Shown piece after piece: positions 1 to 64,000 of a stretch of DNA of 64,000 nucleotides (position 1 is the stretch's first letter; every line of letters starts with the position of its first letter). This DNA is from Coralliovum pocilloporae (GTDB lineage: Bacteria; Pseudomonadota; Alphaproteobacteria; Rhizobiales; Cohaesibacteraceae). The DNA lies in assembly GCF_030845175.1 (NCBI RefSeq), contig NZ_CP132542.1, positions 806,001-870,000 on the forward strand, written 5' to 3'. Position numbers and translations under genes: made by a program. The notes below the pieces were generated by a model that saw nothing but the letters and a program-made list of their open reading frames with translations, did no database searches and had not been told where the DNA came from.

Positions 1-1
1 G

Positions 2-178
2 GCCCTGCAGAAGGGCATAGAGGATGGCAGCATCTCGGATGAGGCGGATATCGAAACACTGGCAGGAGCCCTGTCCACAGCAATACAGGGTATCCGCGTG
101 CTGGCTCGCTGTGGCACTGATGAAGCGAGCCTGCAAAAGACAGCAGAAACCTATCTGACACTCATCCCGCGGCCTTAG
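2..178 (+). CDS. TetR-family transcriptional regulator, C-terminal fragment (5' end outside window)
   Basis: The open frame enters from the window edge and ends at TAG 176-178, giving the last 58 residues of a protein. They form amphipathic helices with a pattern (LAGALSTAIQGIRVLARCG, then a final helix) typical of the ligand-binding C-terminus of TetR repressors. The DNA-binding half is not in the window, so the family call rests on this tail alone. The gene ends 120 bases before a peroxiredoxin gene on the same strand, which makes that gene a plausible target or operon partner. Confidence is moderate. Confidence 0.55.
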   Translation, partial: ALQKGIEDGSISDEADIETLAGALSTAIQGIRVLARCGTDEASLQKTAETYLTLIPRP

Positions 179-251
179 AATCCAATGTCTGCTCAATCAC
201 AATAGGGTCAAATCGAGCCTATTCGCTAACTCGCTACTTGAATTTTGAAAC

Positions 252-259
252 GAACGTTC
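252..259. promoter_or_regulatory. Short palindrome upstream of the peroxiredoxin gene
   Basis: GAACGTTC is a perfect 8-bp palindrome about 40 bases before the peroxiredoxin start and 74 bases after the TetR stop. It could be half of a repressor operator, but it is short enough to occur by chance and the flanks do not extend the symmetry. Confidence 0.2.
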
Positions 260-298
260 TAAATCTCTTTTCATACAGACGGAGAACAGGAGCTCAGC

Positions 299-850
299 AT
301 GTCCGATATCACCCCTCTTATCCCACGCCAGCAAGTCCCAGGTCTCAACGTGTCGCTAGCCAGTGGCGGAACCTGGTCCTTGGCAGACCAGACACCGGAA
401 AACTTCACCATGGTGGTTTTCTATCGCGGGCTGCACTGCCCGATCTGCAAGAACCAGCTTCTTGATCTGCAGAAGAAATTGCCGGAGTTTGCCAAACGGG
501 GCGTCCAGGTTGTCGCAATCTCTTCCGATGGTGCCGAACGCGCCGAACAGACCAAATCCGAATGGGGCCTGAACGAACTGGACCTCGGCTATGGTATCGA
601 CATGGCCACAGCCCGGCAGTGGGGCCTGTATGTATCAAATGGTATTGGCACAACGTCAATCGGGGTAGAAGAGCCCGGCATATTCAGCGAGCCAGGTCTG
701 TTCCTTGTCAGACCAGACGGCACTCTCTACTTCGCATCCGTCCAGACCATGCCATTTGCCCGGCCGCACTTCGCCGAAATTCTGGGCGCTCTCGACTTTG
801 TCCTGGCAAAGGGATACCCGGCCCGCGGTGAGGTCGAAACGGCAGCATAG
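299..850 (+). CDS. Peroxiredoxin-like AhpC/TSA-family protein
   Basis: A 183-residue thioredoxin-fold protein of the AhpC/TSA type, expected to reduce peroxides in the cytoplasm through a cysteine. The segment FYRGLHCPICKNQL (residues 41-54) places a Cys-x-x-Cys pair at Cys47 and Cys50 at the start of the first core helix. This differs from the classical 2-Cys motif and matches the peroxiredoxin-like branch. No signal peptide is seen. The start is supported by an AGGAG sequence 8 bases upstream of ATG. A TetR-type regulator ends just upstream, so induction by a small molecule or oxidant is likely but not shown. Substrate and physiological reductant cannot be told. Confidence 0.8.
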   Translation: MSDITPLIPRQQVPGLNVSLASGGTWSLADQTPENFTMVVFYRGLHCPICKNQLLDLQKKLPEFAKRGVQVVAISSDGAERAEQTKSEWGLNELDLGYGIDMATARQWGLYVSNGIGTTSIGVEEPGIFSEPGLFLVRPDGTLYFASVQTMPFARPHFAEILGALDFVLAKGYPARGEVETAA

Positions 851-862
851 AGTGGATGTGTT

Positions 863-970
863 CTACCGCGTGCTTCTGAAAAATTGATAGACTTTTCAGA
901 TAAAAGCTCGCGCAGAAACAAACTCTTAAAGCAACGCCGCCGATTCAGGTTAACGGTCTTGTGCTTTAAG
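863..970 (-). repeat. Dispersed intergenic repeat, copy A (full length)
   Basis: Reverse-strand copy of a repeat of about 108 bp also found at 40825-40931 and 51594-51700. On the minus strand it starts near CTTAAAGCAC, contains TGCTTTAAGAG and GCGCGAGC, and ends with a hairpin whose arms are CTGAAAA and TTTTCAG, then AAGCACGCGGTAG. It lies between the 3' ends of the peroxiredoxin and the minus-strand gene at 1054-2556. No coding capacity is seen. Confidence 0.85.
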
Positions 971-987
971 ACAGCCGCTTATCAATG

Positions 988-1022
988 AAAAAAGGCGGCA
1001 GGCCCAAAAGCCTGCCGCCTTT
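988..1022 (-). terminator. Rho-independent terminator of the gene at 1054-2556
   Basis: Perfect 10-bp stem GGCGGCAGGC / GCCTGCCGCC (994-1003 with 1010-1019) and a 6-base loop, followed on the minus strand by a T run. It may also stop plus-strand transcripts, though its T run on that strand is weaker. Confidence 0.9.
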
Positions 1023-1053
1023 ATTGTAAGAAAAAGCTGTTGAAAGAATTGTC

Positions 1054-2556
1054 TCAACCACCCCAGGCGCGCAGCGCATCATCAAAGACACGCTTGCCGC
1101 TGCTACCCTTTTCCAAAGTCAGAATAGCACGGCGCTTGTTGGTATAGAGCAGAGGGATATCAATCCAGTTCTGCGTCCGGAGCAGATCTTCATTGACCTG
1201 CTGATCACCCGGGATAGACGACAGGGCCAGCCAGAAGAAATTCTCGGAAACCTTGGCAGATGCCGCACTGAGCGCACGGCCGCGCGCCTGCTCAGCGGTT
1301 TTCATGATCATACCCGGAACCTTCTCAATCGCTCCACCGGGGAAATCCGCCGGGCTTGAGAAAGTCAATTCAACCATATGGCTGGCAGGCAAAGCCTGAT
1401 CATCATTCTTGCGAATAACCAGCTCAAGCGTCAGTCCCCGGTCAGGGACTGAAACACGGGCCAGAATGGATGGTACACCACCGGCAATCCCAGGAACCAG
1501 TTCCCAGGCAACAGATGCACTCAAGGCCTGCGCTGTCTGGCCGGACTGGTTACCTTCTTCATAAAGGATGGCCCGATCACTGATCAGAGGTGCGTTGGCG
1601 TCAGGCGTGCCAGCGGGATCAGTCGTAGCCCCGGAACCAGTTTGCCCAACATCATTGCCTTGTGACGAGGCCTCAGGCTGGCTTACACCTGTGTCAGGAT
1701 CCGTGGACTGGTCCCGACTGTCATCAGATTTTGCAATTGTCGTTGTCGTACCGGATGACTGTGTCTGCGCACTGTCTGGTGCCGCATCATCATCTTCAGG
1801 CACCCGCTCCTCATCAACATTGCGGACATTCTTCGGTGGATCACGCTCTTCAGCCTGTTCAGGAACAGTCTCGGGTGGTGTGTCAGTCTCATTGCTGGCA
1901 ACAACAGGTGTGCTGGTCGTCTCCGCTCCAAACAAAGCTTCAACAATCGCATCCTTCTGAGTGAAGGCTGCAACAGCACCGACAATGATCAGGCCAAGAA
2001 GGCCCAGGATCAGAAAAATCGGAGAGCCGCTCTTTTGTGCACTGGCTTGTGCCGTCAGACGGTCCGCAGCGAGAACCGGATCAGGCTTGGCATCCCGCTT
2101 GGGTTCCACCGCCGGCTTTGCCATCTCTGGCGCAGGTTTTTCAGCAGGCTTTGCTGCGGGCTGATCCGGCGCGCGTGTCCCGAGCTGTTCTGCATCCCTG
2201 ACCGCATCCTTGAGGATTGTCTTCGCCTGCTCAATCTTTGCTTCCGGATCCTGACTGTCCGGTCCGGTTTCAGGGGTTTTCTGTCCAGCTTCAGATGGCG
2301 CATTCTTGTCTTCAGCCTCAGCAGGCTTGGAGCCCGCATACATGGCTGTACCATACTCAGCTTCGACCTTCCGGATCGCTTCTTCAAGCTCCAGACGCTG
2401 CCTTGAGAGCTCCTCAGGCGACAACGGCGGATCCAAAGCCTCAAGCTGTCTGACAAGAGCACCACGGGCACGCTCATAGACCGACCGACGGGCAGTGCCC
2501 GTATTCTCCGGCAATGCGCCGATGGTGCGATTCAGGATCAGATAGAAATCAGCCAT
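1054..2556 (-). CDS. Conserved-type hypothetical single-pass membrane protein next to purA
   Basis: A 500-residue protein that I cannot name. The first 75 residues form a compact helical segment beginning ADFYLILNRTIG. A low-complexity Ala/Pro/Glu/Lys linker follows (about 80-170), then one hydrophobic helix (about 179-199, SPIFLILGLLGLIIVGAVAAF), a long acidic Ser/Thr/Asp-rich linker (about 215-330), and a C-terminal globular domain of about 170 residues (DRAILYEEGN to the end). The layout implies a short cytoplasmic head and a domain displayed across the inner membrane. It lies 69 bases downstream of purA on the same strand and is followed by a strong terminator, so the two probably share a transcript. 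No enzyme motif was recognised. Confidence 0.75.
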   Translation of the reverse strand: MADFYLILNRTIGALPENTGTARRSVYERARGALVRQLEALDPPLSPEELSRQRLELEEAIRKVEAEYGTAMYAGSKPAEAEDKNAPSEAGQKTPETGPDSQDPEAKIEQAKTILKDAVRDAEQLGTRAPDQPAAKPAEKPAPEMAKPAVEPKRDAKPDPVLAADRLTAQASAQKSGSPIFLILGLLGLIIVGAVAAFTQKDAIVEALFGAETTSTPVVASNETDTPPETVPEQAEERDPPKNVRNVDEERVPEDDDAAPDSAQTQSSGTTTTIAKSDDSRDQSTDPDTGVSQPEASSQGNDVGQTGSGATTDPAGTPDANAPLISDRAILYEEGNQSGQTAQALSASVAWELVPGIAGGVPSILARVSVPDRGLTLELVIRKNDDQALPASHMVELTFSSPADFPGGAIEKVPGMIMKTAEQARGRALSAASAKVSENFFWLALSSIPGDQQVNEDLLRTQNWIDIPLLYTNKRRAILTLEKGSSGKRVFDDALRAWGG

Positions 2557-2625
2557 GCGGTTTTAAACCACCTCGTTAATCCAGCCAGGGTCCAGCAGAG
2601 AAGCCTACTAGACCCTCTTCGTCAA

Positions 2626-3921
2626 TCAATCCTCGAAAGGATCCTGAACCAGAATTGTATCATCCCGCTCCGGGCTGGTGGACAGCAATGCAACCGGCGC
2701 TTCGATCAATTCTTCGATATGACGTACATATTTAACAGCCTGGGCTGGCAGATCATTCCAGGTGCGAGCACCGGCAGTTGTCCCGGACCAGCCTTCCAGT
2801 GTTTCATAGATCGGTTTGACACGGGCCTGCTGTCCCTGAGACGCCGGAAGATAGTCAATACGTTTACCGTCAAGTTCATAGGCCACGCAAACCTTGATCT
2901 CATCAAGACCATCCAGCACATCAAGCTTGGTCAGTGCGATCCCGCTGATACCGGACGTTTTGCAGGTCTGCCGGACCAAAACGGCATCAAACCAGCCACA
3001 GCGGCGCTGACGTCCGGTAACGGTTCCAAACTCATGCCCGCGTTCGCCAAGAAACTGACCGATCTCGTCATTCAGTTCCGTCGGGAATGGCCCCTCACCC
3101 ACACGGGTTGTGTAGGCTTTGGTAATGCCCAGAACATAATTGATCGCGTTCGGACCAAGCCCCGAACCAGTCGCAGCCTGACCGGCAATCGTGTTGGACG
3201 ATGTGACAAACGGATAGGTACCGTGGTCAATATCCAGCAGAGCACCCTGAGCACCTTCAAACAGAATCCGATCCCCGGCCTTGCGACGTTCGTCGAGCAG
3301 ATACCAGACTTTGTCCATGAAAGGCAGGATCTTGTCTGCCACACCAACCAATTCATCATAGATCGTCTGCGCAGAGATTTCCTCAACACCAAGACCGCGA
3401 CGAATGGCATTGTGATGCACAAGAAGCCGTTCGATTTTGCCCGGCAGGGTATTCAGGTTCACCAGATCCATAAGGCGGATAGCACGACGACCGACCTTGT
3501 CTTCATAAGCCGGACCAATGCCGCGTCTTGTGGTCCCGATGCGCGTATCAGCAGACGAATTATTCTCGCGGATAGCATCCAGCTCCTGATGGAGGGACAG
3601 GATCAGCGGCGTATTCTCGGCAATGCGCAGATTGGCTTCAGAAACAGCAACACCCTGTTCGGCAAGACGACCAATCTCATCAGCCAGCGCACGCGGGTCC
3701 AGAACAACGCCATTGCCGATAACCGCCATCTTGTCCTGACGGACCACACCGGAGGGCAACAGGCTCAGCTTGTACTTTACCCCGTCAATAACCAATGTAT
3801 GACCGGCATTGTGGCCGCCCTGAAAGCGGACAACCACATCGGCGCGCTCGGACAGCCAGTCAACGATTTTTCCTTTGCCTTCGTCCCCCCACTGAGAACC
3901 GACGACAACCACATTGGCCAT
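2626..3921 (-). CDS. purA: Adenylosuccinate synthetase
   Basis: A 431-residue enzyme that joins IMP and aspartate using GTP, the first committed step from IMP to AMP. The N-terminus carries the GDEGKGK phosphate-binding motif (residues 12-18), in which Asp13 is the catalytic base, and the [10 protein letters not shown] segment with the catalytic His near 41. Further family blocks are visible: [36 protein letters not shown] and [12 protein letters not shown]. Length is normal. It stands alone in purine metabolism here; purE-purK lie 46 kb away. The gene at 1054-2556 follows it closely on the same strand. Confidence 0.98.
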
Positions 3922-4040
3922 GAGAACTACTCCTGAACTCGGGAATCAACGCAAAGCGTGATGCAAGACATAATCGCGTGCGTTATAGCGACGTTCTATA
4001 GGAATTGCGAGCCCGGACCGCAGTTCATATGGCCATTCTC

Positions 4041-4072
4041 AAAAAAAACCGCCGCGAGGCCGCGACGGTTCA
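4041..4072 (-). terminator. Rho-independent terminator after serA
   Basis: On the minus strand, arms AACCGTCGCG and CGCGGCGGTT (one G-U pair) with a 4-base loop are followed by eight Ts. It lies 28 bases past the serA stop. Confidence 0.9.
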
Positions 4073-4099
4073 AGAGATCACAGAGATATTCAGCCAGCT

Positions 4100-5686
4100 T
4101 CAGAACTGAAGAGGCTTTGCCTGCACCACGCCTTCAAGGTTGCCAACCTCCGCAAGAACCGCTTCAGTGAGACATCCGTCTATCTCCAGAAGAGCAATCG
4201 CATCCTGCCCCTGGCTCTGACGTCCCAGGTTAAAGGTCGCAATATTGACCGCCGCATTTCCGAGAACCGTCCCCAGGCGGCCAATGAAACCCGGCTTGTC
4301 CTGGTTGGAAATATACAACATGTTGGCACCAAGCTCGGCTTCCATATTGATGCCCTTGATCTGGATAACACGCGGCTTGCCGTCCGAGAAAACCGTCCCG
4401 GCCACCGAGCGTTCCTGCCGATCAGTGATTACTGTCAAACGGATATAGCTTTCATACGCGCCCTGCTGCTCACGACGGACTTCTTCAAGAGCAATACCAC
4501 GTTCCTTGGCCATAGCCGGGGCGGAGACCATGTTCACGGTCTGGAGCAAAGGCTGAAGAACCCCGGCCAAAGCTGCCGATGAGAGGGCTTTCACATTCAT
4601 GGAAGCAACAGCACCCTCATATTCTATGCGAATGCCCTTAAGCCCCGTTTCAGTCAGCTGTCCGGCAAACAGGCCCAGCTGCTCGGCAAGTTTGACAAAA
4701 GGTGTCAGCTTCGGGGCTTCTTCAGCACTGATTGACGGCATGTTCAGAGCATTTGTGACGGCCCCGCTCAACAGATAATCAGACATCTGCTCCGCAATCT
4801 GTACCGCAACATTCTCCTGCGCTTCAGTGGTCGCAGCACCGAGATGGGGCGTGCAGATAACATTTGGCAAGTCGAACAGCGGATTTTCCCTGGCGGGCTC
4901 CTCCTCAAACACATCAAGCGCCACACCGGCCACCTTGCCCGCTTCCAAAGCCACTTTAAGGGCTTCTTCGACGATCAGCCCTCCACGGGCGCAATTGACG
5001 ATGCGAACACCATCCTTCATCAGATGCAATGCACGGGCGTCAATGATGTTACGCGTCTTGTCGGTCAACGGTGTATGCAGCGTTATGAAATCAGCGCGGC
5101 GCAGCAGATCATCCAGTTCTACCTTTTCCACACCAAGATCCACGGCCCGCTCTTCAGAAAGGAACGGGTCAAATGCCACGACCTTCATCCGAAGGCCAAG
5201 GGCACGATCGGCCACGACCGCACCGATATTACCGCATCCGATGACACCAAGAACCTTTCCGGTAATCTCGACACCCATGAAGCGGGATTTCTCCCATTTA
5301 CTGGCCCGCGTGGATATGTCTGCCGCCGGTATCTGGCGAGCAAGCGCCAGCATAAGTGAAATCGCATGCTCTGCTGTTGTGATGGAATTGCCGAAAGGCG
5401 TATTCATCACGACGATACCCTTCTGGGTCGCCTTTGGCAGATCAATATTGTCGACACCGATACCGGCCCGACCAATCACTTTGAGATTGTCCGCTGCATC
5501 GATGATTTTTTCCGTGGCCTTGGTCGCGGACCGAATAGCCAGGCCATCATATTGCCCTATCACCTGCCGGAGGGCCTCTTTATCCTTGCCCAGATCAGGC
5601 TGGAAATCCACGTCGATACCGCGATCACGGAAGATCTGAACGGCAGTTTCAGAAAGCTTGTCAGAAATAAGAACACGAGGTGCCAT
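4100..5686 (-). CDS. serA: D-3-phosphoglycerate dehydrogenase
   Basis: A 528-residue long-form SerA that oxidises 3-phosphoglycerate with NAD+ to open serine synthesis. The N-terminal half holds the D-2-hydroxyacid dehydrogenase fold: the NAD loop VIGCGNIG, the substrate Arg in NCARGGLIVEE, the Glu of DVFEEEPA and the catalytic His of CTPHLGAAT. An intervening domain follows, then a C-terminal ACT domain (about residues 455-528, NMLYISNQDKPGFIGRLG). This architecture is the one usually linked to serine feedback sensing. It is the second gene of a serC-serA operon, 72 bases after serC, and ends at a strong terminator. Confidence 0.98.
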   Translation of the reverse strand: MAPRVLISDKLSETAVQIFRDRGIDVDFQPDLGKDKEALRQVIGQYDGLAIRSATKATEKIIDAADNLKVIGRAGIGVDNIDLPKATQKGIVVMNTPFGNSITTAEHAISLMLALARQIPAADISTRASKWEKSRFMGVEITGKVLGVIGCGNIGAVVADRALGLRMKVVAFDPFLSEERAVDLGVEKVELDDLLRRADFITLHTPLTDKTRNIIDARALHLMKDGVRIVNCARGGLIVEEALKVALEAGKVAGVALDVFEEEPARENPLFDLPNVICTPHLGAATTEAQENVAVQIAEQMSDYLLSGAVTNALNMPSISAEEAPKLTPFVKLAEQLGLFAGQLTETGLKGIRIEYEGAVASMNVKALSSAALAGVLQPLLQTVNMVSAPAMAKERGIALEEVRREQQGAYESYIRLTVITDRQERSVAGTVFSDGKPRVIQIKGINMEAELGANMLYISNQDKPGFIGRLGTVLGNAAVNIATFNLGRQSQGQDAIALLEIDGCLTEAVLAEVGNLEGVVQAKPLQF

Positions 5687-5758
5687 AATACACTCCTGCT
5701 GCGAGCCTGTGCGCTCGCCAAATCAATGGGAAAAGTCTGGATTTACGCTGTCAGGCAA

Positions 5759-6934
5759 TCAGGCTGCTGCGGATAGTGCCTGCTTTTCGGACGCGAAGGC
5801 CCAGTCAAGCCAGGGCAGCAGCGCCCGGACGTCATCCGGCTCAACAGTTGCCCCTGTCCAGATTCTGAGGCCGGGAGGCGCATCGCGATAGGCACCAATA
5901 TCATAGGCGATACCGCGTCCTTCAAGCCGGGACACCAGTCCTTTGGCAAAAGCGCGCTGGCCCGCATCATCAAGAGCGGCAATATCCGGATCAACAATGG
6001 ACAGGCAGACAGACGTATTCGAACGGGTTCCCGGATCAACCGCAAGAAAATCCACCCAGGCCGTTTCAGTGGCCCATTCGGCGATCGCACCAGCGCTGTC
6101 ATCGGCCCGGGCAATCAGGGCGGGCAGCCCGCCAATGGACTTTGCCCAGTCCAGAGCATCCAGATAATCCTCGACACACAGCATGGATGGCGTGTTGATC
6201 GTTGCACCTTCAAAGATACCGGCAATCAGCTTGCCACCCTTCGTCAGGCGGAAGATCTTCGGTAATGGCCACGCAGGTGTGTAGGTCTCAAGCCGTTCCA
6301 CGGCCCGCGGCCCGAGAATAAGGACTCCATGAGCCCCCTCACCACCCAGCACCTTCTGCCAGGAGAATGTCACCACATCCAACTTGTCAAACGGCAGAGG
6401 CTGGGCGAATGCTGCCGATGTGGCATCACAAATGGTCAGGCCCGCCCGGTCAGCAGAAATCCAGTCACCATTCGGCACACGAACACCGGATGTAGTTCCG
6501 TTCCAGGTAAAGACCACATCCCGATCGCAGTCCACTGCGGAAAGGTCAGGCAACAGACCATAGTCGGCCTCGAGCACCCGCACATCATCAAGCTTCAATT
6601 GTTTGCTGACATCGGTGACCCAGCCCTTGCCGAAAGATTCCCAGGCAAGCATATCGACGCCACGCGCACCGAGCAGCGACCAAAGGGCCATCTCGACGGC
6701 ACCCGTATCAGATGCAGGCACGATACCGATCAGATGCGTATCGGGCACCTGCAGAACAGTCCGCGTCATGTCAATGGCGCGTTTCAGACGGTCTTTGCCA
6801 AGCTTTGCACGATGAGAGCGCCCCAATGGAGCCCGAGCAAGATTGTCGACGGTCCATCCGGGTCTTTTGGCACAAGGGCCAGACGAAAAACGGGGATTGC
6901 CCGGCGCAGTGCCGGGTACGGTAGGTTCAGCCAT
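5759..6934 (-). CDS. serC: Phosphoserine aminotransferase
   Basis: A 391-residue class V PLP-dependent aminotransferase converting 3-phosphohydroxypyruvate and glutamate to phosphoserine. The N-terminus [14 protein letters not shown] is characteristic of the alphaproteobacterial SerC form. [12 protein letters not shown] is part of the active site, and the PLP lysine lies in the block [16 protein letters not shown]. It is the first gene of the serC-serA operon. A consensus-like promoter and a short GC-rich hairpin leader lie directly upstream (6935-7017). Confidence 0.97.
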
Positions 6935-6984
6935 ATCTCTACCCTTTCAGATAGCTGCCCCTCGTTGGGGAGGGGTGTCCCACC
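6935..6984 (-). ncRNA. Structured serC 5' leader, candidate serC RNA motif
   Basis: Between the predicted transcription start near 6982 and the serC ATG lie two adjacent, partly competing hairpins: GGTG/CACC (6974-6984) and a 6-bp CCCCTC/GAGGGG stem (6958-6963 with 6970-6975). A short conserved RNA of unknown ligand, the serC motif, is known in the leaders of alphaproteobacterial serC genes. The position, the size of about 50 nt and the hairpin pattern agree with it, but I could not test this against a covariance model. Confidence 0.45.
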
Positions 6985-6988
6985 GCTG

Positions 6989-7017
6989 TATCTACGCTCC
7001 AAAACGTCGCCCGTCAA
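6989..7017 (-). promoter_or_regulatory. Predicted serC-serA promoter
   Basis: On the minus strand, a -35 box TTGACG (7012-7017) and a -10 box TAGATA (6989-6994) are separated by exactly 17 bp. Transcription would start near 6982. Confidence 0.6.
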
Positions 7018-7064
7018 CCAATTCATGTCGGTTTAAGATCATACGATAGATCTACCAGCCAAAC

Positions 7065-7093
7065 AGAAAACCGGCGCACAAGGCGCCGGTTCC
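7065..7093 (-). terminator. Rho-independent terminator after the outer-membrane protein gene
   Basis: Stem AACCGGCGC / GCGCCGGTT (7069-7077 with 7083-7091) with a 5-base loop is followed by a short T run on the minus strand. It isolates the gene from serC downstream. Confidence 0.8.
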
Positions 7094-7122
7094 AAATTTC
7101 AGGTCTCAGGAAGTTCCTGGGA

Positions 7123-7857
7123 TTAGTGCAGCTCGTAACGGAAGCCGACACGAACTTCATGAGCATCAATATCTTCGTGGTTGATCTGGCCACCGAAGCC
7201 ATCATCCGCACTGGACACTTCACCCAGGTTCACATAGCGATAGTTCGCATCAAGCAACAGATTTTCGGTTACATCCAGAGACACACCGGCCATCAGAGCC
7301 CAGGCAAAGTTCCACTGACCATCGCCACCGAACGGAGTGGAAGATCCATCCGGGTTGACGCCAAAGTGGTTGCCCACATTCACGTAGGCAGCACCAATAC
7401 CGCCACCGATGTAAGGGCGCAGGCCTTCGAGCACTTCGTACTCAAGATAGGCATTCCACAAGAGTGTATACGATTCGATGCTGGATTTCTCCTGGGAGAA
7501 GCCGGAACAACCAACCGTGGTACAGACAGCAAGACCGTAGAAGGATGCATCTACGCGATAGTCGACGGTCACATCCGTACGGAACCATTCATTGACCTGA
7601 TAACCAATACCGGCACCGATAACGAATGTATGATCCAGGTCTTCCCAAAAAATATCAACGCGTGTGGAAGGGTTGGTAAAATCTGAATCCGTGGACTGAT
7701 AGACAAAACCTACGTCACCGCGGAGATACCAGGTTCCTGATTCTTCAAAATCAATATCTACGATTGGTGGCTCGGGCAGATCCGCAGCGCTTGCAGCAAC
7801 AGGGACGACTGCCAGCATCGCCGCACTGATTAGGGATTTAATCTTCAGGCTGACCAT
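7123..7857 (-). CDS. Outer-membrane beta-barrel protein of the Omp25/Omp31-like porin family
   Basis: A 244-residue secreted protein. An N-terminal signal peptide (MVSLKIKSLISAAMLAVVP, cleavage after AASA) leads into alternating hydrophobic strands with aromatic edges, for example GTWYLRGDVGFVYQ, HTFVIGAGIGYQVNEWF and PYIGGGIGAAYVNVG. The protein ends in VRVGFRYELH, close to the aromatic C-terminal signature of outer-membrane barrels. These features match the small eight-strand surface proteins common in Hyphomicrobiales. I place the start at the ATG of MVSLKI, because GAGGA stands 9 bases upstream; a longer frame begins seven codons earlier without such a site. It may be a structural or receptor protein rather than a true pore. 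Confidence 0.8.
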   Translation of the reverse strand: MVSLKIKSLISAAMLAVVPVAASAADLPEPPIVDIDFEESGTWYLRGDVGFVYQSTDSDFTNPSTRVDIFWEDLDHTFVIGAGIGYQVNEWFRTDVTVDYRVDASFYGLAVCTTVGCSGFSQEKSSIESYTLLWNAYLEYEVLEGLRPYIGGGIGAAYVNVGNHFGVNPDGSSTPFGGDGQWNFAWALMAGVSLDVTENLLLDANYRYVNLGEVSSADDGFGGQINHEDIDAHEVRVGFRYELH

Positions 7858-8136
7858 TTTATGTTCCTCAATCACCATGCACTCATAACGCCAGCATGAA
7901 AAGGATGCTGAAACTCAAGTAACAGAGATACAGAACAAGTCTTAATTGAAGATTAACCAAGAAACTTAACCTCAATTTTTAACCTTAACGCATCATTAAT
8001 ATCAGTTAATTTGTATTTATAAATTTGGCAAAATCCAATAATTCCTAGAGTTACAAAAATACATAAAATAAAAACTATTAATATTTCAGTATTTTTTGTT
8101 AATCATTGGATGGAAATTATATGTTCTCCTGACAAA
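7858..8136. other. AT-rich intergenic region upstream of the outer-membrane protein gene
   Basis: This stretch is strikingly rich in A and T compared with the coding DNA around it and has no open frame of note. It must hold the promoter of the minus-strand outer-membrane gene and probably a long leader, but I could not single out a convincing -35/-10 pair. No repeats or hairpins apart from the glmM terminator at its far end. Confidence 0.5.
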
Positions 8137-8171
8137 ATAAAAACCGGTGTCCATAAGGCACACCGGTTTTC
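8137..8171 (-). terminator. Rho-independent terminator after glmM
   Basis: Arms AAAACCGGTGT (8140-8150) and ACACCGGTTTT (8160-8170) are perfectly complementary around a 9-base loop and end in Ts on the minus strand. Confidence 0.9.
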
Positions 8172-8201
8172 AGATTAGATAGATATCGATTTCAGGGGCG
8201 A

Positions 8202-9548
8202 TCAGGCAGCCACTGACCGCACAGCATTGCAGATATCGTCGACAACAGAGAGAACCAGAGGTTCATCATCCCCTTCCGCCATGACGCGAATAAGCGGCTC
8301 AGTCCCCGACTTCCGGATAACCAGACGCCCACGCCCGTCAAGACGCGCCTCACCTTCCGCAATAGCACTTTGAACATCAACGCTTTCAAGCGGTGCTCCA
8401 CCGTTGAAACGGACATTCTTGAGAATCTGCGGCACGGGCTCAAACCGGTGACAGACCTCACTCACAGGCCGGTCACTCTCCTTGACCACAGACAGAACCT
8501 GCAGCGCTGATACGAGGCCATCACCTGTTGTGCTGAAATCTGAGAGGATAATATGGCCGGACTGCTCCCCGCCTACGTTATAACCGCCGGATTTCATCCG
8601 CTCGATGACATAGCGATCGCCAACCTTGGTTCGTTCCAATGTCAGCTTGCGATCGCTGAGATGACGTTCAAGGCCCAGATTGGACATGACTGTCGCCACG
8701 ATACCGGGAGAAGACAGCATGGATCGGTCTGCCCACGTGTCGGCCACAACGGCCATCAGCTGATCGCCATCCACCACACGCCCCGTTTCATCAACAATGA
8801 TGACCCGGTCCGCATCCCCATCAAGAGCAATCCCGATATCCGCACGAACTTCATGCACCTTGCGGCAAAGAGCATCCGTTGAAGTGGACCCGCATCCGTC
8901 ATTGATGTTTATGCCATTTGGTTCGACACCAATGGTCACCACATCAGCGCCAAGCTCCCAGAGCGCATCCGGTGCCGACCGGTAGGCTGCACCATTGGCA
9001 CAATCAATCACGACGCGCAGCCCTTCAAGACTCATAGAGCGTGGCAATGTCCGCTTAGCAAATTCAATATAGCGATCCCGAACACCATCCACACGCTTGG
9101 CACGACCCAGACGCTCAGAGGAAGCCAGTCGTGGCGCAAGATCTTCTTCCAGAAGGCTCTCAATCTGAGTCTCAAGTGCGTCAGACAGCTTGAAACCATC
9201 CGGCCCAAACAGCTTGATACCGTTGTCATGGTAAGGATTATGGGAGGCGGAAATCATGACGCCGATATCGGCCCTGAGGGATCGCGTCAGCATGGCAACT
9301 GCCGGAGTCGGCATCGGCCCCAACAGGAACACATCCATACCCGCGCTTGTAAATCCTGCCACCATGGCATTTTCAATCATATAGCCGGACAGCCGAGTAT
9401 CCTTACCGATCACCACCCGGTGCCGGTGTTCTCCACGGGTAAAGATCAGGCCTGCAGCCATACCCACCTTCATCGCCAGTTCCGGCGTCATCGGTGGTGT
9501 ATTGGCGCGACCGCGAATTCCATCCGTTCCAAAATATTTCCGAACCAT
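8202..9548 (-). CDS. glmM: Phosphoglucosamine mutase
   Basis: A 448-residue alpha-D-phosphohexomutase that converts glucosamine-6-phosphate to glucosamine-1-phosphate for UDP-GlcNAc, and so for peptidoglycan and lipid A. The phosphorylated serine is Ser102 in [12 protein letters not shown], the metal-binding loop is [11 protein letters not shown], and the C-terminal phosphate-binding loop is [17 protein letters not shown]. Length is normal. It lies downstream of ftsH in the same orientation, a pairing kept in many proteobacteria, but here a terminator-like hairpin separates them. Confidence 0.98.
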
Positions 9549-9725
9549 TCAGGGACACCTTCTCGGACAACCAGAACCGCCTCATCCATTGCAAGTGGAG
9601 AGATGCTGATGGTCCGATATACTCCATTAAACTGTATTGGCCTTGTCATCAGACAACGCCTTTGGCCGCACCATACGCGAAACTCGTAACCAACGGGTTT
9701 CAAATTCAGTTATCAAGTGTAACAG

Positions 9726-9758
9726 AAAAGCGCGCCTGAGCAGTTCAGGCGCGCTTTG
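9726..9758 (-). terminator. Terminator-like hairpin between ftsH and glmM
   Basis: Arms AAAGCGCGCCTGA and TTCAGGCGCGCTTT flank a short loop just past the ftsH stop. On the minus strand the stem is followed by TTTTC. It would end ftsH transcripts, or let only a fraction through to glmM. Confidence 0.8.
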
Positions 9759-9781
9759 TCGTCTCTGTTCTGTAAAGGAGA

Positions 9782-11701
9782 TCAAGCCTGAGGCTGAGGC
9801 TCCATACCACCCGGATCAGACTTGCCGTCCTTCTGCGATCCGGCAGTTGGCACTGCTGTACCGCGAGACGGAGGCGTCTCATCATCTGTATCACGATGAG
9901 GCGGCTTGCCTTTCAGAAGATCACAGATCTCATCACCGGACAGGGTTTCATACTCAAGCAGACCCTGGGCAATCGCGTGCAGCTCATCTTCGTAGTCGGT
10001 CAGGATCTGCTCCGCAGTCTGATAACCCTGGTCAACATAGGCCTTGATTTCCTCGTCGATCATCTTCTGTGTCTGCCCGGCAATATTTTGCTGACGGGCA
10101 ACGGAATGGCCGAGGAAAACCTCTTCCTGATTCTCACCATAGGCAATCAGGCCCAGCTTGTCGGACATGCCCCACTGGGTCACCATGGCGCGTGCCAGAC
10201 GCGTTGCCATCTGGATATCGCCGGAGGCGCCTGAGGTCACCTTCTCATAGCCGAAGATCTTCTCTTCCGCGACGCGACCACCCATGGCAACCGCCAGATC
10301 CGCATAACACTTGGCCCGGGTCAGCGAGACCTGATCTTTCTCAGGCAGGCGCATGACCATACCCAAAGCCCGGCCACGCGGAATGATGGTGGCTTTATGG
10401 ATCGGATCAGAAGCAGGCATATGCAGGGTCACCAGAGCATGGCCAGCCTCGTGATAGGCGGTGAGTTTCTTCTCCTCATCCGTCATCACCAGCGTCCGGC
10501 GCTCGGCGCCCATCATTACCTTGTCTTTTGCATCTTCAAATTCCTGCATCGTCACAAGACGACGGCTGCGCCGTGCCGCAAGGAGTGCCGCTTCATTCAC
10601 AAGGTTCATCAGGTCAGCACCAGAGAAACCCGGAGTTCCACGGGCAAGCGTCTTGATGTTGACATCCGGAGCCAGCGGAACATTGCGCACATGAACTTTG
10701 AGGATTTTCTCACGACCGGTCACATCCGGATTGGGCACAACAACCTGTCGGTCGAAACGGCCCGGACGCAGCAGCGCCGGATCCAGAACATCAGGACGGT
10801 TGGTCGCTGCAATCAGGATGATGCCTTCATTGGCCTCAAAGCCATCCATTTCAACGAGCAGCTGGTTGAGCGTCTGTTCACGTTCGTCATTGCCGCCGCC
10901 AAGGCCCGCACCACGGTGACGGCCTACAGCATCGATCTCATCAATAAAGATGATGCAGGGAGCGTTTTTCTTGGCCTGCTCGAACATGTCACGGACACGG
11001 CTGGCACCGACACCCACGAACATCTCAACAAAGTCAGAACCGGAAATGGTGAAGAACGGCACATTGGCTTCACCGGCAACTGATTTGGCCAGAAGCGTTT
11101 TACCGGTACCCGGAGGGCCAACCAGCAGCACACCGCGCGGAATACGACCGCCCAGACGCTGGAATTTCTGCGGATCGCGGAGGAACTCAACGATCTCCTG
11201 CAGGTCTTCCTTGGCTTCATCCACGCCAGCAACATCTTCAAAGGTCACACGACCATGCGCTTCCGTGAGCATCTTTGCCTTGGACTTGCCAAAACCCATG
11301 GCCTTGCCGCCTGAACCCTGCATCTGGCGCATGAAGAACACCCAGACCGCAATAAACAGAAGCATCGGGAACCAGTTCAGAAGAGCACCCAGGATCGGAG
11401 AACCTTCCGTTTCCGGCTTGGCCGTAATGGCAACACCCTTGCCATGCAGCTTATCAACAAGGTTCGGAGCATCCGGAGAATAGGTATGGAAGCTTGTATT
11501 GTTCCGATACTGACCCGTAATGTTCGGTCCGGAAATCGTGACACTGCTGACCTGTCCCTGCTCCACATCAGTCAGGAACTGGGAGAATGGAATCTCGCGT
11601 GTCGACCCACGCTGGGTGGGGTTCTGGAACAACTGAAACAGGGCAATCAAAAGCAAGGCAATGATGACCCAAAGGGCAAAGTTTCTGAAGTTACTGTTCA
11701 T
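9782..11701 (-). CDS. ftsH: ATP-dependent zinc metalloprotease FtsH
   Basis: A 639-residue inner-membrane AAA+ protease that removes damaged or regulated membrane and cytoplasmic proteins. The N-terminus has two membrane helices (about residues 5-24 and 105-125) around a periplasmic domain. The AAA module shows Walker [13 protein letters not shown], Walker [12 protein letters not shown] and the second region of homology with RPGRFDRQ. The protease part has the zinc motif HEAGHA. The Pro/Gly/Asp-rich tail is typical of the rhizobial form. I chose the ATG of [11 protein letters not shown] because AGGA precedes it and it starts directly before the first helix; a longer frame adds 13 residues. 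Confidence 0.97.
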
Positions 11702-11835
11702 ATGGATGTCCTGTTCGCCCCTGAACCTAGAATTCTGCAAATTTGGAAGATCTTATCATTCAGAGGTTAAAGATAGGTGGGCTTTACACCGATTCCAAGT
11801 CAAAGAACCGGCCAATTTGCCGCAAAAACACGCTT

Positions 11836-13194
11836 TTATGGATATTCTGTTGACCATATTGTCAGAAACTCGTCATCAGCCAGTGGAACAAGCACAGGAT
11901 TCCCCTGTCTATGACCGCCATTCCCCGTTTCAGCTTTCTCTTCTGGCTCTAATCCTGCTTCACCTAAGACCGACACCACACCCTCACGCATAAGAATCGG
12001 TACGGCCATTCTGGCGGCCGGCGGCATCTCCAGATACCGGGTCGGCAATGACGGGCAATCGGATGATGACAGAATCGACAATGGACAAATCACATCACCG
12101 GCACGAAAACCATCTGACACATTCACCCTGTAGCGCTGATCCCAGATGATCTCTTTATCCTTATCCGCCAGTTCCTGAGCAGGCAGGCCTTCACGCCCGT
12201 CTTCCCGATAGATCCAGAGGCCATTCCCCCAAAACTCAAGAACCGCCCCACCAAGTGTACGGCGATAAGGCTCTCCGGTGGATAAGGCCTGCAGGAATTC
12301 AGCAATATGACTCTCAAGGGCATCAGCTCTTGGCGGATAAGCCCGATTGCCGCTTAACCCAACAAGTAGCCGGACGGCCAAATAGTTGAACTCGGGATGC
12401 TGATTGTCGAAAAACCCACGATCAACACGAAAGCAAAGCCCCGGATAACGCTTGAGGCAAGGTCTCAGCTTTTCCAATAATACGGATTGCAGGGCATCAT
12501 TGCTGCGTCTGAGGCGCTCCAGAGTCTCACTGATCCGCCCCGAATCGAGACCAAGTTCCGCAAGTTGCGGCAGCATTTTTCGAATGCGGACACGGGCAAA
12601 CCGGTCATCATGATTGCTCGGATCATCGATCCAGCTCTGCCCGACCTCATTGAGATAGGATTCCGTCTGATATCTGGAAAACGAAAGGAATGGCCGCTCA
12701 ACTGAAATGCCATTCATCATTCGGCTGCTTGTCATCGCCGCAAGGCCTTTAAGGCCACTTCCCCGCGCCAGACGTATCAGAAAGGTTTCAGCCTGATCAT
12801 CCCGGTGATGTGCCACCAGCAGGTGCCCATAGCCCCGCTCAGACAGAAAGGATGTCATGAGATCATAACGGGCCTCACGGGCACCAGCCTGCAGATTGCC
12901 GCTGATGGCCCCTGATTGAACCGGGAGAATGTAGTGATCCAAGGCTAACTTGTCACACAGACCAGCGACAAACCTGGCCTCTTCTGCGGCTTCCGCCCTA
13001 AGGCCATGATCAACAGTTAGAACACATACAGGCAGATCAGGGGCGTTTTGAGTCCGCCAGTGTGCAAAACTGAACAGCAGGCAGAGCGAATCCGCGCCCC
13101 CTGAGACCGCCAGACCAACGCCCGCTACATCGGTAAAGTGGCGATAGGCCGCTTCGAAATCGATTGAGGAAAGCGGCTTATCCGCACCGGGCAT
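11836..13194 (-). CDS. tilS: tRNA(Ile)-lysidine synthetase
   Basis: A 452-residue N-type ATP pyrophosphatase that attaches lysine to C34 of the CAU-anticodon isoleucine tRNA, changing both codon reading and charging. The PP-loop is visible as AVSGGADSLCLLF, with LTVDHGLRAEA and HHRDDQAETFLIRLARGSGLKGLAAM as further TilS blocks. The C-terminal part is divergent, as is usual. The start is uncertain: the ATG chosen overlaps the end of cpoB by 17 bases, and a GTG seven codons earlier is also possible. The overlap suggests translational coupling with cpoB. Confidence 0.93.
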   Translation of the reverse strand: MPGADKPLSSIDFEAAYRHFTDVAGVGLAVSGGADSLCLLFSFAHWRTQNAPDLPVCVLTVDHGLRAEAAEEARFVAGLCDKLALDHYILPVQSGAISGNLQAGAREARYDLMTSFLSERGYGHLLVAHHRDDQAETFLIRLARGSGLKGLAAMTSSRMMNGISVERPFLSFSRYQTESYLNEVGQSWIDDPSNHDDRFARVRIRKMLPQLAELGLDSGRISETLERLRRSNDALQSVLLEKLRPCLKRYPGLCFRVDRGFFDNQHPEFNYLAVRLLVGLSGNRAYPPRADALESHIAEFLQALSTGEPYRRTLGGAVLEFWGNGLWIYREDGREGLPAQELADKDKEIIWDQRYRVNVSDGFRAGDVICPLSILSSSDCPSLPTRYLEMPPAARMAVPILMREGVVSVLGEAGLEPEEKAETGNGGHRQGNPVLVPLADDEFLTIWSTEYP

Positions 13195-14248
13195 TCTGAC
13201 GCTCAGTCCGTGCACGGCGTTTCAGGGCATCAGGTGCCTGCGGATATTTCTTCAGCATTTCGCCAAACGTCACGCAGGCCGCCTGGCGCTGTTGCAGCTG
13301 ATTGAGAGAAACCCCAAGCTTCAACAGGCTCTCAGGCGCTTTGTTGTCCTGAGGATATTTAGTCGACACTTCCAGATAGTGATTGGCGGCTTCACGATAA
13401 CGCCCCTGCGCAAACAGGCTTTCCGCCAGCCAGAACTTGGCATTTGGCTGCAAACGGTGGTTCGGATTCTCGGCAAGAAACTGATTAAAGCCGGATTCAG
13501 CCAGATCATAATCCCCGGTCAGCACATAGCCATAAGCCAGGTCATAGGAATCCTGCGGATCACCGGACCCTGCAGTCACACCCAAATTCTGGCCAAAATT
13601 CTGGTCTCCAGACCCGGTGTCATCCAGACCTCCAGTCAACCCGCCGGCCAATGCAGACAAATCAAGCGGGCCGCTCTCAAAGTTACCTGATGTGGAATCA
13701 TTGCCACTGGCCGAGACTTCGCCCAGTGATCGCGGCTCAAGTGAGCTGAGACGATTGCCAGTTGATGTATCCGACTGCCTTGGGGCCGCCGCCGTCTGAT
13801 TGCGTGGACGGGATTGGGTCGGCGCGGCATTCGAGCGCTTCTTGCCGGCACCGCCTTCGAGCCTCTGCAGACGAAACTCGTTGTCTTCCTGAGCCCGGCG
13901 CAGCTGTTCTTTCAACTGCCGCATTTCATAGAGCAGCTCTTCCACCTGGCCATTCAGCCGCCGCATCTGGGATTCAGCCCGGTCCAGACGTACATTCAGG
14001 TCGGCAGCACTCTGGGCCACGACAATCGGCTGGCCCGCCCGCGTCTCTCGCTGCCCCAGCAGCGGTGCAGGTGGTGTCACTGTGTCAGAAAATGCTGTCA
14101 GGCCTGCTGCCAGCCGGTCTCTCTGGCGCTCGACCTCTCGTTCAAGGGTACTCACCCGGCTTTCCGATGCATTGGCCGGAGTAAATCCACCCAGCGCCAG
14201 AAGCGTCACAAGAGAAGCCGAGAGAATGGCCTGATGTTTCAACCGCAT
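13178..14248 (-). CDS. cpoB: Tol-Pal system protein CpoB (YbgF)
   Basis: A 356-residue periplasmic protein that in enterics links Tol-Pal constriction to peptidoglycan synthesis. A signal peptide (MRLKHQAILSASLVTLLAL, cleavage near ANA-SE) leads into a coiled coil (about residues 30-55 and 85-125), then a Ser/Gly/Asn-rich linker. The C-terminus holds tetratricopeptide repeats: YDLAYGYVLTGDYDLAESGFNQF, then FWLAESLFAQGRYREAANHYLEV, then the ALLKLG-type helix. It follows pal, but a terminator lies between them. The start is the ATG directly before the signal peptide; a longer frame has no support. Confidence 0.93.
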   Translation of the reverse strand: MRLKHQAILSASLVTLLALGGFTPANASESRVSTLEREVERQRDRLAAGLTAFSDTVTPPAPLLGQRETRAGQPIVVAQSAADLNVRLDRAESQMRRLNGQVEELLYEMRQLKEQLRRAQEDNEFRLQRLEGGAGKKRSNAAPTQSRPRNQTAAAPRQSDTSTGNRLSSLEPRSLGEVSASGNDSTSGNFESGPLDLSALAGGLTGGLDDTGSGDQNFGQNLGVTAGSGDPQDSYDLAYGYVLTGDYDLAESGFNQFLAENPNHRLQPNAKFWLAESLFAQGRYREAANHYLEVSTKYPQDNKAPESLLKLGVSLNQLQQRQAACVTFGEMLKKYPQAPDALKRRARTERQNARCG

Positions 14249-14331
14249 AAATCCGTCCCCATGAAGAGCGATCCGATTACAGAAATCGGCTAGTCCAGTT
14301 CTGAGGTTATGTCTAGCCGAAACTATGGCCA

Positions 14332-14363
14332 AAATAAAACCGGCAGGGAAATCCCTGCCGGTC
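14332..14363 (-). terminator. Rho-independent terminator after pal
   Basis: An 11-bp stem (ACCGGCAGGGA with TCCCTGCCGGT) around a 2-base centre is followed on the minus strand by TTTATTTT. It separates pal from cpoB-tilS. Confidence 0.9.
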
Positions 14364-14386
14364 CAAACCACACAATGGTGATTGAT

Positions 14387-14878
14387 TTACTGCGTTGGCA
14401 CAGTCACCGCACGCCGGTTCTGAGACCAGCAGCTGATGTCATCACAAACGGCAACCGGGCGTTCCTTACCAAAGGAAATGGTCTTGATCCGTGTTGGAGC
14501 AATTCCCTTGGACATCAGGTAATTCCGCGTTGCAGTTGCGCGCCGGGCACCAAGCGCCAGGTTATATTCCCGGGTGCCGCGCTCATCCGCATGACCTTCA
14601 ATGGTGATGCTGTATTTCGCATATTGCGTCAGCCACTGAGCCTGGCGATCCAGCGTCGTTTTGCCTTCTGCCGTCAGGTCTGTTGAATCCGTGGTGAAGA
14701 AAACACGATCTCCCACACTCACGGTGAACTCCTGCACACTGCCCGGAGGCGCCTTTGTGCCGGAATTGAAGTCTTTATTCGTGTTTGAACACGCAGCCAC
14801 TGTCAGAGCCAGCAGAGCGGCAAGTCCGATCCGTTTGCCCATCTGGCCAACTGTCGTGTGAACGGGTAACAGGTTCAT
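14387..14878 (-). CDS. pal: Peptidoglycan-associated lipoprotein Pal
   Basis: A 163-residue outer-membrane lipoprotein that binds peptidoglycan and TolB. The lipobox LTVAAC places the lipidated cysteine near residue 30, after a positively charged signal peptide. The rest is an OmpA-like domain, with the diaminopimelate-binding block ITIEGHADERGTREYNLALGARRA. A strong AAGGAG 9 bases before the first ATG supports the longer start. Gene order tolB-pal-cpoB is the usual one. Confidence 0.97.
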   Translation of the reverse strand: MNLLPVHTTVGQMGKRIGLAALLALTVAACSNTNKDFNSGTKAPPGSVQEFTVSVGDRVFFTTDSTDLTAEGKTTLDRQAQWLTQYAKYSITIEGHADERGTREYNLALGARRATATRNYLMSKGIAPTRIKTISFGKERPVAVCDDISCWSQNRRAVTVPTQ

Positions 14879-15034
14879 CCCCGGTCACTCCTTATCTATG
14901 TCCCAAATCGCTGCCGATAATACCCTGTTTAGGTTAAGCAGCCGTTGGCAAACGTGGTTAATAAGCGATTAAGGAAATTTCGTGTCAAAACTGCGTCTGA
15001 CCGTTTTCCATCCCCTCATCGGCAGAAATCTGCA

Positions 15035-16390
15035 TCAGTTGACCAGTGGCGACCAGGCCGGATCTGAGGCAAAAGTGGATGTATCCATCCGCAACTCATT
15101 CCGCCCCGTCAGGTCAATAGACCACAGGCGCGGCCCGCCATTGGGACCAGGTATGTCCCGGAAGAACATCAGCACACGGCCATTCGGTGCCCATGTAGGC
15201 CCTTCATTGTGATAACCCTCAGTCAGGATACGCTCTCCTGACCCGTCTGTCTTCATGACGCCGATAAGAAACTGCCCGCCACTGCGCTTGGTAAAGGCAA
15301 TCAGATCGCCTCGTGGTGACCACACCGGCGTCGAATAAGATCCGTCACCAAAACTGATGCGTCGCTGGTTCGAACCATCCGCATTCATAACGTAAAGCTG
15401 CTGCGATCCGCCCCGGTCCGATTCAAAAACAATCTGACGACCATCCGGTGAATAGCTTGGCCCGGTATCAATGGACGCCGAATTGGTCAGACGCGTGGTC
15501 CGTCGTGATCTGAGGTCCATCGTGAAGATATTGGCATTGCCTTCCTGCTGAAGGCTCATGATCACCTTGTGGCCATCCGGGGAGAAGCGCGGGGCGAAAG
15601 TCATACCCGGGAAATTACCGACCACCTCACGCTGGCCCGTCTCGATGTTCAGCAGATACACACGAGGCCGATCATTGCCGAACGACATATAGGTCACTTC
15701 CTGCCGGGACGGGCTGAACCGGGGTGTCAGAACAAGATCATTGCCATTGGTCAGGTAGCGTACATTGGCGCCGTCCTGATCCATAATAGCCAGCCGCTTC
15801 ACACGCTTGTCTTTCGGTCCATCTTCCGAGACAAACACGATCCGCGTGTCAAAATAACCCTTTTCGCCGGTAAGCCGTTCGTAGATGGCATCAGAAATGA
15901 TATGCGCCAGACGCCGCCAGTTGCTCTGGGGCGTGAAAAACTGCTGGCCCAGCATCTGCTGTCCGGCAAACACATCCCACAGACGGAATTCCGCTTTCAG
16001 ACGGCCATCAGGCTGGCTGGTAATCTTGCCCACCACAAGTGCCTGGGCCTCAAGCACACGCCAGTTCTGGAATTGCGGTGTCCTGTCCGGGCCTGCATCG
16101 CGACTGATAAAGGCCTGCGGGTCAATCGGACGGAACAGGCCTGATCGCTGAAGATTTGATGTGATAACCTCGGTAATATCCTGCCCGACCTGGGCATCGC
16201 CCCCGGCTCCAATAAAGTTTGGCAGAGCAATGGGCAGTGGTTCAACCACACCTTCGGTAATCTGGAGCTTCAGCACCGCCTGTGCCGGATTGCTGAAAGT
16301 CGCAAGCCCCACGACAACGGCAAGTGACAGGAAAGCAAGGGACCCCAGACGGGCAAACGCTTTCAGCGGGGATTGCCAAACAGACACCAT
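15035..16390 (-). CDS. tolB: Tol-Pal system periplasmic protein TolB
   Basis: A 451-residue periplasmic protein with a signal peptide (cleavage after NPAQA) and an N-terminal domain ([21 protein letters not shown]). A six-bladed beta-propeller follows, seen in the repeated [51 protein letters not shown] and [12 protein letters not shown] blades. It shuttles between TolA and Pal during constriction. The ATG at 16390 lies 7 bases after AAGGAG; an in-frame GTG two codons earlier sits too close to that site. Confidence 0.97.
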
Positions 16391-16441
16391 TGTCACTCTC
16401 CTTCAAAGCTGACCTTGCCAGCATATCAGCAGATCACGCGA

Positions 16442-17389
16442 TCAGAACAGGTTACGCGGATCAAATACAATCTCAACATCACGCCAGGCGGAATATTTCT
16501 CTATCGGCAGATTGGAATAAGGACCGCAGCGCCAGATAGCCCGCAGCGCACTGTCAGCGGCGGCCTGTCCAAATGCGCCGCCAGGCTGCTGCAGAACGGC
16601 TGGGCTTCCATTGACTTCACCGCTTTCCGTCAACTGAAACCGGATGGTCACGATCAGGTCTTCCGGGTTGGCTGCGCCTGCCGGCGGGTTCCAGCACTGC
16701 TGGATCTGACCGCGCAGGGCATTCAGCTCATTCTGGGACAGACGCGCAGTCTCACTGCCGAATGCACTGCCAAGAGAAGCCACATCCTGCCCGGTGGTTG
16801 AGCCGCCTGACGCGCTGTCCTGCTTGTTCAGCAGGGCTGCGATATCATTGGGGTCAAACTGTTCCTGCTTCTTTTTTGGCTTCTTCTTCGCCACTTTTTT
16901 CGGTGGCTTTGGTCGCCTTTGCGGCGCAGAAACCGTTTTCGGCAGATTGCTTTCCGGTTCTGCCTTGGTTTCTTCAACCTTCGGCGCAGGCTCTACAGGC
17001 TTTGGCTCGGCTTTCGGTGTCGGAGCGGGTTCAGGCTCTTTGACCTTTTCCTGTTTCGGCGGTTCCAGTGCAGCCTTTGGCTTGGGAGGCAGGGCAGCTA
17101 CTTTTTCCGGTGTCGGCTTGGGCGTTGCCTTGTGAACAGTCTTGGCCTTGTCTGATGTTTTACGGGTTGGCTTGGCCTCGACGTCACTCTTCTTTTTCTG
17201 AATGACCTCTTTCACCTTGCCCCGTTTGTCACCCTTCAGGGTCTTCTCCACATCTTCGATGGGTACAAGCTCCACCGGCAGAACATCAATGGGCGGCGCT
17301 TCGAGCGGTGCGACAGACGGCAGGCTGACCAGCCCCCATAACAGGATGCCGGTATGCCCGAACAAAGACATGGCAACACCCGCCCGCAT
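16442..17389 (-). CDS. tolA: Tol-Pal system protein TolA
   Basis: A 315-residue inner-membrane protein spanning the periplasm. One N-terminal helix (about residues 5-24) is followed by a long charged region rich in Lys, Glu, Pro and Ala (about 45-205), predicted helical with polyproline breaks. The C-terminal domain (about 220-315) has LRGQIQQCWNPPAG and the strand-loop AIWRCGPYSNLP typical of TolA domain III. It transmits the proton-motive force from TolQR to TolB-Pal. It starts 3 bases after tolR, so the genes are tightly coupled. Confidence 0.95.
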   Translation of the reverse strand: MRAGVAMSLFGHTGILLWGLVSLPSVAPLEAPPIDVLPVELVPIEDVEKTLKGDKRGKVKEVIQKKKSDVEAKPTRKTSDKAKTVHKATPKPTPEKVAALPPKPKAALEPPKQEKVKEPEPAPTPKAEPKPVEPAPKVEETKAEPESNLPKTVSAPQRRPKPPKKVAKKKPKKKQEQFDPNDIAALLNKQDSASGGSTTGQDVASLGSAFGSETARLSQNELNALRGQIQQCWNPPAGAANPEDLIVTIRFQLTESGEVNGSPAVLQQPGGAFGQAAADSALRAIWRCGPYSNLPIEKYSAWRDVEIVFDPRNLF

Positions 17390-17392
17390 CGC

Positions 17393-17851
17393 TTACTGCT
17401 CCAGCTCTTCCAGGGTCACAAGACCAATTGACCGAAAACCGGCCGAATTCATCAGACCCATAACCCGCATGACTGATCCGTAATCCGTTGTCCGGTCGCC
17501 GCGCACAAAGACCCGCTCATTGTACCCGTTCTTGGCGATTGCCAGGAGGCGTGGTACCAGTTCCTCGCGTTCGACTTCCGCATCCTGAAGATAGATCTTG
17601 CCCTCTGCATCAACGGATATGGTTATGGGCTCTGTTTTCGATTCAAGTGGTTTAGCCTGACTTTCAGGCAATTCTATGGGCACGCCCACCGTCAGAAGCG
17701 GTGCGGAAATCATGAAAACGATAAGCAGAACGAGCATGACATCCACAAAGGGTGTCACATTGATCTCACTGTTGAGCTGACCATGCCGCCTCCGTCTGCG
17801 ACGACCGCGCCCGTGCCCGCCACCTGATGGTCCTTGAAGCGCCGCACCCAT
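17393..17851 (-). CDS. tolR: Tol-Pal system protein TolR
   Basis: A 152-residue ExbD/TolR protein. After a Gly/Arg/His-rich head, the helix [19 protein letters not shown] (about residues 29-47) carries the proton-carrying Asp in TPFVD. A periplasmic domain follows, with the PIELPES block and [16 protein letters not shown] near the end. It pairs with TolQ to form the proton-driven motor. Two bases separate tolQ from tolR. Confidence 0.96.
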
Positions 17852-17853
17852 CG

Positions 17854-18570
17854 TTACTGCTTCTCGTCAAGCTGGCGGGAGAGGATGGCGTAGAACTCAT
17901 CCGCAAAGCCCTCAAGCCGTCCGCTCAACTTGGAAACTTCACTGGAAAATTTGTTATACGCTATAACCGCCGGAATAGCGGCCAAAAGCCCCATCGCTGT
18001 TGCAAAAAGCGCCTCGGCGATCCCCGGCGCAACCACCGCCAGATTGGTATTCTTGGACGCAGCGATAGCCTGAAAACTGGTCATGATGCCCCAGACCGTT
18101 CCAAACAGGCCGACGAAAGGGGCCGCCGAGCCGACCGATGCCAGAAACAGCAAGCGACGTTCCAGCTTGTCGGTTTCCCGGGCAATGGTCAGGTCGAGCA
18201 CCTTCTCAATCCGGTAGGACAGGCCACCCACACCACGAGCACCACTTTCAAAACTGCGTTTCCATTCACGCATGGCAGCCACAAACAGAGCTGCCTGGGA
18301 TGAATTGGGACGACTGGACAGAGACTGATAGAGGTCTTCAAGCGATTGCCCCGACCAGAACACCCTCTCAAAGCGGTCCATCTGTCGCTTGGTTCGGGCG
18401 TATAGAATGACCTTGTCAAAGATGATCCCCCAGGACCAGATCGATGCCACAACCAAGCCAATCATCACGAGCTTGACCACCAGATGGGCCTGCAGAAACA
18501 GGTCGAGGAAGGAAAACCCACCCGTCGTGGCACCAAGGGCAGACGTTGCAATATCAGCAGGTGTCGTCAT
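17854..18570 (-). CDS. tolQ: Tol-Pal system protein TolQ
   Basis: A 238-residue MotA/TolQ/ExbB channel protein with three membrane helices at about 24-48, 138-160 and 172-195. The conserved block ASVGSAAPFVGLFGTVWGIMTSFQAI spans helix 2, and APGIAEALFATAMGLLAAIPAVIAYN spans helix 3. It forms the proton channel with TolR. It is the first gene of tolQRAB-pal; the 259-base gap upstream probably carries the operon promoter. Confidence 0.97.
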   Translation of the reverse strand: MTTPADIATSALGATTGGFSFLDLFLQAHLVVKLVMIGLVVASIWSWGIIFDKVILYARTKRQMDRFERVFWSGQSLEDLYQSLSSRPNSSQAALFVAAMREWKRSFESGARGVGGLSYRIEKVLDLTIARETDKLERRLLFLASVGSAAPFVGLFGTVWGIMTSFQAIAASKNTNLAVVAPGIAEALFATAMGLLAAIPAVIAYNKFSSEVSKLSGRLEGFADEFYAILSRQLDEKQ

Positions 18571-18829
18571 AAAACCGGAACCTCACTCAGTCCTCAGGGT
18601 ATATGTTTCGGGAAAGTAATCCGCCATTCTGGTCAGCAGCAGTTCTGCATGCAGCATAAAGCTGTCCGGCCCGGCCAGAACCACCGACCGGACTGATGTG
18701 ACGAAGAATTTTGTCAAAACTTGGATAATCATCCCGCAACAATGGAATTGTCAGATTATTCCAAGAAGCGCCTTTATGGTTAACACACGGTTACCAAACG
18801 GGCTGGAGTCGCCGCTTTGGGCCCCAGTT

Positions 18830-19279
18830 TCAAAGAATTGATCGCTCAAACGCCGAGCGCATGAAGTCAGGCAGCCGCCGGAGGCGACCATCGAGAGTGA
18901 TCACCACGATGGTGACATCGGCACTGACCAGCTCTGTATCACCCAGAAAAACCCTCTGGTCTAGAACGATACGGGCACCGGTCACAGAACGCGTCGCAGT
19001 CCGCACCTCAACGACATCATCAATCCGGGCCGGTCGGCGATAGGTCACGTTGATGGACTGAACAGCAAAGCCCAGTGCTTCACCTGTCTTGCCATCTGCC
19101 AGTTCAGAATGATGTACCCCCAGAAGACGGAGAAAATCTGTCCGGCCACGTTCAATAAACTTCAGATAGTTTGCATGATAGACAACGCCGGTAAAATCCG
19201 TGTCCTCGTAATAGACCCGGACCGGCAGCATATGGGTACCATCTACCAGCCGCCCGGAGAGGTCAGGCCAGTCGGTCAC
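18830..19279 (-). CDS. ybgC: Tol-Pal-associated acyl-CoA thioesterase YbgC
   Basis: A 149-residue hotdog-fold thioesterase. The motif [30 protein letters not shown] contains the catalytic Asp of the 4-hydroxybenzoyl-CoA thioesterase family. It hydrolyses acyl-CoA or acyl-ACP and is usually encoded just before tolQ. Its ATG overlaps the ruvB stop by 4 bases (ATGA), so it is translated as part of the ruv transcript. A 259-base gap separates it from tolQ. Confidence 0.95.
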
Positions 19280-20319
19280 CCTTCATCCCCTTCTGCAAAC
19301 AGGCCCATCTGCTGAACCTGCCCCTTGGGTGCAGCCATCCCCAGATGGTCAAAGGCCTGGGGGGTCAGCAACCGCCCGCGCGGGGTTCGCTGCACGAAAC
19401 CCTGCTGAATCAGATAGGGCTCAACAATTTCCTCAATCGCATCCCGTGGTTCAGACAGGGCTGCAGCAATGGTTTCAATCCCCACAGGCCCGCCACCAAA
19501 ACTAAGCGCGATACAATCCAGATATCGCCTGTCCAGCGCATCAAGGCCGCGATTATCCACATCAAGCCGCCTCAGCGCCTGGTCTGCAATATCCGCGTCA
19601 ATGGCTGCTTTGCCGGCAACGGTCGCAAAATCACGCACCCGGCGCAGAAGACGACCGGCAATACGCGGTGTCCCTCGAGACCGACGCGCGATCTCCTCTG
19701 CACCGTCATCCGTCATGCCCATGCCAAGCAATCGGGCACCGCGATTGACGATCAGTTTCAGTTCATCAACCGTATAGAAGTTTAACCTGACAGGAATACC
19801 GAAACGATCTCTCAAAGGCGTGGTGAGAAGTCCGATACGGGTCGTTGCACCAATCAGGGTAAACCGCGAGAGATCGATGCGTACGGACCGCGCAGCAGGT
19901 CCCTCACCAATAATAAGGTCGAGCTGATAATCCTCCATCGCCGGATAGAGCACTTCCTCAACGGCTGGATTGAGGCGGTGAATTTCATCGATGAACAACA
20001 CATCACGCTCTTCCAGGTTGGTCAGGAGTGCTGCAAGATCACCCGCCTTGGCGATGACCGGCCCGGATGTGGCACGAAAATTGACCCCGAGTTCCCGTGC
20101 CATGATCTGAGCAAGAGTGGTCTTGCCAAGGCCGGGAGGTCCAACAAACAGCACGTGATCCAGCGCCTCGGTACGGGACTTGGCGGACTCGATGAAAATA
20201 TGGAGATTCTCACGAGCCTGCGCCTGACCAACAAACTCGGAAAGAGCCTGCGGGCGCAACGTGGGATCACCAATATCATCATGGTGAGTCTGAGGGGTAA
20301 CAAGGCGATCTTCAGACAT
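19276..20319 (-). CDS. ruvB: Holliday junction branch migration ATPase RuvB
   Basis: A 347-residue AAA+ motor of the RuvABC resolvasome. Walker A is [12 protein letters not shown] and Walker B with sensor residues is [16 protein letters not shown]. The sensor-1 strand is [22 protein letters not shown], and a winged-helix tail ([10 protein letters not shown]) follows. Length is normal. Preceded by ruvA (32-base gap) and overlapping ybgC by 4 bases. Confidence 0.98.
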
Positions 20320-20352
20320 GGCTCACAGACTTGACCGTTGAACAGACAGACT

Positions 20353-20970
20353 TCATTTCGACAGCTCTTTCAGACCAAGACGGATCAGGGTCTCCGTTCC
20401 TGCGTCGTCTCCGGCATCGCGCATGGCTGCCGCCACTGCCGCGCTGGCCTGCGGCTGACTATAGCCGAGATTACACAAGGCTGATACGGCATCGGCAACA
20501 GGTCGGGCCGCAACATCGGTGGACATCTTGTCCTGTAACTCAACAACCGCAGGGTCCACGGTTCCAAAGGCCGGTGCCTTGTCGCGCAATTCTGCAATGA
20601 TACGCTGAGCCACTTTCGGGCCAACGCCCGGTGTCCGCGCCACCATCGCCTTGTCCTGAAGGGCAATGGCGTTGGCCAGATCGCTTGCCTTCAGGGTACT
20701 GAGAACAGCCAGCGCCACCTTGGCCCCCACGCCCTGCACAGTCATCAGCAGACGGAACCATTCCCGCTCCAGATCGGACGAGAAGCCAAACAGCTTGATT
20801 TCGGTCTCGCGCACATGGGTTTCGATCGCCAGAACAGATGCTTCTCCCGCCTGAGGCAGGGACTGCAAGGTCCGTGATGAACAGAAAACCTGATAACCGA
20901 CACCCTGCACATCAAGGATGACCCAGTCATCACCATACGAATCGATAATGCCCTTCAATTTGCCAATCAT
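20353..20970 (-). CDS. ruvA: Holliday junction DNA helicase subunit RuvA
   Basis: A 205-residue junction-binding protein. It has an N-terminal OB domain ([29 protein letters not shown]), two helix-hairpin-helix motifs ([17 protein letters not shown] and [16 protein letters not shown] types) and a C-terminal RuvB-contact domain after an acidic linker. Its ATG overlaps the ruvC stop by 4 bases. Confidence 0.97.
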
Positions 20971-21494
20971 GCACCACCTGCTGCCCGAAGTGTCTTCAAT
21001 CGCCCGACCGCCGATTGCCGATGATGCGCATGACAGATCGCAATGGCCAGAGCATCGGCCGCATCATCGCTGTCAAAACGCGCCTTGGGCATCAGCATCT
21101 TGACCATGGTCTTGACCTGCGTTTTGTCCGCGTGCCCTACACCCACCACAGCTTTTTTCACCGCGTTCGGCGCATATTCAGCAACAGGAAGCCCCTGCTG
21201 CACCGGTACAAGCAGGGCCATGGCCCGGGCATGTCCGAGTTTCAGCGTGGCCGTCGCATCCTTGTTCACAAAGGTCTGCTCCACCGCAACTTCATCCGGC
21301 AAAAACTGCTGATGAATGTCTGTGATCCCCACATGAAGCTCATGCAGTCTCTGCGCCAACTCCGCCTTGCCGTCAGAAGTCACAAGACCGGAATCAACAA
21401 AACTCAACCGGTTGCCACGAGCCTCAATCAGCCCCCAGCCTGTCCGTCTCAAACCAGGGTCAATGCCCAGTATCCGAATCGCTTCACCACTCAT
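20967..21494 (-). CDS. ruvC: Crossover junction endodeoxyribonuclease RuvC
   Basis: A 175-residue resolvase that cuts Holliday junctions. The catalytic first Asp is in [14 protein letters not shown], the Glu in [23 protein letters not shown], and the acidic pair in [17 protein letters not shown]. Length is normal. It is first in the ruvCAB-ybgC run; yebC lies upstream behind a terminator. Confidence 0.97.
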
Positions 21495-21568
21495 GACGGA
21501 TCTTTAGCACGGAATGAGTGAAGAAAGAACAAAGACTGAACAAGCCGCCACTAGCTTTATCCGATCCA

Positions 21569-21600
21569 ACAAAAAAAGAGCGGCCAAGACCGCTCTTCTG
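21569..21600 (-). terminator. Rho-independent terminator after yebC
   Basis: Arms AAGAGCGG and CCGCTCTT with a 6-base loop, followed on the minus strand by seven Ts. Confidence 0.92.
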
Positions 21601-21625
21601 ATCGCTACGGAATGAAACCCGCACC

Positions 21626-22372
21626 TTATGATGCGAGCTTCTCCATGATCTCGTCGGAGATGTCGAAGTTTGCATAGACATTCTGCACATCGTCATCATC
21701 TTCAAGTGCATCAATCATCTTGAGCAGAGACCCTGCCTTTTCTTCATCAACCGGCGTCAGGTTCTGTGGCTTCCAGATCGGGTTAACAGATTCAGCTTCG
21801 CCCAGCGCGTCACCAAGAGCTTTGGAAACTTCACCAAGATCTTCGAAGGCACATGTTACGACATGCTGTTCCTCATCGGACTGCACATCTTCTGCGCCCG
21901 CATCAATGGCTGCTTCCAGCATGGAATCCGCGTCACCCGCAGAAGCCGGATACACAATCTCACCAACACGGTCGAACATGAAGGATACCGATCCGGTTTC
22001 GCCAAGTGCACCGCCGTTTTTGGAGAAACAGGCGCGAATGTTGCTGGCAGAACGGTTACGATTATCCGTCAGAGCTTCGACGATCACAGCAATGCCGCCC
22101 GGACCATATCCCTCGTAACGGATCTCGTCATAGGTCTCCACATCACCGGCGTCGGCCTTTTTGATGGCACGTTCGATATTGTCCTTCGGCATCGACTGGC
22201 CACGGGCGTTCTGGATGGCGAGGCGCAGGCGCGGGTTTGAATCGGCGTCTGGGCCGCCCATCTTGGCGGCAACTGTAATCTCCTTGGACAGGCGGGAGAA
22301 CAGTTTCGAGCGCTTCGCATCCTGAGCACCCTTGCGGTGCATGATATTTTTGAATTTGGAATGTCCAGCCAT
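21626..22372 (-). CDS. yebC: YebC/PmpR-family translation or transcription factor
   Basis: A 248-residue YebC/TACO1 protein. The N-terminus [18 protein letters not shown] and the blocks [41 protein letters not shown] and [18 protein letters not shown] are diagnostic. Members have been described both as transcription regulators and as factors that help ribosomes through difficult stretches. The start is the ATG of MAGHSK; a longer frame adds three codons. It sits upstream of ruvC, as in many proteobacteria, but is separated from it by a terminator. Confidence 0.95.
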
Positions 22373-22527
22373 GGCTCTCACTCTTAATCTTCTGATGAAG
22401 CCACACCGTATCTCGGGGCAACCATCAGGCTGTTATGTCATAAAGGGCTTATAATCCGGGTAACCGGGAATTTCCAGCCGGGAGCACAACAGAAACACTG
22501 CCCCGGCTCTCTCTGAACGGCAGATGA

Positions 22528-23364
22528 TCAATCCGGCGGCTGCGCGTCCCAGTGATGCGGCAAGGCCTCGGACAGCACACCGCCCGAACGAAAAGGCTCG
22601 ACCCGGGTTGCCAGACCGGTTCTCAGGTCCACATCTACACAGAGGCCGCTCAGGCTTGCCTCACCCTTTGCAGGCGAGAAACGACTGCTCGGGATCTTGC
22701 GCAGAAACCGGCTGACCGGCTCTTCCTTGTCCATCCCGAGAACGGAATCATAGGCACCACACATGCCCGCATCAGACTGATAGGCAGTCCCGCCAGGCAG
22801 GATCTGGTGATCCGCGGTCGGGACATGAGTATGGGTTCCCACGACAAGGGTCGCACGACCATCAACGAAATGTCCCATGGCCTGTTTTTCACTGGTGGCT
22901 TCCGCATGCATATCAATGACAATCACATCTGCCTGCTCACCAAGCCCACAGGCATCAAGCTCGCGCTCAACAGCCTGAAAGGGGTCATCCAGCGCATCCA
23001 TATAAACGCGCCCCATCACATTGACGACGAGGACATTGGCACCATTACGGGATTGCACAAGCGTCGCCCCGCGTCCCGGTGTGCCTGACGGATAATTCGC
23101 CGGGCGCAGAAACCTGTCTGTACGCTCGCAGAAACTCAACGCCTCACGCTGGTCCCAGACATGATTGCCCGTGGTAATCACATCGGCACCCGCATCGAGA
23201 AGATCGTTGAAGATCTCTTCGGTCACACCAAAGCCACCGGCAGCATTTTCGGCATTCACCACGACAAAGTCGATGCCATATCGTTCAATCAGACCAGGCA
23301 GCCGGTCAAAAACAATCTGTCGGCCCACACGGCCAACAAGGTCACCAAGAAACAGAAGACGCAT
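22528..23364 (-). CDS. ymdB: YmdB-type metallophosphoesterase (TIGR00282 family)
   Basis: A 278-residue calcineurin-like phosphodiesterase. Metal ligands are visible in FLGDLVGRVGR, VVNAENAAGGFGVT, ITTGNHVWDQREAL and VIDMHAEATSEKQAMGHFVDGRATLVVGTHTHVPTAD. Bacillus YmdB hydrolyses 2',3'-cyclic nucleotides and cAMP; the role in alphaproteobacteria is not settled. The ATG overlaps the preceding stop codon by one base (TAATG), so translation is coupled to the 5-formyl-THF cyclo-ligase gene. A longer frame with 18 extra residues overlaps that gene and is unlikely. Confidence 0.93.
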   Translation of the reverse strand: MRLLFLGDLVGRVGRQIVFDRLPGLIERYGIDFVVVNAENAAGGFGVTEEIFNDLLDAGADVITTGNHVWDQREALSFCERTDRFLRPANYPSGTPGRGATLVQSRNGANVLVVNVMGRVYMDALDDPFQAVERELDACGLGEQADVIVIDMHAEATSEKQAMGHFVDGRATLVVGTHTHVPTADHQILPGGTAYQSDAGMCGAYDSVLGMDKEEPVSRFLRKIPSSRFSPAKGEASLSGLCVDVDLRTGLATRVEPFRSGGVLSEALPHHWDAQPPD

Positions 23365-23969
23365 TATGCAAGAGTTCCCGAGCTGCAGATGATGAACTCT
23401 TTCTCGGTCACGACACAATCCAGTGCAATATCGTAGACCTCATTCGGTACCCGTTCCACTTCCTGACATGAATGCGCAATACCGACCAGAAGCGGTCGCT
23501 TGTCCATATTGATCAGACGCTCGACATAGCGGTCATAATAGCCGCCGCCATAGCCGAGGCGAATACCACGGCGGTCAAACCCGACCATAGGTGCGAGAAT
23601 GACATCGGGGTAAATCGTCTCTGCGTGATCACCCGGCGCAAAGGTACCAAATCCGGCATCCACCAGATCAGCCTCCGACTGCCAGCGACGGAAATCGATA
23701 GTGGTCTTGTCAAGAACGGCCGGAAGAGCAATCACTTTGCCATCAGCTCGCAGGGCTTCGGTCATCGCGCGCGGGTCAATCTCGCTGCGGATTGGCCAAT
23801 ACCCGCCAAGAATGGTTGCGCCTTTGACAACATCAAGCGTCAGCGCCACATCGCTGATACGGGCCGCCGCATCCTTGCGTTCATCAACCGGCACCGCATT
23901 CCGACGGCTCATCACCGCTTTGCGCAGCTCTGCTTTCTGATCCGCATTGCTCTGGCTGGTCGTTGTCAT
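23364..23969 (-). CDS. 5-formyltetrahydrofolate cyclo-ligase
   Basis: A 201-residue enzyme that uses ATP to convert 5-formyl-THF to 5,10-methenyl-THF. The family signature GYGGGYYDRYVERL near residue 140 and the N-terminal KAVMSRRNAV basic helix are clear. CAGGAG stands 6 bases before ATG. The gene directly follows 6S RNA, an arrangement known as ssrS-ygfA in many proteobacteria, so it is probably expressed from read-through of the 6S transcript. It is coupled to ymdB. Confidence 0.95.
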   Translation of the reverse strand: MTTTSQSNADQKAELRKAVMSRRNAVPVDERKDAAARISDVALTLDVVKGATILGGYWPIRSEIDPRAMTEALRADGKVIALPAVLDKTTIDFRRWQSEADLVDAGFGTFAPGDHAETIYPDVILAPMVGFDRRGIRLGYGGGYYDRYVERLINMDKRPLLVGIAHSCQEVERVPNEVYDIALDCVVTEKEFIICSSGTLA

Positions 23970-23995
23970 CCGTTACTCCTGAAGGCCTGAAGCGC

Positions 23996-24148
23996 GAGAC
24001 CGCCGCAGCCGTTGGAAATGTCGATCCTGGGAACCTACAAAGTAGGTGGGTGCCGTGTGATAGAGCCCACGAGCTCAGTCAGGGACAGCTCCCGTTCGGA
24101 TCGGTAAGGCCCCAGGGATAGTGTTTTCCTGACGCGAAGGGCAGTCTC
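23996..24148 (-). ncRNA. ssrS: 6S RNA
   Basis: The minus-strand sequence folds as an almost fully paired rod. The ends GAGACTGCC and GGCGGTCTC pair (one G-U). The 3' strand CTGCGGCGG resembles the conserved end of enterobacterial 6S RNA. The inner part CCGAACGGGAGCTG, CTGAGCTCGTGGGCTC and ACCTACTTTGTAGGT matches my memory of rhizobial 6S RNA. Its place directly upstream of the 5-formyl-THF cyclo-ligase gene and close to zapA is the classic neighbourhood. The RNA mimics open promoters and sequesters housekeeping RNA polymerase in stationary phase. End positions are good to a few bases. Confidence 0.85.
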
Positions 24149-24154
24149 TGGCGG

Positions 24155-24190
24155 GACATATAATCTTTGCCAGCCTCCTTGAACAGTCAA
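24155..24190 (-). promoter_or_regulatory. Predicted 6S RNA promoter
   Basis: On the minus strand TTGACT is followed, about 19 bases on, by GATTATAT, placing initiation close to the paired 5' end of 6S RNA. The spacer is slightly long, so the exact boxes are uncertain. Confidence 0.35.
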
Positions 24191-24214
24191 AATCGCCGTG
24201 AGAGTTCAAAGGAA

Positions 24215-24955
24215 TCACAAGACAACGGCTGGCAGAACAAGCATCAGGCCGGAAAAGAAAAGAAGAAGATGCATAAACAGCCGGAACTGGGCTTCATCCA
24301 CCTTGTCAAACAGACGCAGACCAACGGATGTGCCGACCACGGCAAAAGGGACACACAGGAGCGCCAGCCAGAGATTTTCAGTGGTGAAAACTCCGTTCCA
24401 TACATGCGCAATCAACGTGGCAGTGAGAATGGTTCCGTTGAAGGTCTGGTAGATTCGCCGTTGCTCAAGCTTGCCCCAGCCGCAGAAATTTCCCCAAAAG
24501 CTCGGGATGACACCGGACAGTCCGGCAAACCCGCCCAGAATACCCGACAGAAAACCGACCGAACCATCAGCCAGACGCCTGTGCGGAACAGCAACAACCT
24601 GTGAGGGCCGGGCCAGATTGATTCCCACATAGGCCATCAGCAACAGACCAGCCCCGACCTTCACATAGAACGGGTCCAGATAGAGCAGCAGATAGACCCC
24701 GAGCGGGATACCCAGCAACCCGCCAATGATGAGGGGAACCGCATCCACGGTCAGAAAGTCAAACCCGCGCCGAATGACCGCCAGCCCGTGGCCAATCACA
24801 GCACAGGTCACGGCAAGTGCCGTTGCAGTGGCAGGATCAAAGACATGGAGCCAGATGCTGAGCGCAACAATTGCAGTCCCAAACCCTGCAAGGCCGTTGA
24901 CGCAACTGCCCGCAAAAGCACCAAGCGCGAGAAAAACCAGAACAGTCAGGGACAT
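24215..24955 (-). CDS. TSUP-family (TauE/SafE) permease
   Basis: A 246-residue membrane protein with seven to eight predicted helices, including LTVLVFLALGAFAGSCVNGLAGFGTAIVAL at the N-terminus and a repeated half beginning GSVGFLSGILGGFAGLSGVIPSFW. The internal duplication with Gly-rich first helices of each half is typical of TauE/SafE exporters of sulfite, sulfoacetate and related anions. Substrate cannot be told. It sits between zapA and 6S RNA, which are often adjacent in this lineage, so it may be a later insertion. A second TSUP gene lies at 46125-46886. Confidence 0.85.
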   Translation of the reverse strand: MSLTVLVFLALGAFAGSCVNGLAGFGTAIVALSIWLHVFDPATATALAVTCAVIGHGLAVIRRGFDFLTVDAVPLIIGGLLGIPLGVYLLLYLDPFYVKVGAGLLLMAYVGINLARPSQVVAVPHRRLADGSVGFLSGILGGFAGLSGVIPSFWGNFCGWGKLEQRRIYQTFNGTILTATLIAHVWNGVFTTENLWLALLCVPFAVVGTSVGLRLFDKVDEAQFRLFMHLLLFFSGLMLVLPAVVL

Positions 24956-25004
24956 GTGAAATACAATCGGACAGGCAGAGACTCATGCCTGTTGAGAAAA
25001 ATCA

Positions 25005-25379
25005 TCAGGCATCAGCCCGCTTTGTCGCATTCAGAGCCTTACCCAGACGTTCCAGTTGCTCTGCAGCATCATTCACCCGGTCTGCAAGACGCTGTTCGTG
25101 GCCTTCGAACCGCTCGACGACTGCAGTCCGGGCATCTCGCAATGCGGAGAGTTCCGCTTCCAGACCACTGATCTGGCGCTGCATCTCGGATAGCTCATCA
25201 GTCACCATGATTCCGGCCATCACTGTGAGACGCTGGTCGCCGATCTCTCCGAACACTTCTTTGAGCTGAGAAATATAGCCGTCAAATTTCCGCGCCAGAC
25301 CAACCAGATGGTCTTCCTGGCCGTCATCACAGGCCATCCGGTAGGATTTGCCGTTTATCTGCACACTGATCTGAGACAT
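25005..25379 (-). CDS. zapA: Cell division protein ZapA
   Basis: A 124-residue Z-ring-associated protein that bundles FtsZ filaments. The N-terminus MSQISVQINGKSYRMACDDGQEDHLVGLARKFDGYI is the conserved ZapA globular domain. A coiled coil for tetramer formation follows (about residues 55-115). It starts 9 bases after the DUF4164 gene, so the two are co-transcribed. Confidence 0.93.
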   Translation of the reverse strand: MSQISVQINGKSYRMACDDGQEDHLVGLARKFDGYISQLKEVFGEIGDQRLTVMAGIMVTDELSEMQRQISGLEAELSALRDARTAVVERFEGHEQRLADRVNDAAEQLERLGKALNATKRADA

Positions 25380-25388
25380 GAGCCCCGC

Positions 25389-25670
25389 CTATCCCCCATG
25401 CCTGTCGAGAACGTTTCTGATCGATTCCATAGCTGCGACAAGCCTGCGGGAAACCTCCTGATTGGCTTCCTCCAGCCGCTCGGATCGTGACGTCTGAACA
25501 TCAAGAGAATTGGCAAGACGCGCACGGTCTTCCTCGACCTGCTGCATCTGTTCACGCAGACCAACTGTCAGGCGATCCTGCTCAAGTCGCCTGTCTACCG
25601 CCGCTTCCACAGTATCGATGGCGGTTGACAGCCGGTTAAGGGCCTCTTCCAAACGATGGCCGCCTGCCAT
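25389..25670 (-). CDS. DUF4164-type coiled-coil protein upstream of zapA
   Basis: A 93-residue, almost wholly helical protein with heptad spacing across its whole length (LEEALNRLSTAIDTVEAAVDRRL, then QMQQVEEDRARLANSL, ending MESIRNVLDRHGG). Short coiled-coil proteins of this type (DUF4164) stand directly before zapA in many Hyphomicrobiales, which suggests a part in Z-ring assembly, though no function is established to my knowledge. I use the ATG at 25670, preceded by GAGGGG, rather than a TTG eleven codons earlier. Confidence 0.75.
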   Translation of the reverse strand: MAGGHRLEEALNRLSTAIDTVEAAVDRRLEQDRLTVGLREQMQQVEEDRARLANSLDVQTSRSERLEEANQEVSRRLVAAMESIRNVLDRHGG

Positions 25671-26035
25671 TGTACCCCTCAAAATCCGCTCTAGTACCCC
25701 CAATAACGATTGGGGCTCCCTGCCTCCACCCGACCAAATCGGTCGAGTCGCTTCCCAAAACGAGAATCAGAGACTTTATGGTTATTATGTGACTGACATT
25801 AGGCGCCGGATCGCGGCTTCGTCAACGGAATCGCATCACCTTAATCGCATGAGACGACCCAAAAGGGCAAAAAAAATGCCCCCAAATTTGGATAAGAACC
25901 CCGGTTTTCTCAATGAGCGCATTGACTCGTGCGCCGCGCCTGATATGTGTCTTGCGCCTGCCTAAGTGGGTAGGGTCAAGAGATTTCCACAGATTGAACG
26001 GACTGCGCGCACCAACAGTGCGCTATTGGCAATTC
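25671..26035. other. Divergent promoter region between the zapA operon and tkt
   Basis: No gene is seen here. Two small hairpins are visible: CCCCAAT/ATTGGGG with a 4-base loop (25698-25715), which would lie in the leader of the DUF4164 gene, and GCGCAC/GTGCGC with a 5-base loop (26007-26023), 12 bases before the tkt ATG. The second is well placed to influence tkt translation, since no clear Shine-Dalgarno sequence precedes tkt. No promoter boxes stand out. Confidence 0.4.
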
Positions 26036-28033
26036 ATGACAGATCTAGCAAAACACTCCAAGATGGCAAACGCGATCCGCGCCCTTGCCATGGACGCCGT
26101 GGAAGCGGCAAAATCCGGCCACCCCGGCATGCCGATGGGAGCCGCTGACATTGCGACGGTTCTCTTTACCCGCTGCATGAAATTCGATCCAACCGATCCG
26201 CATTGGGCTGACAGAGACCGCTTTGTGCTCTCAGCGGGTCACGGATCCATGCTGCTTTATTCAGTTCTGCACCTGCTCGGCTATGAAGACTTCCCGCTCG
26301 ATGAGCTGAAGAACTTCCGCCAGATCGGTGCCCGGACCGCTGGCCATCCTGAGTTCGGCCACGGCGCTGGCATCGAGACCACCACCGGCCCGCTGGGTCA
26401 GGGTGTGGCAACGGCTGTCGGTATGGCACTGGCCGAGCGCATCATGAATGCCAAATTCGGTGATGACCTGGTTGACCACCATACCTATGTCGTCGCAGGC
26501 GATGGCTGTCTGATGGAAGGTATCAGCCAGGAAGCCATCGGCCTTGCAGGGCATCTCAAGCTGTCAAAGCTGATTGTTCTCTGGGATGACAACGAGATCA
26601 CCATTGATGGTTCCGTGTCTCTCTCTGATTCCACCAATCAGCTCGATCGTTTCCGTGCCTCCGGCTGGGCTACCCGTGAAGTAGACGGCCACAATCCGGA
26701 AGATCTCTTCGCAGCCATTGAAGCCGCCAAGATATCCGATCGCCCGACCCTGATCGCCTGTAAAACCACAATCGGTTACGGCGCACCAAACAAGGCTGGC
26801 ACATCCGGCGTTCACGGCGCACCGCTTGGCTCTGACGAAATCGCAGGGACCCGTGCAGCGCTCGACTGGCCGCACGCACCCTTTGAAATTCCGTCCGATG
26901 TAACCGATGCCTGGCGCATTGCCGGTCTGCACGCAGCTCATGCGCATAAGGACTGGCAGAAACGCCATGATGCGCTGGACGCTGATATCCGGACTGATTT
27001 TGACCGTCGTATGCGCGGCGATCTGCCAGCCGGTTTTGAAGACGCGATTCTCGATTACAAGCGTCAGCTGGCCGAAGAACATCAGACCGTTGCAACCCGC
27101 AAGGCCTCACAGATGGCTCTTGAGGTCATCAACAAGGCTGTTGAGGATACCATCGGCGGCTCTGCCGACCTGACCGGTTCCAACAACACCAAGACAGCCG
27201 GTATGAGCGGCATCACCGCTGACGACTTTACCGGCCGTTTTGTCAATTACGGCATTCGCGAGCACGGTATGGCAGCCGCGATGAACGGCATGGCCCTGCA
27301 TGGCGGCGTCATTCCCTATTCCGGCACCTTCCTGGTGTTTGCCGACTATGCCCGCCCGGCCATCCGCCTCTCCGCCCTGATGGGACAGCGCATTGTCTAT
27401 GTGATGACACACGACTCCATCGGTCTTGGCGAAGATGGTCCGACCCATCAGCCAGTCGAACATATGGCCAGCCTGCGCGCCATTCCGAACCTCAATGTCT
27501 TCCGCCCGGCGGACGTCACTGAAACCGCGGAATGCTGGCAGCTTGCCCTTGAGACCAAAGACGCGCCAAGCGTTATTGCCCTGACCCGTCAGAATCTCCC
27601 GGCATTGCGGACCTCTTTTGACCAGAGAAACCCGTGCGGTTGCGGTGCCTATGTTCTGGCATCCACCAACGGCCATGCAGACGTCTCCCTGTTTGCATCA
27701 GGCTCCGAGGTCGAAATCGCCATGGATGCGAAAGCCCAGCTTGAAGAAAAGGGTATTTCCGTCCGTGTCATTTCCGTGCCCTGTTTCGAGCTGTTCGAAG
27801 CACAGAGCGCCGAATACAAGGCAGAGATCATCGGTCAGTCGAAGGTCAAGGTCGCTGTTGAAGCAGCAATCCGTCAGGGTTGGGATCGCTTCATCGGATC
27901 TGACGGCATCTTTGTCGGCATGTCCGGCTTTGGTGCCAGCGGACCTTACAAGGCCCTTTACGAGCATTTCGGCATTACCGCAGACGCCGTTACCAATCAG
28001 GTTGTCGACGCCCTTGAGCGCGCGGCCGACTAA
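26036..28033 (+). CDS. tkt: Transketolase
   Basis: A 665-residue thiamine-diphosphate enzyme moving two-carbon units in the pentose phosphate pathway. The N-terminal block [26 protein letters not shown], the catalytic-histidine segment [11 protein letters not shown], the ThDP/metal motif [25 protein letters not shown]...DDNEITIDG, and the pyrimidine-domain block [19 protein letters not shown] are all intact. The start at MTDLAKHSK gives the usual length; a longer frame of 41 codons has no support. It heads a plus-strand run tkt-gap-pgk-fba, here with gaps of about 75 bases between genes. Confidence 0.97.
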
Positions 28034-28110
28034 CAGAGGAACGAGAGGGCCATTGTGGCCCTCTTGACATTTTGACTGCGCTATCCGGCGCACAGCACGG
28101 AGATTGAACC

Positions 28111-29118
28111 ATGGCTGTGAAAGTTGCCATTAACGGCTTTGGCCGTATCGGACGTAACATCTTGCGCGCGATCATTGAATCCGACCGCACCGACATCGAA
28201 GTCGTCGCCATCAATGATCTGGGCCCGGTCGACACCAACGCGCACCTACTGCAGTACGATTCCGTCCATGGCCGCTTCCCGGTAGAAGTTAAGGTTGACG
28301 GCGATACAATCGACGTTGGCCGTGGCCCGATCAAGGTAACCGCTGTTCGTGACCCGAAAGATCTGCCATGGGGCGAGCTAGGTGTTGATATTGCCATGGA
28401 ATGTACCGGCATCTTTGCCGACAAGGACAAGGCAATGGCGCATATCGAAGCCGGTGCCAAGCGTGTTCTGGTTTCCGCTCCGGCGACTAATGCCGACAAG
28501 ACCATCGTTTACGGCGTCAACCATGACACCCTGACTGCAGACGATCTGGTCGTTTCAAACGCATCCTGCACCACCAACTGCCTGTCCCCAGTGGCTCACG
28601 TCCTGCACAAGCTGGTTGGTATCGAGCGTGGTTTCATGACCACGATCCACGCTTATACAGGCGATCAGCCAACCCTCGACACCATGCACAAGGATCTGTA
28701 CCGCGCACGTGCAGCTGCAATGTCCATGATCCCGACATCAACCGGTGCTGCGAAAGCTGTTGGCCTGGTTCTGCCGGAACTGGCTGGCAAGCTGGATGGC
28801 TCATCCATCCGCGTCCCGACAGCCAACGTATCGGTCGTTGATCTGAAGTTTGATGCTGGTCGCGAAACAACTGCTGAAGAAATCAATGCGGCAATCAAGG
28901 AAGCTGCTGAAGGTGAGCTGAAAGGCGTTCTGGCCTATTCCGACAAGCCGCTGGTTTCCATTGACTTCAACCACGACCCGCATTCGTCTTCGTTTGCCAG
29001 CGAGCAGACCAAAGTTATGGGCGGCCGTTTCGTCCGTATCCTGACCTGGTATGACAATGAATGGGGCTTCTCCAACCGCATGTCCGATACAGCGGTTGCC
29101 ATGGCCAAATTCCTGTAA
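28111..29118 (+). CDS. gap: Glyceraldehyde-3-phosphate dehydrogenase, type I
   Basis: A 335-residue NAD(P)-dependent enzyme of glycolysis and gluconeogenesis. The nucleotide-binding start [19 protein letters not shown], the catalytic Cys153 in [12 protein letters not shown], the block [11 protein letters not shown] and the C-terminal [12 protein letters not shown] are all present. Codon use is biased as expected for a highly expressed gene. It lies between tkt and pgk. Confidence 0.98.
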
Positions 29119-29136
29119 GCGGGAACAGATTTGACG

Positions 29137-30336
29137 ATGAGTGCATTTCGCACCCTTGATGACGCGGATGTAGCGGGCAAGCGCACGCTGGTCCGCGTCG
29201 ACCTTAACGTGCCCATGAAAGATGGGCACGTTACCGATACGACCCGTATTGACCGGATCATCCCGACACTCAAGGAACTCTCCGACAAGGGTGCCAGGGT
29301 TATCCTCCTGGCCCATTTCGGACGTCCGAAGGGCTCGGTCAATCCAGAGATGTCTCTGGCACCGGTGGTTCCAGCCTTGTCTGAAGCATTGGGCAAGCCT
29401 GTGACCTTTGCAGCAGACTGCATCGGCTCTGTTGCTGAAGGGGCCGTCGCTGCTTTGTCAGAAGGCGATGTTCTTCTTCTCGAAAACACCCGCTTCCACG
29501 CCGGTGAAGAGAAGAACGAGGAAACCTTCATTGACGCCCTGGCCGCAAATGGCGATCTGTTTGTCAGTGATGCGTTTTCTGCAGCACATCGTGCACATGC
29601 ATCAACAGAAGGCCTTGCCCGCCGCCTGCCCGCTTATGCTGGCCGGACCATGCAGGCCGAGATCGAGGCGCTGGAATCCGCTCTCGGCACACCGAAACGG
29701 CCGGTTCTGGCCGTTGTTGGCGGAGCCAAGGTATCAAGTAAGATCGACCTTCTGGAAAATTTGGTTTCCAAAGTCGATGGCCTTGTCATCGGTGGCGGCA
29801 TGGCCAACACTTTCCTGGCGGCCCAGGGTGTTGCTGTCGGCAAGTCTCTCTGTGAGCATGACCTTGCAGATACTGCCAGCCGGATCATGACCAAAGCGGC
29901 TGATGCAGGATGTACCATCATCCTGCCGGAAGACGTGGTGGTCGCCAGAGAATTCGCTGCCAATGCCGAAAACGAAACGGTTTCAAAAGACAGTGTCTCT
30001 GAAGACGGTATGATCCTGGATGTGGGGCCTCAGTCAGTGGATAGCGTCAAGGCGCATATCGACACCGCTGCCACACTGGTCTGGAACGGCCCGCTTGGAG
30101 CCTTTGAAGTCACCCCATTTGATCGGGCAACAGTTGCAGCCGCACAGCATGCAGCAGAAAGAACCGCAGCCGGTTCTCTTCTGACGGTTGCTGGCGGTGG
30201 TGATACGGTTGCCGCGCTTAATCATGCAGGCGCAGGTGACCACTTCTCTTATGTCTCTACTGCAGGCGGTGCATTCCTTGAATGGCTTGAAGGAAAGCCA
30301 CTTCCGGGTGTAGACGTTCTCAGGAAGGCTGACTGA
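29137..30336 (+). CDS. pgk: Phosphoglycerate kinase
   Basis: A 399-residue two-domain kinase. The substrate-binding N-domain shows [19 protein letters not shown] and [10 protein letters not shown], and the nucleotide domain shows [17 protein letters not shown] and [12 protein letters not shown]. Length is normal. It begins 18 bases after gap; the ATG at 29137 is preferred over a TTG two codons earlier. Confidence 0.98.
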
Positions 30337-30411
30337 TAGAAATACGGATCGCGCAAGGGCGGTCCAGTTGATCGCTGTTCTGCATAGAACGGGAATATGG
30401 AGCACTTAATT

Positions 30412-31440
30412 ATGAGCGAATATTTGGACGATATCGCCGCTGCCATGGTCGCCGAAGGCCAGGGCATTCTGGCTGCTGACGAAAGCACCGGCACCATCAA
30501 GAAGCGTTTCGATTCCATCAATGTGGAATCAACCGAGGACAAGCGTCGCGATTATCGTGAAATGCTATTCCGCGCCGACGATGCCATGAACAACTACATC
30601 TCCGGTGTCATCCTCTATGACGAAACCCTTCGTCAGGCTGCCAGAGACGGCACACCACTCGTTGACCTGATCAAGAACGCCAATGCGGTTCCGGGCATCA
30701 AGGTCGACATGGGCGCCAAGGATCTGGCCGGTTTCCCGGGCGAGAAAATCACCGAAGGTCTTGATGGCCTGCGTGAGCGCCTGGCCGAGTATCACGATCT
30801 CGGTGCACGGTTTGCCAAATGGCGCGCTGTTATCGACATCAACGAAGATGCTCCGTCTGCCTATGCAATGAAAGCCAATGCACAGGCTCTGGCCCGCTAT
30901 GCATCTTTGTGTCAGGAAGCAGGTATCGTGCCAATCGTCGAGCCGGAAGTGCTGATGGACGGCCCGGACGCCACTCACGACATCGAAGACTGCTACGAAG
31001 TCACCGAAGCTGCTCTCAACACTGTCTTCAGTGAACTCTATGATGCAGGTGTTCTGCTTGAAGGCATGATCCTGAAGCCGAACATGGTGATCGCTGGCAA
31101 AAACTGCCCGGATCAGGCTGACGCTGAACAGGTTGCCGAGCTGACCATTCGCTGTCTCCGGTCAACTGTCCCGGCGGCAGTTCCAGGCATTGCCTTCCTG
31201 TCCGGTGGACAGAGCGACGAGCAGGCAACCCAGAACCTTTCCCTGATGAATGCCATGGGTAATCTGCCATGGGCCCTGACCTTCTCTTATGGTCGTGCCC
31301 TTCAGGCTGCTGCCCTGAAAGCATGGGGTGGTCAGGATGCCAATGTGGCCGCCGCTCAGGCAGCCTTCACGCATCGCGCCCGCATGAACGGCCTTGCCGC
31401 TCTTGGCAAGTGGTCCTCCGAGCAGGAAAAAGCGGCCTGA
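30412..31440 (+). CDS. Fructose-bisphosphate aldolase, class I
   Basis: A 342-residue Schiff-base aldolase. The N-terminal block GILAADESTGTIKKRF and the active-site segment MILKPNMV, with the Schiff-base Lys222, identify class I rather than the zinc-dependent class II enzyme. The block FLSGGQSDEQATQNLSLMN supports this. GGAG lies 9 bases before the ATG at 30412. It closes the tkt-gap-pgk-fba cluster and is followed by a strong terminator. Confidence 0.97.
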   Translation: MSEYLDDIAAAMVAEGQGILAADESTGTIKKRFDSINVESTEDKRRDYREMLFRADDAMNNYISGVILYDETLRQAARDGTPLVDLIKNANAVPGIKVDMGAKDLAGFPGEKITEGLDGLRERLAEYHDLGARFAKWRAVIDINEDAPSAYAMKANAQALARYASLCQEAGIVPIVEPEVLMDGPDATHDIEDCYEVTEAALNTVFSELYDAGVLLEGMILKPNMVIAGKNCPDQADAEQVAELTIRCLRSTVPAAVPGIAFLSGGQSDEQATQNLSLMNAMGNLPWALTFSYGRALQAAALKAWGGQDANVAAAQAAFTHRARMNGLAALGKWSSEQEKAA

Positions 31441-31490
31441 GGCCAAACGACCTGCCTTGACCTTCAGGTCGGGACTGATAAAGCTTGAAA

Positions 31491-31523
31491 GAGGGATGCT
31501 GAGAAATCAGCATCCCTCTTTTG
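31491..31523 (+). terminator. Rho-independent terminator after the aldolase gene
   Basis: A perfect 12-bp stem (GAGGGATGCTGA with TCAGCATCCCTC) closed by a GAAA tetraloop and followed by TTTT. Confidence 0.95.
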
Positions 31524-31597
31524 CCTTATTCTCATGGCACCACCCAATCACGATCCGACAGGAATAACGACCGGATTGACACTGAAGAAACGCGCCC

Positions 31598-32260
31598 ATG
31601 TCAGACATCAACCGTATTTATCTCATCACCCCGTCCAGTCTTGATCCGGATGTGTTCTGCCCTTTGCTGGACAAGACGCTGGATACAGGTGGCGTGGCGG
31701 CGGTTCTGATTTCTCTGGACGAACGGGACGCTTCCAGACGCCAGTCCATTTCCGAGCGGATTTCAGGCATCTGTCACAAGCATGGCGTTGCGGCCATTCT
31801 GCATCTTGATCCTGAATGTACCGATGACAGTCGCATTGCAGGCCGTGCCCGGCTGGATGGTGTTCATTCCGGAACCGGCGAAGCGGATCTGGAAAACGCT
31901 CTGGACAGTTTCGCACCCCAGAAGATGGTCGGTGCCGGGAACCTGCGTGACCGCCATACGGCCATGACTGCAGGCGAGCTCGATCCGGATTATGTCTTTT
32001 TCGGCCTTCTGGAACGGCCCGACGATGAAACCCTGCACGACAAGACATTCGATCTTGCCGTCTGGTGGGCACAGATGTTTGAAATCCCAGCAGTTGCCTT
32101 CATCGGACTGGACCTTGCAGACACAGACCGCCTAGCAGCAGAAGGCGTCGAGTTCATTGCGGCAAGAGAAGCCGTCTGGTCCCATCCGGACGGCCCTGAG
32201 AGCGCACTGAAAATCATCCAGTCACATCTGGCCAGCCATCCGCTGGAGATGGGCAGATGA
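31598..32260 (+). CDS. ThiE-like (thiamine phosphate synthase fold) protein
   Basis: A 220-residue protein with the overall pattern of a ThiE TIM barrel: RIYLITPS at strand 1, VLISLDE, AAILHLDPE, LDGVHSGTG, MVGAGNLRDRHTAMTAGELDPDYVFFG and a C-terminal PAVAFIGLDLADTDRLAAEGVEFIAAREAVW. Key catalytic blocks of true ThiE (GQxD after DGVH, and the GPxxxTxTK loop) are altered here, so thiamine phosphate synthesis is doubtful. It begins past the aldolase terminator and overlaps the Sel1-repeat gene by 4 bases (ATGA), so the two are translated together. The real substrate is unknown. Confidence 0.7.
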   Translation: MSDINRIYLITPSSLDPDVFCPLLDKTLDTGGVAAVLISLDERDASRRQSISERISGICHKHGVAAILHLDPECTDDSRIAGRARLDGVHSGTGEADLENALDSFAPQKMVGAGNLRDRHTAMTAGELDPDYVFFGLLERPDDETLHDKTFDLAVWWAQMFEIPAVAFIGLDLADTDRLAAEGVEFIAAREAVWSHPDGPESALKIIQSHLASHPLEMGR

Positions 32261-33237
32261 TCCGCTTCTGCCTTGCCCTGCTTCTCGGTCTTGCAACAGG
32301 TTTGAACAGCACCCTTGTTCAGGCAGCAGACAACAATACCGGAAGCGAGGCGAAACAGACCGTAAAGACCGAAACAACCGGCTCAGACGAGCAGGCCAGG
32401 CCGAAGAAGACCGTGGACCTCGCTTATGGCGCATTCCAGCGCGGTTTTTATCTGACCGCCTTTGCCCATGCCGTCATTGAAGCCGGAAAAGGCGATCAGG
32501 CTGCACAAACACTGCTAGGCGAAATCTACTCCAAGGGCCTTGGGGTCCCCCGCGATCAGACCAAGGCCATCCAGTGGTATCAGATCGCGTCCAATACCGG
32601 CGACCCGGAAGCCCAGATTGCCCTTGCTCTCATCTACCTGCGCGGCGATGGCACAGAGAAGAATCTCGAAAAAGGCGTTCACTGGCTGAAGAAGTCCGCA
32701 GAAGCAGAACAACCAACGGCACTCTACAATCTGGCACGACTTTATTTGAGCGGGACCGGCGTCAAGAAAGATGAAGCCGAGGCTGCCAGGCTGATGAAAA
32801 AGGCAGCCGATCTGGAGGAGCCAGAAGCCCAGTATGGTATCGCCCAGCTCTACCATCACGGTATCGGGCTCAAGCAGAGCGATGGTCTGGCCACGTTCTG
32901 GTATGGGAAGGCCGCAAGAGCCGGCCAGATCGATGCCCAGGTTGAATATGCCACGGCCCTGTTTCAGGGACGCGGCATTGCCACAGATCAAAAACGTGCT
33001 GCTCTCTGGTTCCTAACAGCTGCACAAAGCGGGCATGTTATCGCCCGGAACCGCATAGCGCGTCTATACGCAACCGGTTTTGGCATCGAACAGGATCTGA
33101 CCAGTGCTGCCACCTGGCATTTTCTGGCGTCTGCCGCTGGCCTGAAAGATGATGAACTTGATCTGATGGTAACCCGCCTCACGCTCGGAGAACGCAGACG
33201 AGCGACTGAGCGGGCCCGCATCCTGTCAGGTCGCTAG
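32257..33237 (+). CDS. Exported Sel1-repeat (TPR-like) protein
   Basis: A 326-residue protein with a signal peptide (MIRFCLALLLGLATGLNSTLVQA) and then at least six Sel1-like repeats of 36 residues. Examples are AAQTLLGEIYSKGLGVPRDQTKAIQWY, PEAQIALALIYLRGDGTEKNLEKGVHWL, PTALYNLARLYLSGTGVKKDEAEAARLM and PEAQYGIAQLYHHGIGLKQSDGLATFWY. Such solenoids serve as protein-binding scaffolds, often in the periplasm. Binding partner unknown. It is coupled to the ThiE-like gene by a 4-base overlap. Confidence 0.88.
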   Translation: MIRFCLALLLGLATGLNSTLVQAADNNTGSEAKQTVKTETTGSDEQARPKKTVDLAYGAFQRGFYLTAFAHAVIEAGKGDQAAQTLLGEIYSKGLGVPRDQTKAIQWYQIASNTGDPEAQIALALIYLRGDGTEKNLEKGVHWLKKSAEAEQPTALYNLARLYLSGTGVKKDEAEAARLMKKAADLEEPEAQYGIAQLYHHGIGLKQSDGLATFWYGKAARAGQIDAQVEYATALFQGRGIATDQKRAALWFLTAAQSGHVIARNRIARLYATGFGIEQDLTSAATWHFLASAAGLKDDELDLMVTRLTLGERRRATERARILSGR

Positions 33238-33266
33238 GCCATATCTCGAGCTATCACGATCCGGAA

Positions 33267-33863
33267 TTATTCGCTGGATGGTGTCCAGATAATCCTCTTG
33301 TCCAGATCGTATGTCCATGGCAGTCCGGCATTACGCCAGCCATTGACCGTGCGCTGGCGGGTCAGCCGATTACGATCCCCTTCGAACCCCTCAACAATAT
33401 TCCAGACATTGGTATAGCCGGCCTTTGCCAGCATATTGGCACCAACCGCGGAACGGGCACCCGACCGGCAGATGATCATCACCGGATCATCCTTGGACTT
33501 ACCTTCTCGCATCATGACCCGGCCCACATCCGCAACAAAATGCCGATTGGCCAGCATCCGGTAACCGCGACCATTCCCGGTCGGCTGATGTGTCATTGTA
33601 CGGAGTGGCACAATTCCATCGACACCTGCCGCATGGCCGACAAAACTGATTTCAACCGGATCACGAACATCAAGGAAGATGATGCCATCATCAACCTGGA
33701 GGGCTTCAAAAGCATCCTGCGGTGTCAGATAGAGCCCCAAAGATGTCTGTTTGTGCTTTGCGAGAAACGCAGCATCCACGCTGCTGGAGAGGCCTTCCGC
33801 CAGCACCGGCGCAACACCAAACATCCAAAGAACCATGACAAGCGCAACACGAGTAACAGACAT
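33267..33863 (-). CDS. Exported rhodanese-domain protein
   Basis: A 198-residue protein with a signal peptide (cleavage near VLAEG) and a single rhodanese domain. FLDVRDPVEISFVGHAAGV is the first conserved block, and the active-site loop CRSGARSA puts the sulfur-carrying cysteine at 132. The tail WRNAGLPWTYDLDKRIIW is typical of periplasmic rhodanese-like proteins. It may handle sulfane sulfur or thiol oxidation outside the cytoplasm; the substrate is not evident. It stands alone, convergent with the Sel1 gene and divergent from efp. Confidence 0.85.
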   Translation of the reverse strand: MSVTRVALVMVLWMFGVAPVLAEGLSSSVDAAFLAKHKQTSLGLYLTPQDAFEALQVDDGIIFLDVRDPVEISFVGHAAGVDGIVPLRTMTHQPTGNGRGYRMLANRHFVADVGRVMMREGKSKDDPVMIICRSGARSAVGANMLAKAGYTNVWNIVEGFEGDRNRLTRQRTVNGWRNAGLPWTYDLDKRIIWTPSSE

Positions 33864-34202
33864 CCGAGGACCTCTTATTTCAGACCTATCGCAACAACCT
33901 AGCGAGCCACAGCCAGCACCACAATCTATCCATTTGCCCTAGGGTCAAAATTGGAACCGGTTTGGCGAAAACCAACGCACTCCCGCAGAAGTATGGAGCA
34001 TGTTGCGCGAATCCCATTCACCACAACATGCTCTGAGGTCAAAACTCGATCACAGCAGAAGACCCATATCCACTTTGGTTTTTTTCTTGAATTCCTCCGC
34101 CATTTGTGGTGCATCACCCAGATGATCCGCGAACCGGGCCTTTGCGCTGATTTCTGCAGCATGCCTTCGCTCACATTCATGATTCCAGTCGGATAAGCTC
34201 TT
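33864..34202. other. Divergent intergenic region between the rhodanese gene and efp
   Basis: It must hold promoters for both genes. A perfect 10-bp inverted repeat lies inside it (33996-34033). The half next to efp carries an open minus-strand frame ending at 34050 whose last 47 residues look protein-like (EFKKKTKVDMGLLL at the end), but no standard start codon serves it outside efp. Confidence 0.4.
33996..34033. repeat. Inverted repeat upstream of efp
   Basis: GAGCATGTTG (33996-34005) and CAACATGCTC (34024-34033) are exact reverse complements separated by 18 bases. There is no T run, so it is not a simple terminator; it could be a hairpin or a dimer-binding site. Confidence 0.5.
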
Positions 34203-34766
34203 ATGAAAATCAATGGTAACGAAATTCGCCCAGGCAACGTCATTCAGCATCAGGACACCATCTGGGCTGCTGTCAAGGTTCAGAGCGTCAAGCCAGGTAA
34301 GGGCGGTGCCTTCGCCCAGGTCGAGCTGAAGAACCTGATTGACGGTCGGAAACTGAATGAGCGGTTCCGCGCTTCTGAAACAGTTGAACGTGTTCGCCTC
34401 GAACAGAAGGACTATCAGTTCCTCTATGAGCAGGGCGAGGATCTGGTTTTCATGGATATGGAAAGCTATGAGCAGCTGGAACTGCAGAAGGAATTTGTCG
34501 GTGACCGCGCCGCCTTCCTTCAGGATGGCATGACAGTCACTGTGGAAAGCCACGAAGGTCGCCCGATCGGCATTTCCCTGCCGGACCAGGTTACACTGGA
34601 AGTGACAGAAACCGAGCCGACCATCAAGGGCCAGACCCAGTCATCTTCATACAAGCCGGCAACGCTTGAAAACGGTGTTCGCTGCATGGTGCCCCCATTT
34701 GTCACGACAGGTGAAAGAATTGTGGTCGACACCAACGAAATCACCTATGTGCGCCGCGCCGACTAA
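34203..34766 (+). CDS. efp: Translation elongation factor P
   Basis: A 187-residue three-domain factor that rescues ribosomes stalled at polyproline. The loop [17 protein letters not shown] carries Lys33 at the position modified by EpmA-type enzymes in other proteobacteria. The central OB block [20 protein letters not shown] and the C-terminal [20 protein letters not shown] are normal. The Shine-Dalgarno sequence is weak (GGATAA). An inositol-phosphatase-family gene follows 84 bases later, a common neighbour. Confidence 0.97.
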
Positions 34767-34850
34767 GACGCTCTGAAACAAACATTGACCTCAATCCGGC
34801 GGCAGAATGATCTCCGCCGGATTACGATTGAATAAAGCAGGACGAAATCC

Positions 34851-35657
34851 ATGGCCTACTCGGCAATCATGAATGTAATGGTCAACGCCGTTATGAAGGC
34901 CGGTCGCAGCCTCAAGCGGGACTTTGCCGAAGCGGAAAGCCTTCTGGTATCCCGGAAAGGCCCGGGCGATTTCGTCTCCGCAGCCGATAAGAAGTCTGAA
35001 AAGATCCTCTATGAGGAACTGAGCAAGGCCCGTCCCACATACGGCTTTCTGATGGAAGAAGGCGGAGAGATCATCGGTGAGGATCCGACCTGCCGTTGGA
35101 TCATTGACCCGCTGGACGGAACAACAAACTTCCTCCACGGCATTCCTGCCTTTGCCATTTCCGTTGCCGTTGAGCGCCAGGGGCGTCTTGATGCCGCCGT
35201 CATCTTCAACCCGGCAACCGATGACCTCTATACTGCAGAACGAGGCTCCGGTGCTTTCATGAATGACCGCAGGATGCGTGTGTCCGGTCGCGTTGACCTG
35301 CATGACAGCGTCATTGCAACAGGTATCCCTCATCTTGGCAGGGGTCAGCACAGTCTGGCCCTGCGCGAACTCAAACATGTGATGAGTGAAGTCTCCGGTA
35401 TCCGCCGCTTTGGTGCAGCATCCCTTGACCTGGCCTGGGTGGCGGCCGGACGCTTCGATGCCTTCTGGGAACGTGATCTCAACGCCTGGGATATGGCCGC
35501 TGGAATTCTGCTCATCAAGGAAGCCGGCGGGTTTGTTTCTGACGTCAACAATCGCGACAAGATCTTTGAGAGCGGCTCCATTGTGGCTGGCAACGAAACC
35601 ATGCACCGCAACCTCGTTGCTCTGCTGAAAAGAGCCAAAACACCGCCCAGATCCTGA
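34851..35657 (+). CDS. Inositol-1-monophosphatase family protein (SuhB-like)
   Basis: A 268-residue lithium-sensitive-type phosphatase. Metal-binding motifs are clear: FLMEEGGEI, IDPLDGTTNFLHGIPAFAISVAV and WDMAAGILLIKEAGG. Family members act on inositol monophosphate, and SuhB also takes part in ribosomal RNA antitermination in enterics. Which role applies cannot be told. It follows efp on the same strand. Confidence 0.93.
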   Translation: MAYSAIMNVMVNAVMKAGRSLKRDFAEAESLLVSRKGPGDFVSAADKKSEKILYEELSKARPTYGFLMEEGGEIIGEDPTCRWIIDPLDGTTNFLHGIPAFAISVAVERQGRLDAAVIFNPATDDLYTAERGSGAFMNDRRMRVSGRVDLHDSVIATGIPHLGRGQHSLALRELKHVMSEVSGIRRFGAASLDLAWVAAGRFDAFWERDLNAWDMAAGILLIKEAGGFVSDVNNRDKIFESGSIVAGNETMHRNLVALLKRAKTPPRS

Positions 35658-35748
35658 GAGGATCGCTTTATGGGCCAGGGGTGGTTCTTTTTCGTCACAA
35701 ATCAGTTTATCACTAGATTAACGTGACGCGATTGGAGCCCACCGACCC

Positions 35749-36762
35749 ATGGCGGATGAACTGGACCCGTACAAGCTGTCGAGCCCACAGATCTATCTGT
35801 GGCGCATGGTCATTTTTCTGATTATTGCGGCCTTTGTGCCCTTCATTCTCTACCGCCAGGTGCTGGATGCCTTCAACGCCAATGTGTTTCTGAACGGCGT
35901 CATCCTCGCCGTGCTGTTCTTTGGTGTCATACTGGCTTTTCGTCAGGTCATTCTGCTGTTTCCCGAAGTCCGCTGGGTCAATGGCTACAGGGTGAGCGAT
36001 GAGGGCATCAGCATGGAAGCCCATCCCACATTGCTGGCACCGATGGCAACCATGCTGAGAGATCGTCAGAGCCAGATGGCCATGTCACCGACGACCATGC
36101 GGTCGATCCTTGATTCCATCGGCACCCGCCTTGATGAGGCTCGGGATATATCCCGCTACCTTACCGGTCTGCTGGTTTTCCTTGGCCTGCTCGGCACCTT
36201 CTGGGGCCTGCTGCAGACCATTGGCGCTGTGGGCAATACAATCCAGTCTCTGGATGTGGGAAGCGGCGATGCCGGGGTCATTTTTGAAGACCTGAAGACC
36301 GGCCTTGAAGCGCCCTTGTCCGGAATGGGTATCGCCTTTGCCTCATCCCTTTTCGGTCTTGCCGGATCTCTGGTTCTCGGTTTCCTTGATCTGCAGGCCG
36401 GCGCCGCACAGAATCGTTTCTATACCGATCTCGAAGACTGGCTGTCGTCTCTCACCGACCTTCATCCGGAAGCCTTTGCCGGCATTGCAGCCGAGCAGGC
36501 AGAGGATATAGAAGACAGACTACAGGCGGCCCTCGACAGGCTGTCCCACTCACTCGACAATGGCGGTAACGCACGCACGACCACAGCCGCCATGGCCAAT
36601 CTGGCCGAAGGGATCCAGGGTCTCGTCCAGCACATGCGAAACGAGCAGCAGATGATCCGGACCTGGGTGGAAAAACAGGGCGAACAACAGGAGGATATCC
36701 GGCGTTTGCTCCAGCTTCTGACCAGTCACAAACCCTCTGACAATCCCAACAAAGAGGGATAA
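35749..36762 (+). CDS. MotA/TolQ/ExbB-like proton channel subunit of an unassigned stator pair
   Basis: A 337-residue inner-membrane protein with four predicted helices at about 17-37, 46-70, 137-160 and 191-215. The last two carry the family hallmark, LLVFLGLLGTFWGLLQTIGAVG and PLSGMGIAFASSLFGLAGSLVLGFLDLQAG. A cytoplasmic segment lies between helices 2 and 3, and a helical tail of about 120 residues follows helix 4. It starts 6 bases before the next gene, which encodes a MotB-like partner. By analogy to MotAB, ExbBD and TolQR, it should form a pentameric ring around a partner dimer and be driven by ion flow. No flagellar genes are nearby, so its load is unknown. Confidence 0.85.
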   Translation: MADELDPYKLSSPQIYLWRMVIFLIIAAFVPFILYRQVLDAFNANVFLNGVILAVLFFGVILAFRQVILLFPEVRWVNGYRVSDEGISMEAHPTLLAPMATMLRDRQSQMAMSPTTMRSILDSIGTRLDEARDISRYLTGLLVFLGLLGTFWGLLQTIGAVGNTIQSLDVGSGDAGVIFEDLKTGLEAPLSGMGIAFASSLFGLAGSLVLGFLDLQAGAAQNRFYTDLEDWLSSLTDLHPEAFAGIAAEQAEDIEDRLQAALDRLSHSLDNGGNARTTTAAMANLAEGIQGLVQHMRNEQQMIRTWVEKQGEQQEDIRRLLQLLTSHKPSDNPNKEG

Positions 36763-36768
36763 TCTCTG

Positions 36769-37800
36769 ATGGCACTTGGTCGCGCACGACGTCGCGAACA
36801 GCGAATGGACTACTGGCCCGGTTTCGTGGATGCCATGGCTACGCTGCTGCTTGTCATCATCTTCCTTCTTTCCGTTTTCATGCTGGCCCAGTTCTTTCTC
36901 AGCCAGGAAATCAGCGGGCGTGATACGGTACTCAACCGGCTCAACAGCCAGATTGCCGAACTGACAGAACTTCTCGCCCTTGAACGCGCCAACAAGCGCG
37001 AACTTCAGGGCACCGTCAATCTGCTCGAAGCCAATCTGCGCAACGCGGAAGCCAGCCAGGCGCGCCTGCAGGGTCTGCTGGATACGCAGCAGCAGACGTC
37101 TGGTTCAGCCGACGCACAGATTGGTGCCCTGAATACCCAGCTTGACGAAGAAAAACAGGTTTCAAAACGCGCCCTCTCCCAGGTCGAAATTCTGAACCAG
37201 CAGATTTCAGCCCTGCGCCGCCAGATTGCTGCACTGGAAGACGCACTTGATGCATCTGAAAACCGTGACAGGGAAAGTCAGGCCAAGATTGCCGATCTTG
37301 GCAAACGGCTGAATGTGGCTCTGGCCCAGCGGGTTCAGGAACTGACACGCTATCGGTCGGACTTCTTTGGTCGCCTGCGGGAAATTCTCAGCCAGCGTTC
37401 GGATATTCGCGTCGTCGGTGACCGTTTCATCTTCCAGTCGGAAGTCCTGTTTGGTTCCGGCTCGGAGCAGGTCAATGATGAGGGCCGCAAGGAGTTGGAT
37501 GCCCTCGCCTCCGCGATTGTTGAGCTGGAGCAGGTTATCCCTGATGAAATCAACTGGGTGCTCAGAATTGATGGCCACACCGACGCACGCCCGCTATCCG
37601 GTACGGGGCGCTTCCGCAACAACTGGGAACTGTCCGCAGCACGCGCCATTTCTGTGGTCCGTTATCTGATTGACGGGGGCGTATCCCCCAAACGGCTGGT
37701 CGCTGCCGGGTTCGGGGAATTTCAGCCTCTCGAAGAGGGTGAAACAGATGAGGCTTACGCGAAAAACAGACGTATCGAGCTGAAGCTGACCGAACGATGA
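36769..37800 (+). CDS. MotB/OmpA-like peptidoglycan-binding partner of the proton channel
   Basis: A 343-residue protein. A basic head (RARRREQR) is followed by one helix (about 16-43) that begins YWPGFVDAMATLLLVIIFLLSVF; Asp21 sits where MotB and ExbD carry the proton-binding aspartate. A long coiled coil (about 50-190, QIAELTELLALERANKREL and similar) leads to an OmpA-like domain (about 205-343) with RIDGHTDARPL and NNWELSAARAISVVRYL. The design is a stator rod that crosses the periplasm and grips peptidoglycan. The coiled coil is much longer than the plug-linker of flagellar MotB. It is coupled to the upstream channel gene. Confidence 0.87.
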   Translation: MALGRARRREQRMDYWPGFVDAMATLLLVIIFLLSVFMLAQFFLSQEISGRDTVLNRLNSQIAELTELLALERANKRELQGTVNLLEANLRNAEASQARLQGLLDTQQQTSGSADAQIGALNTQLDEEKQVSKRALSQVEILNQQISALRRQIAALEDALDASENRDRESQAKIADLGKRLNVALAQRVQELTRYRSDFFGRLREILSQRSDIRVVGDRFIFQSEVLFGSGSEQVNDEGRKELDALASAIVELEQVIPDEINWVLRIDGHTDARPLSGTGRFRNNWELSAARAISVVRYLIDGGVSPKRLVAAGFGEFQPLEEGETDEAYAKNRRIELKLTER

Positions 37801-37804
37801 TCAG

Positions 37805-38275
37805 ATGACACTACCCAGCCGCCCATACCAGCCCTCGGACTACGAACAGGTCATAGAGTGCTGGGTGGCGGCCTGGAAACCGATCTTCGATACGATCTGG
37901 CTCGAAGATTTCATTGATGCCTGGCGGGAACAATTCAGATTACTCACCAGACAGGACGATGCGTCCATTACACTGGTTGAAGATCCGGAAGGCATCGCCG
38001 GAGTTCTGATTGTCTTGAAAGATACCTGCAAGGTGGATCAGCTTTTCATCCACCCGAGAGCAAAACGCCTTGGCCTTGGTCGGCAACTGATCATAGAAGC
38101 GCAAAGCCTTTGCCCCAGCCATGTGTGGCTAACCGTCTTCACCTTCAATGAACAGGCCATCCTGTTTTACGAAGCACTTGGGTTCACACTGGTCAGGCAA
38201 TATACAAGCGAGGCCAGTGGTCTGCCTTTGTACGAATATCACTGGAAGCCCCACTGCATACCCGTGAGAAGCTGA
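37805..38275 (+). CDS. GNAT-family N-acetyltransferase
   Basis: A 156-residue acetyl-CoA-dependent acyltransferase fold: the N-terminal YQPSDYEQVIECWVAAWKPIF, the acceptor-side strand KVDQLFIHPRAKRLGLGRQLIIEAQSL with the pyrophosphate-binding RxxGxG/A-type loop, and the final VFTFNEQAILFYEALGFTLVRQYTSEASGLPLYEYHWK. Substrate unknown. It begins 5 bases after the MotB-like gene and may be carried on the same transcript. It converges with the ABC exporter gene. Confidence 0.85.
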   Translation: MTLPSRPYQPSDYEQVIECWVAAWKPIFDTIWLEDFIDAWREQFRLLTRQDDASITLVEDPEGIAGVLIVLKDTCKVDQLFIHPRAKRLGLGRQLIIEAQSLCPSHVWLTVFTFNEQAILFYEALGFTLVRQYTSEASGLPLYEYHWKPHCIPVRS

Positions 38276-38301
38276 CAGCCTTTCCTGGTAACAAATTCGT
38301 T

Positions 38302-40113
38302 CTAAACAGAACCGGCAGAGGCTGTATCAAACTGAAGTCTGGCCAGCTTGGCGTACAATCCACCACGCTGAACAAGCTCCTGATGAGTTCCCTCTTCGGC
38401 AATCTCTCCCTGATCAAGAACCACGATCCGGTCCGCCTTGAGCACCGTTGCCAGCCGGTGCGCAATCACAAGGGTGGTGCGTCCCTTCATCAGCTGTTCC
38501 AGGGCCTGCTGAACCAGATGCTCACTTTCCGCATCCAGCGCTGATGTTGCCTCATCAAGCAGTAATATAGGAGCGTCTTTCAGAATAGCGCGGGCAATGG
38601 CAATCCGTTGCCGCTGGCCGCCAGAGAGTGTCAGGCCACGTTCACCAATCTGGGTCTCATAGCCCTGCTCCATCCGGCTGATGAATTCATCAGCCAGAGC
38701 CAGTTCCGCAGCTTTTTTGACTTCTGCGTCGGAAGCAGACGGTCGGCCATAGCGGATATTCTCCAAAGCACTGGCCGCAAAGACCATCGTATCCTGCGGC
38801 ACGATGGCAATCTGTTGTCGCAGCTCTGTGGGATCAAGCGACCTGAGCGAAACCTGATCCACCTGAATATCACCGCCTGTCACATCATAGAAACGCGTCA
38901 GAAGATGGAACAAAGTGCTCTTGCCGGACCCCGTAGGCCCAACAATCGCAACAGTTTCGCCGGGCTGAATATCAAGCGAGATATTCCGCAGCACCGGTGC
39001 ATCACGTCGGCCCGAATAAGCAAAGTCCACTTCAGAGAAGGCAACACGACCGGAAATACGCCCAGATAGACGGACAGGCTCTGCAGGAGCTTTCACGTCT
39101 GATTCGGTCTCAAGCAGCTCCGACATACGCTCTGCAGCGCCCGAAGCGAGCGCAATCTCACCCCAGACCTGTGACAGCTCACCGAGCGAGCTCGCGGCAA
39201 GAACGGCGTAAAGCACGAACTGTCCCAGCTCACCGCCGGTCATTGTCCCCGCGAGCACGCGTTGGGCCCCGAACCAGAGCACAGCCACAACGCTGGCAGA
39301 TACCATAAAGATGGCAAAGGCTGTCAGGGCAGCCCGCGCCCCCATGGAGGATCTGGCCGCCGCAAAGGCTTTCTCGACACTGTCGCGAAACCTGTTACTG
39401 GCATAAGGTTCATTGGTGAAGGCCTGCATCGTACGGACACCACTGATCGCTTCAGAGGCATAAGCCGTTGCATTGGCCAGGGTGTCCTGGGCAAACCGTG
39501 ATTTCTTCCTCACCGCTCGACCAAAGCCCACAAGAGGCAGAACGATAAACGGAATAGCAGCGAGAACCAGCCCGGACAGACCAGGACTGGTCACCACCAT
39601 CATGATGCTCGCCCCGAAGAACAGGAACAGATTGCGCAAAGCGACCGATGTGCTTGCGCCAACCACGGCCTTGATCTGTGTCGCATCCGCCGTCAATCGC
39701 GACACCACTTCACCGGAAAGCTCTCTGTCAAAGAAACCCGGGCTCAGGCGTGTGACATGCGCAAAAACATCGGCGCGCAAATCACTGACAATACGTTCAC
39801 CCAGCCATGTCACGCAGTAGAATCTGAGAGCACTGGCAAACGCAAGCACACCGCAGACAAGAACCAGCATGGCAAAGTACCGGTCGACAAAACCGCCATC
39901 ACTGCCCCCAAAACCGAAATCAATCATCCGGCGCATGGCAAGTGGAATAGCAAGCGTCGCAGCCGCAGCCAGGGTCAGCGCAAAAAAGGCCAGACCGATC
40001 TGAGCCCTGTATCGCCTGAGGTAAGGCAGAAGCGACGCGAGCGGTCTAACCGATTGCCTTGTTCTCTTGGACTGTTGTGTCTCTTCGGCGGATGCAGATT
40101 CGGTACGCGCCAA
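38302..40113 (-). CDS. ABC exporter, fused membrane and ATPase domains (MsbA/ABCB type)
   Basis: A 603-residue half-transporter that works as a dimer. Six helices fill the first 330 residues (LAFFALTLAAAATLAIPLAMR and so on). The ATPase has Walker A VGPTGSGKSTLF, signature LSGGQRQRIAIARAILKDAP, Walker B ILLLDEATSALDAESEH and switch His in LVIAHRLATVLKADRI. Substrate could be lipid, peptide or drug. It has no close operon partner and converges with the GNAT gene; no terminator is visible between their ends. Confidence 0.92.
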   Translation of the reverse strand: MARTESASAEETQQSKRTRQSVRPLASLLPYLRRYRAQIGLAFFALTLAAAATLAIPLAMRRMIDFGFGGSDGGFVDRYFAMLVLVCGVLAFASALRFYCVTWLGERIVSDLRADVFAHVTRLSPGFFDRELSGEVVSRLTADATQIKAVVGASTSVALRNLFLFFGASIMMVVTSPGLSGLVLAAIPFIVLPLVGFGRAVRKKSRFAQDTLANATAYASEAISGVRTMQAFTNEPYASNRFRDSVEKAFAAARSSMGARAALTAFAIFMVSASVVAVLWFGAQRVLAGTMTGGELGQFVLYAVLAASSLGELSQVWGEIALASGAAERMSELLETESDVKAPAEPVRLSGRISGRVAFSEVDFAYSGRRDAPVLRNISLDIQPGETVAIVGPTGSGKSTLFHLLTRFYDVTGGDIQVDQVSLRSLDPTELRQQIAIVPQDTMVFAASALENIRYGRPSASDAEVKKAAELALADEFISRMEQGYETQIGERGLTLSGGQRQRIAIARAILKDAPILLLDEATSALDAESEHLVQQALEQLMKGRTTLVIAHRLATVLKADRIVVLDQGEIAEEGTHQELVQRGGLYAKLARLQFDTASAGSV

Positions 40114-40391
40114 CGTGGTCTCTCCAGGCTCTTTTTATGCGGTGGCACAATGCCCTGGATTAAGGTCCAATTTCAAGAAAAAGGATGGGTTGTCTCAAAC
40201 GCAATCCTGGGGTATATCGTCGCTCCGAAGATAATACGATCTGATAGCGTGGCTGTAACGCCCCCTTGTGAGGGCTTGAAACAGGCCCTTTCCTCAGACT
40301 CGTGAACGCAAACAAGAGTTGCCCGTCTTGCTGAATGAATCAGGATGGGCCTGATGCATTGGGTAACCGGTGCAAAAAGAGGACATTCGTG

Positions 40392-40616
40392 ATGAAAAAA
40401 GACACGCATCCGGATTATCACATGATCAAAGTCGTCATGACCGACGGCACGGAATACATGACCCGCTCCACATGGGGTTCTGAAGGCGACACCATGACGC
40501 TGGAAATCGATCCGACCACGCATCCGGCCTGGACCGGCGGCAATGCCCAGCTGATCGACCGCGGTGGTCGTCTGTCCCGCTTCAAGGACAAATTCTCCGG
40601 CTTCCTCGGCAGCTAA
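40392..40616 (+). CDS. rpmE: 50S ribosomal protein L31, cysteine-free form
   Basis: A 74-residue ribosomal protein starting [19 protein letters not shown]. The zinc-binding Cys-x-x-Cys pairs of the classical long L31 are missing and the protein contains no cysteine, so it is the zinc-independent form usual in alphaproteobacteria. [26 protein letters not shown] is the conserved core. An AGAGGA site precedes ATG. A strong terminator follows at once. Confidence 0.95.
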
Positions 40617-40637
40617 GCCCGCCGGTCAGAGATTTCA

Positions 40638-40668
40638 AAAAACCCCGCCAGTCTCGGCGGGGTTTTTT
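40638..40668 (+). terminator. Rho-independent terminator after rpmE
   Basis: AAAACCCCGCC and GGCGGGGTTTT arms around a short loop, followed by seven Ts; a strong canonical terminator. Confidence 0.95.
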
Positions 40669-40750
40669 TGTGCCTCAAGACCAAGGCATGTGCGCCACAG
40701 TGGGAACCAGCCTGACAAGAACAACTTGCGAAGGTGGATACTCTAAAGAC

Positions 40751-40780
40751 AAAAGGGGCAGCCAGAGGCTGCCCCTTAAT
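40751..40780 (-). terminator. Bidirectional terminator downstream of rcdA
   Basis: AAGGGGCAGCC and GGCTGCCCCTT pair around AGA. On the minus strand Ts follow. Transcripts of rcdA would read through repeat copy B before stopping here. Confidence 0.8.
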
Positions 40781-40824
40781 TCGATACAGATGTCCCAGAA
40801 TGGATCAGTCAGTCCTGAGACCCG

Positions 40825-40931
40825 CTTTAAAGCACCAGACCTTTAACCTGAATCGGTGGCGGTGCTTTAAGAGTTTATTTCCGCGCGAGCTTTGATCTGA
40901 AAAGTCTATCAACTTTTCAGAAGCACGCTTT
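40825..40931 (+). repeat. Dispersed intergenic repeat, copy B (full length)
   Basis: Begins CTTTAAAGCACCAGACC, contains GTGCTTTAAGAG and GCGCGAGC, and ends AAGCACGCTTTAG against the rcdA stop codon. An internal hairpin has 9-bp arms CTGAAAAGT (40897-40905) and ACTTTTCAG (40912-40920) around CTATCA. The pair TTAAAGCA / TGCTTTAA forms a second nested symmetry in the first half. Confidence 0.88.
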
Positions 40932-41487
40932 AGTCGGCGTGACGGGCATTCAGAGCACTGGACAGACGGCCCAGCTGATCGGCAACCGGGTTGGCCGACC
41001 CCTCGAATTCGGCCTCATCATCCCGCTCCATAGCTTCTTCAAGCCGCAGAATACGCTCCCGCAGGCGGAATGAACGGTCAATCAGATCTCTCATCATCTC
41101 AGGCAGGTCATCCCAGCCCGGGCTGTCTGATGCACGGCGGGCCGTATCGAGTTTCAGCTTCTGCTTTTCCTGCCGCGCCTGGTCAGATGACATCTCACCT
41201 TCATTAACGGCACGCTGAAGCAACAGCCAGGACGCAAGCTGCATCAGACGGGTGGTCAGGCGCATGGATTCAGTGGCAAATGCAAGAGAACCGGCACGCG
41301 GCAACTGACGCGCCTCCTCCCGACCCGGGCCATCCAGATAACTGGCTGTCTCTTCAACCAGCCCCATACCTTCCCGGAACAACGCCTTGAAATTGTCAGA
41401 CTGGGCCAGTTTCCGTCCAAAAATGATTGGATCGGCCTTCAGCTGTTGCCGTTGTCCACGTCCGCCTGTCTTCATACCATCTGTCAT
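40930..41487 (-). CDS. rcdA: Cell-cycle proteolysis adaptor RcdA (DUF1465)
   Basis: A protein of about 185 residues, mostly helical. The blocks DNFKALFREGMGLVEETASYLDGPGR, FATESMRLTTRLMQLASWLLLQRAV and LIDRSFRLRERILRLEEAM belong to the DUF1465 family. Its Caulobacter member RcdA helps ClpXP degrade CtrA and other cell-cycle proteins, together with CpdR and PopA. The start is unclear: ATGs at 41487 and 41493 share a GGGAAA-like site, and a longer frame reaches 41523. It is encoded next to rpmE, as in related genomes. Its 3' end abuts dispersed repeat copy B. Confidence 0.82.
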   Translation of the reverse strand: MTDGMKTGGRGQRQQLKADPIIFGRKLAQSDNFKALFREGMGLVEETASYLDGPGREEARQLPRAGSLAFATESMRLTTRLMQLASWLLLQRAVNEGEMSSDQARQEKQKLKLDTARRASDSPGWDDLPEMMRDLIDRSFRLRERILRLEEAMERDDEAEFEGSANPVADQLGRLSSALNARHAD

Positions 41488-41523
41488 CGCCATTTTCCCG
41501 TACACGCCAACTACTCTGGTCAA

Positions 41524-42021
41524 TCGAGAACCTGATAGTCTGTTACAATAGTCTTCTGCGTCCCATTTCGGTACATCATCCGCGGGACGAAGGATCTAAA
41601 CATTAGTGTGAGCAAAACACATGCCACAGTTCTGAAACCCGCCATGGCATGAGCATGAATGACATCATAACCGGCAAGCAGACAGAAAAAAAGAGCCGCG
41701 CAAAGCGGCTCTCAGGAGTTAACAGGGAGGCGTCAAACAGAGTGGACAGGAGCCACTCAGAAATCCAGATAACTGGATATGTTTAGTAAACACTCGTAAA
41801 GCTTAACAATTGGTTAACAGATCAAATAAAATGCATATCACTACTGTGCATTAGTCTGGAAAACAGGGATTACGATTCACTAAGACATGCGCCGGAGCGC
41901 AAGTCATACTAAAATCTGAATTTTTGTTAAGCATTTGCCTTCCTGAATACGTAAGGCATATTGACACACATCCATTGAGACGCAATTCAGCATCACGAAA
42001 GCCTTGGGGTTTAGACATATT
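41524..42021. other. Long intergenic region between rcdA and the quinone oxidoreductase gene
   Basis: No convincing protein gene. It contains a minus-strand terminator (41686-41716) with no annotated gene ahead of it, and an AT-rich stretch (about 41770-41850). It must also hold the promoters of rcdA (minus) and of the oxidoreductase (plus). A small untranslated RNA ending at the terminator is possible. Confidence 0.4.
41686..41716 (-). terminator. Orphan Rho-independent terminator
   Basis: On the minus strand GAGAGCCGC and GCGGCTC pair around a 4-base loop, followed by seven Ts. No gene upstream on the same strand ends here, which points to a small RNA or an attenuated leader of rcdA. Confidence 0.75.
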
Positions 42022-43023
42022 ATGACGCAGACAATCCCGCAGATGATGACAGGCATCAGTATTCTTCAGCCGGGTTCCGCTGATGTCCTTGTCCCGCAAA
42101 CATTTCCGGTCCCAGCACCGGGGAATACAGACGTCCTGATCAGGGTTTCATCCGCCGGGGTCAATCGTCCTGATGTCCTGCAGCGTCAGGGGCTCTATCC
42201 ACCACCTCCAGGAGCCTCTGACATTCCGGGCCTTGAAGTCTGCGGCACAATCGCTGCCCTTGGCCGTGATGTAACAGGGTGGGCTATCGGGGACCGGGTC
42301 ATCGCTCTCGTTACAGGTGGTGGTTATGCGGAATATTGTCTGGCCGATCAGCTCTGTGTCCTGCCCGTCCCGCGTGGCTTGTCAGACGAGGAAGCCGCTG
42401 CGCTTCCCGAAACCTACTTCACTGTCTGGAGTACTGTCTTCCAGCGGGCGGGGCTGAAGCCCGGCGAAACCATCCTTGTTCACGGTGGGACAAGCGGCAT
42501 CGGAACCACAGCCCTCCAGCTGGCCAGACAGTTTGGCGCAAAAGTCTTTGCGTCAGCCGGATCGGATGAAAAATGTGCTGTCTGCCTGGAGCTCGGCGCA
42601 AGTATCGCGATCAACTATAACAGTCAGGATTTTGTCGAGGTCACGCAACAGGCAACCGATGGCCACGGTATGGATGTGATTCTGGATATGGTAGGTGGCG
42701 ACTATATCAGCCGGAACTATGAGGCAGCGGCACTCGAAGGGCGTATCATCCAGATAGCCTTCCTCAACGGCGCAATTTCAGAGGCTGACTTCAGCCGTCT
42801 CATGTTGAAACGACTGGTCCATACGGGAGCGACCCTCCGTGCCCGCTCTGCCGCCTTCAAAGGCACAGTGGCGACAGAACTGAAAGCCCATGTCTGGCCG
42901 CTTCTGGAAGACGGGTCTGTAAAACCTGTCATGGACTCATCTTTTCCGCTGGAAGAAGCTGCAAAGGCTCACGCCCATATGGAAAGCAGCACCCATATCG
43001 GCAAGATCGTTATCACTGTTTGA
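42022..43023 (+). CDS. NAD(P)H:quinone oxidoreductase, zinc-independent MDR family
   Basis: A 333-residue medium-chain reductase without the zinc ligands of alcohol dehydrogenases. The PIG3/QOR pattern is visible: SSAGVNRPDVLQRQGLYPPPPGASDIPGLEVCG, LPETYFTVWSTVFQRAGLKPGETILVHGGTSGIGTTALQLA for NADPH binding, and a C-terminal HIGKIVITV. It probably reduces quinones or similar electrophiles. The start is placed at ATG 42022 after GGGG; ATG 42043 is an alternative. The gene is followed by trcR. Confidence 0.88.
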   Translation: MTQTIPQMMTGISILQPGSADVLVPQTFPVPAPGNTDVLIRVSSAGVNRPDVLQRQGLYPPPPGASDIPGLEVCGTIAALGRDVTGWAIGDRVIALVTGGGYAEYCLADQLCVLPVPRGLSDEEAAALPETYFTVWSTVFQRAGLKPGETILVHGGTSGIGTTALQLARQFGAKVFASAGSDEKCAVCLELGASIAINYNSQDFVEVTQQATDGHGMDVILDMVGGDYISRNYEAAALEGRIIQIAFLNGAISEADFSRLMLKRLVHTGATLRARSAAFKGTVATELKAHVWPLLEDGSVKPVMDSSFPLEEAAKAHAHMESSTHIGKIVITV

Positions 43024-43179
43024 ATCCTGAGCCATTTTTCTGCAGTTTTCCCGCTCCAGACGACGAAAGCCGTTTGCGTCTCAATGCAAACGTCCCTATA
43101 GTGCGGCTTCCCCCTTTCAATTGAGAAAGAATCGGCTTTGCCGCCGTAACCTCGGCAAAGCGCAAGGAAGGAGTATTTC

Positions 43180-43899
43180 ATGTCGAACACGCCATTGATG
43201 CCAAAGGCTACTGCCGTCTGGCTGGTCGATAACACGGCGTTGTCGTTCGATCAGATTGCCGGGTTCTGCAAACTCCACCCGCTTGAAGTCAAAGCCATCG
43301 CTGACGGTGAATCTGCGCAGGGCATTAAAGGCCTTGATCCCATCAGCACAGGACAGTTGACTCGCGAGGAAATCAATCGCGGCCAGGCCAATCCGAATTA
43401 CAAGCTGAAACTGGCAGAACAGTCTGTTCGCGTTCCGGAAGCCAAACGTCGCGGCCCACGCTACACACCGGTCTCCAAGCGTCAGGATCGTCCAAACGCC
43501 ATTCTCTGGCTCGTGCGTCATCATCCTGAACTCAAAGACGCCCAGGTTATGCGTCTGGTCGGCACCACAAAGCCAACCATTCAGGCTATTCGGGACCGCA
43601 CGCACTGGAATTCGGCCAACCTGTCACCGATGGATCCAGTAACACTCGGTCTCTGCTCCCAGATCGATCTCGACATGGAAGTGGAAAAGGCGGCCAAGTA
43701 CCTTCCGCAGACAGAACAGCCGGAAGCAGCTCAGCTCCTGTCCGCAGAAGAAACCACCAATGCAGATGCTCTGGCAGCAGCAGCGCTGGGCGGCATGACC
43801 CCGACACCACCGTCATCATCTGAAGACGAAATTCCGGATGCCGACGCGGTCTTTGCCAAGCTCACATCGCTCAAGTCAGACGACGCGTCAGAAGACTGA
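43180..43899 (+). CDS. trcR: Cell-cycle transcriptional regulator TrcR (DUF1013)
   Basis: A 239-residue protein of the DUF1013 family. MPKATAVWLVDNTALSFDQIAGFCKLHPLEVKAIADGE resembles a helix-turn-helix, followed by GIKGLDPISTGQLTREEI, a basic middle part (AKRRGPRYTPVSKRQDRPNAI) and a second HTH-like block, LVRHHPELKDAQVMRLVGTTKPTIQAIRDRTHWN. The acidic C-terminus is variable. The Caulobacter and Sinorhizobium member, TrcR, tracks with RNA polymerase and supports cell-cycle gene expression. GGAAGGAG precedes the ATG. A strong terminator follows. Confidence 0.88.
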   Translation: MSNTPLMPKATAVWLVDNTALSFDQIAGFCKLHPLEVKAIADGESAQGIKGLDPISTGQLTREEINRGQANPNYKLKLAEQSVRVPEAKRRGPRYTPVSKRQDRPNAILWLVRHHPELKDAQVMRLVGTTKPTIQAIRDRTHWNSANLSPMDPVTLGLCSQIDLDMEVEKAAKYLPQTEQPEAAQLLSAEETTNADALAAAALGGMTPTPPSSSEDEIPDADAVFAKLTSLKSDDASED

Positions 43900-43944
43900 C
43901 CATCTGACGATGCAGCAGTACTGACAGATACTGCAGGCTTAACG

Positions 43945-43976
43945 AAAAATGCCCGGCAACTTGCCGGGCATTTTTG
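43945..43976. terminator. Bidirectional terminator between trcR and prpE
   Basis: AAAAATGCCCGGCAA and TTGCCGGGCATTTTT form a long perfect stem with A and T tracts on both sides. It can stop trcR from one side and prpE from the other. Confidence 0.93.
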
Positions 43977-43986
43977 TATCAAGGCT

Positions 43987-44023
43987 CTACAGCGTGCTTC
44001 TGAAAAGTTGACAGGCTTTTCAG
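43987..44023 (-). repeat. Dispersed intergenic repeat, partial copy C
   Basis: Only the hairpin end of the repeat family is present: on the minus strand CTGAAAAGC, a short loop, ACTTTTCAG, then AAGCACGCTGTAG. The first 70 bases of the full element are absent. Confidence 0.75.
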
Positions 44024-44047
44024 AAGCCACTGTCACGGACCAATCAA

Positions 44048-45961
44048 TCAGGCTTTCTGGGCCAGACCGTGATCTCGCAGCACGTCACCGATTTCATCCA
44101 GGATCATCGGGTCATCAATCGTGGCTGGAACTGCAGCTTCTTCACCATCTGCAATCTTGCGCATGGTGGCACGGAGAATCTTGCCCGACCGCGTTTTCGG
44201 CAGTCGCTGCACAGTCATGACCAGCTTGAAGGCTGCCACTGGTCCGATCTTTTCACGCACCAGCTTGACGATTTCCTTTTCGATCTCGCCACGATCACGA
44301 TCAACACCTGCCTTCAGAACCACAAACCCGGCCGGAATCTGACCTTTCAGCGTATCGGCCACACCGATCACAGCACATTCTGCCACATCCGGATGAGAGG
44401 CAACCACTTCCTCCATGCCGCCGGTCGACAGGCGGTGCCCAGCCACGTTGATGATGTCATCTGTTCTGGCCATGATGTAGAGATAACCATCCTCATCCAT
44501 GAAACCGGCGTCTGACGTCTGGTAATATCCGGGGAATTCATTGAGATAACTGTCACGGAACCGGGCTTCATTGTTCCAGAGCGTTGGCAGACATCCCGGC
44601 GGCAGAGGCAGTTTGACAACAATGTTGCCCAACACGCCTGCCTCAATCTGATGACCTTCATCATCAACAATCTGCACGTCATATCCCGGCATCGCGACAG
44701 TCGGAGAACCAAGCTTGATCGGCAATATGCCGAGGCCAAGCGGATTACCCGCGATAGCCCAGCCGGTTTCTGTCTGCCACCAGTGATCGATCACCGGCAC
44801 CTTCAACATGTCCTCGGCCCACTGGATGGTATCAGGATCGGCCCGCTCGCCAGCGAGGAAAAGGCTGCGGAGACAGCCAAGGTCATAATTGCCGATAAAT
44901 GACCCTTCCGGATCTTCCTTTTTAATCGCGCGGAAGGCCGTGGGCGCTGTGAAAAGCGATGAAACACCATATTCGGAAATCACTCGCCAAAATGTACCGG
45001 CATCAGGCGTCCCTACCGGCTTGCCTTCGAAGACCAGTGTTGTCGCTCCATGAAGCAACGGCGCATAGACAATATAGGAATGCCCGACAACCCAGCCCAC
45101 ATCGGAAGCCGCCCAGAAGACTTCACCCGGCTGGATGTCGTAGAGATTGCTCATGGTCCATTTCAGCGCAACCATATGCCCGCCATTGTCGCGAACAACA
45201 CCCTTGGGCTGACCGGTCGTACCGGATGTGTAAAGGATGTAGAGTGGGTCAGTCGCACTGACAGGGACACAGGGAACATCCCGATCCTGATTTTTCAGGT
45301 CACCCTTGAGAGCCGCATAGTCATGATCACGACCATCAATGAGTTCCGCGCCATGTTCCTCACGCTGCACGATGATACAACCTGACGGCTTGCTCTCACT
45401 TAACTCGATTGCTTCATCAAGCAATGGCTTGTAGGCAACGATTCGCCCGGGCTCGATACCACAGGACGCGCTGAATACCAGCTTCGGTTTTGCATCATTG
45501 ATACGGGTCGCCAGTTCCTTGGCGGCAAATCCGCCGAACACGACAGAATGCACCGCACCAATACGGGCGCAGGCCAGCATGGCAACAACAGCTTCGGGAA
45601 TCATCGGCATATAGACCAGAACCCGGTCGCCTTTCTCAACGCCGAGATCCTGCATCATGGCTGCGGCCAGCTTTACCTCATCCAGCAATTCCGCATAGCT
45701 GTAGGTTGCTTTCTTGCCGGTGATCGGGCTGTCATAGATCAGAGCTGGCTGACCGGGACGGCCGCGCTCCACATGACGATCAAGGCAATTGTAACAGGTG
45801 TTGGTTTCAGCACCCGCAAACCAGCGACCGTAGACATCCAGATCCGGATCAAAGATCTTGTCAGAAGGCTTGAACCAGTCAATTTCCTCAGCAGCCTTGG
45901 CCCAGAATGCTTCGGGGTCGGATTTCCAGGCTCCGTAGACCTCTTGATATGACGATGCCAT
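44048..45961 (-). CDS. prpE: Propionyl-CoA synthetase
   Basis: A 637-residue acyl-CoA ligase that activates propionate (or acetate) with ATP. It carries the AMP-binding motif YILYTSGTTGQPKGVVRDNGGH, the FWAASDVGWVVGHSYIVYAPLLHG block of acetyl/propionyl-CoA synthetases, HWWQTETGW, and RTDDIINVAGHRLSTGGMEE. The acetylatable lysine sits in LPKTRSGKILRATMRKI near the end. GGGAGG stands 6 bases before the ATG at 45961. It stands alone, without prpBCD genes nearby. Confidence 0.93.
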   Translation of the reverse strand: MASSYQEVYGAWKSDPEAFWAKAAEEIDWFKPSDKIFDPDLDVYGRWFAGAETNTCYNCLDRHVERGRPGQPALIYDSPITGKKATYSYAELLDEVKLAAAMMQDLGVEKGDRVLVYMPMIPEAVVAMLACARIGAVHSVVFGGFAAKELATRINDAKPKLVFSASCGIEPGRIVAYKPLLDEAIELSESKPSGCIIVQREEHGAELIDGRDHDYAALKGDLKNQDRDVPCVPVSATDPLYILYTSGTTGQPKGVVRDNGGHMVALKWTMSNLYDIQPGEVFWAASDVGWVVGHSYIVYAPLLHGATTLVFEGKPVGTPDAGTFWRVISEYGVSSLFTAPTAFRAIKKEDPEGSFIGNYDLGCLRSLFLAGERADPDTIQWAEDMLKVPVIDHWWQTETGWAIAGNPLGLGILPIKLGSPTVAMPGYDVQIVDDEGHQIEAGVLGNIVVKLPLPPGCLPTLWNNEARFRDSYLNEFPGYYQTSDAGFMDEDGYLYIMARTDDIINVAGHRLSTGGMEEVVASHPDVAECAVIGVADTLKGQIPAGFVVLKAGVDRDRGEIEKEIVKLVREKIGPVAAFKLVMTVQRLPKTRSGKILRATMRKIADGEEAAVPATIDDPMILDEIGDVLRDHGLAQKA

Positions 45962-46124
45962 CACTATCCTCCCTGATCGAATACACCGGCTTCAAGCACC
46001 CGGCTGACAAGCCTATAGTACTAGGGTTCAGACTCATAACGCCAAGCAGCACAAAATAAGATAAGACTTTGGGGTAAAACCACTGCTCGCAAACTAGGCC
46101 CTTTGGCGAGGTTCTCCATTTCTG

Positions 46125-46886
46125 ATGATAGAAGATCCGTATTTCTACGCGATAGCACTCCCCGCTATCCTTCTCGTTGGCCTGTCAAAGGGTGGTTTTG
46201 GCGGCGCACTGGCCATGCTTGGCGTCCCGATGATGACGCTGGTTATCCCGCCGGTTCAGGCTGCAGCCATTCTGCTGCCGATCCTCATTGTCATGGATAT
46301 TGTCGGCCTGCTGTCCTACCGGAAAATCTACGACCGGCAATCCCTTATCAATCTGATCCCGCCCGCACTTCTCGGCATTCTTGCGGGCTGGGCCATGGCG
46401 TCTCTGGTGTCAGACGCCATGGTCCGCCTGATCGTCGGCCTTATTGCTGTATCCTTCACCTTGCGGTACTGGCTGCAGACCGCTGAGCGGCGCAAGACGC
46501 CTGCCCGCCATTCAAGGCCCTGGGGCATCCTCTGGGGAACCATTGCAGGCTTCACCAGTTTTGTCAGCCATGCAGGCGGCCCGCCCTATCAGATGTACAC
46601 CCTGCCTCTGCGTATGGATCCGCGCCTCTTTGCAGGAACGGCCGTGATTTTCTTTGCTGTGGTCAACTCAGTCAAACTGATCCCCTATTTCGCACTCGGA
46701 CAATTTTCAGCGGATAATCTGCTTACCTCACTGGTTCTGATGCCTCTTGCACCGATTGCAACACTCATAGGCGTCTGGGCCGTAAACGTCATCAATCCGG
46801 AAAAATTCTACAGTCTCACGTATAGCCTGTTGTTTCTTATCGGCCTGAAACTGATCTGGGATGCAGGCACAACAGGATTCCTCTGA
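46125..46886 (+). CDS. TSUP-family (TauE/SafE) permease, second copy
   Basis: A 253-residue permease with about eight helices. IALPAILLVGLSKGGFGGALAMLGVPMMTLVI and the mirrored WGTIAGFTSFVSHAGGPPYQMYTLPL mark the two pseudo-repeats of the TauE/SafE family. PRLFAGTAVIFFAVVNSVKLIPYFALGQF is a further conserved block. Substrate not clear; candidates are sulfite or small organosulfur anions. It precedes a fatty acyl-CoA ligase gene by 85 bases, so the two might share a transcript. Confidence 0.85.
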   Translation: MIEDPYFYAIALPAILLVGLSKGGFGGALAMLGVPMMTLVIPPVQAAAILLPILIVMDIVGLLSYRKIYDRQSLINLIPPALLGILAGWAMASLVSDAMVRLIVGLIAVSFTLRYWLQTAERRKTPARHSRPWGILWGTIAGFTSFVSHAGGPPYQMYTLPLRMDPRLFAGTAVIFFAVVNSVKLIPYFALGQFSADNLLTSLVLMPLAPIATLIGVWAVNVINPEKFYSLTYSLLFLIGLKLIWDAGTTGFL

Positions 46887-46971
46887 AAATCGACCAATAG
46901 GTCTCAGGGAGAATTGTCATGATCCGGCAGCCCGGTTACAGACAGAAGAGACCAAATGGGAGCGAGGCGCC

Positions 46972-48594
46972 ATGAACAATATCTTTGATCAGGATCTTGA
47001 ACGGAACCCGGCGAACTATCAGCCGTTGACCCCTCTCACGTTTCTTGAACGCGCCGCGGCTATTTATCCTGACCGGACAGCCATTATCCACGGCTCCACA
47101 AAACGCTCCTATGGCGATTTCTATGCGCGAGCCCGCCAGCTCGCATCTGCTCTTGCTGCCCGGGGCATCGGCCGTGGTGATACGGTCTCAGCTGTTCTCT
47201 CCAATACGCCAGCCATGCTGGAAGCTCACTATGGTGTGCCTATGGCTGGCGGAGTCCTGCATTCAATCAACACCCGTCTGGATGCGGATATCATTGCTTT
47301 CCAGCTGGATCACGCCGAAACAAAGATCCTGATTACGGACAGGGAATTTGCTCCAACCGTCAAGGCCGCCCTCGCCAAGGCAAATGTCACCCCTCTGGTG
47401 ATCGATTATGACGATCCCGAATTTCCGCAGGATGGAGACCTGCTTGGATCGCTTGAATATGAGGATCTGATTGCCGAAGGCGACAGTGATTTCAACTGGC
47501 TGCAGCCTCTGGACGAATGGGACGCAATAAGCCTCAATTACACATCCGGCACCACAGGCAATCCCAAGGGAGTGGTCTATCACCATCGCGGCGCCCATCT
47601 GATGGTCTATTCCAATGTGATAGCCGCCAAGATGGAACAGCATCCTGTCTATCTCTGGACCCTGCCGATGTTTCATTGCAACGGATGGTGCTTCCCGTGG
47701 TCACTGTCTGTTGTTGCAGGGACCCATGTCTGTCTGCGCTGGGTCCGGGCAGACGCAATCTTCAATGCACTTGCAGAGCATAAGGTCACCCATCTTTGTG
47801 GTGCGCCGATTGTGATGGCAACCTTGCTGAACGCTGCAGACGGAGACAAGCGGGCGCTGGATCATCGCGTGGCTTTTGTCACCGCTGCAGCGCCTCCGCC
47901 TGAGGCCGTGCTTGCCGGTATGGCAGACGCCGGATTTGATGTGACCCATGTCTATGGCCTGACCGAATCCTATGGACCGGCAGTTGTCAACGAGTGGCAG
48001 GACAGCTGGGATGCTCTGCCATCAGCGGAACGCACCACCAAAATGGCGCGCCAGGGTGTCTGTTACCCGGCTCTTGATGGCCTCACAGTGATGAACCCTG
48101 AAACCATGGAACCCGTTCCGGCAGATGGCGAAACCATGGGTGAGGTCATGTTTCAGGGCAATATTGTCATGAAAGGCTATCTGAAGAACCCGGAGGCCAG
48201 TACGGAAGCCTTCCGGGGCGGATGGTTTCACTCCGGAGACCTTGGGGTCATGCATCCGGACGGCTACATCCAGCTCAAGGACAGGTCCAAGGATATCATC
48301 ATTTCAGGCGGCGAGAACATCTCATCCATCGAGGTGGAAGACGTGCTGTACAAGCACCCTCAGATTACAGCCGCCGCTGTTGTCGCCAAACCGGATGACA
48401 AGTGGGGAGAAACCCCGTGCGCTTTCGTGGAAACTTCTCCAGAGGCGAATCTGACGACTGAAGAGGTCATCAGCTGGTGCCGGGATCATCTGGCACACTA
48501 TAAATGCCCGCGTCATGTCATCTTTACAGACCTACCCAAAACGTCGACAGGTAAGATCCAGAAATTCGTCCTGCGCGAAGAAGCCCGCAAATAG
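46972..48594 (+). CDS. Medium-chain acyl-CoA synthetase (AlkK/DmdB-like)
   Basis: A 540-residue AMP-forming ligase. The N-terminal LTPLTFLERAAAIYPDRTAIIHG, the P-loop LNYTSGTTGNPKGVVYHHRGAHL, the block MFHCNGWCFPWSLSVVAGTHVCLR, HVYGLTESYGPAV, and GWFHSGDLGVMHPDGYIQLKDRSKDIIISGGENISS are all intact, as is the C-terminal lysine motif LPKTSTGKIQKF. This subgroup includes AlkK and methylmercaptopropionate-CoA ligases; the exact acid cannot be told. The start at MNNIFDQD is preceded by GAGG; a longer frame overlaps the permease gene and is unlikely. Confidence 0.92.
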   Translation: MNNIFDQDLERNPANYQPLTPLTFLERAAAIYPDRTAIIHGSTKRSYGDFYARARQLASALAARGIGRGDTVSAVLSNTPAMLEAHYGVPMAGGVLHSINTRLDADIIAFQLDHAETKILITDREFAPTVKAALAKANVTPLVIDYDDPEFPQDGDLLGSLEYEDLIAEGDSDFNWLQPLDEWDAISLNYTSGTTGNPKGVVYHHRGAHLMVYSNVIAAKMEQHPVYLWTLPMFHCNGWCFPWSLSVVAGTHVCLRWVRADAIFNALAEHKVTHLCGAPIVMATLLNAADGDKRALDHRVAFVTAAAPPPEAVLAGMADAGFDVTHVYGLTESYGPAVVNEWQDSWDALPSAERTTKMARQGVCYPALDGLTVMNPETMEPVPADGETMGEVMFQGNIVMKGYLKNPEASTEAFRGGWFHSGDLGVMHPDGYIQLKDRSKDIIISGGENISSIEVEDVLYKHPQITAAAVVAKPDDKWGETPCAFVETSPEANLTTEEVISWCRDHLAHYKCPRHVIFTDLPKTSTGKIQKFVLREEARK

Positions 48595-48637
48595 CAGGAT
48601 CCAGCATCGGGGCCCAGTATTCAGAGTTCGGCCAATG

Positions 48638-48673
48638 AAAAACGCCACGCGTCTATCGACAGCGTGGCGTTTT
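48638..48673. terminator. Bidirectional terminator between the acyl-CoA ligase and DUF465 genes
   Basis: AAAACGCCACGC (48639-48650) and GCGTGGCGTTTT (48662-48673) are exact complements. A and T tracts on the two sides let it serve both convergent genes. Confidence 0.92.
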
Positions 48674-48701
48674 CAATCATGACTGTGTCAGTCAAATCAA
48701 T

Positions 48702-48881
48702 CTAATGCACTGTATCATCCGAGCAGAGGCGCCGGATCTCATCTTTAAGCTGAAGCTTCTTGCGCTTGAGAGAAGCCACTTCGAGAGAATCCATACTCGG
48801 GTGAGTCATGGCCTCTTCCAGTTGACGCTCCAAAGCCTGGTGACGACGCTCCAGTTCTTGCAGATGCGAATCCATGGACAT
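48702..48881 (-). CDS. Small DUF465 (YdcH-family) protein, minus-strand copy
   Basis: A 59-residue protein, MSMDSHLQELERRHQALERQ at the N-terminus, then EEAMTHPSMDSLEVASLKRKKLQLKDEIRRL. The helical hairpin with the turn near HPSMD and the basic KRKKLQLKDEI helix is the DUF465 pattern. GGAGG lies five bases before ATG. It sits divergently to a second DUF465 gene (49158-49364). No function is established for the family. Confidence 0.85.
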   Translation of the reverse strand: MSMDSHLQELERRHQALERQLEEAMTHPSMDSLEVASLKRKKLQLKDEIRRLCSDDTVH

Positions 48882-49157
48882 TCAAACCTCCATTGTCGTT
48901 TCAGCCGCAGTGGCCCATACCTCTTGGTCGGTATGAGCACAACTTGATGAGTGTTGCACGGAAACGACTCGCTGTCGAACATGTTCCATGAAAATTTTAT
49001 GACGCAGCGCAACACAATAAACAGAGTGTTGACCACACCCGAATGAATTAACAAGAGAGACCAAAATCATAGGTAGATGCGATGACGCTTTCCTGAATTT
49101 GTGATACTGTTGGCAAATCTATTCAGCCGTTCTCGAACATCAGACGCCGGGTATTCC

Positions 49158-49364
49158 ATGACATCAGAAGAAGAACACGAATTGCGCATCGAGCTGGCTC
49201 GTCTGCGTCAGGAACACAGTGATCTGGATGCAGCTATTCTGGCACTTTTCGAGACAGGCCGTTCTGATCCTCTCTCCCTGCAGCGCATGAAGAAGAAAAA
49301 GCTCGCTCTCAAAGATCGCATTGTCGCGATCGAGGACCAGATAATCCCCGACATAATCGCCTGA
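49158..49364 (+). CDS. Small DUF465 (YdcH-family) protein, plus-strand copy
   Basis: A 68-residue protein starting [20 protein letters not shown] with the family helix [23 protein letters not shown]. It is upstream of purE by 82 bases, a neighbourhood kept in related genomes. The start is the ATG directly before TSEEE; a longer frame adds 19 residues that lack family character. Function unknown. Confidence 0.85.
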
Positions 49365-49446
49365 AAACAGCCCTTGCCTGCCCGTTCAACATCTCTATAA
49401 TCCGCGCCTTTCCAGCCTGCACCACAGCCAAACCGGGATTGAGCCG

Positions 49447-49947
49447 ATGACAGAGGCAAAAGGGGCGCCAGTCGCCATCATTATGGGCAGCCAGTCCGAC
49501 TGGCCAACCATGAAACACGGCGCAGACATTCTCGACAGTCTGCAGATTCCTTATGATGCCCGCATCGTTTCCGCGCACCGGACACCGGATCGTCTCGTGG
49601 ACTTCGCAAAGACAGCCCGGGACAATGGCCACAAGGTCATCATTGCCGGCGCCGGTGGTGCCGCTCATCTGCCGGGAATGACGGCTGCCTTTACCCCGCT
49701 TCCGGTCTTCGGTGTACCAGTCCAGTCGCGCGCCCTGAGCGGTCAGGACAGCCTCCTTTCCATTGTCCAGATGCCCGCAGGCATCCCGGTCGGAACCCTC
49801 GCAATCGGAAAGGCGGGCGCAGCCAATGCGGCCCTTCTGGCAGCAAGCGTTCTGGCCCTTTCTGATCAGGGCATTGCCGACCGTCTGGATGCCTGGCGCC
49901 AGACCAACACCGATTCCATTGCTGAGGTTCCCGTCGATGAAGACTGA
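49447..49947 (+). CDS. purE: N5-carboxyaminoimidazole ribonucleotide mutase
   Basis: A 166-residue class I PurE, which moves the carboxyl group in purine synthesis. The signature [24 protein letters not shown], the block [23 protein letters not shown] and [45 protein letters not shown] are complete. It overlaps purK by 11 bases, so the enzymes are made together. Confidence 0.98.
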
Positions 49948-51037
49948 CACGGCTCCCCTCACCCCCGGCTCAACAATCGGCATGCTTGGCGGTGGTCAGC
50001 TTGGCCGTATGATGGCGCTGGCAGCGGCACGCCTCGGACTTGACGTCCATGTTTATTGTCCCGATGAGAACAGCCCCGCTTTCTCTGTCGCCAAAGCCTA
50101 TACTTGCGCGGCCTATGAGGATGAGACCAGCCTGATAACCTTTGCCCAATCCGTCGATGTGGTGACCTACGAGTTCGAGAATGTTCCGTCCGCCACGGCA
50201 GAACTTCTTGCACAATATGTACCGGTCCGCCCCGGCACCAAGGCACTGGACGTGTGCCAGGACAGGCTCACGGAAAAGACATTCATTTCAAGTCTTGGCA
50301 TTGAGGTCGCACCCTTTGCCGACATCGCTTCAGATGAAGATCTCCTGTCGGCAGCGGACCGGATTGGCCTGCCCGCCATTCTGAAAACCCGTCGTTTTGG
50401 ATATGACGGCAAGGGTCAGACAACCCTGCGCACCCGGGATGACCTCACAGGCGCACGTGATGCCATTGGCGGCGGCCCGGCCATTCTGGAAGGGTTTGTT
50501 CCCTTCGAACGCGAAGTTTCGATTATCGCAGCCAGAAATCCGGACGGACAATGCCGGATCTATGACATTGCCGAGAACAGGCATGAGAACCATATCCTGC
50601 GTGAAACCAATGTTCCCGCCAATATCAGCCCGGATGTGATCGAGAAGGCCAACACAGCCGTCCAGTCGCTGATGGATGAACTCGGCTATATCGGCGTCAT
50701 CGCCGTTGAGCTCTTTCTGGTACGCGAAGAAGATGGTGACCGACTGGTCGTCAATGAAATCGCACCACGAGTCCACAATTCCGGCCACTGGACAGAGGCT
50801 GTCTGTCCTGTTGACCAGTTCGAGCAGCATATTCGCGCTGTAGCAGGCTGGCCTCTTGGCCAGACTGAGCGACTGGCCGATGTGGTGATGACCAATATTC
50901 TTGGCAGCGAATCGAATAACTGGCAGGCCTTTGCAGCCGACCCGGACACAGTCCTGCACCTCTATGGCAAGGCAGAGCCCCGCGATGGTCGGAAAATGGG
51001 CCATATGACCCGCATCATCCGGTCAGGCGAAGCCTGA
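49937..51037 (+). CDS. purK: 5-(carboxyamino)imidazole ribonucleotide synthase
   Basis: A 366-residue ATP-grasp enzyme that makes N5-CAIR for Pur[26 protein letters not shown] at the N-terminus, [14 protein letters not shown] in the ATP-grasp domain, and [15 protein letters not shown] near the end are diagnostic. The start [10 protein letters not shown] overlaps the end of purE by 11 bases. Confidence 0.97.
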
Positions 51038-51180
51038 TGAGGGTGCATTTCTTGGCGCAGACCAGTGGACAAAGCCATTACGACGTGCTAATCACAATGA
51101 AAATTCGGAGCGCCTTTACGGCGAACCATTAGGTATTCCCGAAATTTCGAAGCTAACGCTAGAGACACAGGATAAAACGC

Positions 51181-51408
51181 GTGCAGGTACTCGTTCGCGA
51201 CAATAATGTCGATCAGGCTCTTAAAGCCCTTAAGAAGAAGATGCAGCGTGAAGGCATCTTCCGTGAAATGAAGCTGCGTAACCATTACGAAAAGCCGTCG
51301 GAAAAGAAAGCTCGCGAAAGCGCTGAAGCCGTCCGTCGTGCCCGTAAGCTTGCTCGCAAGCGCGCACAGCGTGAAGGCCTGCTGCCATCAAAAGGCCGCC
51401 GCCGCTAA
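51181..51408 (+). CDS. rpsU: 30S ribosomal protein S21
   Basis: A 75-residue basic ribosomal protein that starts with [46 protein letters not shown] matches the family. A Lys/Arg-rich tail ends the protein. An AGGA site precedes the start. Its terminator forms the left copy of a 63-bp direct repeat (51412-51474). Confidence 0.97.
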
Positions 51409-51411
51409 GAC

Positions 51412-51474
51412 TGTCTCAGTCTTCCAAAAGTTTTAGGCACGCATGACATGTCATGCGTGCTTTTTGTGTTTGTG
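51412..51474 (+). repeat. Direct repeat, left copy, containing the rpsU terminator
   Basis: A 63-base block from TGTCTCAGTC to TTTGTG. The same block recurs at 55941-56003 with 4 mismatches (offsets 3, 9, 38 and 39). Weaker similarity continues for about 20 bases after it (GTTCTGGTGGAGTTGGGA against GCTCTGGCGAAGTGGGAG). The two copies frame gntR-dctPQM. Confidence 0.9.
51437..51470 (+). terminator. rpsU terminator
   Basis: GCACGCATGACA and TGTCATGCGTGC abut as a perfect palindrome and fold into a stem of about 10 bp with a small loop, followed by TTTTTGTGTTTG. Confidence 0.93.
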
Positions 51475-51593
51475 AGCCTCGTTCTGGTGGAGTTGGGAAG
51501 TCTACGCTTGAATCTGAAGGCTTTCTGCAGATGTCCGCCGCGCCAGACAGAAAACTCCCTCCGCAGAACTGACCGAGTTTATGGGCTTAAACC

Positions 51594-51700
51594 CTAAAGT
51601 ATCAGACCTTTAACTTGAATTGGCAGCGATGCTCTAAGAGTTTGTTTCTGCGCGAGCTTCTATCTGAAAAGTCTATCAACTTTTCAGAAGCACGCTGTAG
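51594..51700 (+). repeat. Dispersed intergenic repeat, copy D (full length)
   Basis: Begins CTAAAGTATCAGACCTTTAA, contains GCTCTAAGAGTTTGTTTC and GCGCGAGC, has the same hairpin CTGAAAAGT / ACTTTTCAG, and ends AAGCACGCTGTAG. It lies inside the accessory interval between rpsU and gntR. Confidence 0.88.
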
Positions 51701-51757
51701 TCGGATTATCCAGCACTTGAAGGTGTTTGCAGTGCCTGCGCACTCGCAAGACCGGGA

Positions 51758-52450
51758 TCACCTCGCCCTCGCTACCAGCTGATATCCAGGTTTAGCAATT
51801 GCCCGGACCATAGTAATCGGAGCATCATTGATCCAGGTGGTTCGCTCAATAACAAACAAAGCCTCCTCCACATCAGATGCCAAGAGCTCGGCTTCTTGAC
51901 GCGTTGCTCTTTTGGCAAGGAAACGAACTTCACAATCGCTGTAGGGGCGATTCCGGATAAGCCACTCATTGGCGCTTTCGCGGCTCAGGTCAACATCCAG
52001 AACTTCCGGCGTGGTCGCATGGACAATCCATCTGTCCTCAAAAATATAAGGTTGCTTGTCGGCCATATGCAGCGCCTGAACGTGAAGCATCTCGGTGGGC
52101 TCGGCAAGACCGAACGCAGACGCAATGCGCGGCGGGGAAACACGAATGTCCCGAGAGACCAGGAAGTAACTGTAATCTTTCCCGGCGGCTTCGATTTCCA
52201 GACGCGTGATCGGGATATCAAATGTGGTGCGCGTGATCGGATGCAACGTGACCGTTGTTCCACCCTTGCGGCGACGATCAACCGTGCCGCTTTGGGCGAG
52301 GTCCAGCATGGCCCTCTGAACGGTGGTTCGAGAGCATTGGAATTCCTCCGCAAGCTCCTGATCATTCGGGAGCTTTGCACCCGGTAGTAACTCACGATCC
52401 AGAACACGTCGCTTTATCTCGTCTCGTATGGCTATCCAGTTACTGTTCAT
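51758..52450 (-). CDS. GntR-family (HutC subfamily) transcriptional regulator
   Basis: A protein of 230 residues. The winged helix at the N-terminus shows WIAIRDEIKRRVLDRELLPGAKLPNDQELAEEFQCSRTTVQRAMLDL, followed by a UTRA ligand-binding domain (about residues 85-228) with DIPITRLEIEAAG, LHVQALHMADKQPYIFEDRWI and FVIERTTWINDAPITMVRAIAKPGYQLVAR. It is divergent from a TRAP transporter operon, so it most likely represses that operon until the transported acid or a product binds. The start at ATG 52450 is a choice; a GTG eight codons earlier is possible. Confidence 0.9.
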   Translation of the reverse strand: MNSNWIAIRDEIKRRVLDRELLPGAKLPNDQELAEEFQCSRTTVQRAMLDLAQSGTVDRRRKGGTTVTLHPITRTTFDIPITRLEIEAAGKDYSYFLVSRDIRVSPPRIASAFGLAEPTEMLHVQALHMADKQPYIFEDRWIVHATTPEVLDVDLSRESANEWLIRNRPYSDCEVRFLAKRATRQEAELLASDVEEALFVIERTTWINDAPITMVRAIAKPGYQLVARAR

Positions 52451-52537
52451 TCCCGGACCCTTTGGTTTTAGCACCTGAACAATGTTGCTGTGTCTGGACG
52501 ACCAGCGAGCCAGATACGACTGGCTTCCAGAATTAGA

Positions 52538-52612
52538 TTGACTCTCATATTATGTGCATGCTTAAAAAAATATGGCAACAGCTTATAATGAGCTGCATGT
52601 TGGGAGGAAACC
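52538..52612 (+). promoter_or_regulatory. dctPQM promoter region with inverted repeat over the -10 box
   Basis: A perfect TATAAT (52584-52589) lies inside the inverted repeat CAGCT-N7-AGCTG (52579-52595), a likely operator for the divergent GntR protein. The -35 partner at the right distance is weak (near 52561). Another possible start uses TTGACT at 52538-52543. A GGGAGG ribosome site at 52602 serves dctP. Confidence 0.45.
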
Positions 52613-53698
52613 ATGAAACGCAGAGATTTTGTGAAAGCAGGAGTATTTGGGGTCGCGGCAACATCGTTGGCGGCTCCTGCTGTCGCTAAGGATGTTCGGC
52701 AATGGAACATGGTCACAGCTTGGCCGAAAAATCTGCCTGGCCCAGGAGTTGCCGCACAGATGCTGGCGGACCGGATCACGACCTTGTCGGGTGGGCGGCT
52801 TCAGGTGAAGCTCCACGCTGCGGGAGAGCTTGTACCCGGCCGGGGCGTCTTCGACGCCGTATCCGAAGGCACAGCAGAACTATATCACGCTGTTCCAGCC
52901 TATTGGGGCTCCAAATCCAAGGGTATCCTGCTGTTCGGATCACAGCCTTTCGGCTTGCGGGCAGATGAGCAGTTTGGCTGGCTCTATCACGGTGGCGGGC
53001 AGGCTTTGTATGACGAAATCTATGCACGCTTTAATCTCAAGCCGTTTCTCTGTGGCAATTCAGGCCCTCAATGGCAGGGCTGGTTCCGAAATGAGATCAA
53101 GTCGCTTGATGATCTGAAGGGTCTCAAATTCCGCACAACAGGTCTCGCATCACAGATGTGCTCAAAAATCGGGATGGCCGTACAGGCGATGGGTCCGCGC
53201 GATATGTTCCAGGGCCTGCAAACAGGCGCCTTAGACGCGGGCGAATTCATCGGTCCCTGGACTGACAGCGCCATCGGGTTCCAGCAAGTCGCCAAGAACT
53301 ACTATTGGCCAGGGGTGGGTGAGCCGTCTTCAGCTGAGGAATGCGCCATCAATGCCACTGCCTATGCAGAACTGCCTGACGACCTGAAACAGGCGGTCAG
53401 CTTTGCCTGTGAAAGCCTCTACAACCCGGTCTGGACAGAATACACCACCAAGCACGCACAGGCCCTAGCGCGTCTGGTGGCAGAAGAGGGTGTTCAGGTA
53501 CGCACTTTGCCCGCTGACGTTATTGCAGCAATGGGCGCGGCATCTGTCGAAATTATGGACGAGCTGTCACAGGACGAAGACGAGCTGGTACGTCGGATTA
53601 CCCAAAGCTTCCTGACTTATCGCGATGCTGTCGGCTCATACATGAGCTATGCAGACAACGGTCAGATGAACGCACGCGCAGGCGTTCTGGGATACTGA
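52613..53698 (+). CDS. dctP: TRAP transporter substrate-binding protein (TakP/FcbT1-like)
   Basis: A 361-residue periplasmic binding protein. It starts MKRRDFVKAGVFGVAATSLAAPAVAKD, a twin-arginine-type signal. The body resembles TakP and the mannitol/chloroaromatic TRAP group: AGELVPGRGVFDAVSEGTAELYHAVPAYW, LKFRTTGLASQMCSKIGMAVQAMGPRDMFQGLQTGALDAGEFIGPWTD, and NYYWPGVGEPSSAEECAINATAYAELP. The Arg in LKFRTTG is the usual carboxylate ligand, so an organic acid such as a 2-oxoacid is the likely cargo. The dctQ and dctM genes follow. Confidence 0.92.
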   Translation: MKRRDFVKAGVFGVAATSLAAPAVAKDVRQWNMVTAWPKNLPGPGVAAQMLADRITTLSGGRLQVKLHAAGELVPGRGVFDAVSEGTAELYHAVPAYWGSKSKGILLFGSQPFGLRADEQFGWLYHGGGQALYDEIYARFNLKPFLCGNSGPQWQGWFRNEIKSLDDLKGLKFRTTGLASQMCSKIGMAVQAMGPRDMFQGLQTGALDAGEFIGPWTDSAIGFQQVAKNYYWPGVGEPSSAEECAINATAYAELPDDLKQAVSFACESLYNPVWTEYTTKHAQALARLVAEEGVQVRTLPADVIAAMGAASVEIMDELSQDEDELVRRITQSFLTYRDAVGSYMSYADNGQMNARAGVLGY

Positions 53699-53755
53699 TA
53701 TTTGACGTTGCTCACCGGTGGGTGATTAGCCCGCCGGTGGCACATTGAGGCCAGA

Positions 53756-54256
53756 GTGCAGCAGTTAATCAAAGCATTGGACGGCTTTAGTCGTACAGTC
53801 GGGTCAGCCATACGGTGGCTGGCCCTGGCTATGGTACTGGTTCAATTCTTCATCGTTGTGGCCCGTTACGTCTTCGGGTTCAGCGATGTCGCGATCAATG
53901 AATCCGTCCTTTATATGCATGCAACCCTGTTCATGCTGGGCGCCGGATACACTTTGCTGGTCGGTGGTCATGTGCGCGTGGATATCTTCTACAACAGGCT
54001 GGGTGATGCTGGCCGACGCCGTATTGATCTGTTTGGCCACCTCGTACTGCTGATGCCGACAATGGTGGCCATTCTCTATTGGTCCTGGCCAGCCGTAGCG
54101 AATTCCTGGAGCATTCTGGAGGGGCCGCTCTCAGTGGGTGGTATCAAGGCCGTTTTCCTCCTGAAAACGCTCATTCCCGCCTTTTGCGGCCTTCTGTTGC
54201 TACAATCAGCAGCCGAAGTGCTGCGCCTTCTGATTGGAGACCAGGCGCGTGATTGA
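53756..54256 (+). CDS. dctQ: TRAP transporter small membrane subunit
   Basis: A 166-residue four-helix membrane protein. Helices lie at about residues 18-38, 52-70, 93-113 and 136-155. The conserved MLGAGYTLLVGGHVRVDIFYNRL is the family block after helix 2. It starts with GTG and ends in an 8-base overlap with dctM. With DctM it forms the sodium-coupled permease. Confidence 0.9.
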   Translation: MQQLIKALDGFSRTVGSAIRWLALAMVLVQFFIVVARYVFGFSDVAINESVLYMHATLFMLGAGYTLLVGGHVRVDIFYNRLGDAGRRRIDLFGHLVLLMPTMVAILYWSWPAVANSWSILEGPLSVGGIKAVFLLKTLIPAFCGLLLLQSAAEVLRLLIGDQARD

Positions 54257-55799
54257 ATATCTTGATCTCCTGATGTTCGCGGTGCTGATGGTGGCCATCT
54301 TGTCCGGCTTTCCAGTCGCGTTCAGCATCGCCGGAACCGCTATTCTGTTCGCTTTTTTGGGATGGTTTTTAGGGGTGATGAATATCTCCCTGCTGGGGGC
54401 CATGTCACAACGCATTTTCGGCCTTTTGACCAATGGCGTGCTGATCGCCATCCCGCTTTTCGTGCTGATGGGCGCGGTGCTGGAAAAAAGCCGGATCGCT
54501 GAGGATATGCTGGAAACAATGGGGCGATCATTCGGCAACCTGCGCGGTGGACTTGGTCTTTCCGTTGTTCTGGTGGGTATGCTGCTGGCGGCGTCAACGG
54601 GAATTGTCGGCGCGACGGTGATCGCTATGGGGCTGATTGCCCTACCCACCATGTTGCGCGCGGGTTATGATTCCCGACTGGCTGCGGGTATCGTCTGCGC
54701 CTCTGGTACGCTGGGCCAGATTATACCGCCATCGACCTTGCTGATTATTCTGTCTGATGTGGTGTCAAACGCCTATCAGCAGGCCCAGTACGAGCAGGGC
54801 AAGTTTGCGATAGATACGATCTCCGTGGGTCAGATTTTTGCAGCCGCCTTACTGCCCGGACTAACAATGGTGGTTCTCTACATTCTCTACATTCTGGTCC
54901 GTGGCGTCATTCGGCCCGGAGACCTGCCGGTTGTGGAGAGCTCCGAAGCTCATTTGTCTCTGTCAAAAGCGCTGCCAGCCATTCTTCCAGCGATCCTGCT
55001 GATTCTGGCTGTTCTCGGCGCGATCCTGAGTGGCATCGCCTCCCCCACCGAGGCTGCATCGGTTGGCGGACTTGGCGCGATCCTGATGGCGGCGATCAAA
55101 ACCGGACAGTTCCGGAAAACCATGTTTCTGGGAACCACCAGCCTTGTATTGCTGGCCATAGGTGCAGGCCTCTATCCTGTTCGTCTGCAACGCAGCGACC
55201 TGGAGGTGTTCGACTATGTCATAGGCGCCGGATATGTGATGCTCAGCCTGTTCGGGGCAATCGCCATATGGCTCGCAATCCGCTCATTGATCCGCCGGAA
55301 CACCTTGCAGCCTGCGCTAAACGCGACCGTCTCAATGACATCCATGATCTTCAGCACCATCCTGGCAGCAGGTATCTTCTCACTGGTGTTCATCGGTCTG
55401 GGCGGAGAAGAACGCGTGCACAGCCTGCTGACCGATCTGCCCGGCGGCCCCACAGGGGCTTTGCTGTTTTGCATGCTGTTTATCTTTGTACTCGGCTTTT
55501 TCCTGGACTTCGTCGAAATCACAGTGATCGTCCTGCCACTGGTCATGCCCACGCTGATCTTGATGGGACATGATCCAGTGTGGCTGTCGGTGTTGATCGC
55601 CATCAACCTGCAAACCTCTTTCCTCACCCCGCCGTTTGGATTTTCCCTGTTCTACCTGCGTGGGGTCGCGCCAAAAGAGATCAGCACCGGACAAATCTAT
55701 GCGGGGGTGGCTCCGTTCATTCTCATCCAGATCGTCGCTGTCGCAATTATCTGGTTCCTGCCACAAATCGCCACTCTGTTGCCGGATCTGCTTTTCTAA
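54249..55799 (+). CDS. dctM: TRAP transporter large permease subunit (extended type)
   Basis: A 516-residue sodium-symport permease. LLMFAVLMVAILSGFPVAFSIAGTAILFA begins the first half; ASTGIVGATVIAMGLIALPTMLRAGY and ASGTLGQIIPPSTLLIILSDV form the ion and substrate cradle, mirrored in LLFCMLFIFVLGFFLDFVEITVIVLPLVMP and NLQTSFLTPPFGFSLFYLRG. At over 500 residues it is longer than classical DctM of about 430, because of extra helices in the centre (about residues 260-370). That matches the TakM/FcbT3 type. The GTG at 54249 overlaps the dctQ stop. Confidence 0.93.
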   Translation: MIEYLDLLMFAVLMVAILSGFPVAFSIAGTAILFAFLGWFLGVMNISLLGAMSQRIFGLLTNGVLIAIPLFVLMGAVLEKSRIAEDMLETMGRSFGNLRGGLGLSVVLVGMLLAASTGIVGATVIAMGLIALPTMLRAGYDSRLAAGIVCASGTLGQIIPPSTLLIILSDVVSNAYQQAQYEQGKFAIDTISVGQIFAAALLPGLTMVVLYILYILVRGVIRPGDLPVVESSEAHLSLSKALPAILPAILLILAVLGAILSGIASPTEAASVGGLGAILMAAIKTGQFRKTMFLGTTSLVLLAIGAGLYPVRLQRSDLEVFDYVIGAGYVMLSLFGAIAIWLAIRSLIRRNTLQPALNATVSMTSMIFSTILAAGIFSLVFIGLGGEERVHSLLTDLPGGPTGALLFCMLFIFVLGFFLDFVEITVIVLPLVMPTLILMGHDPVWLSVLIAINLQTSFLTPPFGFSLFYLRGVAPKEISTGQIYAGVAPFILIQIVAVAIIWFLPQIATLLPDLLF

Positions 55800-55940
55800 A
55801 CCCGGGCAAATGATATCTGACCAGCCGGAACAAACCCCAGACACCAGCGCCCTGTATCGTCACCGGCAGTCCAAATGAAACCGGTTTGGCAGTTTGTTTG
55901 ATTGGGCCAGCTCTGGTCAAAAGGCCACCGCTGCCAAGAA

Positions 55941-56003
55941 TGCCTCAGCCTTCCAAAAGTTTTAGGCACGCATGACACTTCATGCGTGCTTTTTGTGTTT
56001 GTG
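55941..56003 (+). repeat. Direct repeat, right copy
   Basis: From TGCCTCAGCC to TTTGTG, 59 of 63 bases identical to 51412-51474. It lies 141 bases after dctM and is not associated with a ribosomal protein gene here. Confidence 0.9.
55966..56000 (+). terminator. Second copy of the rpsU-type terminator, now behind dctM
   Basis: GCACGCATGA (55966-55975), loop CACT, TCATGCGTGC (55980-55989), then TTTTTGTG. The two changes from the left copy fall in the loop, leaving the stem intact, so it should still terminate, now for dctPQM. Confidence 0.88.
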
Positions 56004-56171
56004 GAGTTTGCTCTGGCGAAGTGGGAGATTCTATGGCCTGAACTTACGGAACGCTGCACTGCCACGAAGGTCCGCTTTGAGCCCATAGTTGCAAATGCTG
56101 CAAAGACCATAAATGGCTGCTTTAGGCATATTCAGGCGATCCTCAAATTAACTTCACTTAGAAAAAGGAGA

Positions 56172-56912
56172 TCACGTTGCGGGAGATTGCTGATTCAATT
56201 CAAACAGAGGGTTACCATCGAAGTGTATATTCACCAACATTGATGCAGCGACAATGATGGTCACCCCAATGCCGCTTAAGGCTTCAGATCCAGTCGGCTC
56301 CAACGGCAAGTGGATTTCTCCCGCCTCACCTGTTTCGATATTGCTTTCAGGAGGCCCAAACGTCACATAACGTGCCGCTGACTCGAGGATCTCTTCTTGC
56401 TTCTCCCTAGATGGATCTAGATGTGCTCCACCCAGCTTGTTGCATGCAAACCGAAGAATCCTTTCCATTGAGAAATCTTCGCCTTGGAAGTGAAGTACAC
56501 GGCGGTTCATCATTTTGCTTCGCTTAACCAGCTCAATTCGTTGAGAGCTTAGTTCGTGAATCCAATTTGGCGGTTTGTCGGCATTTGAATGGTAAAGCAT
56601 CCATATTGGCGTTCCATCGAATCGGACACCAGCTGAGAGGTAGTAGTCGATGTCGGGATCATCTATTGCCCTCTCAAAGAGACTAGTGTCGTTAAGCATC
56701 GGAAAAGTGACGGGCACCCGAATTTGGTTGGTGATGCGACGCAATTCGTTGTCGCAAAGCCAGCGTCGAACGATAACGGAGGCTTGCCTGATATGGCGGT
56801 TTTGCACCGGACCATTGGGAAATGTAAGTTCGATCAGGCTTCTGACGTCGTCTTCGAAAAGGTTCGTGAGTTCGAGAAATTCTGCCTCCGAAATCGGTTC
56901 TGGTTTCGGCAT
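56172..56912 (-). CDS. Unrecognised protein in the accessory interval
   Basis: A 246-residue soluble protein with no family I recognise. The N-terminal third is helical and charged (EAEFLELTNLFEDDVRSLIELTF, RHIRQASVIVRRWLCDNELRRI). A middle part is strand-rich (YYLSAGVRFDGTPIWMLYHSN). The blocks HFQGEDFSMERILRFACNKLGGAHLDP and GVTIIVAASMLVNIHF follow. No signal peptide; the hydrophobic stretch near the C-terminus is short. The start MPKPEPISEAEF is preceded by GGGAAAG; a longer frame adds 40 residues rich in Cys and Arg that look untranslated. Base composition is visibly richer in A and T than that of neighbouring core genes, which suggests transfer. Confidence 0.6.
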   Translation of the reverse strand: MPKPEPISEAEFLELTNLFEDDVRSLIELTFPNGPVQNRHIRQASVIVRRWLCDNELRRITNQIRVPVTFPMLNDTSLFERAIDDPDIDYYLSAGVRFDGTPIWMLYHSNADKPPNWIHELSSQRIELVKRSKMMNRRVLHFQGEDFSMERILRFACNKLGGAHLDPSREKQEEILESAARYVTFGPPESNIETGEAGEIHLPLEPTGSEALSGIGVTIIVAASMLVNIHFDGNPLFELNQQSPAT

Positions 56913-57155
56913 ATTGTCTTTCCCGTCTTTTTGCTCATTGAGATCATCAACGAAGATATAGAGTTGGTGCGGACGTTTGTGCAAGCGGGGCGAACGACTG
57001 CTTTGTCGGCATATCCGACATTCCCATCCCAAATATCTTTAGCTTCACAATCAGCCACTATGCTCGCAATCTGACCACGATCTAATAAGAACCGTTCGCA
57101 ACACGGCACGCATACAACAAAATGCCACCCCGACGTCTCAATGCACCACGAACGA

Positions 57156-57186
57156 AAACAGGCCACCAGATGGCGGCCTGTTTGAG
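57156..57186 (-). terminator. Rho-independent terminator after pntB
   Basis: AAACAGGCC and GGCCTGTTT pair, with GCC/GGT extending the stem around ATCT, and Ts follow on the minus strand. Confidence 0.85.
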
Positions 57187-57209
57187 TGTGTCGGACTGTG
57201 TCGCTTGGA

Positions 57210-58607
57210 TCAGTCCATGCCTTTGACGATGTCCTCGACCATTTTCTTGGCGTCGGCGAACAGCATCATGGTGTTGTCCTTGAAGAACAGCTCGTTCTGA
57301 ATGCCTGCATAGCCGGAGCCCATGCCGCGTTTGACGAAGAGGCAGGTGCCTGCCTTGTCCACATCCAGAATAGGCATACCGAAGATCGGTGACTGCGGGT
57401 CATCACGAGCCGCCGGGTTTGTCACGTCATTGGCACCAATAACAAAGGCCACATCAGCCTGGGCAAACTCGGAGTTGATATCCTCAAGCTCGAACACCTC
57501 GTCATAGGAGACGTTGGCTTCAGCCAGAAGAACGTTCATATGACCAGGCATACGACCGGCAACCGGATGGATGGCATATTTGACTTCAACACCTTCCGCC
57601 TTCAGCAGGTCGCCCATCTCACGCAGGGCATGCTGGGCCTGGGCAACCGCCATGCCATAACCCGGCACGATGATAACCTTTGACGCGTTCTTCATGATGA
57701 AGGCCGCATCATCCGCAGAACCCTGCTTAACCGTACGGTCATCATCTCCGCCACCGGCTACAGCAGTCTCACCACCGAAACCGCCAAGGATCACCGAGAT
57801 GAAGGAGCGGTTCATGCCCTTACACATGATGTAGCTGAGGATAGCACCGGACGAGCCCACAAGCGCACCCGTGATAATCAGTGCCGTATTGCCCAGCGTA
57901 AAGCCGATACCAGCCGCAGCCCAACCGGAATAGGAGTTGAGCATGGAGACCACCACCGGCATATCAGCGCCGCCAATCGGGATAATGATCAGAACACCTA
58001 GAACCAGAGAGGCAATGACGATCAGCCAGAACAGGGTATGGCTTTCCGTGGCACAGAACACGATGACCATGATAACCAGCGCCGCGGCCAGACCACCATT
58101 GATCACATGACGGGCCGGAAGAATAATCGGCTTGCCCGACATCCGTCCATCAAGCTTGAGGAAGGCAATAACCGACCCTGTAAAGGTGATCGCACCGATA
58201 GCCACGCCCAGCGACATCTCAACAAGACTGGCTGCTGAAATCGTGCCAATGGACCCGATACCAAACGACGATGGCGCATAAAGCGCAGCGGCTGCGACCA
58301 TCACAGCGGCCAGACCTACCAGCGAATGGAAGGCCGCCACAAGCTGTGGCATTGCCGTCATCTCGATACGGCGGGCAATAACAGCACCGGCACCGCCACC
58401 GATGCCAAGTCCGAGCAGGATCAGAAGCCAGCCCTGGCCTGATGGTGCTGCGACCAGCAACGTGGTGATGATGGCAATGGCCATACCGGCCATACCGTAA
58501 TAGTTCCCCTGACGGGATGTCTCGGGATGAGACAGGCCACGCAGAGACAGAATGAAGAAGACGCCCGAAACTACATAGAGAAGGGCTGCAATACTTGCTG
58601 ACATCAT
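57210..58607 (-). CDS. pntB: NAD(P) transhydrogenase subunit beta
   Basis: A 465-residue subunit of the proton-pumping transhydrogenase. Up to nine membrane helices fill the first 260 residues (domain II), and the NADP(H)-binding domain III follows (about 285-465) with VIIVPGYGMAVAQAQHALREM, HPVAGRMPGHMNVLLAEANVSYDEVFELEDIN and VIGANDVTNPAARDDPQSPIFGMPIL. It couples proton flow to NADPH formation from NADH. Last gene of pntAA-pntAB-pntB, starting 6 bases after pntAB. Confidence 0.97.
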   Translation of the reverse strand: MMSASIAALLYVVSGVFFILSLRGLSHPETSRQGNYYGMAGMAIAIITTLLVAAPSGQGWLLILLGLGIGGGAGAVIARRIEMTAMPQLVAAFHSLVGLAAVMVAAAALYAPSSFGIGSIGTISAASLVEMSLGVAIGAITFTGSVIAFLKLDGRMSGKPIILPARHVINGGLAAALVIMVIVFCATESHTLFWLIVIASLVLGVLIIIPIGGADMPVVVSMLNSYSGWAAAGIGFTLGNTALIITGALVGSSGAILSYIMCKGMNRSFISVILGGFGGETAVAGGGDDDRTVKQGSADDAAFIMKNASKVIIVPGYGMAVAQAQHALREMGDLLKAEGVEVKYAIHPVAGRMPGHMNVLLAEANVSYDEVFELEDINSEFAQADVAFVIGANDVTNPAARDDPQSPIFGMPILDVDKAGTCLFVKRGMGSGYAGIQNELFFKDNTMMLFADAKKMVEDIVKGMD

Positions 58608-58613
58608 ACCCTC

Positions 58614-59078
58614 CTATCGCGCTTTCTTCTTGTACATCGCCAGCATGCGCTGGGTGACAAGGAAACCGCCGAAAATATTCACACTGGCCAGAATGAGCGC
58701 AACAAAGCCGAAGCCTTGCGCCATGCCACCAGCGCCATCAATCGCATCAACTCCCACCGCGAGCAGTGCGCCCACGACAATCACCGATGAAATCGCATTG
58801 GTCACCGACATCAGAGGCGTATGCAGCGCTGGCGTTACCGACCAGACCACATAGTAACCGACGAAGATCGCAAGAATGAAAATTGCGAACCGGAAGACAA
58901 ACGGATCAATCGCTCCGCCTGTTGCAGCGGCCACACCACCGCCGATCCCGTCAGCGAGCTGGTCGGCATAAGCTTGCGCCACACTTGCCGCATCCTGCGC
59001 GGCCTGCGCGGAATCCCGGGCGGCATCAGCTGCAGCCTGGGCGCGTTCTGCCGCTTCCTGACTTGTTAAGTCTGTCAT
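58614..59078 (-). CDS. pntAB: NAD(P) transhydrogenase subunit alpha, part 2 (membrane)
   Basis: A 154-residue membrane subunit. An Ala/Gln-rich helical leader (about 1-45) precedes three helices at about 60-80, 90-112 and 120-142. [26 protein letters not shown] is the conserved block. In enterics it is fused to the NAD-binding part; here the alpha subunit is split, as in most alphaproteobacteria. Its ATG overlaps pntAA by 4 bases. Confidence 0.95.
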
Positions 59079-60220
59079 GATTCGCCTCCCTCTTTGGCAA
59101 ATGCCGGGTGAACGATTGCGCCATCTCGTGTCAGAGCTGTTGCGGAGACAAGCTCATCGTCCCAGTCAACAGCCAGAGATTTCTGTTCCTTGTCGATCAG
59201 TGTCTCGACAAAGGCGAACAGGTTCTTCGCATAGAGCTGGGAAGACGACGCGGCGATCCGTCCGGCCATATTGGCATGACCGACAATGCGAACATGACCA
59301 ACTTCAGCCACTTCGCCAGCCACGGCGCCTTCAACATTGCCGCCACGTTCAACAGCCAGATCAACCAGAACAGAACCTGGCTTCATGCTGTCCAGCATAT
59401 CCTTGCTGACCAGCTTCGGTGCCGGACGGCCCGGGATAAGCGCAGTGGTGATCACGATATCCTGTTTGGCGATGTGAGATGCGACCAGCTCAGCCTGCTG
59501 TTTCTTGTAGTCGTCAGACATTTCCTTGGCATAACCACCAGAGGTTTCTGCCTGACGGAACTCGTCATTCTCGACCGCAATAAACTTGGCACCAAGGCTT
59601 TCCACCTGTTCCTTGGCTGCAGGGCGCACATCCGTTGCGGTGACAACGGCACCAAGACGACGGGCTGTCGCAATGGCTTGCAGTCCGGCAACACCGGCAC
59701 CCATGACAAAGATCTTGGCAGCCGGAACCGTACCAGCAGCCGTCATCATCATCGGGAAAGCCCGGTCAAAGACGGCAGCACCTTCAATCACAGCCTGATA
59801 GCCGGCAAGGTTGGCCTGTGACGACAGAACATCCATAACCTGTGCACGGGTAATGCGCGGCATGAACTCCATGGCAAATGCAGAGACCCCGGCTTCAGCC
59901 ATGGCCGCTACGGCATCTTCATGACCGTGCGGGTCCATGATACCGAAAACAAGCGCACCGCTTTTCGCCAGCTTCAGCTCAGAGGCATCCGGGCGTCTGA
60001 CTTTCAGAACCACGTCTGCATCTGCCCATGTTGCCTCGGCAGACGGAGCAAGCGTAGCCCCGGCTGCTTCATACTCCTGATCCGGGATGCGGGACAATGC
60101 TCCGGCACCAGCCTCGACGACGACCTCGAATCCCAGCCCAACGAACCGCTTCACAGTGTCAGGACTTGCGGAAACACGAGGCTCATCCGCCGCGATTTCG
60201 CGCGGGACGGCTAACTTCAT
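59075..60220 (-). CDS. pntAA: NAD(P) transhydrogenase subunit alpha, part 1 (NAD-binding)
   Basis: A 381-residue soluble domain [27 protein letters not shown] starts it; the NAD loop is [30 protein letters not shown]; the mobile loop and [12 protein letters not shown] follow. A perfect AAGGAGG lies 7 bases before the ATG at 60220; a frame 11 codons longer is not supported. First gene of the operon. Confidence 0.97.
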
Positions 60221-60346
60221 CAGATTTCCTCCTTGATTCACGCAGCAGAACAACTGCGCAATTCAGCGTTCGTTGAAAAGAGGCATCCCTGCTTCGATTA
60301 CGGCCTTGCAACCGCCCCCCAACCGGATGCCTTCAATCCTGGAGCG

Positions 60347-60481
60347 CTATACCAGCGTCGCCGCCATGATGATCATCAGCAGGACAAGAGCAATCGTGCT
60401 CCACTTGGTCAGGCCAATGAAGAATTTGTAGGTCTTCTCGTGTTCGTTATAGTCCATTGCGGACGGCAGTTTCTCAGACAT
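60347..60481 (-). CDS. aa3-type cytochrome c oxidase subunit IV
   Basis: A 44-residue single-helix protein: MSEKLPSAMDYNEHEKTYKF, then FIGLTKWSTIALVLLMIIMAATLV. The EHEKTY head and one membrane helix match the small subunit IV of alphaproteobacterial aa3 oxidases, which packs beside the catalytic subunits in the inner membrane. It lies 126 bases upstream of pntAA on the same strand. No oxidase structural genes are in the window. Confidence 0.85.
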   Translation of the reverse strand: MSEKLPSAMDYNEHEKTYKFFIGLTKWSTIALVLLMIIMAATLV

Positions 60482-60601
60482 GCTAGTCTCCCAGTTACCA
60501 GTAAATCACGGTTTTACATCAACCCGGCTTCAAGGACAACGCGGCGCTTTGTCCCGAAAAAGGCTAGAAATTCAAACAGTGAACAAGGATCAGATACAGG
60601 C

Positions 60602-61984
60602 TTATGACGCATGTGCAGTCTCCAATCCCGCCTGTGACAGAATTTCACTTTGCCGAACGTCCAGAGCAGGCACAGTAAAACCGTCAATTCTTTCGTTGAA
60701 CATCTGATAGAAATTCAGCTCGGCCCCCAGATGGAGGAAGACACCCCCCAGCCCGATGGCTGCACGATCCATAAAGACAAATTCTCTGGGGACGGTGACA
60801 GGCCCCTTTTCTTTCAAGGCCTTATGAACCTGGAAGGCCTGTCGCCTGCCATATTGGCCGGGCTCAATACCATCCGCTATCGAGCGGACCCGGTCATCCA
60901 GTAGCGGTCCGTAGATGAAACCGGCCCAGATATTGAGAATATCGATCAGCTCATTGGACAGGTTCTTGAAGCCCCAACATTCATAGGCTGCAACAATCCG
61001 GTCACGATCATCTGTCCGCAGGCCGTGATAGAGATCGACAACCCCTTCCACAAAGCGGGGCGGGAAAATCCTGATACAACCGAAATCAAGCAGGTTGATG
61101 CCTTCAGGGCCATCCCCCGAATCGCGCACCGAATAATTGCCCAGATGAGGGTCCCCGTGAATTACTCCATAAGACGAAAACGGCAGCCACCACGCCTTGA
61201 ACATGGCTTTGGCAATCCGATTCCGTTCTTCAAGAGAATGCTGCTTGTAGTCCAGCAGATGATGGCCATCCAGCCAGCTCATCGTCAGCAAGCGCCCGGT
61301 GGACAGATCAGGCAACAGCTCCGGAATCGATATGGCGTCATCATCCGCAAAAATGGTTCGGTAGATCGACATGTGTCCGGCCTCCCGGACATAATCAAGC
61401 TCCTCGCGAACCCGTGCCGCGATTTCCTTGCCGATCTGGCTGGTATCAATAGCCGGGTCCATACGCCGGTGCAGAGACAGAATGATGTCAAGCTGCTTCA
61501 GGTCAGCCTCAACAGCGGATTGCATGTCCGGATACTGAAGCTTGCAGGCCAGAACACGGCCGTCTCGAGCCGTTGCCCTGTGCACCTGACCGAGAGAGGC
61601 CGCAGCCGATGGTTTCTTGTCAAAATCGGCAAAGCGCCTTTCCCAGCCTGGTCCGAGTTCGGACCGCATCCGTCGCTTGACAAAGGGCCACCCCATGGGC
61701 GGTGCATCTGACTGAAGTTGGCTGAGTTCAGCAGCATATTCCGGCGGCAACGCATCGGGAATAGTTGCCATTAACTGGGCAACTTTCATGATCGGCCCCT
61801 TAAGCCCGCCAAGAGCCGCAGCCAGTTCGCTGGCATTTTTATTGCGATCAAGAGAATAGCCGAAGACACGCGAGCCAATCATCTTGGCCGCAATGCCACC
61901 GACACCGCTTCCCACATGCGCATAACGCTTCATGCGACCGGTGAACCGGTTGGACTCCAGATCTTTCTCGCTCATCGCATTCAC
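60602..61984 (-). CDS. ABC1/UbiB-family atypical kinase
   Basis: A 460-residue protein of the ABC1 (AarF/UbiB/ADCK) family. The N-terminal KGPIMKVAQLMATIPDALPPEYAAELSQLQSDAPPM is the family KxGQ-like extension, with Val in place of Gly. An AAASLGQVHRA nucleotide loop, VLACKLQYPD with the ATP lysine, SSYGVIHGDPHLGNY as the catalytic loop and NLLDFGCIRIF as the metal loop follow. Members support ubiquinone synthesis by extracting or handling lipid precursors. CGGAG stands before the ATG. No C-terminal membrane helices are evident, unlike true UbiB. Confidence 0.88.
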   Translation of the reverse strand: MNAMSEKDLESNRFTGRMKRYAHVGSGVGGIAAKMIGSRVFGYSLDRNKNASELAAALGGLKGPIMKVAQLMATIPDALPPEYAAELSQLQSDAPPMGWPFVKRRMRSELGPGWERRFADFDKKPSAAASLGQVHRATARDGRVLACKLQYPDMQSAVEADLKQLDIILSLHRRMDPAIDTSQIGKEIAARVREELDYVREAGHMSIYRTIFADDDAISIPELLPDLSTGRLLTMSWLDGHHLLDYKQHSLEERNRIAKAMFKAWWLPFSSYGVIHGDPHLGNYSVRDSGDGPEGINLLDFGCIRIFPPRFVEGVVDLYHGLRTDDRDRIVAAYECWGFKNLSNELIDILNIWAGFIYGPLLDDRVRSIADGIEPGQYGRRQAFQVHKALKEKGPVTVPREFVFMDRAAIGLGGVFLHLGAELNFYQMFNERIDGFTVPALDVRQSEILSQAGLETAHAS

Positions 61985-62412
61985 ATCTCCGTGCTGTCCA
62001 GAACGCAGTCTATTCCGATCTGTATCTGACGAACACGTTTTTCAAGGCCACCCGCACTCCTCTCAATGCAACGCGAGGACTACAATAGGAAACATATTTA
62101 AATATCGGAAACAAAATTCAAGACCCTTTCACCCCCGATATCCGAATTACCCATAGTCGCCGGCCAGGATCAGAAGCGACGAAGGAGCATATCAGGGAGC
62201 TGCATCCGGGCAAAAAAAAGGGTCGGTTAAATGCAATAAATATTACACTCATAAGTAGATTTAACCTGCTTAACTGTAACAATTTACCGCATAACATGTA
62301 ATTTGTAACAATATATAAGTTGAAAATCACATCCAGCGCTTACAGTATTTTTACGAACCACCCCCTAGTCTGAACATCAGAATTAAAGATTTCTGCTCTT
62401 AGGGGGTTGCAG
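61985..62412. other. AT-rich intergenic region upstream of the chemoreceptor
   Basis: A long stretch with runs of A and T (about 62080-62350) and no open frame of note. It must carry the promoter for the chemoreceptor. An 8-bp inverted repeat at its end covers the ribosome-binding site. No promoter boxes could be assigned with confidence. Confidence 0.5.
62360..62407 (+). promoter_or_regulatory. Hairpin that can hide the chemoreceptor ribosome-binding site
   Basis: ACCCCCTA (62360-62367) is the exact complement of TAGGGGGT (62400-62407). The right arm contains the GGGGG Shine-Dalgarno-like run, which ends 6 bases before the ATG. If paired, the site would be closed to ribosomes. Confidence 0.45.
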
Positions 62413-64000
62413 ATGTTGCGTAGCGTATTGCGTCTGAATATCGGGCGGCGCGTCTTTCTGGGGTTCATTGCAGCCATGGCTGTCTTTGCAGCCGGCTCAG
62501 TCGTATCTGTCATGGGCATTCATGCCATTACAGACGAGGTGGCGCTGCTGGACCAGTCCGCGAACGAAAAGACCATCGCGCTGACCTTGAACAGCAAGAT
62601 TTCCGAAGTTGAAACTCTTGCAGGTGACTATCTCCGAACAACAAGCGCCGAAGATCATCAGAAACTCGATCAGGGTATCGAGACCTTCCGCTCCGCTCTG
62701 ACCGACGCCACCAAGACACTGAAAAACGAGCAGCATCTGGCTGAGCTCAATGCTATCGGACAGGATATCACAGCCTTTGCAGCATCAATTGCGCAGATGG
62801 ACGAGCTTATCCAGAAGCGGCAGAAACAAGCAAAAGAGCTGACCAACAAGACCGGCCCTAATGCCAGTGCAGGCGTCCGTGTGATCGCCAATGTTGCCCA
62901 GAAAACCGGCAATAAAGATCTGACCAAACTGACCACTCGTTTGCAGGATTACTTCATCGTTGCCCGTATTGAAACGGCGCAATATGCCGAAACAGGCGCT
63001 GCCACAGGCCTGAGCCGCATTCTCACGCAGCTTGACACCGCAGAGAAGAACCTTGCCGAGGCGGAAACCAATCCGAAGGTCAAGGCATTCAAAGGGTTAC
63101 TGAAACCCGTTTCGATCTTTATCGGCAAGTATCGCAAGGGCCTTGACCAGCTGAAAGCGCTGAACATAGAGCGCGAAGCCCTGCATGCTAAGCTTTTCGA
63201 TGATATCGCCAAGCGCATCAAGGCCCGCACATCAGGAATGGAAGCAGCCGCTGTTGCTGAATATGCTCTGCATTCCGCCAACACGATATCGTCTCTGGAA
63301 GCTGAGGCCACGCTGACTTTTGCAGTCAGCATACTTGCCGGAATAGCTGGCCTGCTCTGTGCCTGGGTCATTACCAGAAGCCTGTCTCATCCCATTCGCC
63401 ACCTGACTGGCACCATGAGCGAACTGGCAAACGGCAACACTTCCATTACACTGAACGGTGAAAATCGCACCGACGAAATCGGCGACATGTCGAGGGCAGT
63501 CGCCGTTTTCAGGGACAATGCCATTGAACGCGAAAGGCTGGAATCAGCTCAGGCGACCAGCCACGCGAATCGCGAAAAACGCCAAGCAAACGTAGACAAT
63601 CTCATTCAGACATTCCGCTCCGACATTGTCGAACTTCTTCAGACAGTCGACAACAATATGGAAGTCATGAACCTGTCAGCGCAAACTCTGACGGATATTT
63701 CAGATGCGACAGAAAATCAGGCATCATCTGCGGCATCCATGACAGAGCAGGCGGCAGGCAAGATTTCTGAAGTTTCCGATTCCACCAGGACTCTATCCGA
63801 ATCCGTCCGTCTCATCGGGAGCCAAATCGGGGAAACCACCAAAATCGTCGCAGACGCAACAGATCGCACCCGGTCCACCAACGAAACCGTTTCCGGTCTT
63901 GCCGAAGCTGCAAATCGCATTGGCGATGTTATCTCTCTCATTCAGGCGATTGCCGAGCAGACCAACCTTCTGGCCCTCAATGCAACCATTGAAGCCGCCC
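62413..64000 (+). CDS. Methyl-accepting chemotaxis protein (3' end outside window)
   Basis: An open frame from ATG 62413 to the window end, 529 residues so far. Helix 1 (about 14-36) and helix 2 (about 300-322) enclose a periplasmic helical sensor of about 260 residues. A HAMP domain follows (about 322-378, TRSLSHPIRHLTGTMSELANGNTSITL), then a coiled-coil signalling domain. The final residues IAEQTNLLALNATIEAA are the kinase-binding tip shared by all chemoreceptors, so the sequence stops mid-domain. The sensor has long helices like helical-bundle sensors; the ligand is not evident. No che genes are in view. Confidence 0.93.
   Translation, partial: MLRSVLRLNIGRRVFLGFIAAMAVFAAGSVVSVMGIHAITDEVALLDQSANEKTIALTLNSKISEVETLAGDYLRTTSAEDHQKLDQGIETFRSALTDATKTLKNEQHLAELNAIGQDITAFAASIAQMDELIQKRQKQAKELTNKTGPNASAGVRVIANVAQKTGNKDLTKLTTRLQDYFIVARIETAQYAETGAATGLSRILTQLDTAEKNLAEAETNPKVKAFKGLLKPVSIFIGKYRKGLDQLKALNIEREALHAKLFDDIAKRIKARTSGMEAAAVAEYALHSANTISSLEAEATLTFAVSILAGIAGLLCAWVITRSLSHPIRHLTGTMSELANGNTSITLNGENRTDEIGDMSRAVAVFRDNAIERERLESAQATSHANREKRQANVDNLIQTFRSDIVELLQTVDNNMEVMNLSAQTLTDISDATENQASSAASMTEQAAGKISEVSDSTRTLSESVRLIGSQIGETTKIVADATDRTRSTNETVSGLAEAANRIGDVISLIQAIAEQTNLLALNATIEAA

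Follow-up and report, generated by a model that had tools for sequence, protein, structure and literature searches.

Downstream of rpsU (ribosomal protein S21), the 64,000-nucleotide stretch of the Coralliovum pocilloporae genome that we analysed (the window) carries a four-gene cassette, gntR-dctPQM, enclosed by two direct copies of the rpsU 3' end (Table 1). With a probability of roughly 0.7, a figure that leaves aside the route by which the DNA arrived, we read this arrangement as an old, horizontally acquired insertion into the rpsU-pntB intergenic region, with a HutC-type regulator and a TRAP importer as its cargo. Copy 1 of the rpsU tail would complete and terminate rpsU, and the hairpin of copy 2 would have been kept as the terminator of dctPQM. 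An earlier note on this DNA had placed gntR, dctP, dctQ, dctM and one copy of a dispersed repeat between the two copies. This content was confirmed, with gntR in reverse and dctP, dctQ and dctM in forward orientation, as was its statement that no integrase or transposase lies there.

Table 1. Features of the rpsU-pntB interval (positions in the window)
Feature	Position	Strand	Remarks
rpsU (ribosomal protein S21)	51181..51408	+	intact, 75 aa
Repeat copy 1: last six rpsU codons, stop and intrinsic terminator	51388..51474	+	
rpsU terminator hairpin	51435..51462	+	12 pairs, 4-nt loop; -25.8 kcal/mol, z -4.3
Dispersed hairpin repeat copy, ~106 bp	51595..51700	+	between copy 1 and the gntR end
gntR: HutC-type histidine-utilisation repressor	51758..52474	-	Pfam GntR, UTRA; TIGR02018 HutC
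dctP: TRAP substrate-binding protein, hut-associated subfamily	52613..53698	+	
dctQ: TRAP small permease	53756..54256	+	
dctM: TRAP large permease	54234..55799	+	longest ORF; true start probably slightly downstream
Repeat copy 2: decayed rpsU tail (stop lost) and intact terminator	55917..56003	+	
Hairpin 3' of dctM	55964..55991	+	copy 1 stem, two loop changes; -22.4 kcal/mol, z -3.3
pntB, ancestral convergent neighbour of rpsU	57210..58607	-	

The direct repeat at the end of rpsU

The earlier note had compared a 63-bp block (51412-51474 against 55941-56003), and its count of 59 identical bases was reproduced. When the alignment was made without preset borders, the full repeat measured 87 bp at 90.8% identity, a match whose E value is ~3e-31 for a search of the 11.9 kb downstream and 9.5e-29 for the whole genome. 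The description of the block as a terminator repeat stood in part: the terminator does lie inside it, but so do the last six codons and the stop of rpsU, which come first and are followed by a short spacer and then by the intrinsic terminator. The left boundary of the repeat is sharp and falls inside rpsU (p = 0.86 for similarity in the 70 bp of left flank), and to the right of the terminator the similarity is only marginal (p ~0.02-0.03).

The rpsU end is intact in copy 1 (TCAAAAGGCCGCCGCCGCTAA). Its counterpart in copy 2 (TCAAAAGGCCACCGCTGCCAA) has 3 of 21 coding bases changed, all by transition, resulting in two amino-acid substitutions and the loss of the stop. Over the first 43 bases of the repeat the copies differ at six positions; the hairpin stem and T tract are identical in both, and the two differences within the hairpin fall in its four-base loop. 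Copy 2 is probably an rpsU tail that was freed from its coding role and now likely serves as the terminator of dctPQM. An assembly artefact was ruled out, since the copies are 9% divergent and lie in different flanking sequence.

A search of the whole chromosome (3,918,007 bp) returned only these two direct copies of the block, thus ruling out that it belongs to a common terminator family. The block was absent from all 19 further family genomes and all 384 further class genomes included in the search. That copy 2 is the remnant of a second, tandem rpsU gene is very improbable: some genomes of the order do have two or three rpsU genes, but no further rpsU-like sequence precedes the copy 2 codons, in the DNA or in its three reading frames, and none of the relatives read (119 loci) has a second rpsU tail at this place.

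The dispersed repeat of ~106 bp has further copies in the window at 40828-40937 and 863-969 (reverse) and a partial one at 43986-44024. It forms strong hairpins (..CTTTAAAGCACC...GGTGCTTTAAGAG.. and CTGAAAAGTC...ACTTTTCAG) and is present in the genome in at least 40 copies, about 86-93% identical to each other; outside this genome, weak partial matches were seen in one family member and none in 39 others. Judged by these matches, it is a genome-specific REP/BIME- or MITE-like family. The window also contains the alphaproteobacterial sRNA BjrC1505 (RF02356) at 41686-41823 (-), which scores 91.9 bits with a gathering score of 50.

The rpsU-pntB interval and the route of entry

We compared the window with 119 rpsU loci from related genomes outside the genus, each with 1 kb or more of downstream sequence (1.41 Mb in total). 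In relatives, purE-purK-rpsU faces pntB-pntA2-pntA1; the convergent rpsU/pntB pair is present in 53 of the 119 loci, all within the bacterial order, with gaps from 1,082 bp and a median of 2,387 bp. From this comparison, the convergent order of purK-rpsU and pntAB is ancestral. GntR, DctP and DctM proteins like those of the window are absent from all 119 loci, as is the rpsU-tail repeat, for which only chance matches of 18-38 bp were found. Exact removal of one 4,529-bp unit leaves an rpsU-pntB gap of 1,273 bp, inside the range of the relatives. The cassette-free convergent pairs and the normal gap so restored point to entry of the cassette into an ancestral rpsU/pntB pair.

The insertion at rpsU-pntB that the earlier note had suggested is thus well supported by the ancestral order and by the absence of cassette and tail repeat from the 119 loci. 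Neither of the two circumstances that the note had set against it holds: relatives lack gntR-dctPQM at this place, and the block forms no genome-wide terminator family. As expected of an island, the cassette is missing from the same place in relatives (outside the genus, at these loci) and has direct repeats at both ends, one of which completes rpsU. The insertion does not appear recent, as suggested by the divergence of the two copies over their first 43 bases and by a normal base composition. The GC content of the cassette (54-56%) is the same as that of the window, and composition is therefore of no help in finding the donor. A PurK-based scan of genome contigs yielded no close relative, the best PurK identity being 58-60%.

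Between copy 2 and pntB lies an ORF of 286 aa (56172-57032, -) of lower GC (49%). Apart from a weak hit in PHROG (E 0.0023) it has no match, Pfam, NCBIfam and PADLOC included, and those relatives whose rpsU loci were read for gene order have no homologue of it there.

As to the route, we tentatively favour, at somewhat less than even odds, a recombinase-driven integration: a circular element would have integrated at the rpsU 3' end, leaving two direct copies of the 87-bp sequence, and the recombinase gene would later have been lost, leaving a CIME-like remnant. The four genes fill the 4.4 kb between the repeats, where no integrase, relaxase, transposase or leftover of such a gene was found; the cassette has neither the integrase of its own that marks an IME, ICE or prophage nor the relaxase that an IME or ICE would also have.

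Exactly the same structure is predicted by a Campbell-type event, in which circular or duplicated DNA with an rpsU tail and terminator beside gntR-dctPQM entered by a single crossover with the resident rpsU tail and no dedicated integrase was ever involved. The lack of an integrase in or near the cassette, and of any other use of the site, fits such an event, but it requires a donor that carried the cassette and an rpsU tail side by side beforehand. Neither the loci that we read nor the class sample contained such a donor, and ~90 bp is short for homologous recombination; we consider this event rather unlikely. Alternatively, the rpsU tail and its terminator may have been copied locally, either as the cassette arrived or earlier. 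Illegitimate recombination, template switching or the filling-in of a staggered break could have produced the copy, and copy 2 would then have been kept as the terminator of dctPQM. This would agree with a block that stops almost exactly where the terminator ends, with a hairpin stem that is its best-conserved part and with a repeat unique to this genome. However, duplication and insertion would have to coincide, and the genome encodes no Ku protein, which makes end joining at a staggered break less likely and so weakens that origin; on balance, local duplication seems doubtful.

The earlier note had proposed that the rpsU terminator would be an unrecognised landing site. As a general landing site rpsU is not supported: no other repeat was found at the site, an integrase was found in 1 of the 119 loci (~8 kb off), the four Phage_integrase matches of the C. 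pocilloporae genome, at least two of them Xer-like, do not lie near rpsU, and no viral contig matched the repeat core exactly, or the hairpin with its loop left free. The sole integrase-bearing locus, L233 from genome G044, has no rpsU-tail repeat; its two integrase-like ORFs lie at about 8.2-8.7 and 12.7-13.3 kb of the locus, ~8 and 12 kb downstream of rpsU. No related mobile element sharing the putative att sites was found in the loci, genome or viral contigs searched. That the rpsU 3' end and terminator form the att site of an undescribed alphaproteobacterial integrase or element, with the cassette as its decayed remnant, is in our estimate improbable.

The HutC regulator and TRAP importer as cargo

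The cassette regulator combines GntR and UTRA domains with a score above the TIGR02018 HutC equivalog cut-off (224.7 bits against 220), as a HutC protein should, and is 52% identical to the HutC of Marinovum. Its gene is divergent from dctPQM, in which the DctP, DctQ and DctM subunits of a TRAP importer are encoded in one operon. Most loci that we read for this DctP subfamily (~70-83% identity) lie in or beside hutF/hutIHGU, usually directly after hutU, and in Marinovum a DctP of the subfamily is found on a plasmid together with hut genes. The four genes also stand alone, on plasmids of Ruegeria sp. TM1040, Leisingera thetidis, Pseudosulfitobacter and Tritonibacter, with neighbours that differ among the plasmids where annotated. 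On the Pseudosulfitobacter plasmid pSMR1-1, gntR-dctPQM (L194 12923-17781) adjoins IS66 and IS701 transposases and a site-specific integrase.

The hut cluster of C. pocilloporae itself lies at 1.086-1.094 Mb, about 0.23 Mb from the TRAP genes of the window, and has a different HutC and no dctPQM. In this cluster (hutU-G-H-I, hutF, hutC; L196, G000:C1:1078000-1097000) the dctPQM that follows hutU in relatives is lacking, and a cyclic-nucleotide-binding/patatin-like ORF sits in its place. The GntR tree sets the window protein, together with the Roseobacter modules, apart from the HutC of the own hut cluster by a split with 100% support; the sister of the window protein is supported at 41-47 only. 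The DctPQM tree gives the window a long branch and a sister that is not a single lineage. Most simply, the importer would have arrived as a module of its own and would now work for the resident hut pathway. Its substrate is most likely histidine or urocanate, as judged from the neighbouring genes; DctP also shows clear sequence similarity to TRAP binding proteins of solved structure, among them SmoM and a ketoacid-binding protein, so that the assignment rests on gene neighbourhood.

Significance and related systems

The case is instructive yet fairly ordinary: such insertions are known, and here no moving machinery is left. It suggests that the importer of a substrate can be lost from its catabolic operon and supplied again at another place, as a module of regulator and TRAP genes, and it presents what would be a ready-made terminator borrowed from a core gene. 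Should the rpsU 3' end truly be an attachment site, one more ribosomal-protein gene would join the known list, which would help to find islands missed by tRNA-based tools.

IMEs are known to target the 3' ends of the ribosomal-protein genes rpsI, rplL, rpmE and rpmG (PMC5704250); given these known targets, the cassette would be at most a further case of a known type. Like these elements, it sits where a small ribosomal-protein gene ends, and that 3' end is restored on insertion; unlike them, it concerns rpsU and an alphaproteobacterial host and has no integrase or relaxase. No paper in the literature searched names rpsU as an integrase site. In Francisella an island lies between rpsU and glmS, for which the part of the source available to us describes no att sites (PMC4230796).

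Gene fragments that islands have displaced serve as standard markers of island ends (PMC4383910), and a CIME (cis-mobilizable element) is defined as an att-flanked element, bounded by direct repeats, from which integration and transfer genes are missing; elements that lost their integrase are known (PMC5704250). The cassette resembles a CIME in its direct-repeat flanks, one of which is the 3' end of its target gene, and in carrying no integration or transfer genes. It differs in that no ICE or IME with matching att sites is known here, and its excision or mobilisation would be hypothetical.

The Roseobacter plasmid modules consist of the same four genes in the same divergent layout (DctP 76-79% and GntR 52-56% identical). 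Unlike the cassette, they are plasmid-borne, have other neighbours and lack long flanking direct repeats, none of which was found at the five stand-alone modules examined (four plasmids and one further genome, G055). From the hut operons with TRAP genes (hutF, hutIHGU-dctPQM) the cassette differs in that its TRAP genes stand apart from the hut enzymes, and with them it shares the DctPQM subfamily and a HutC regulator.
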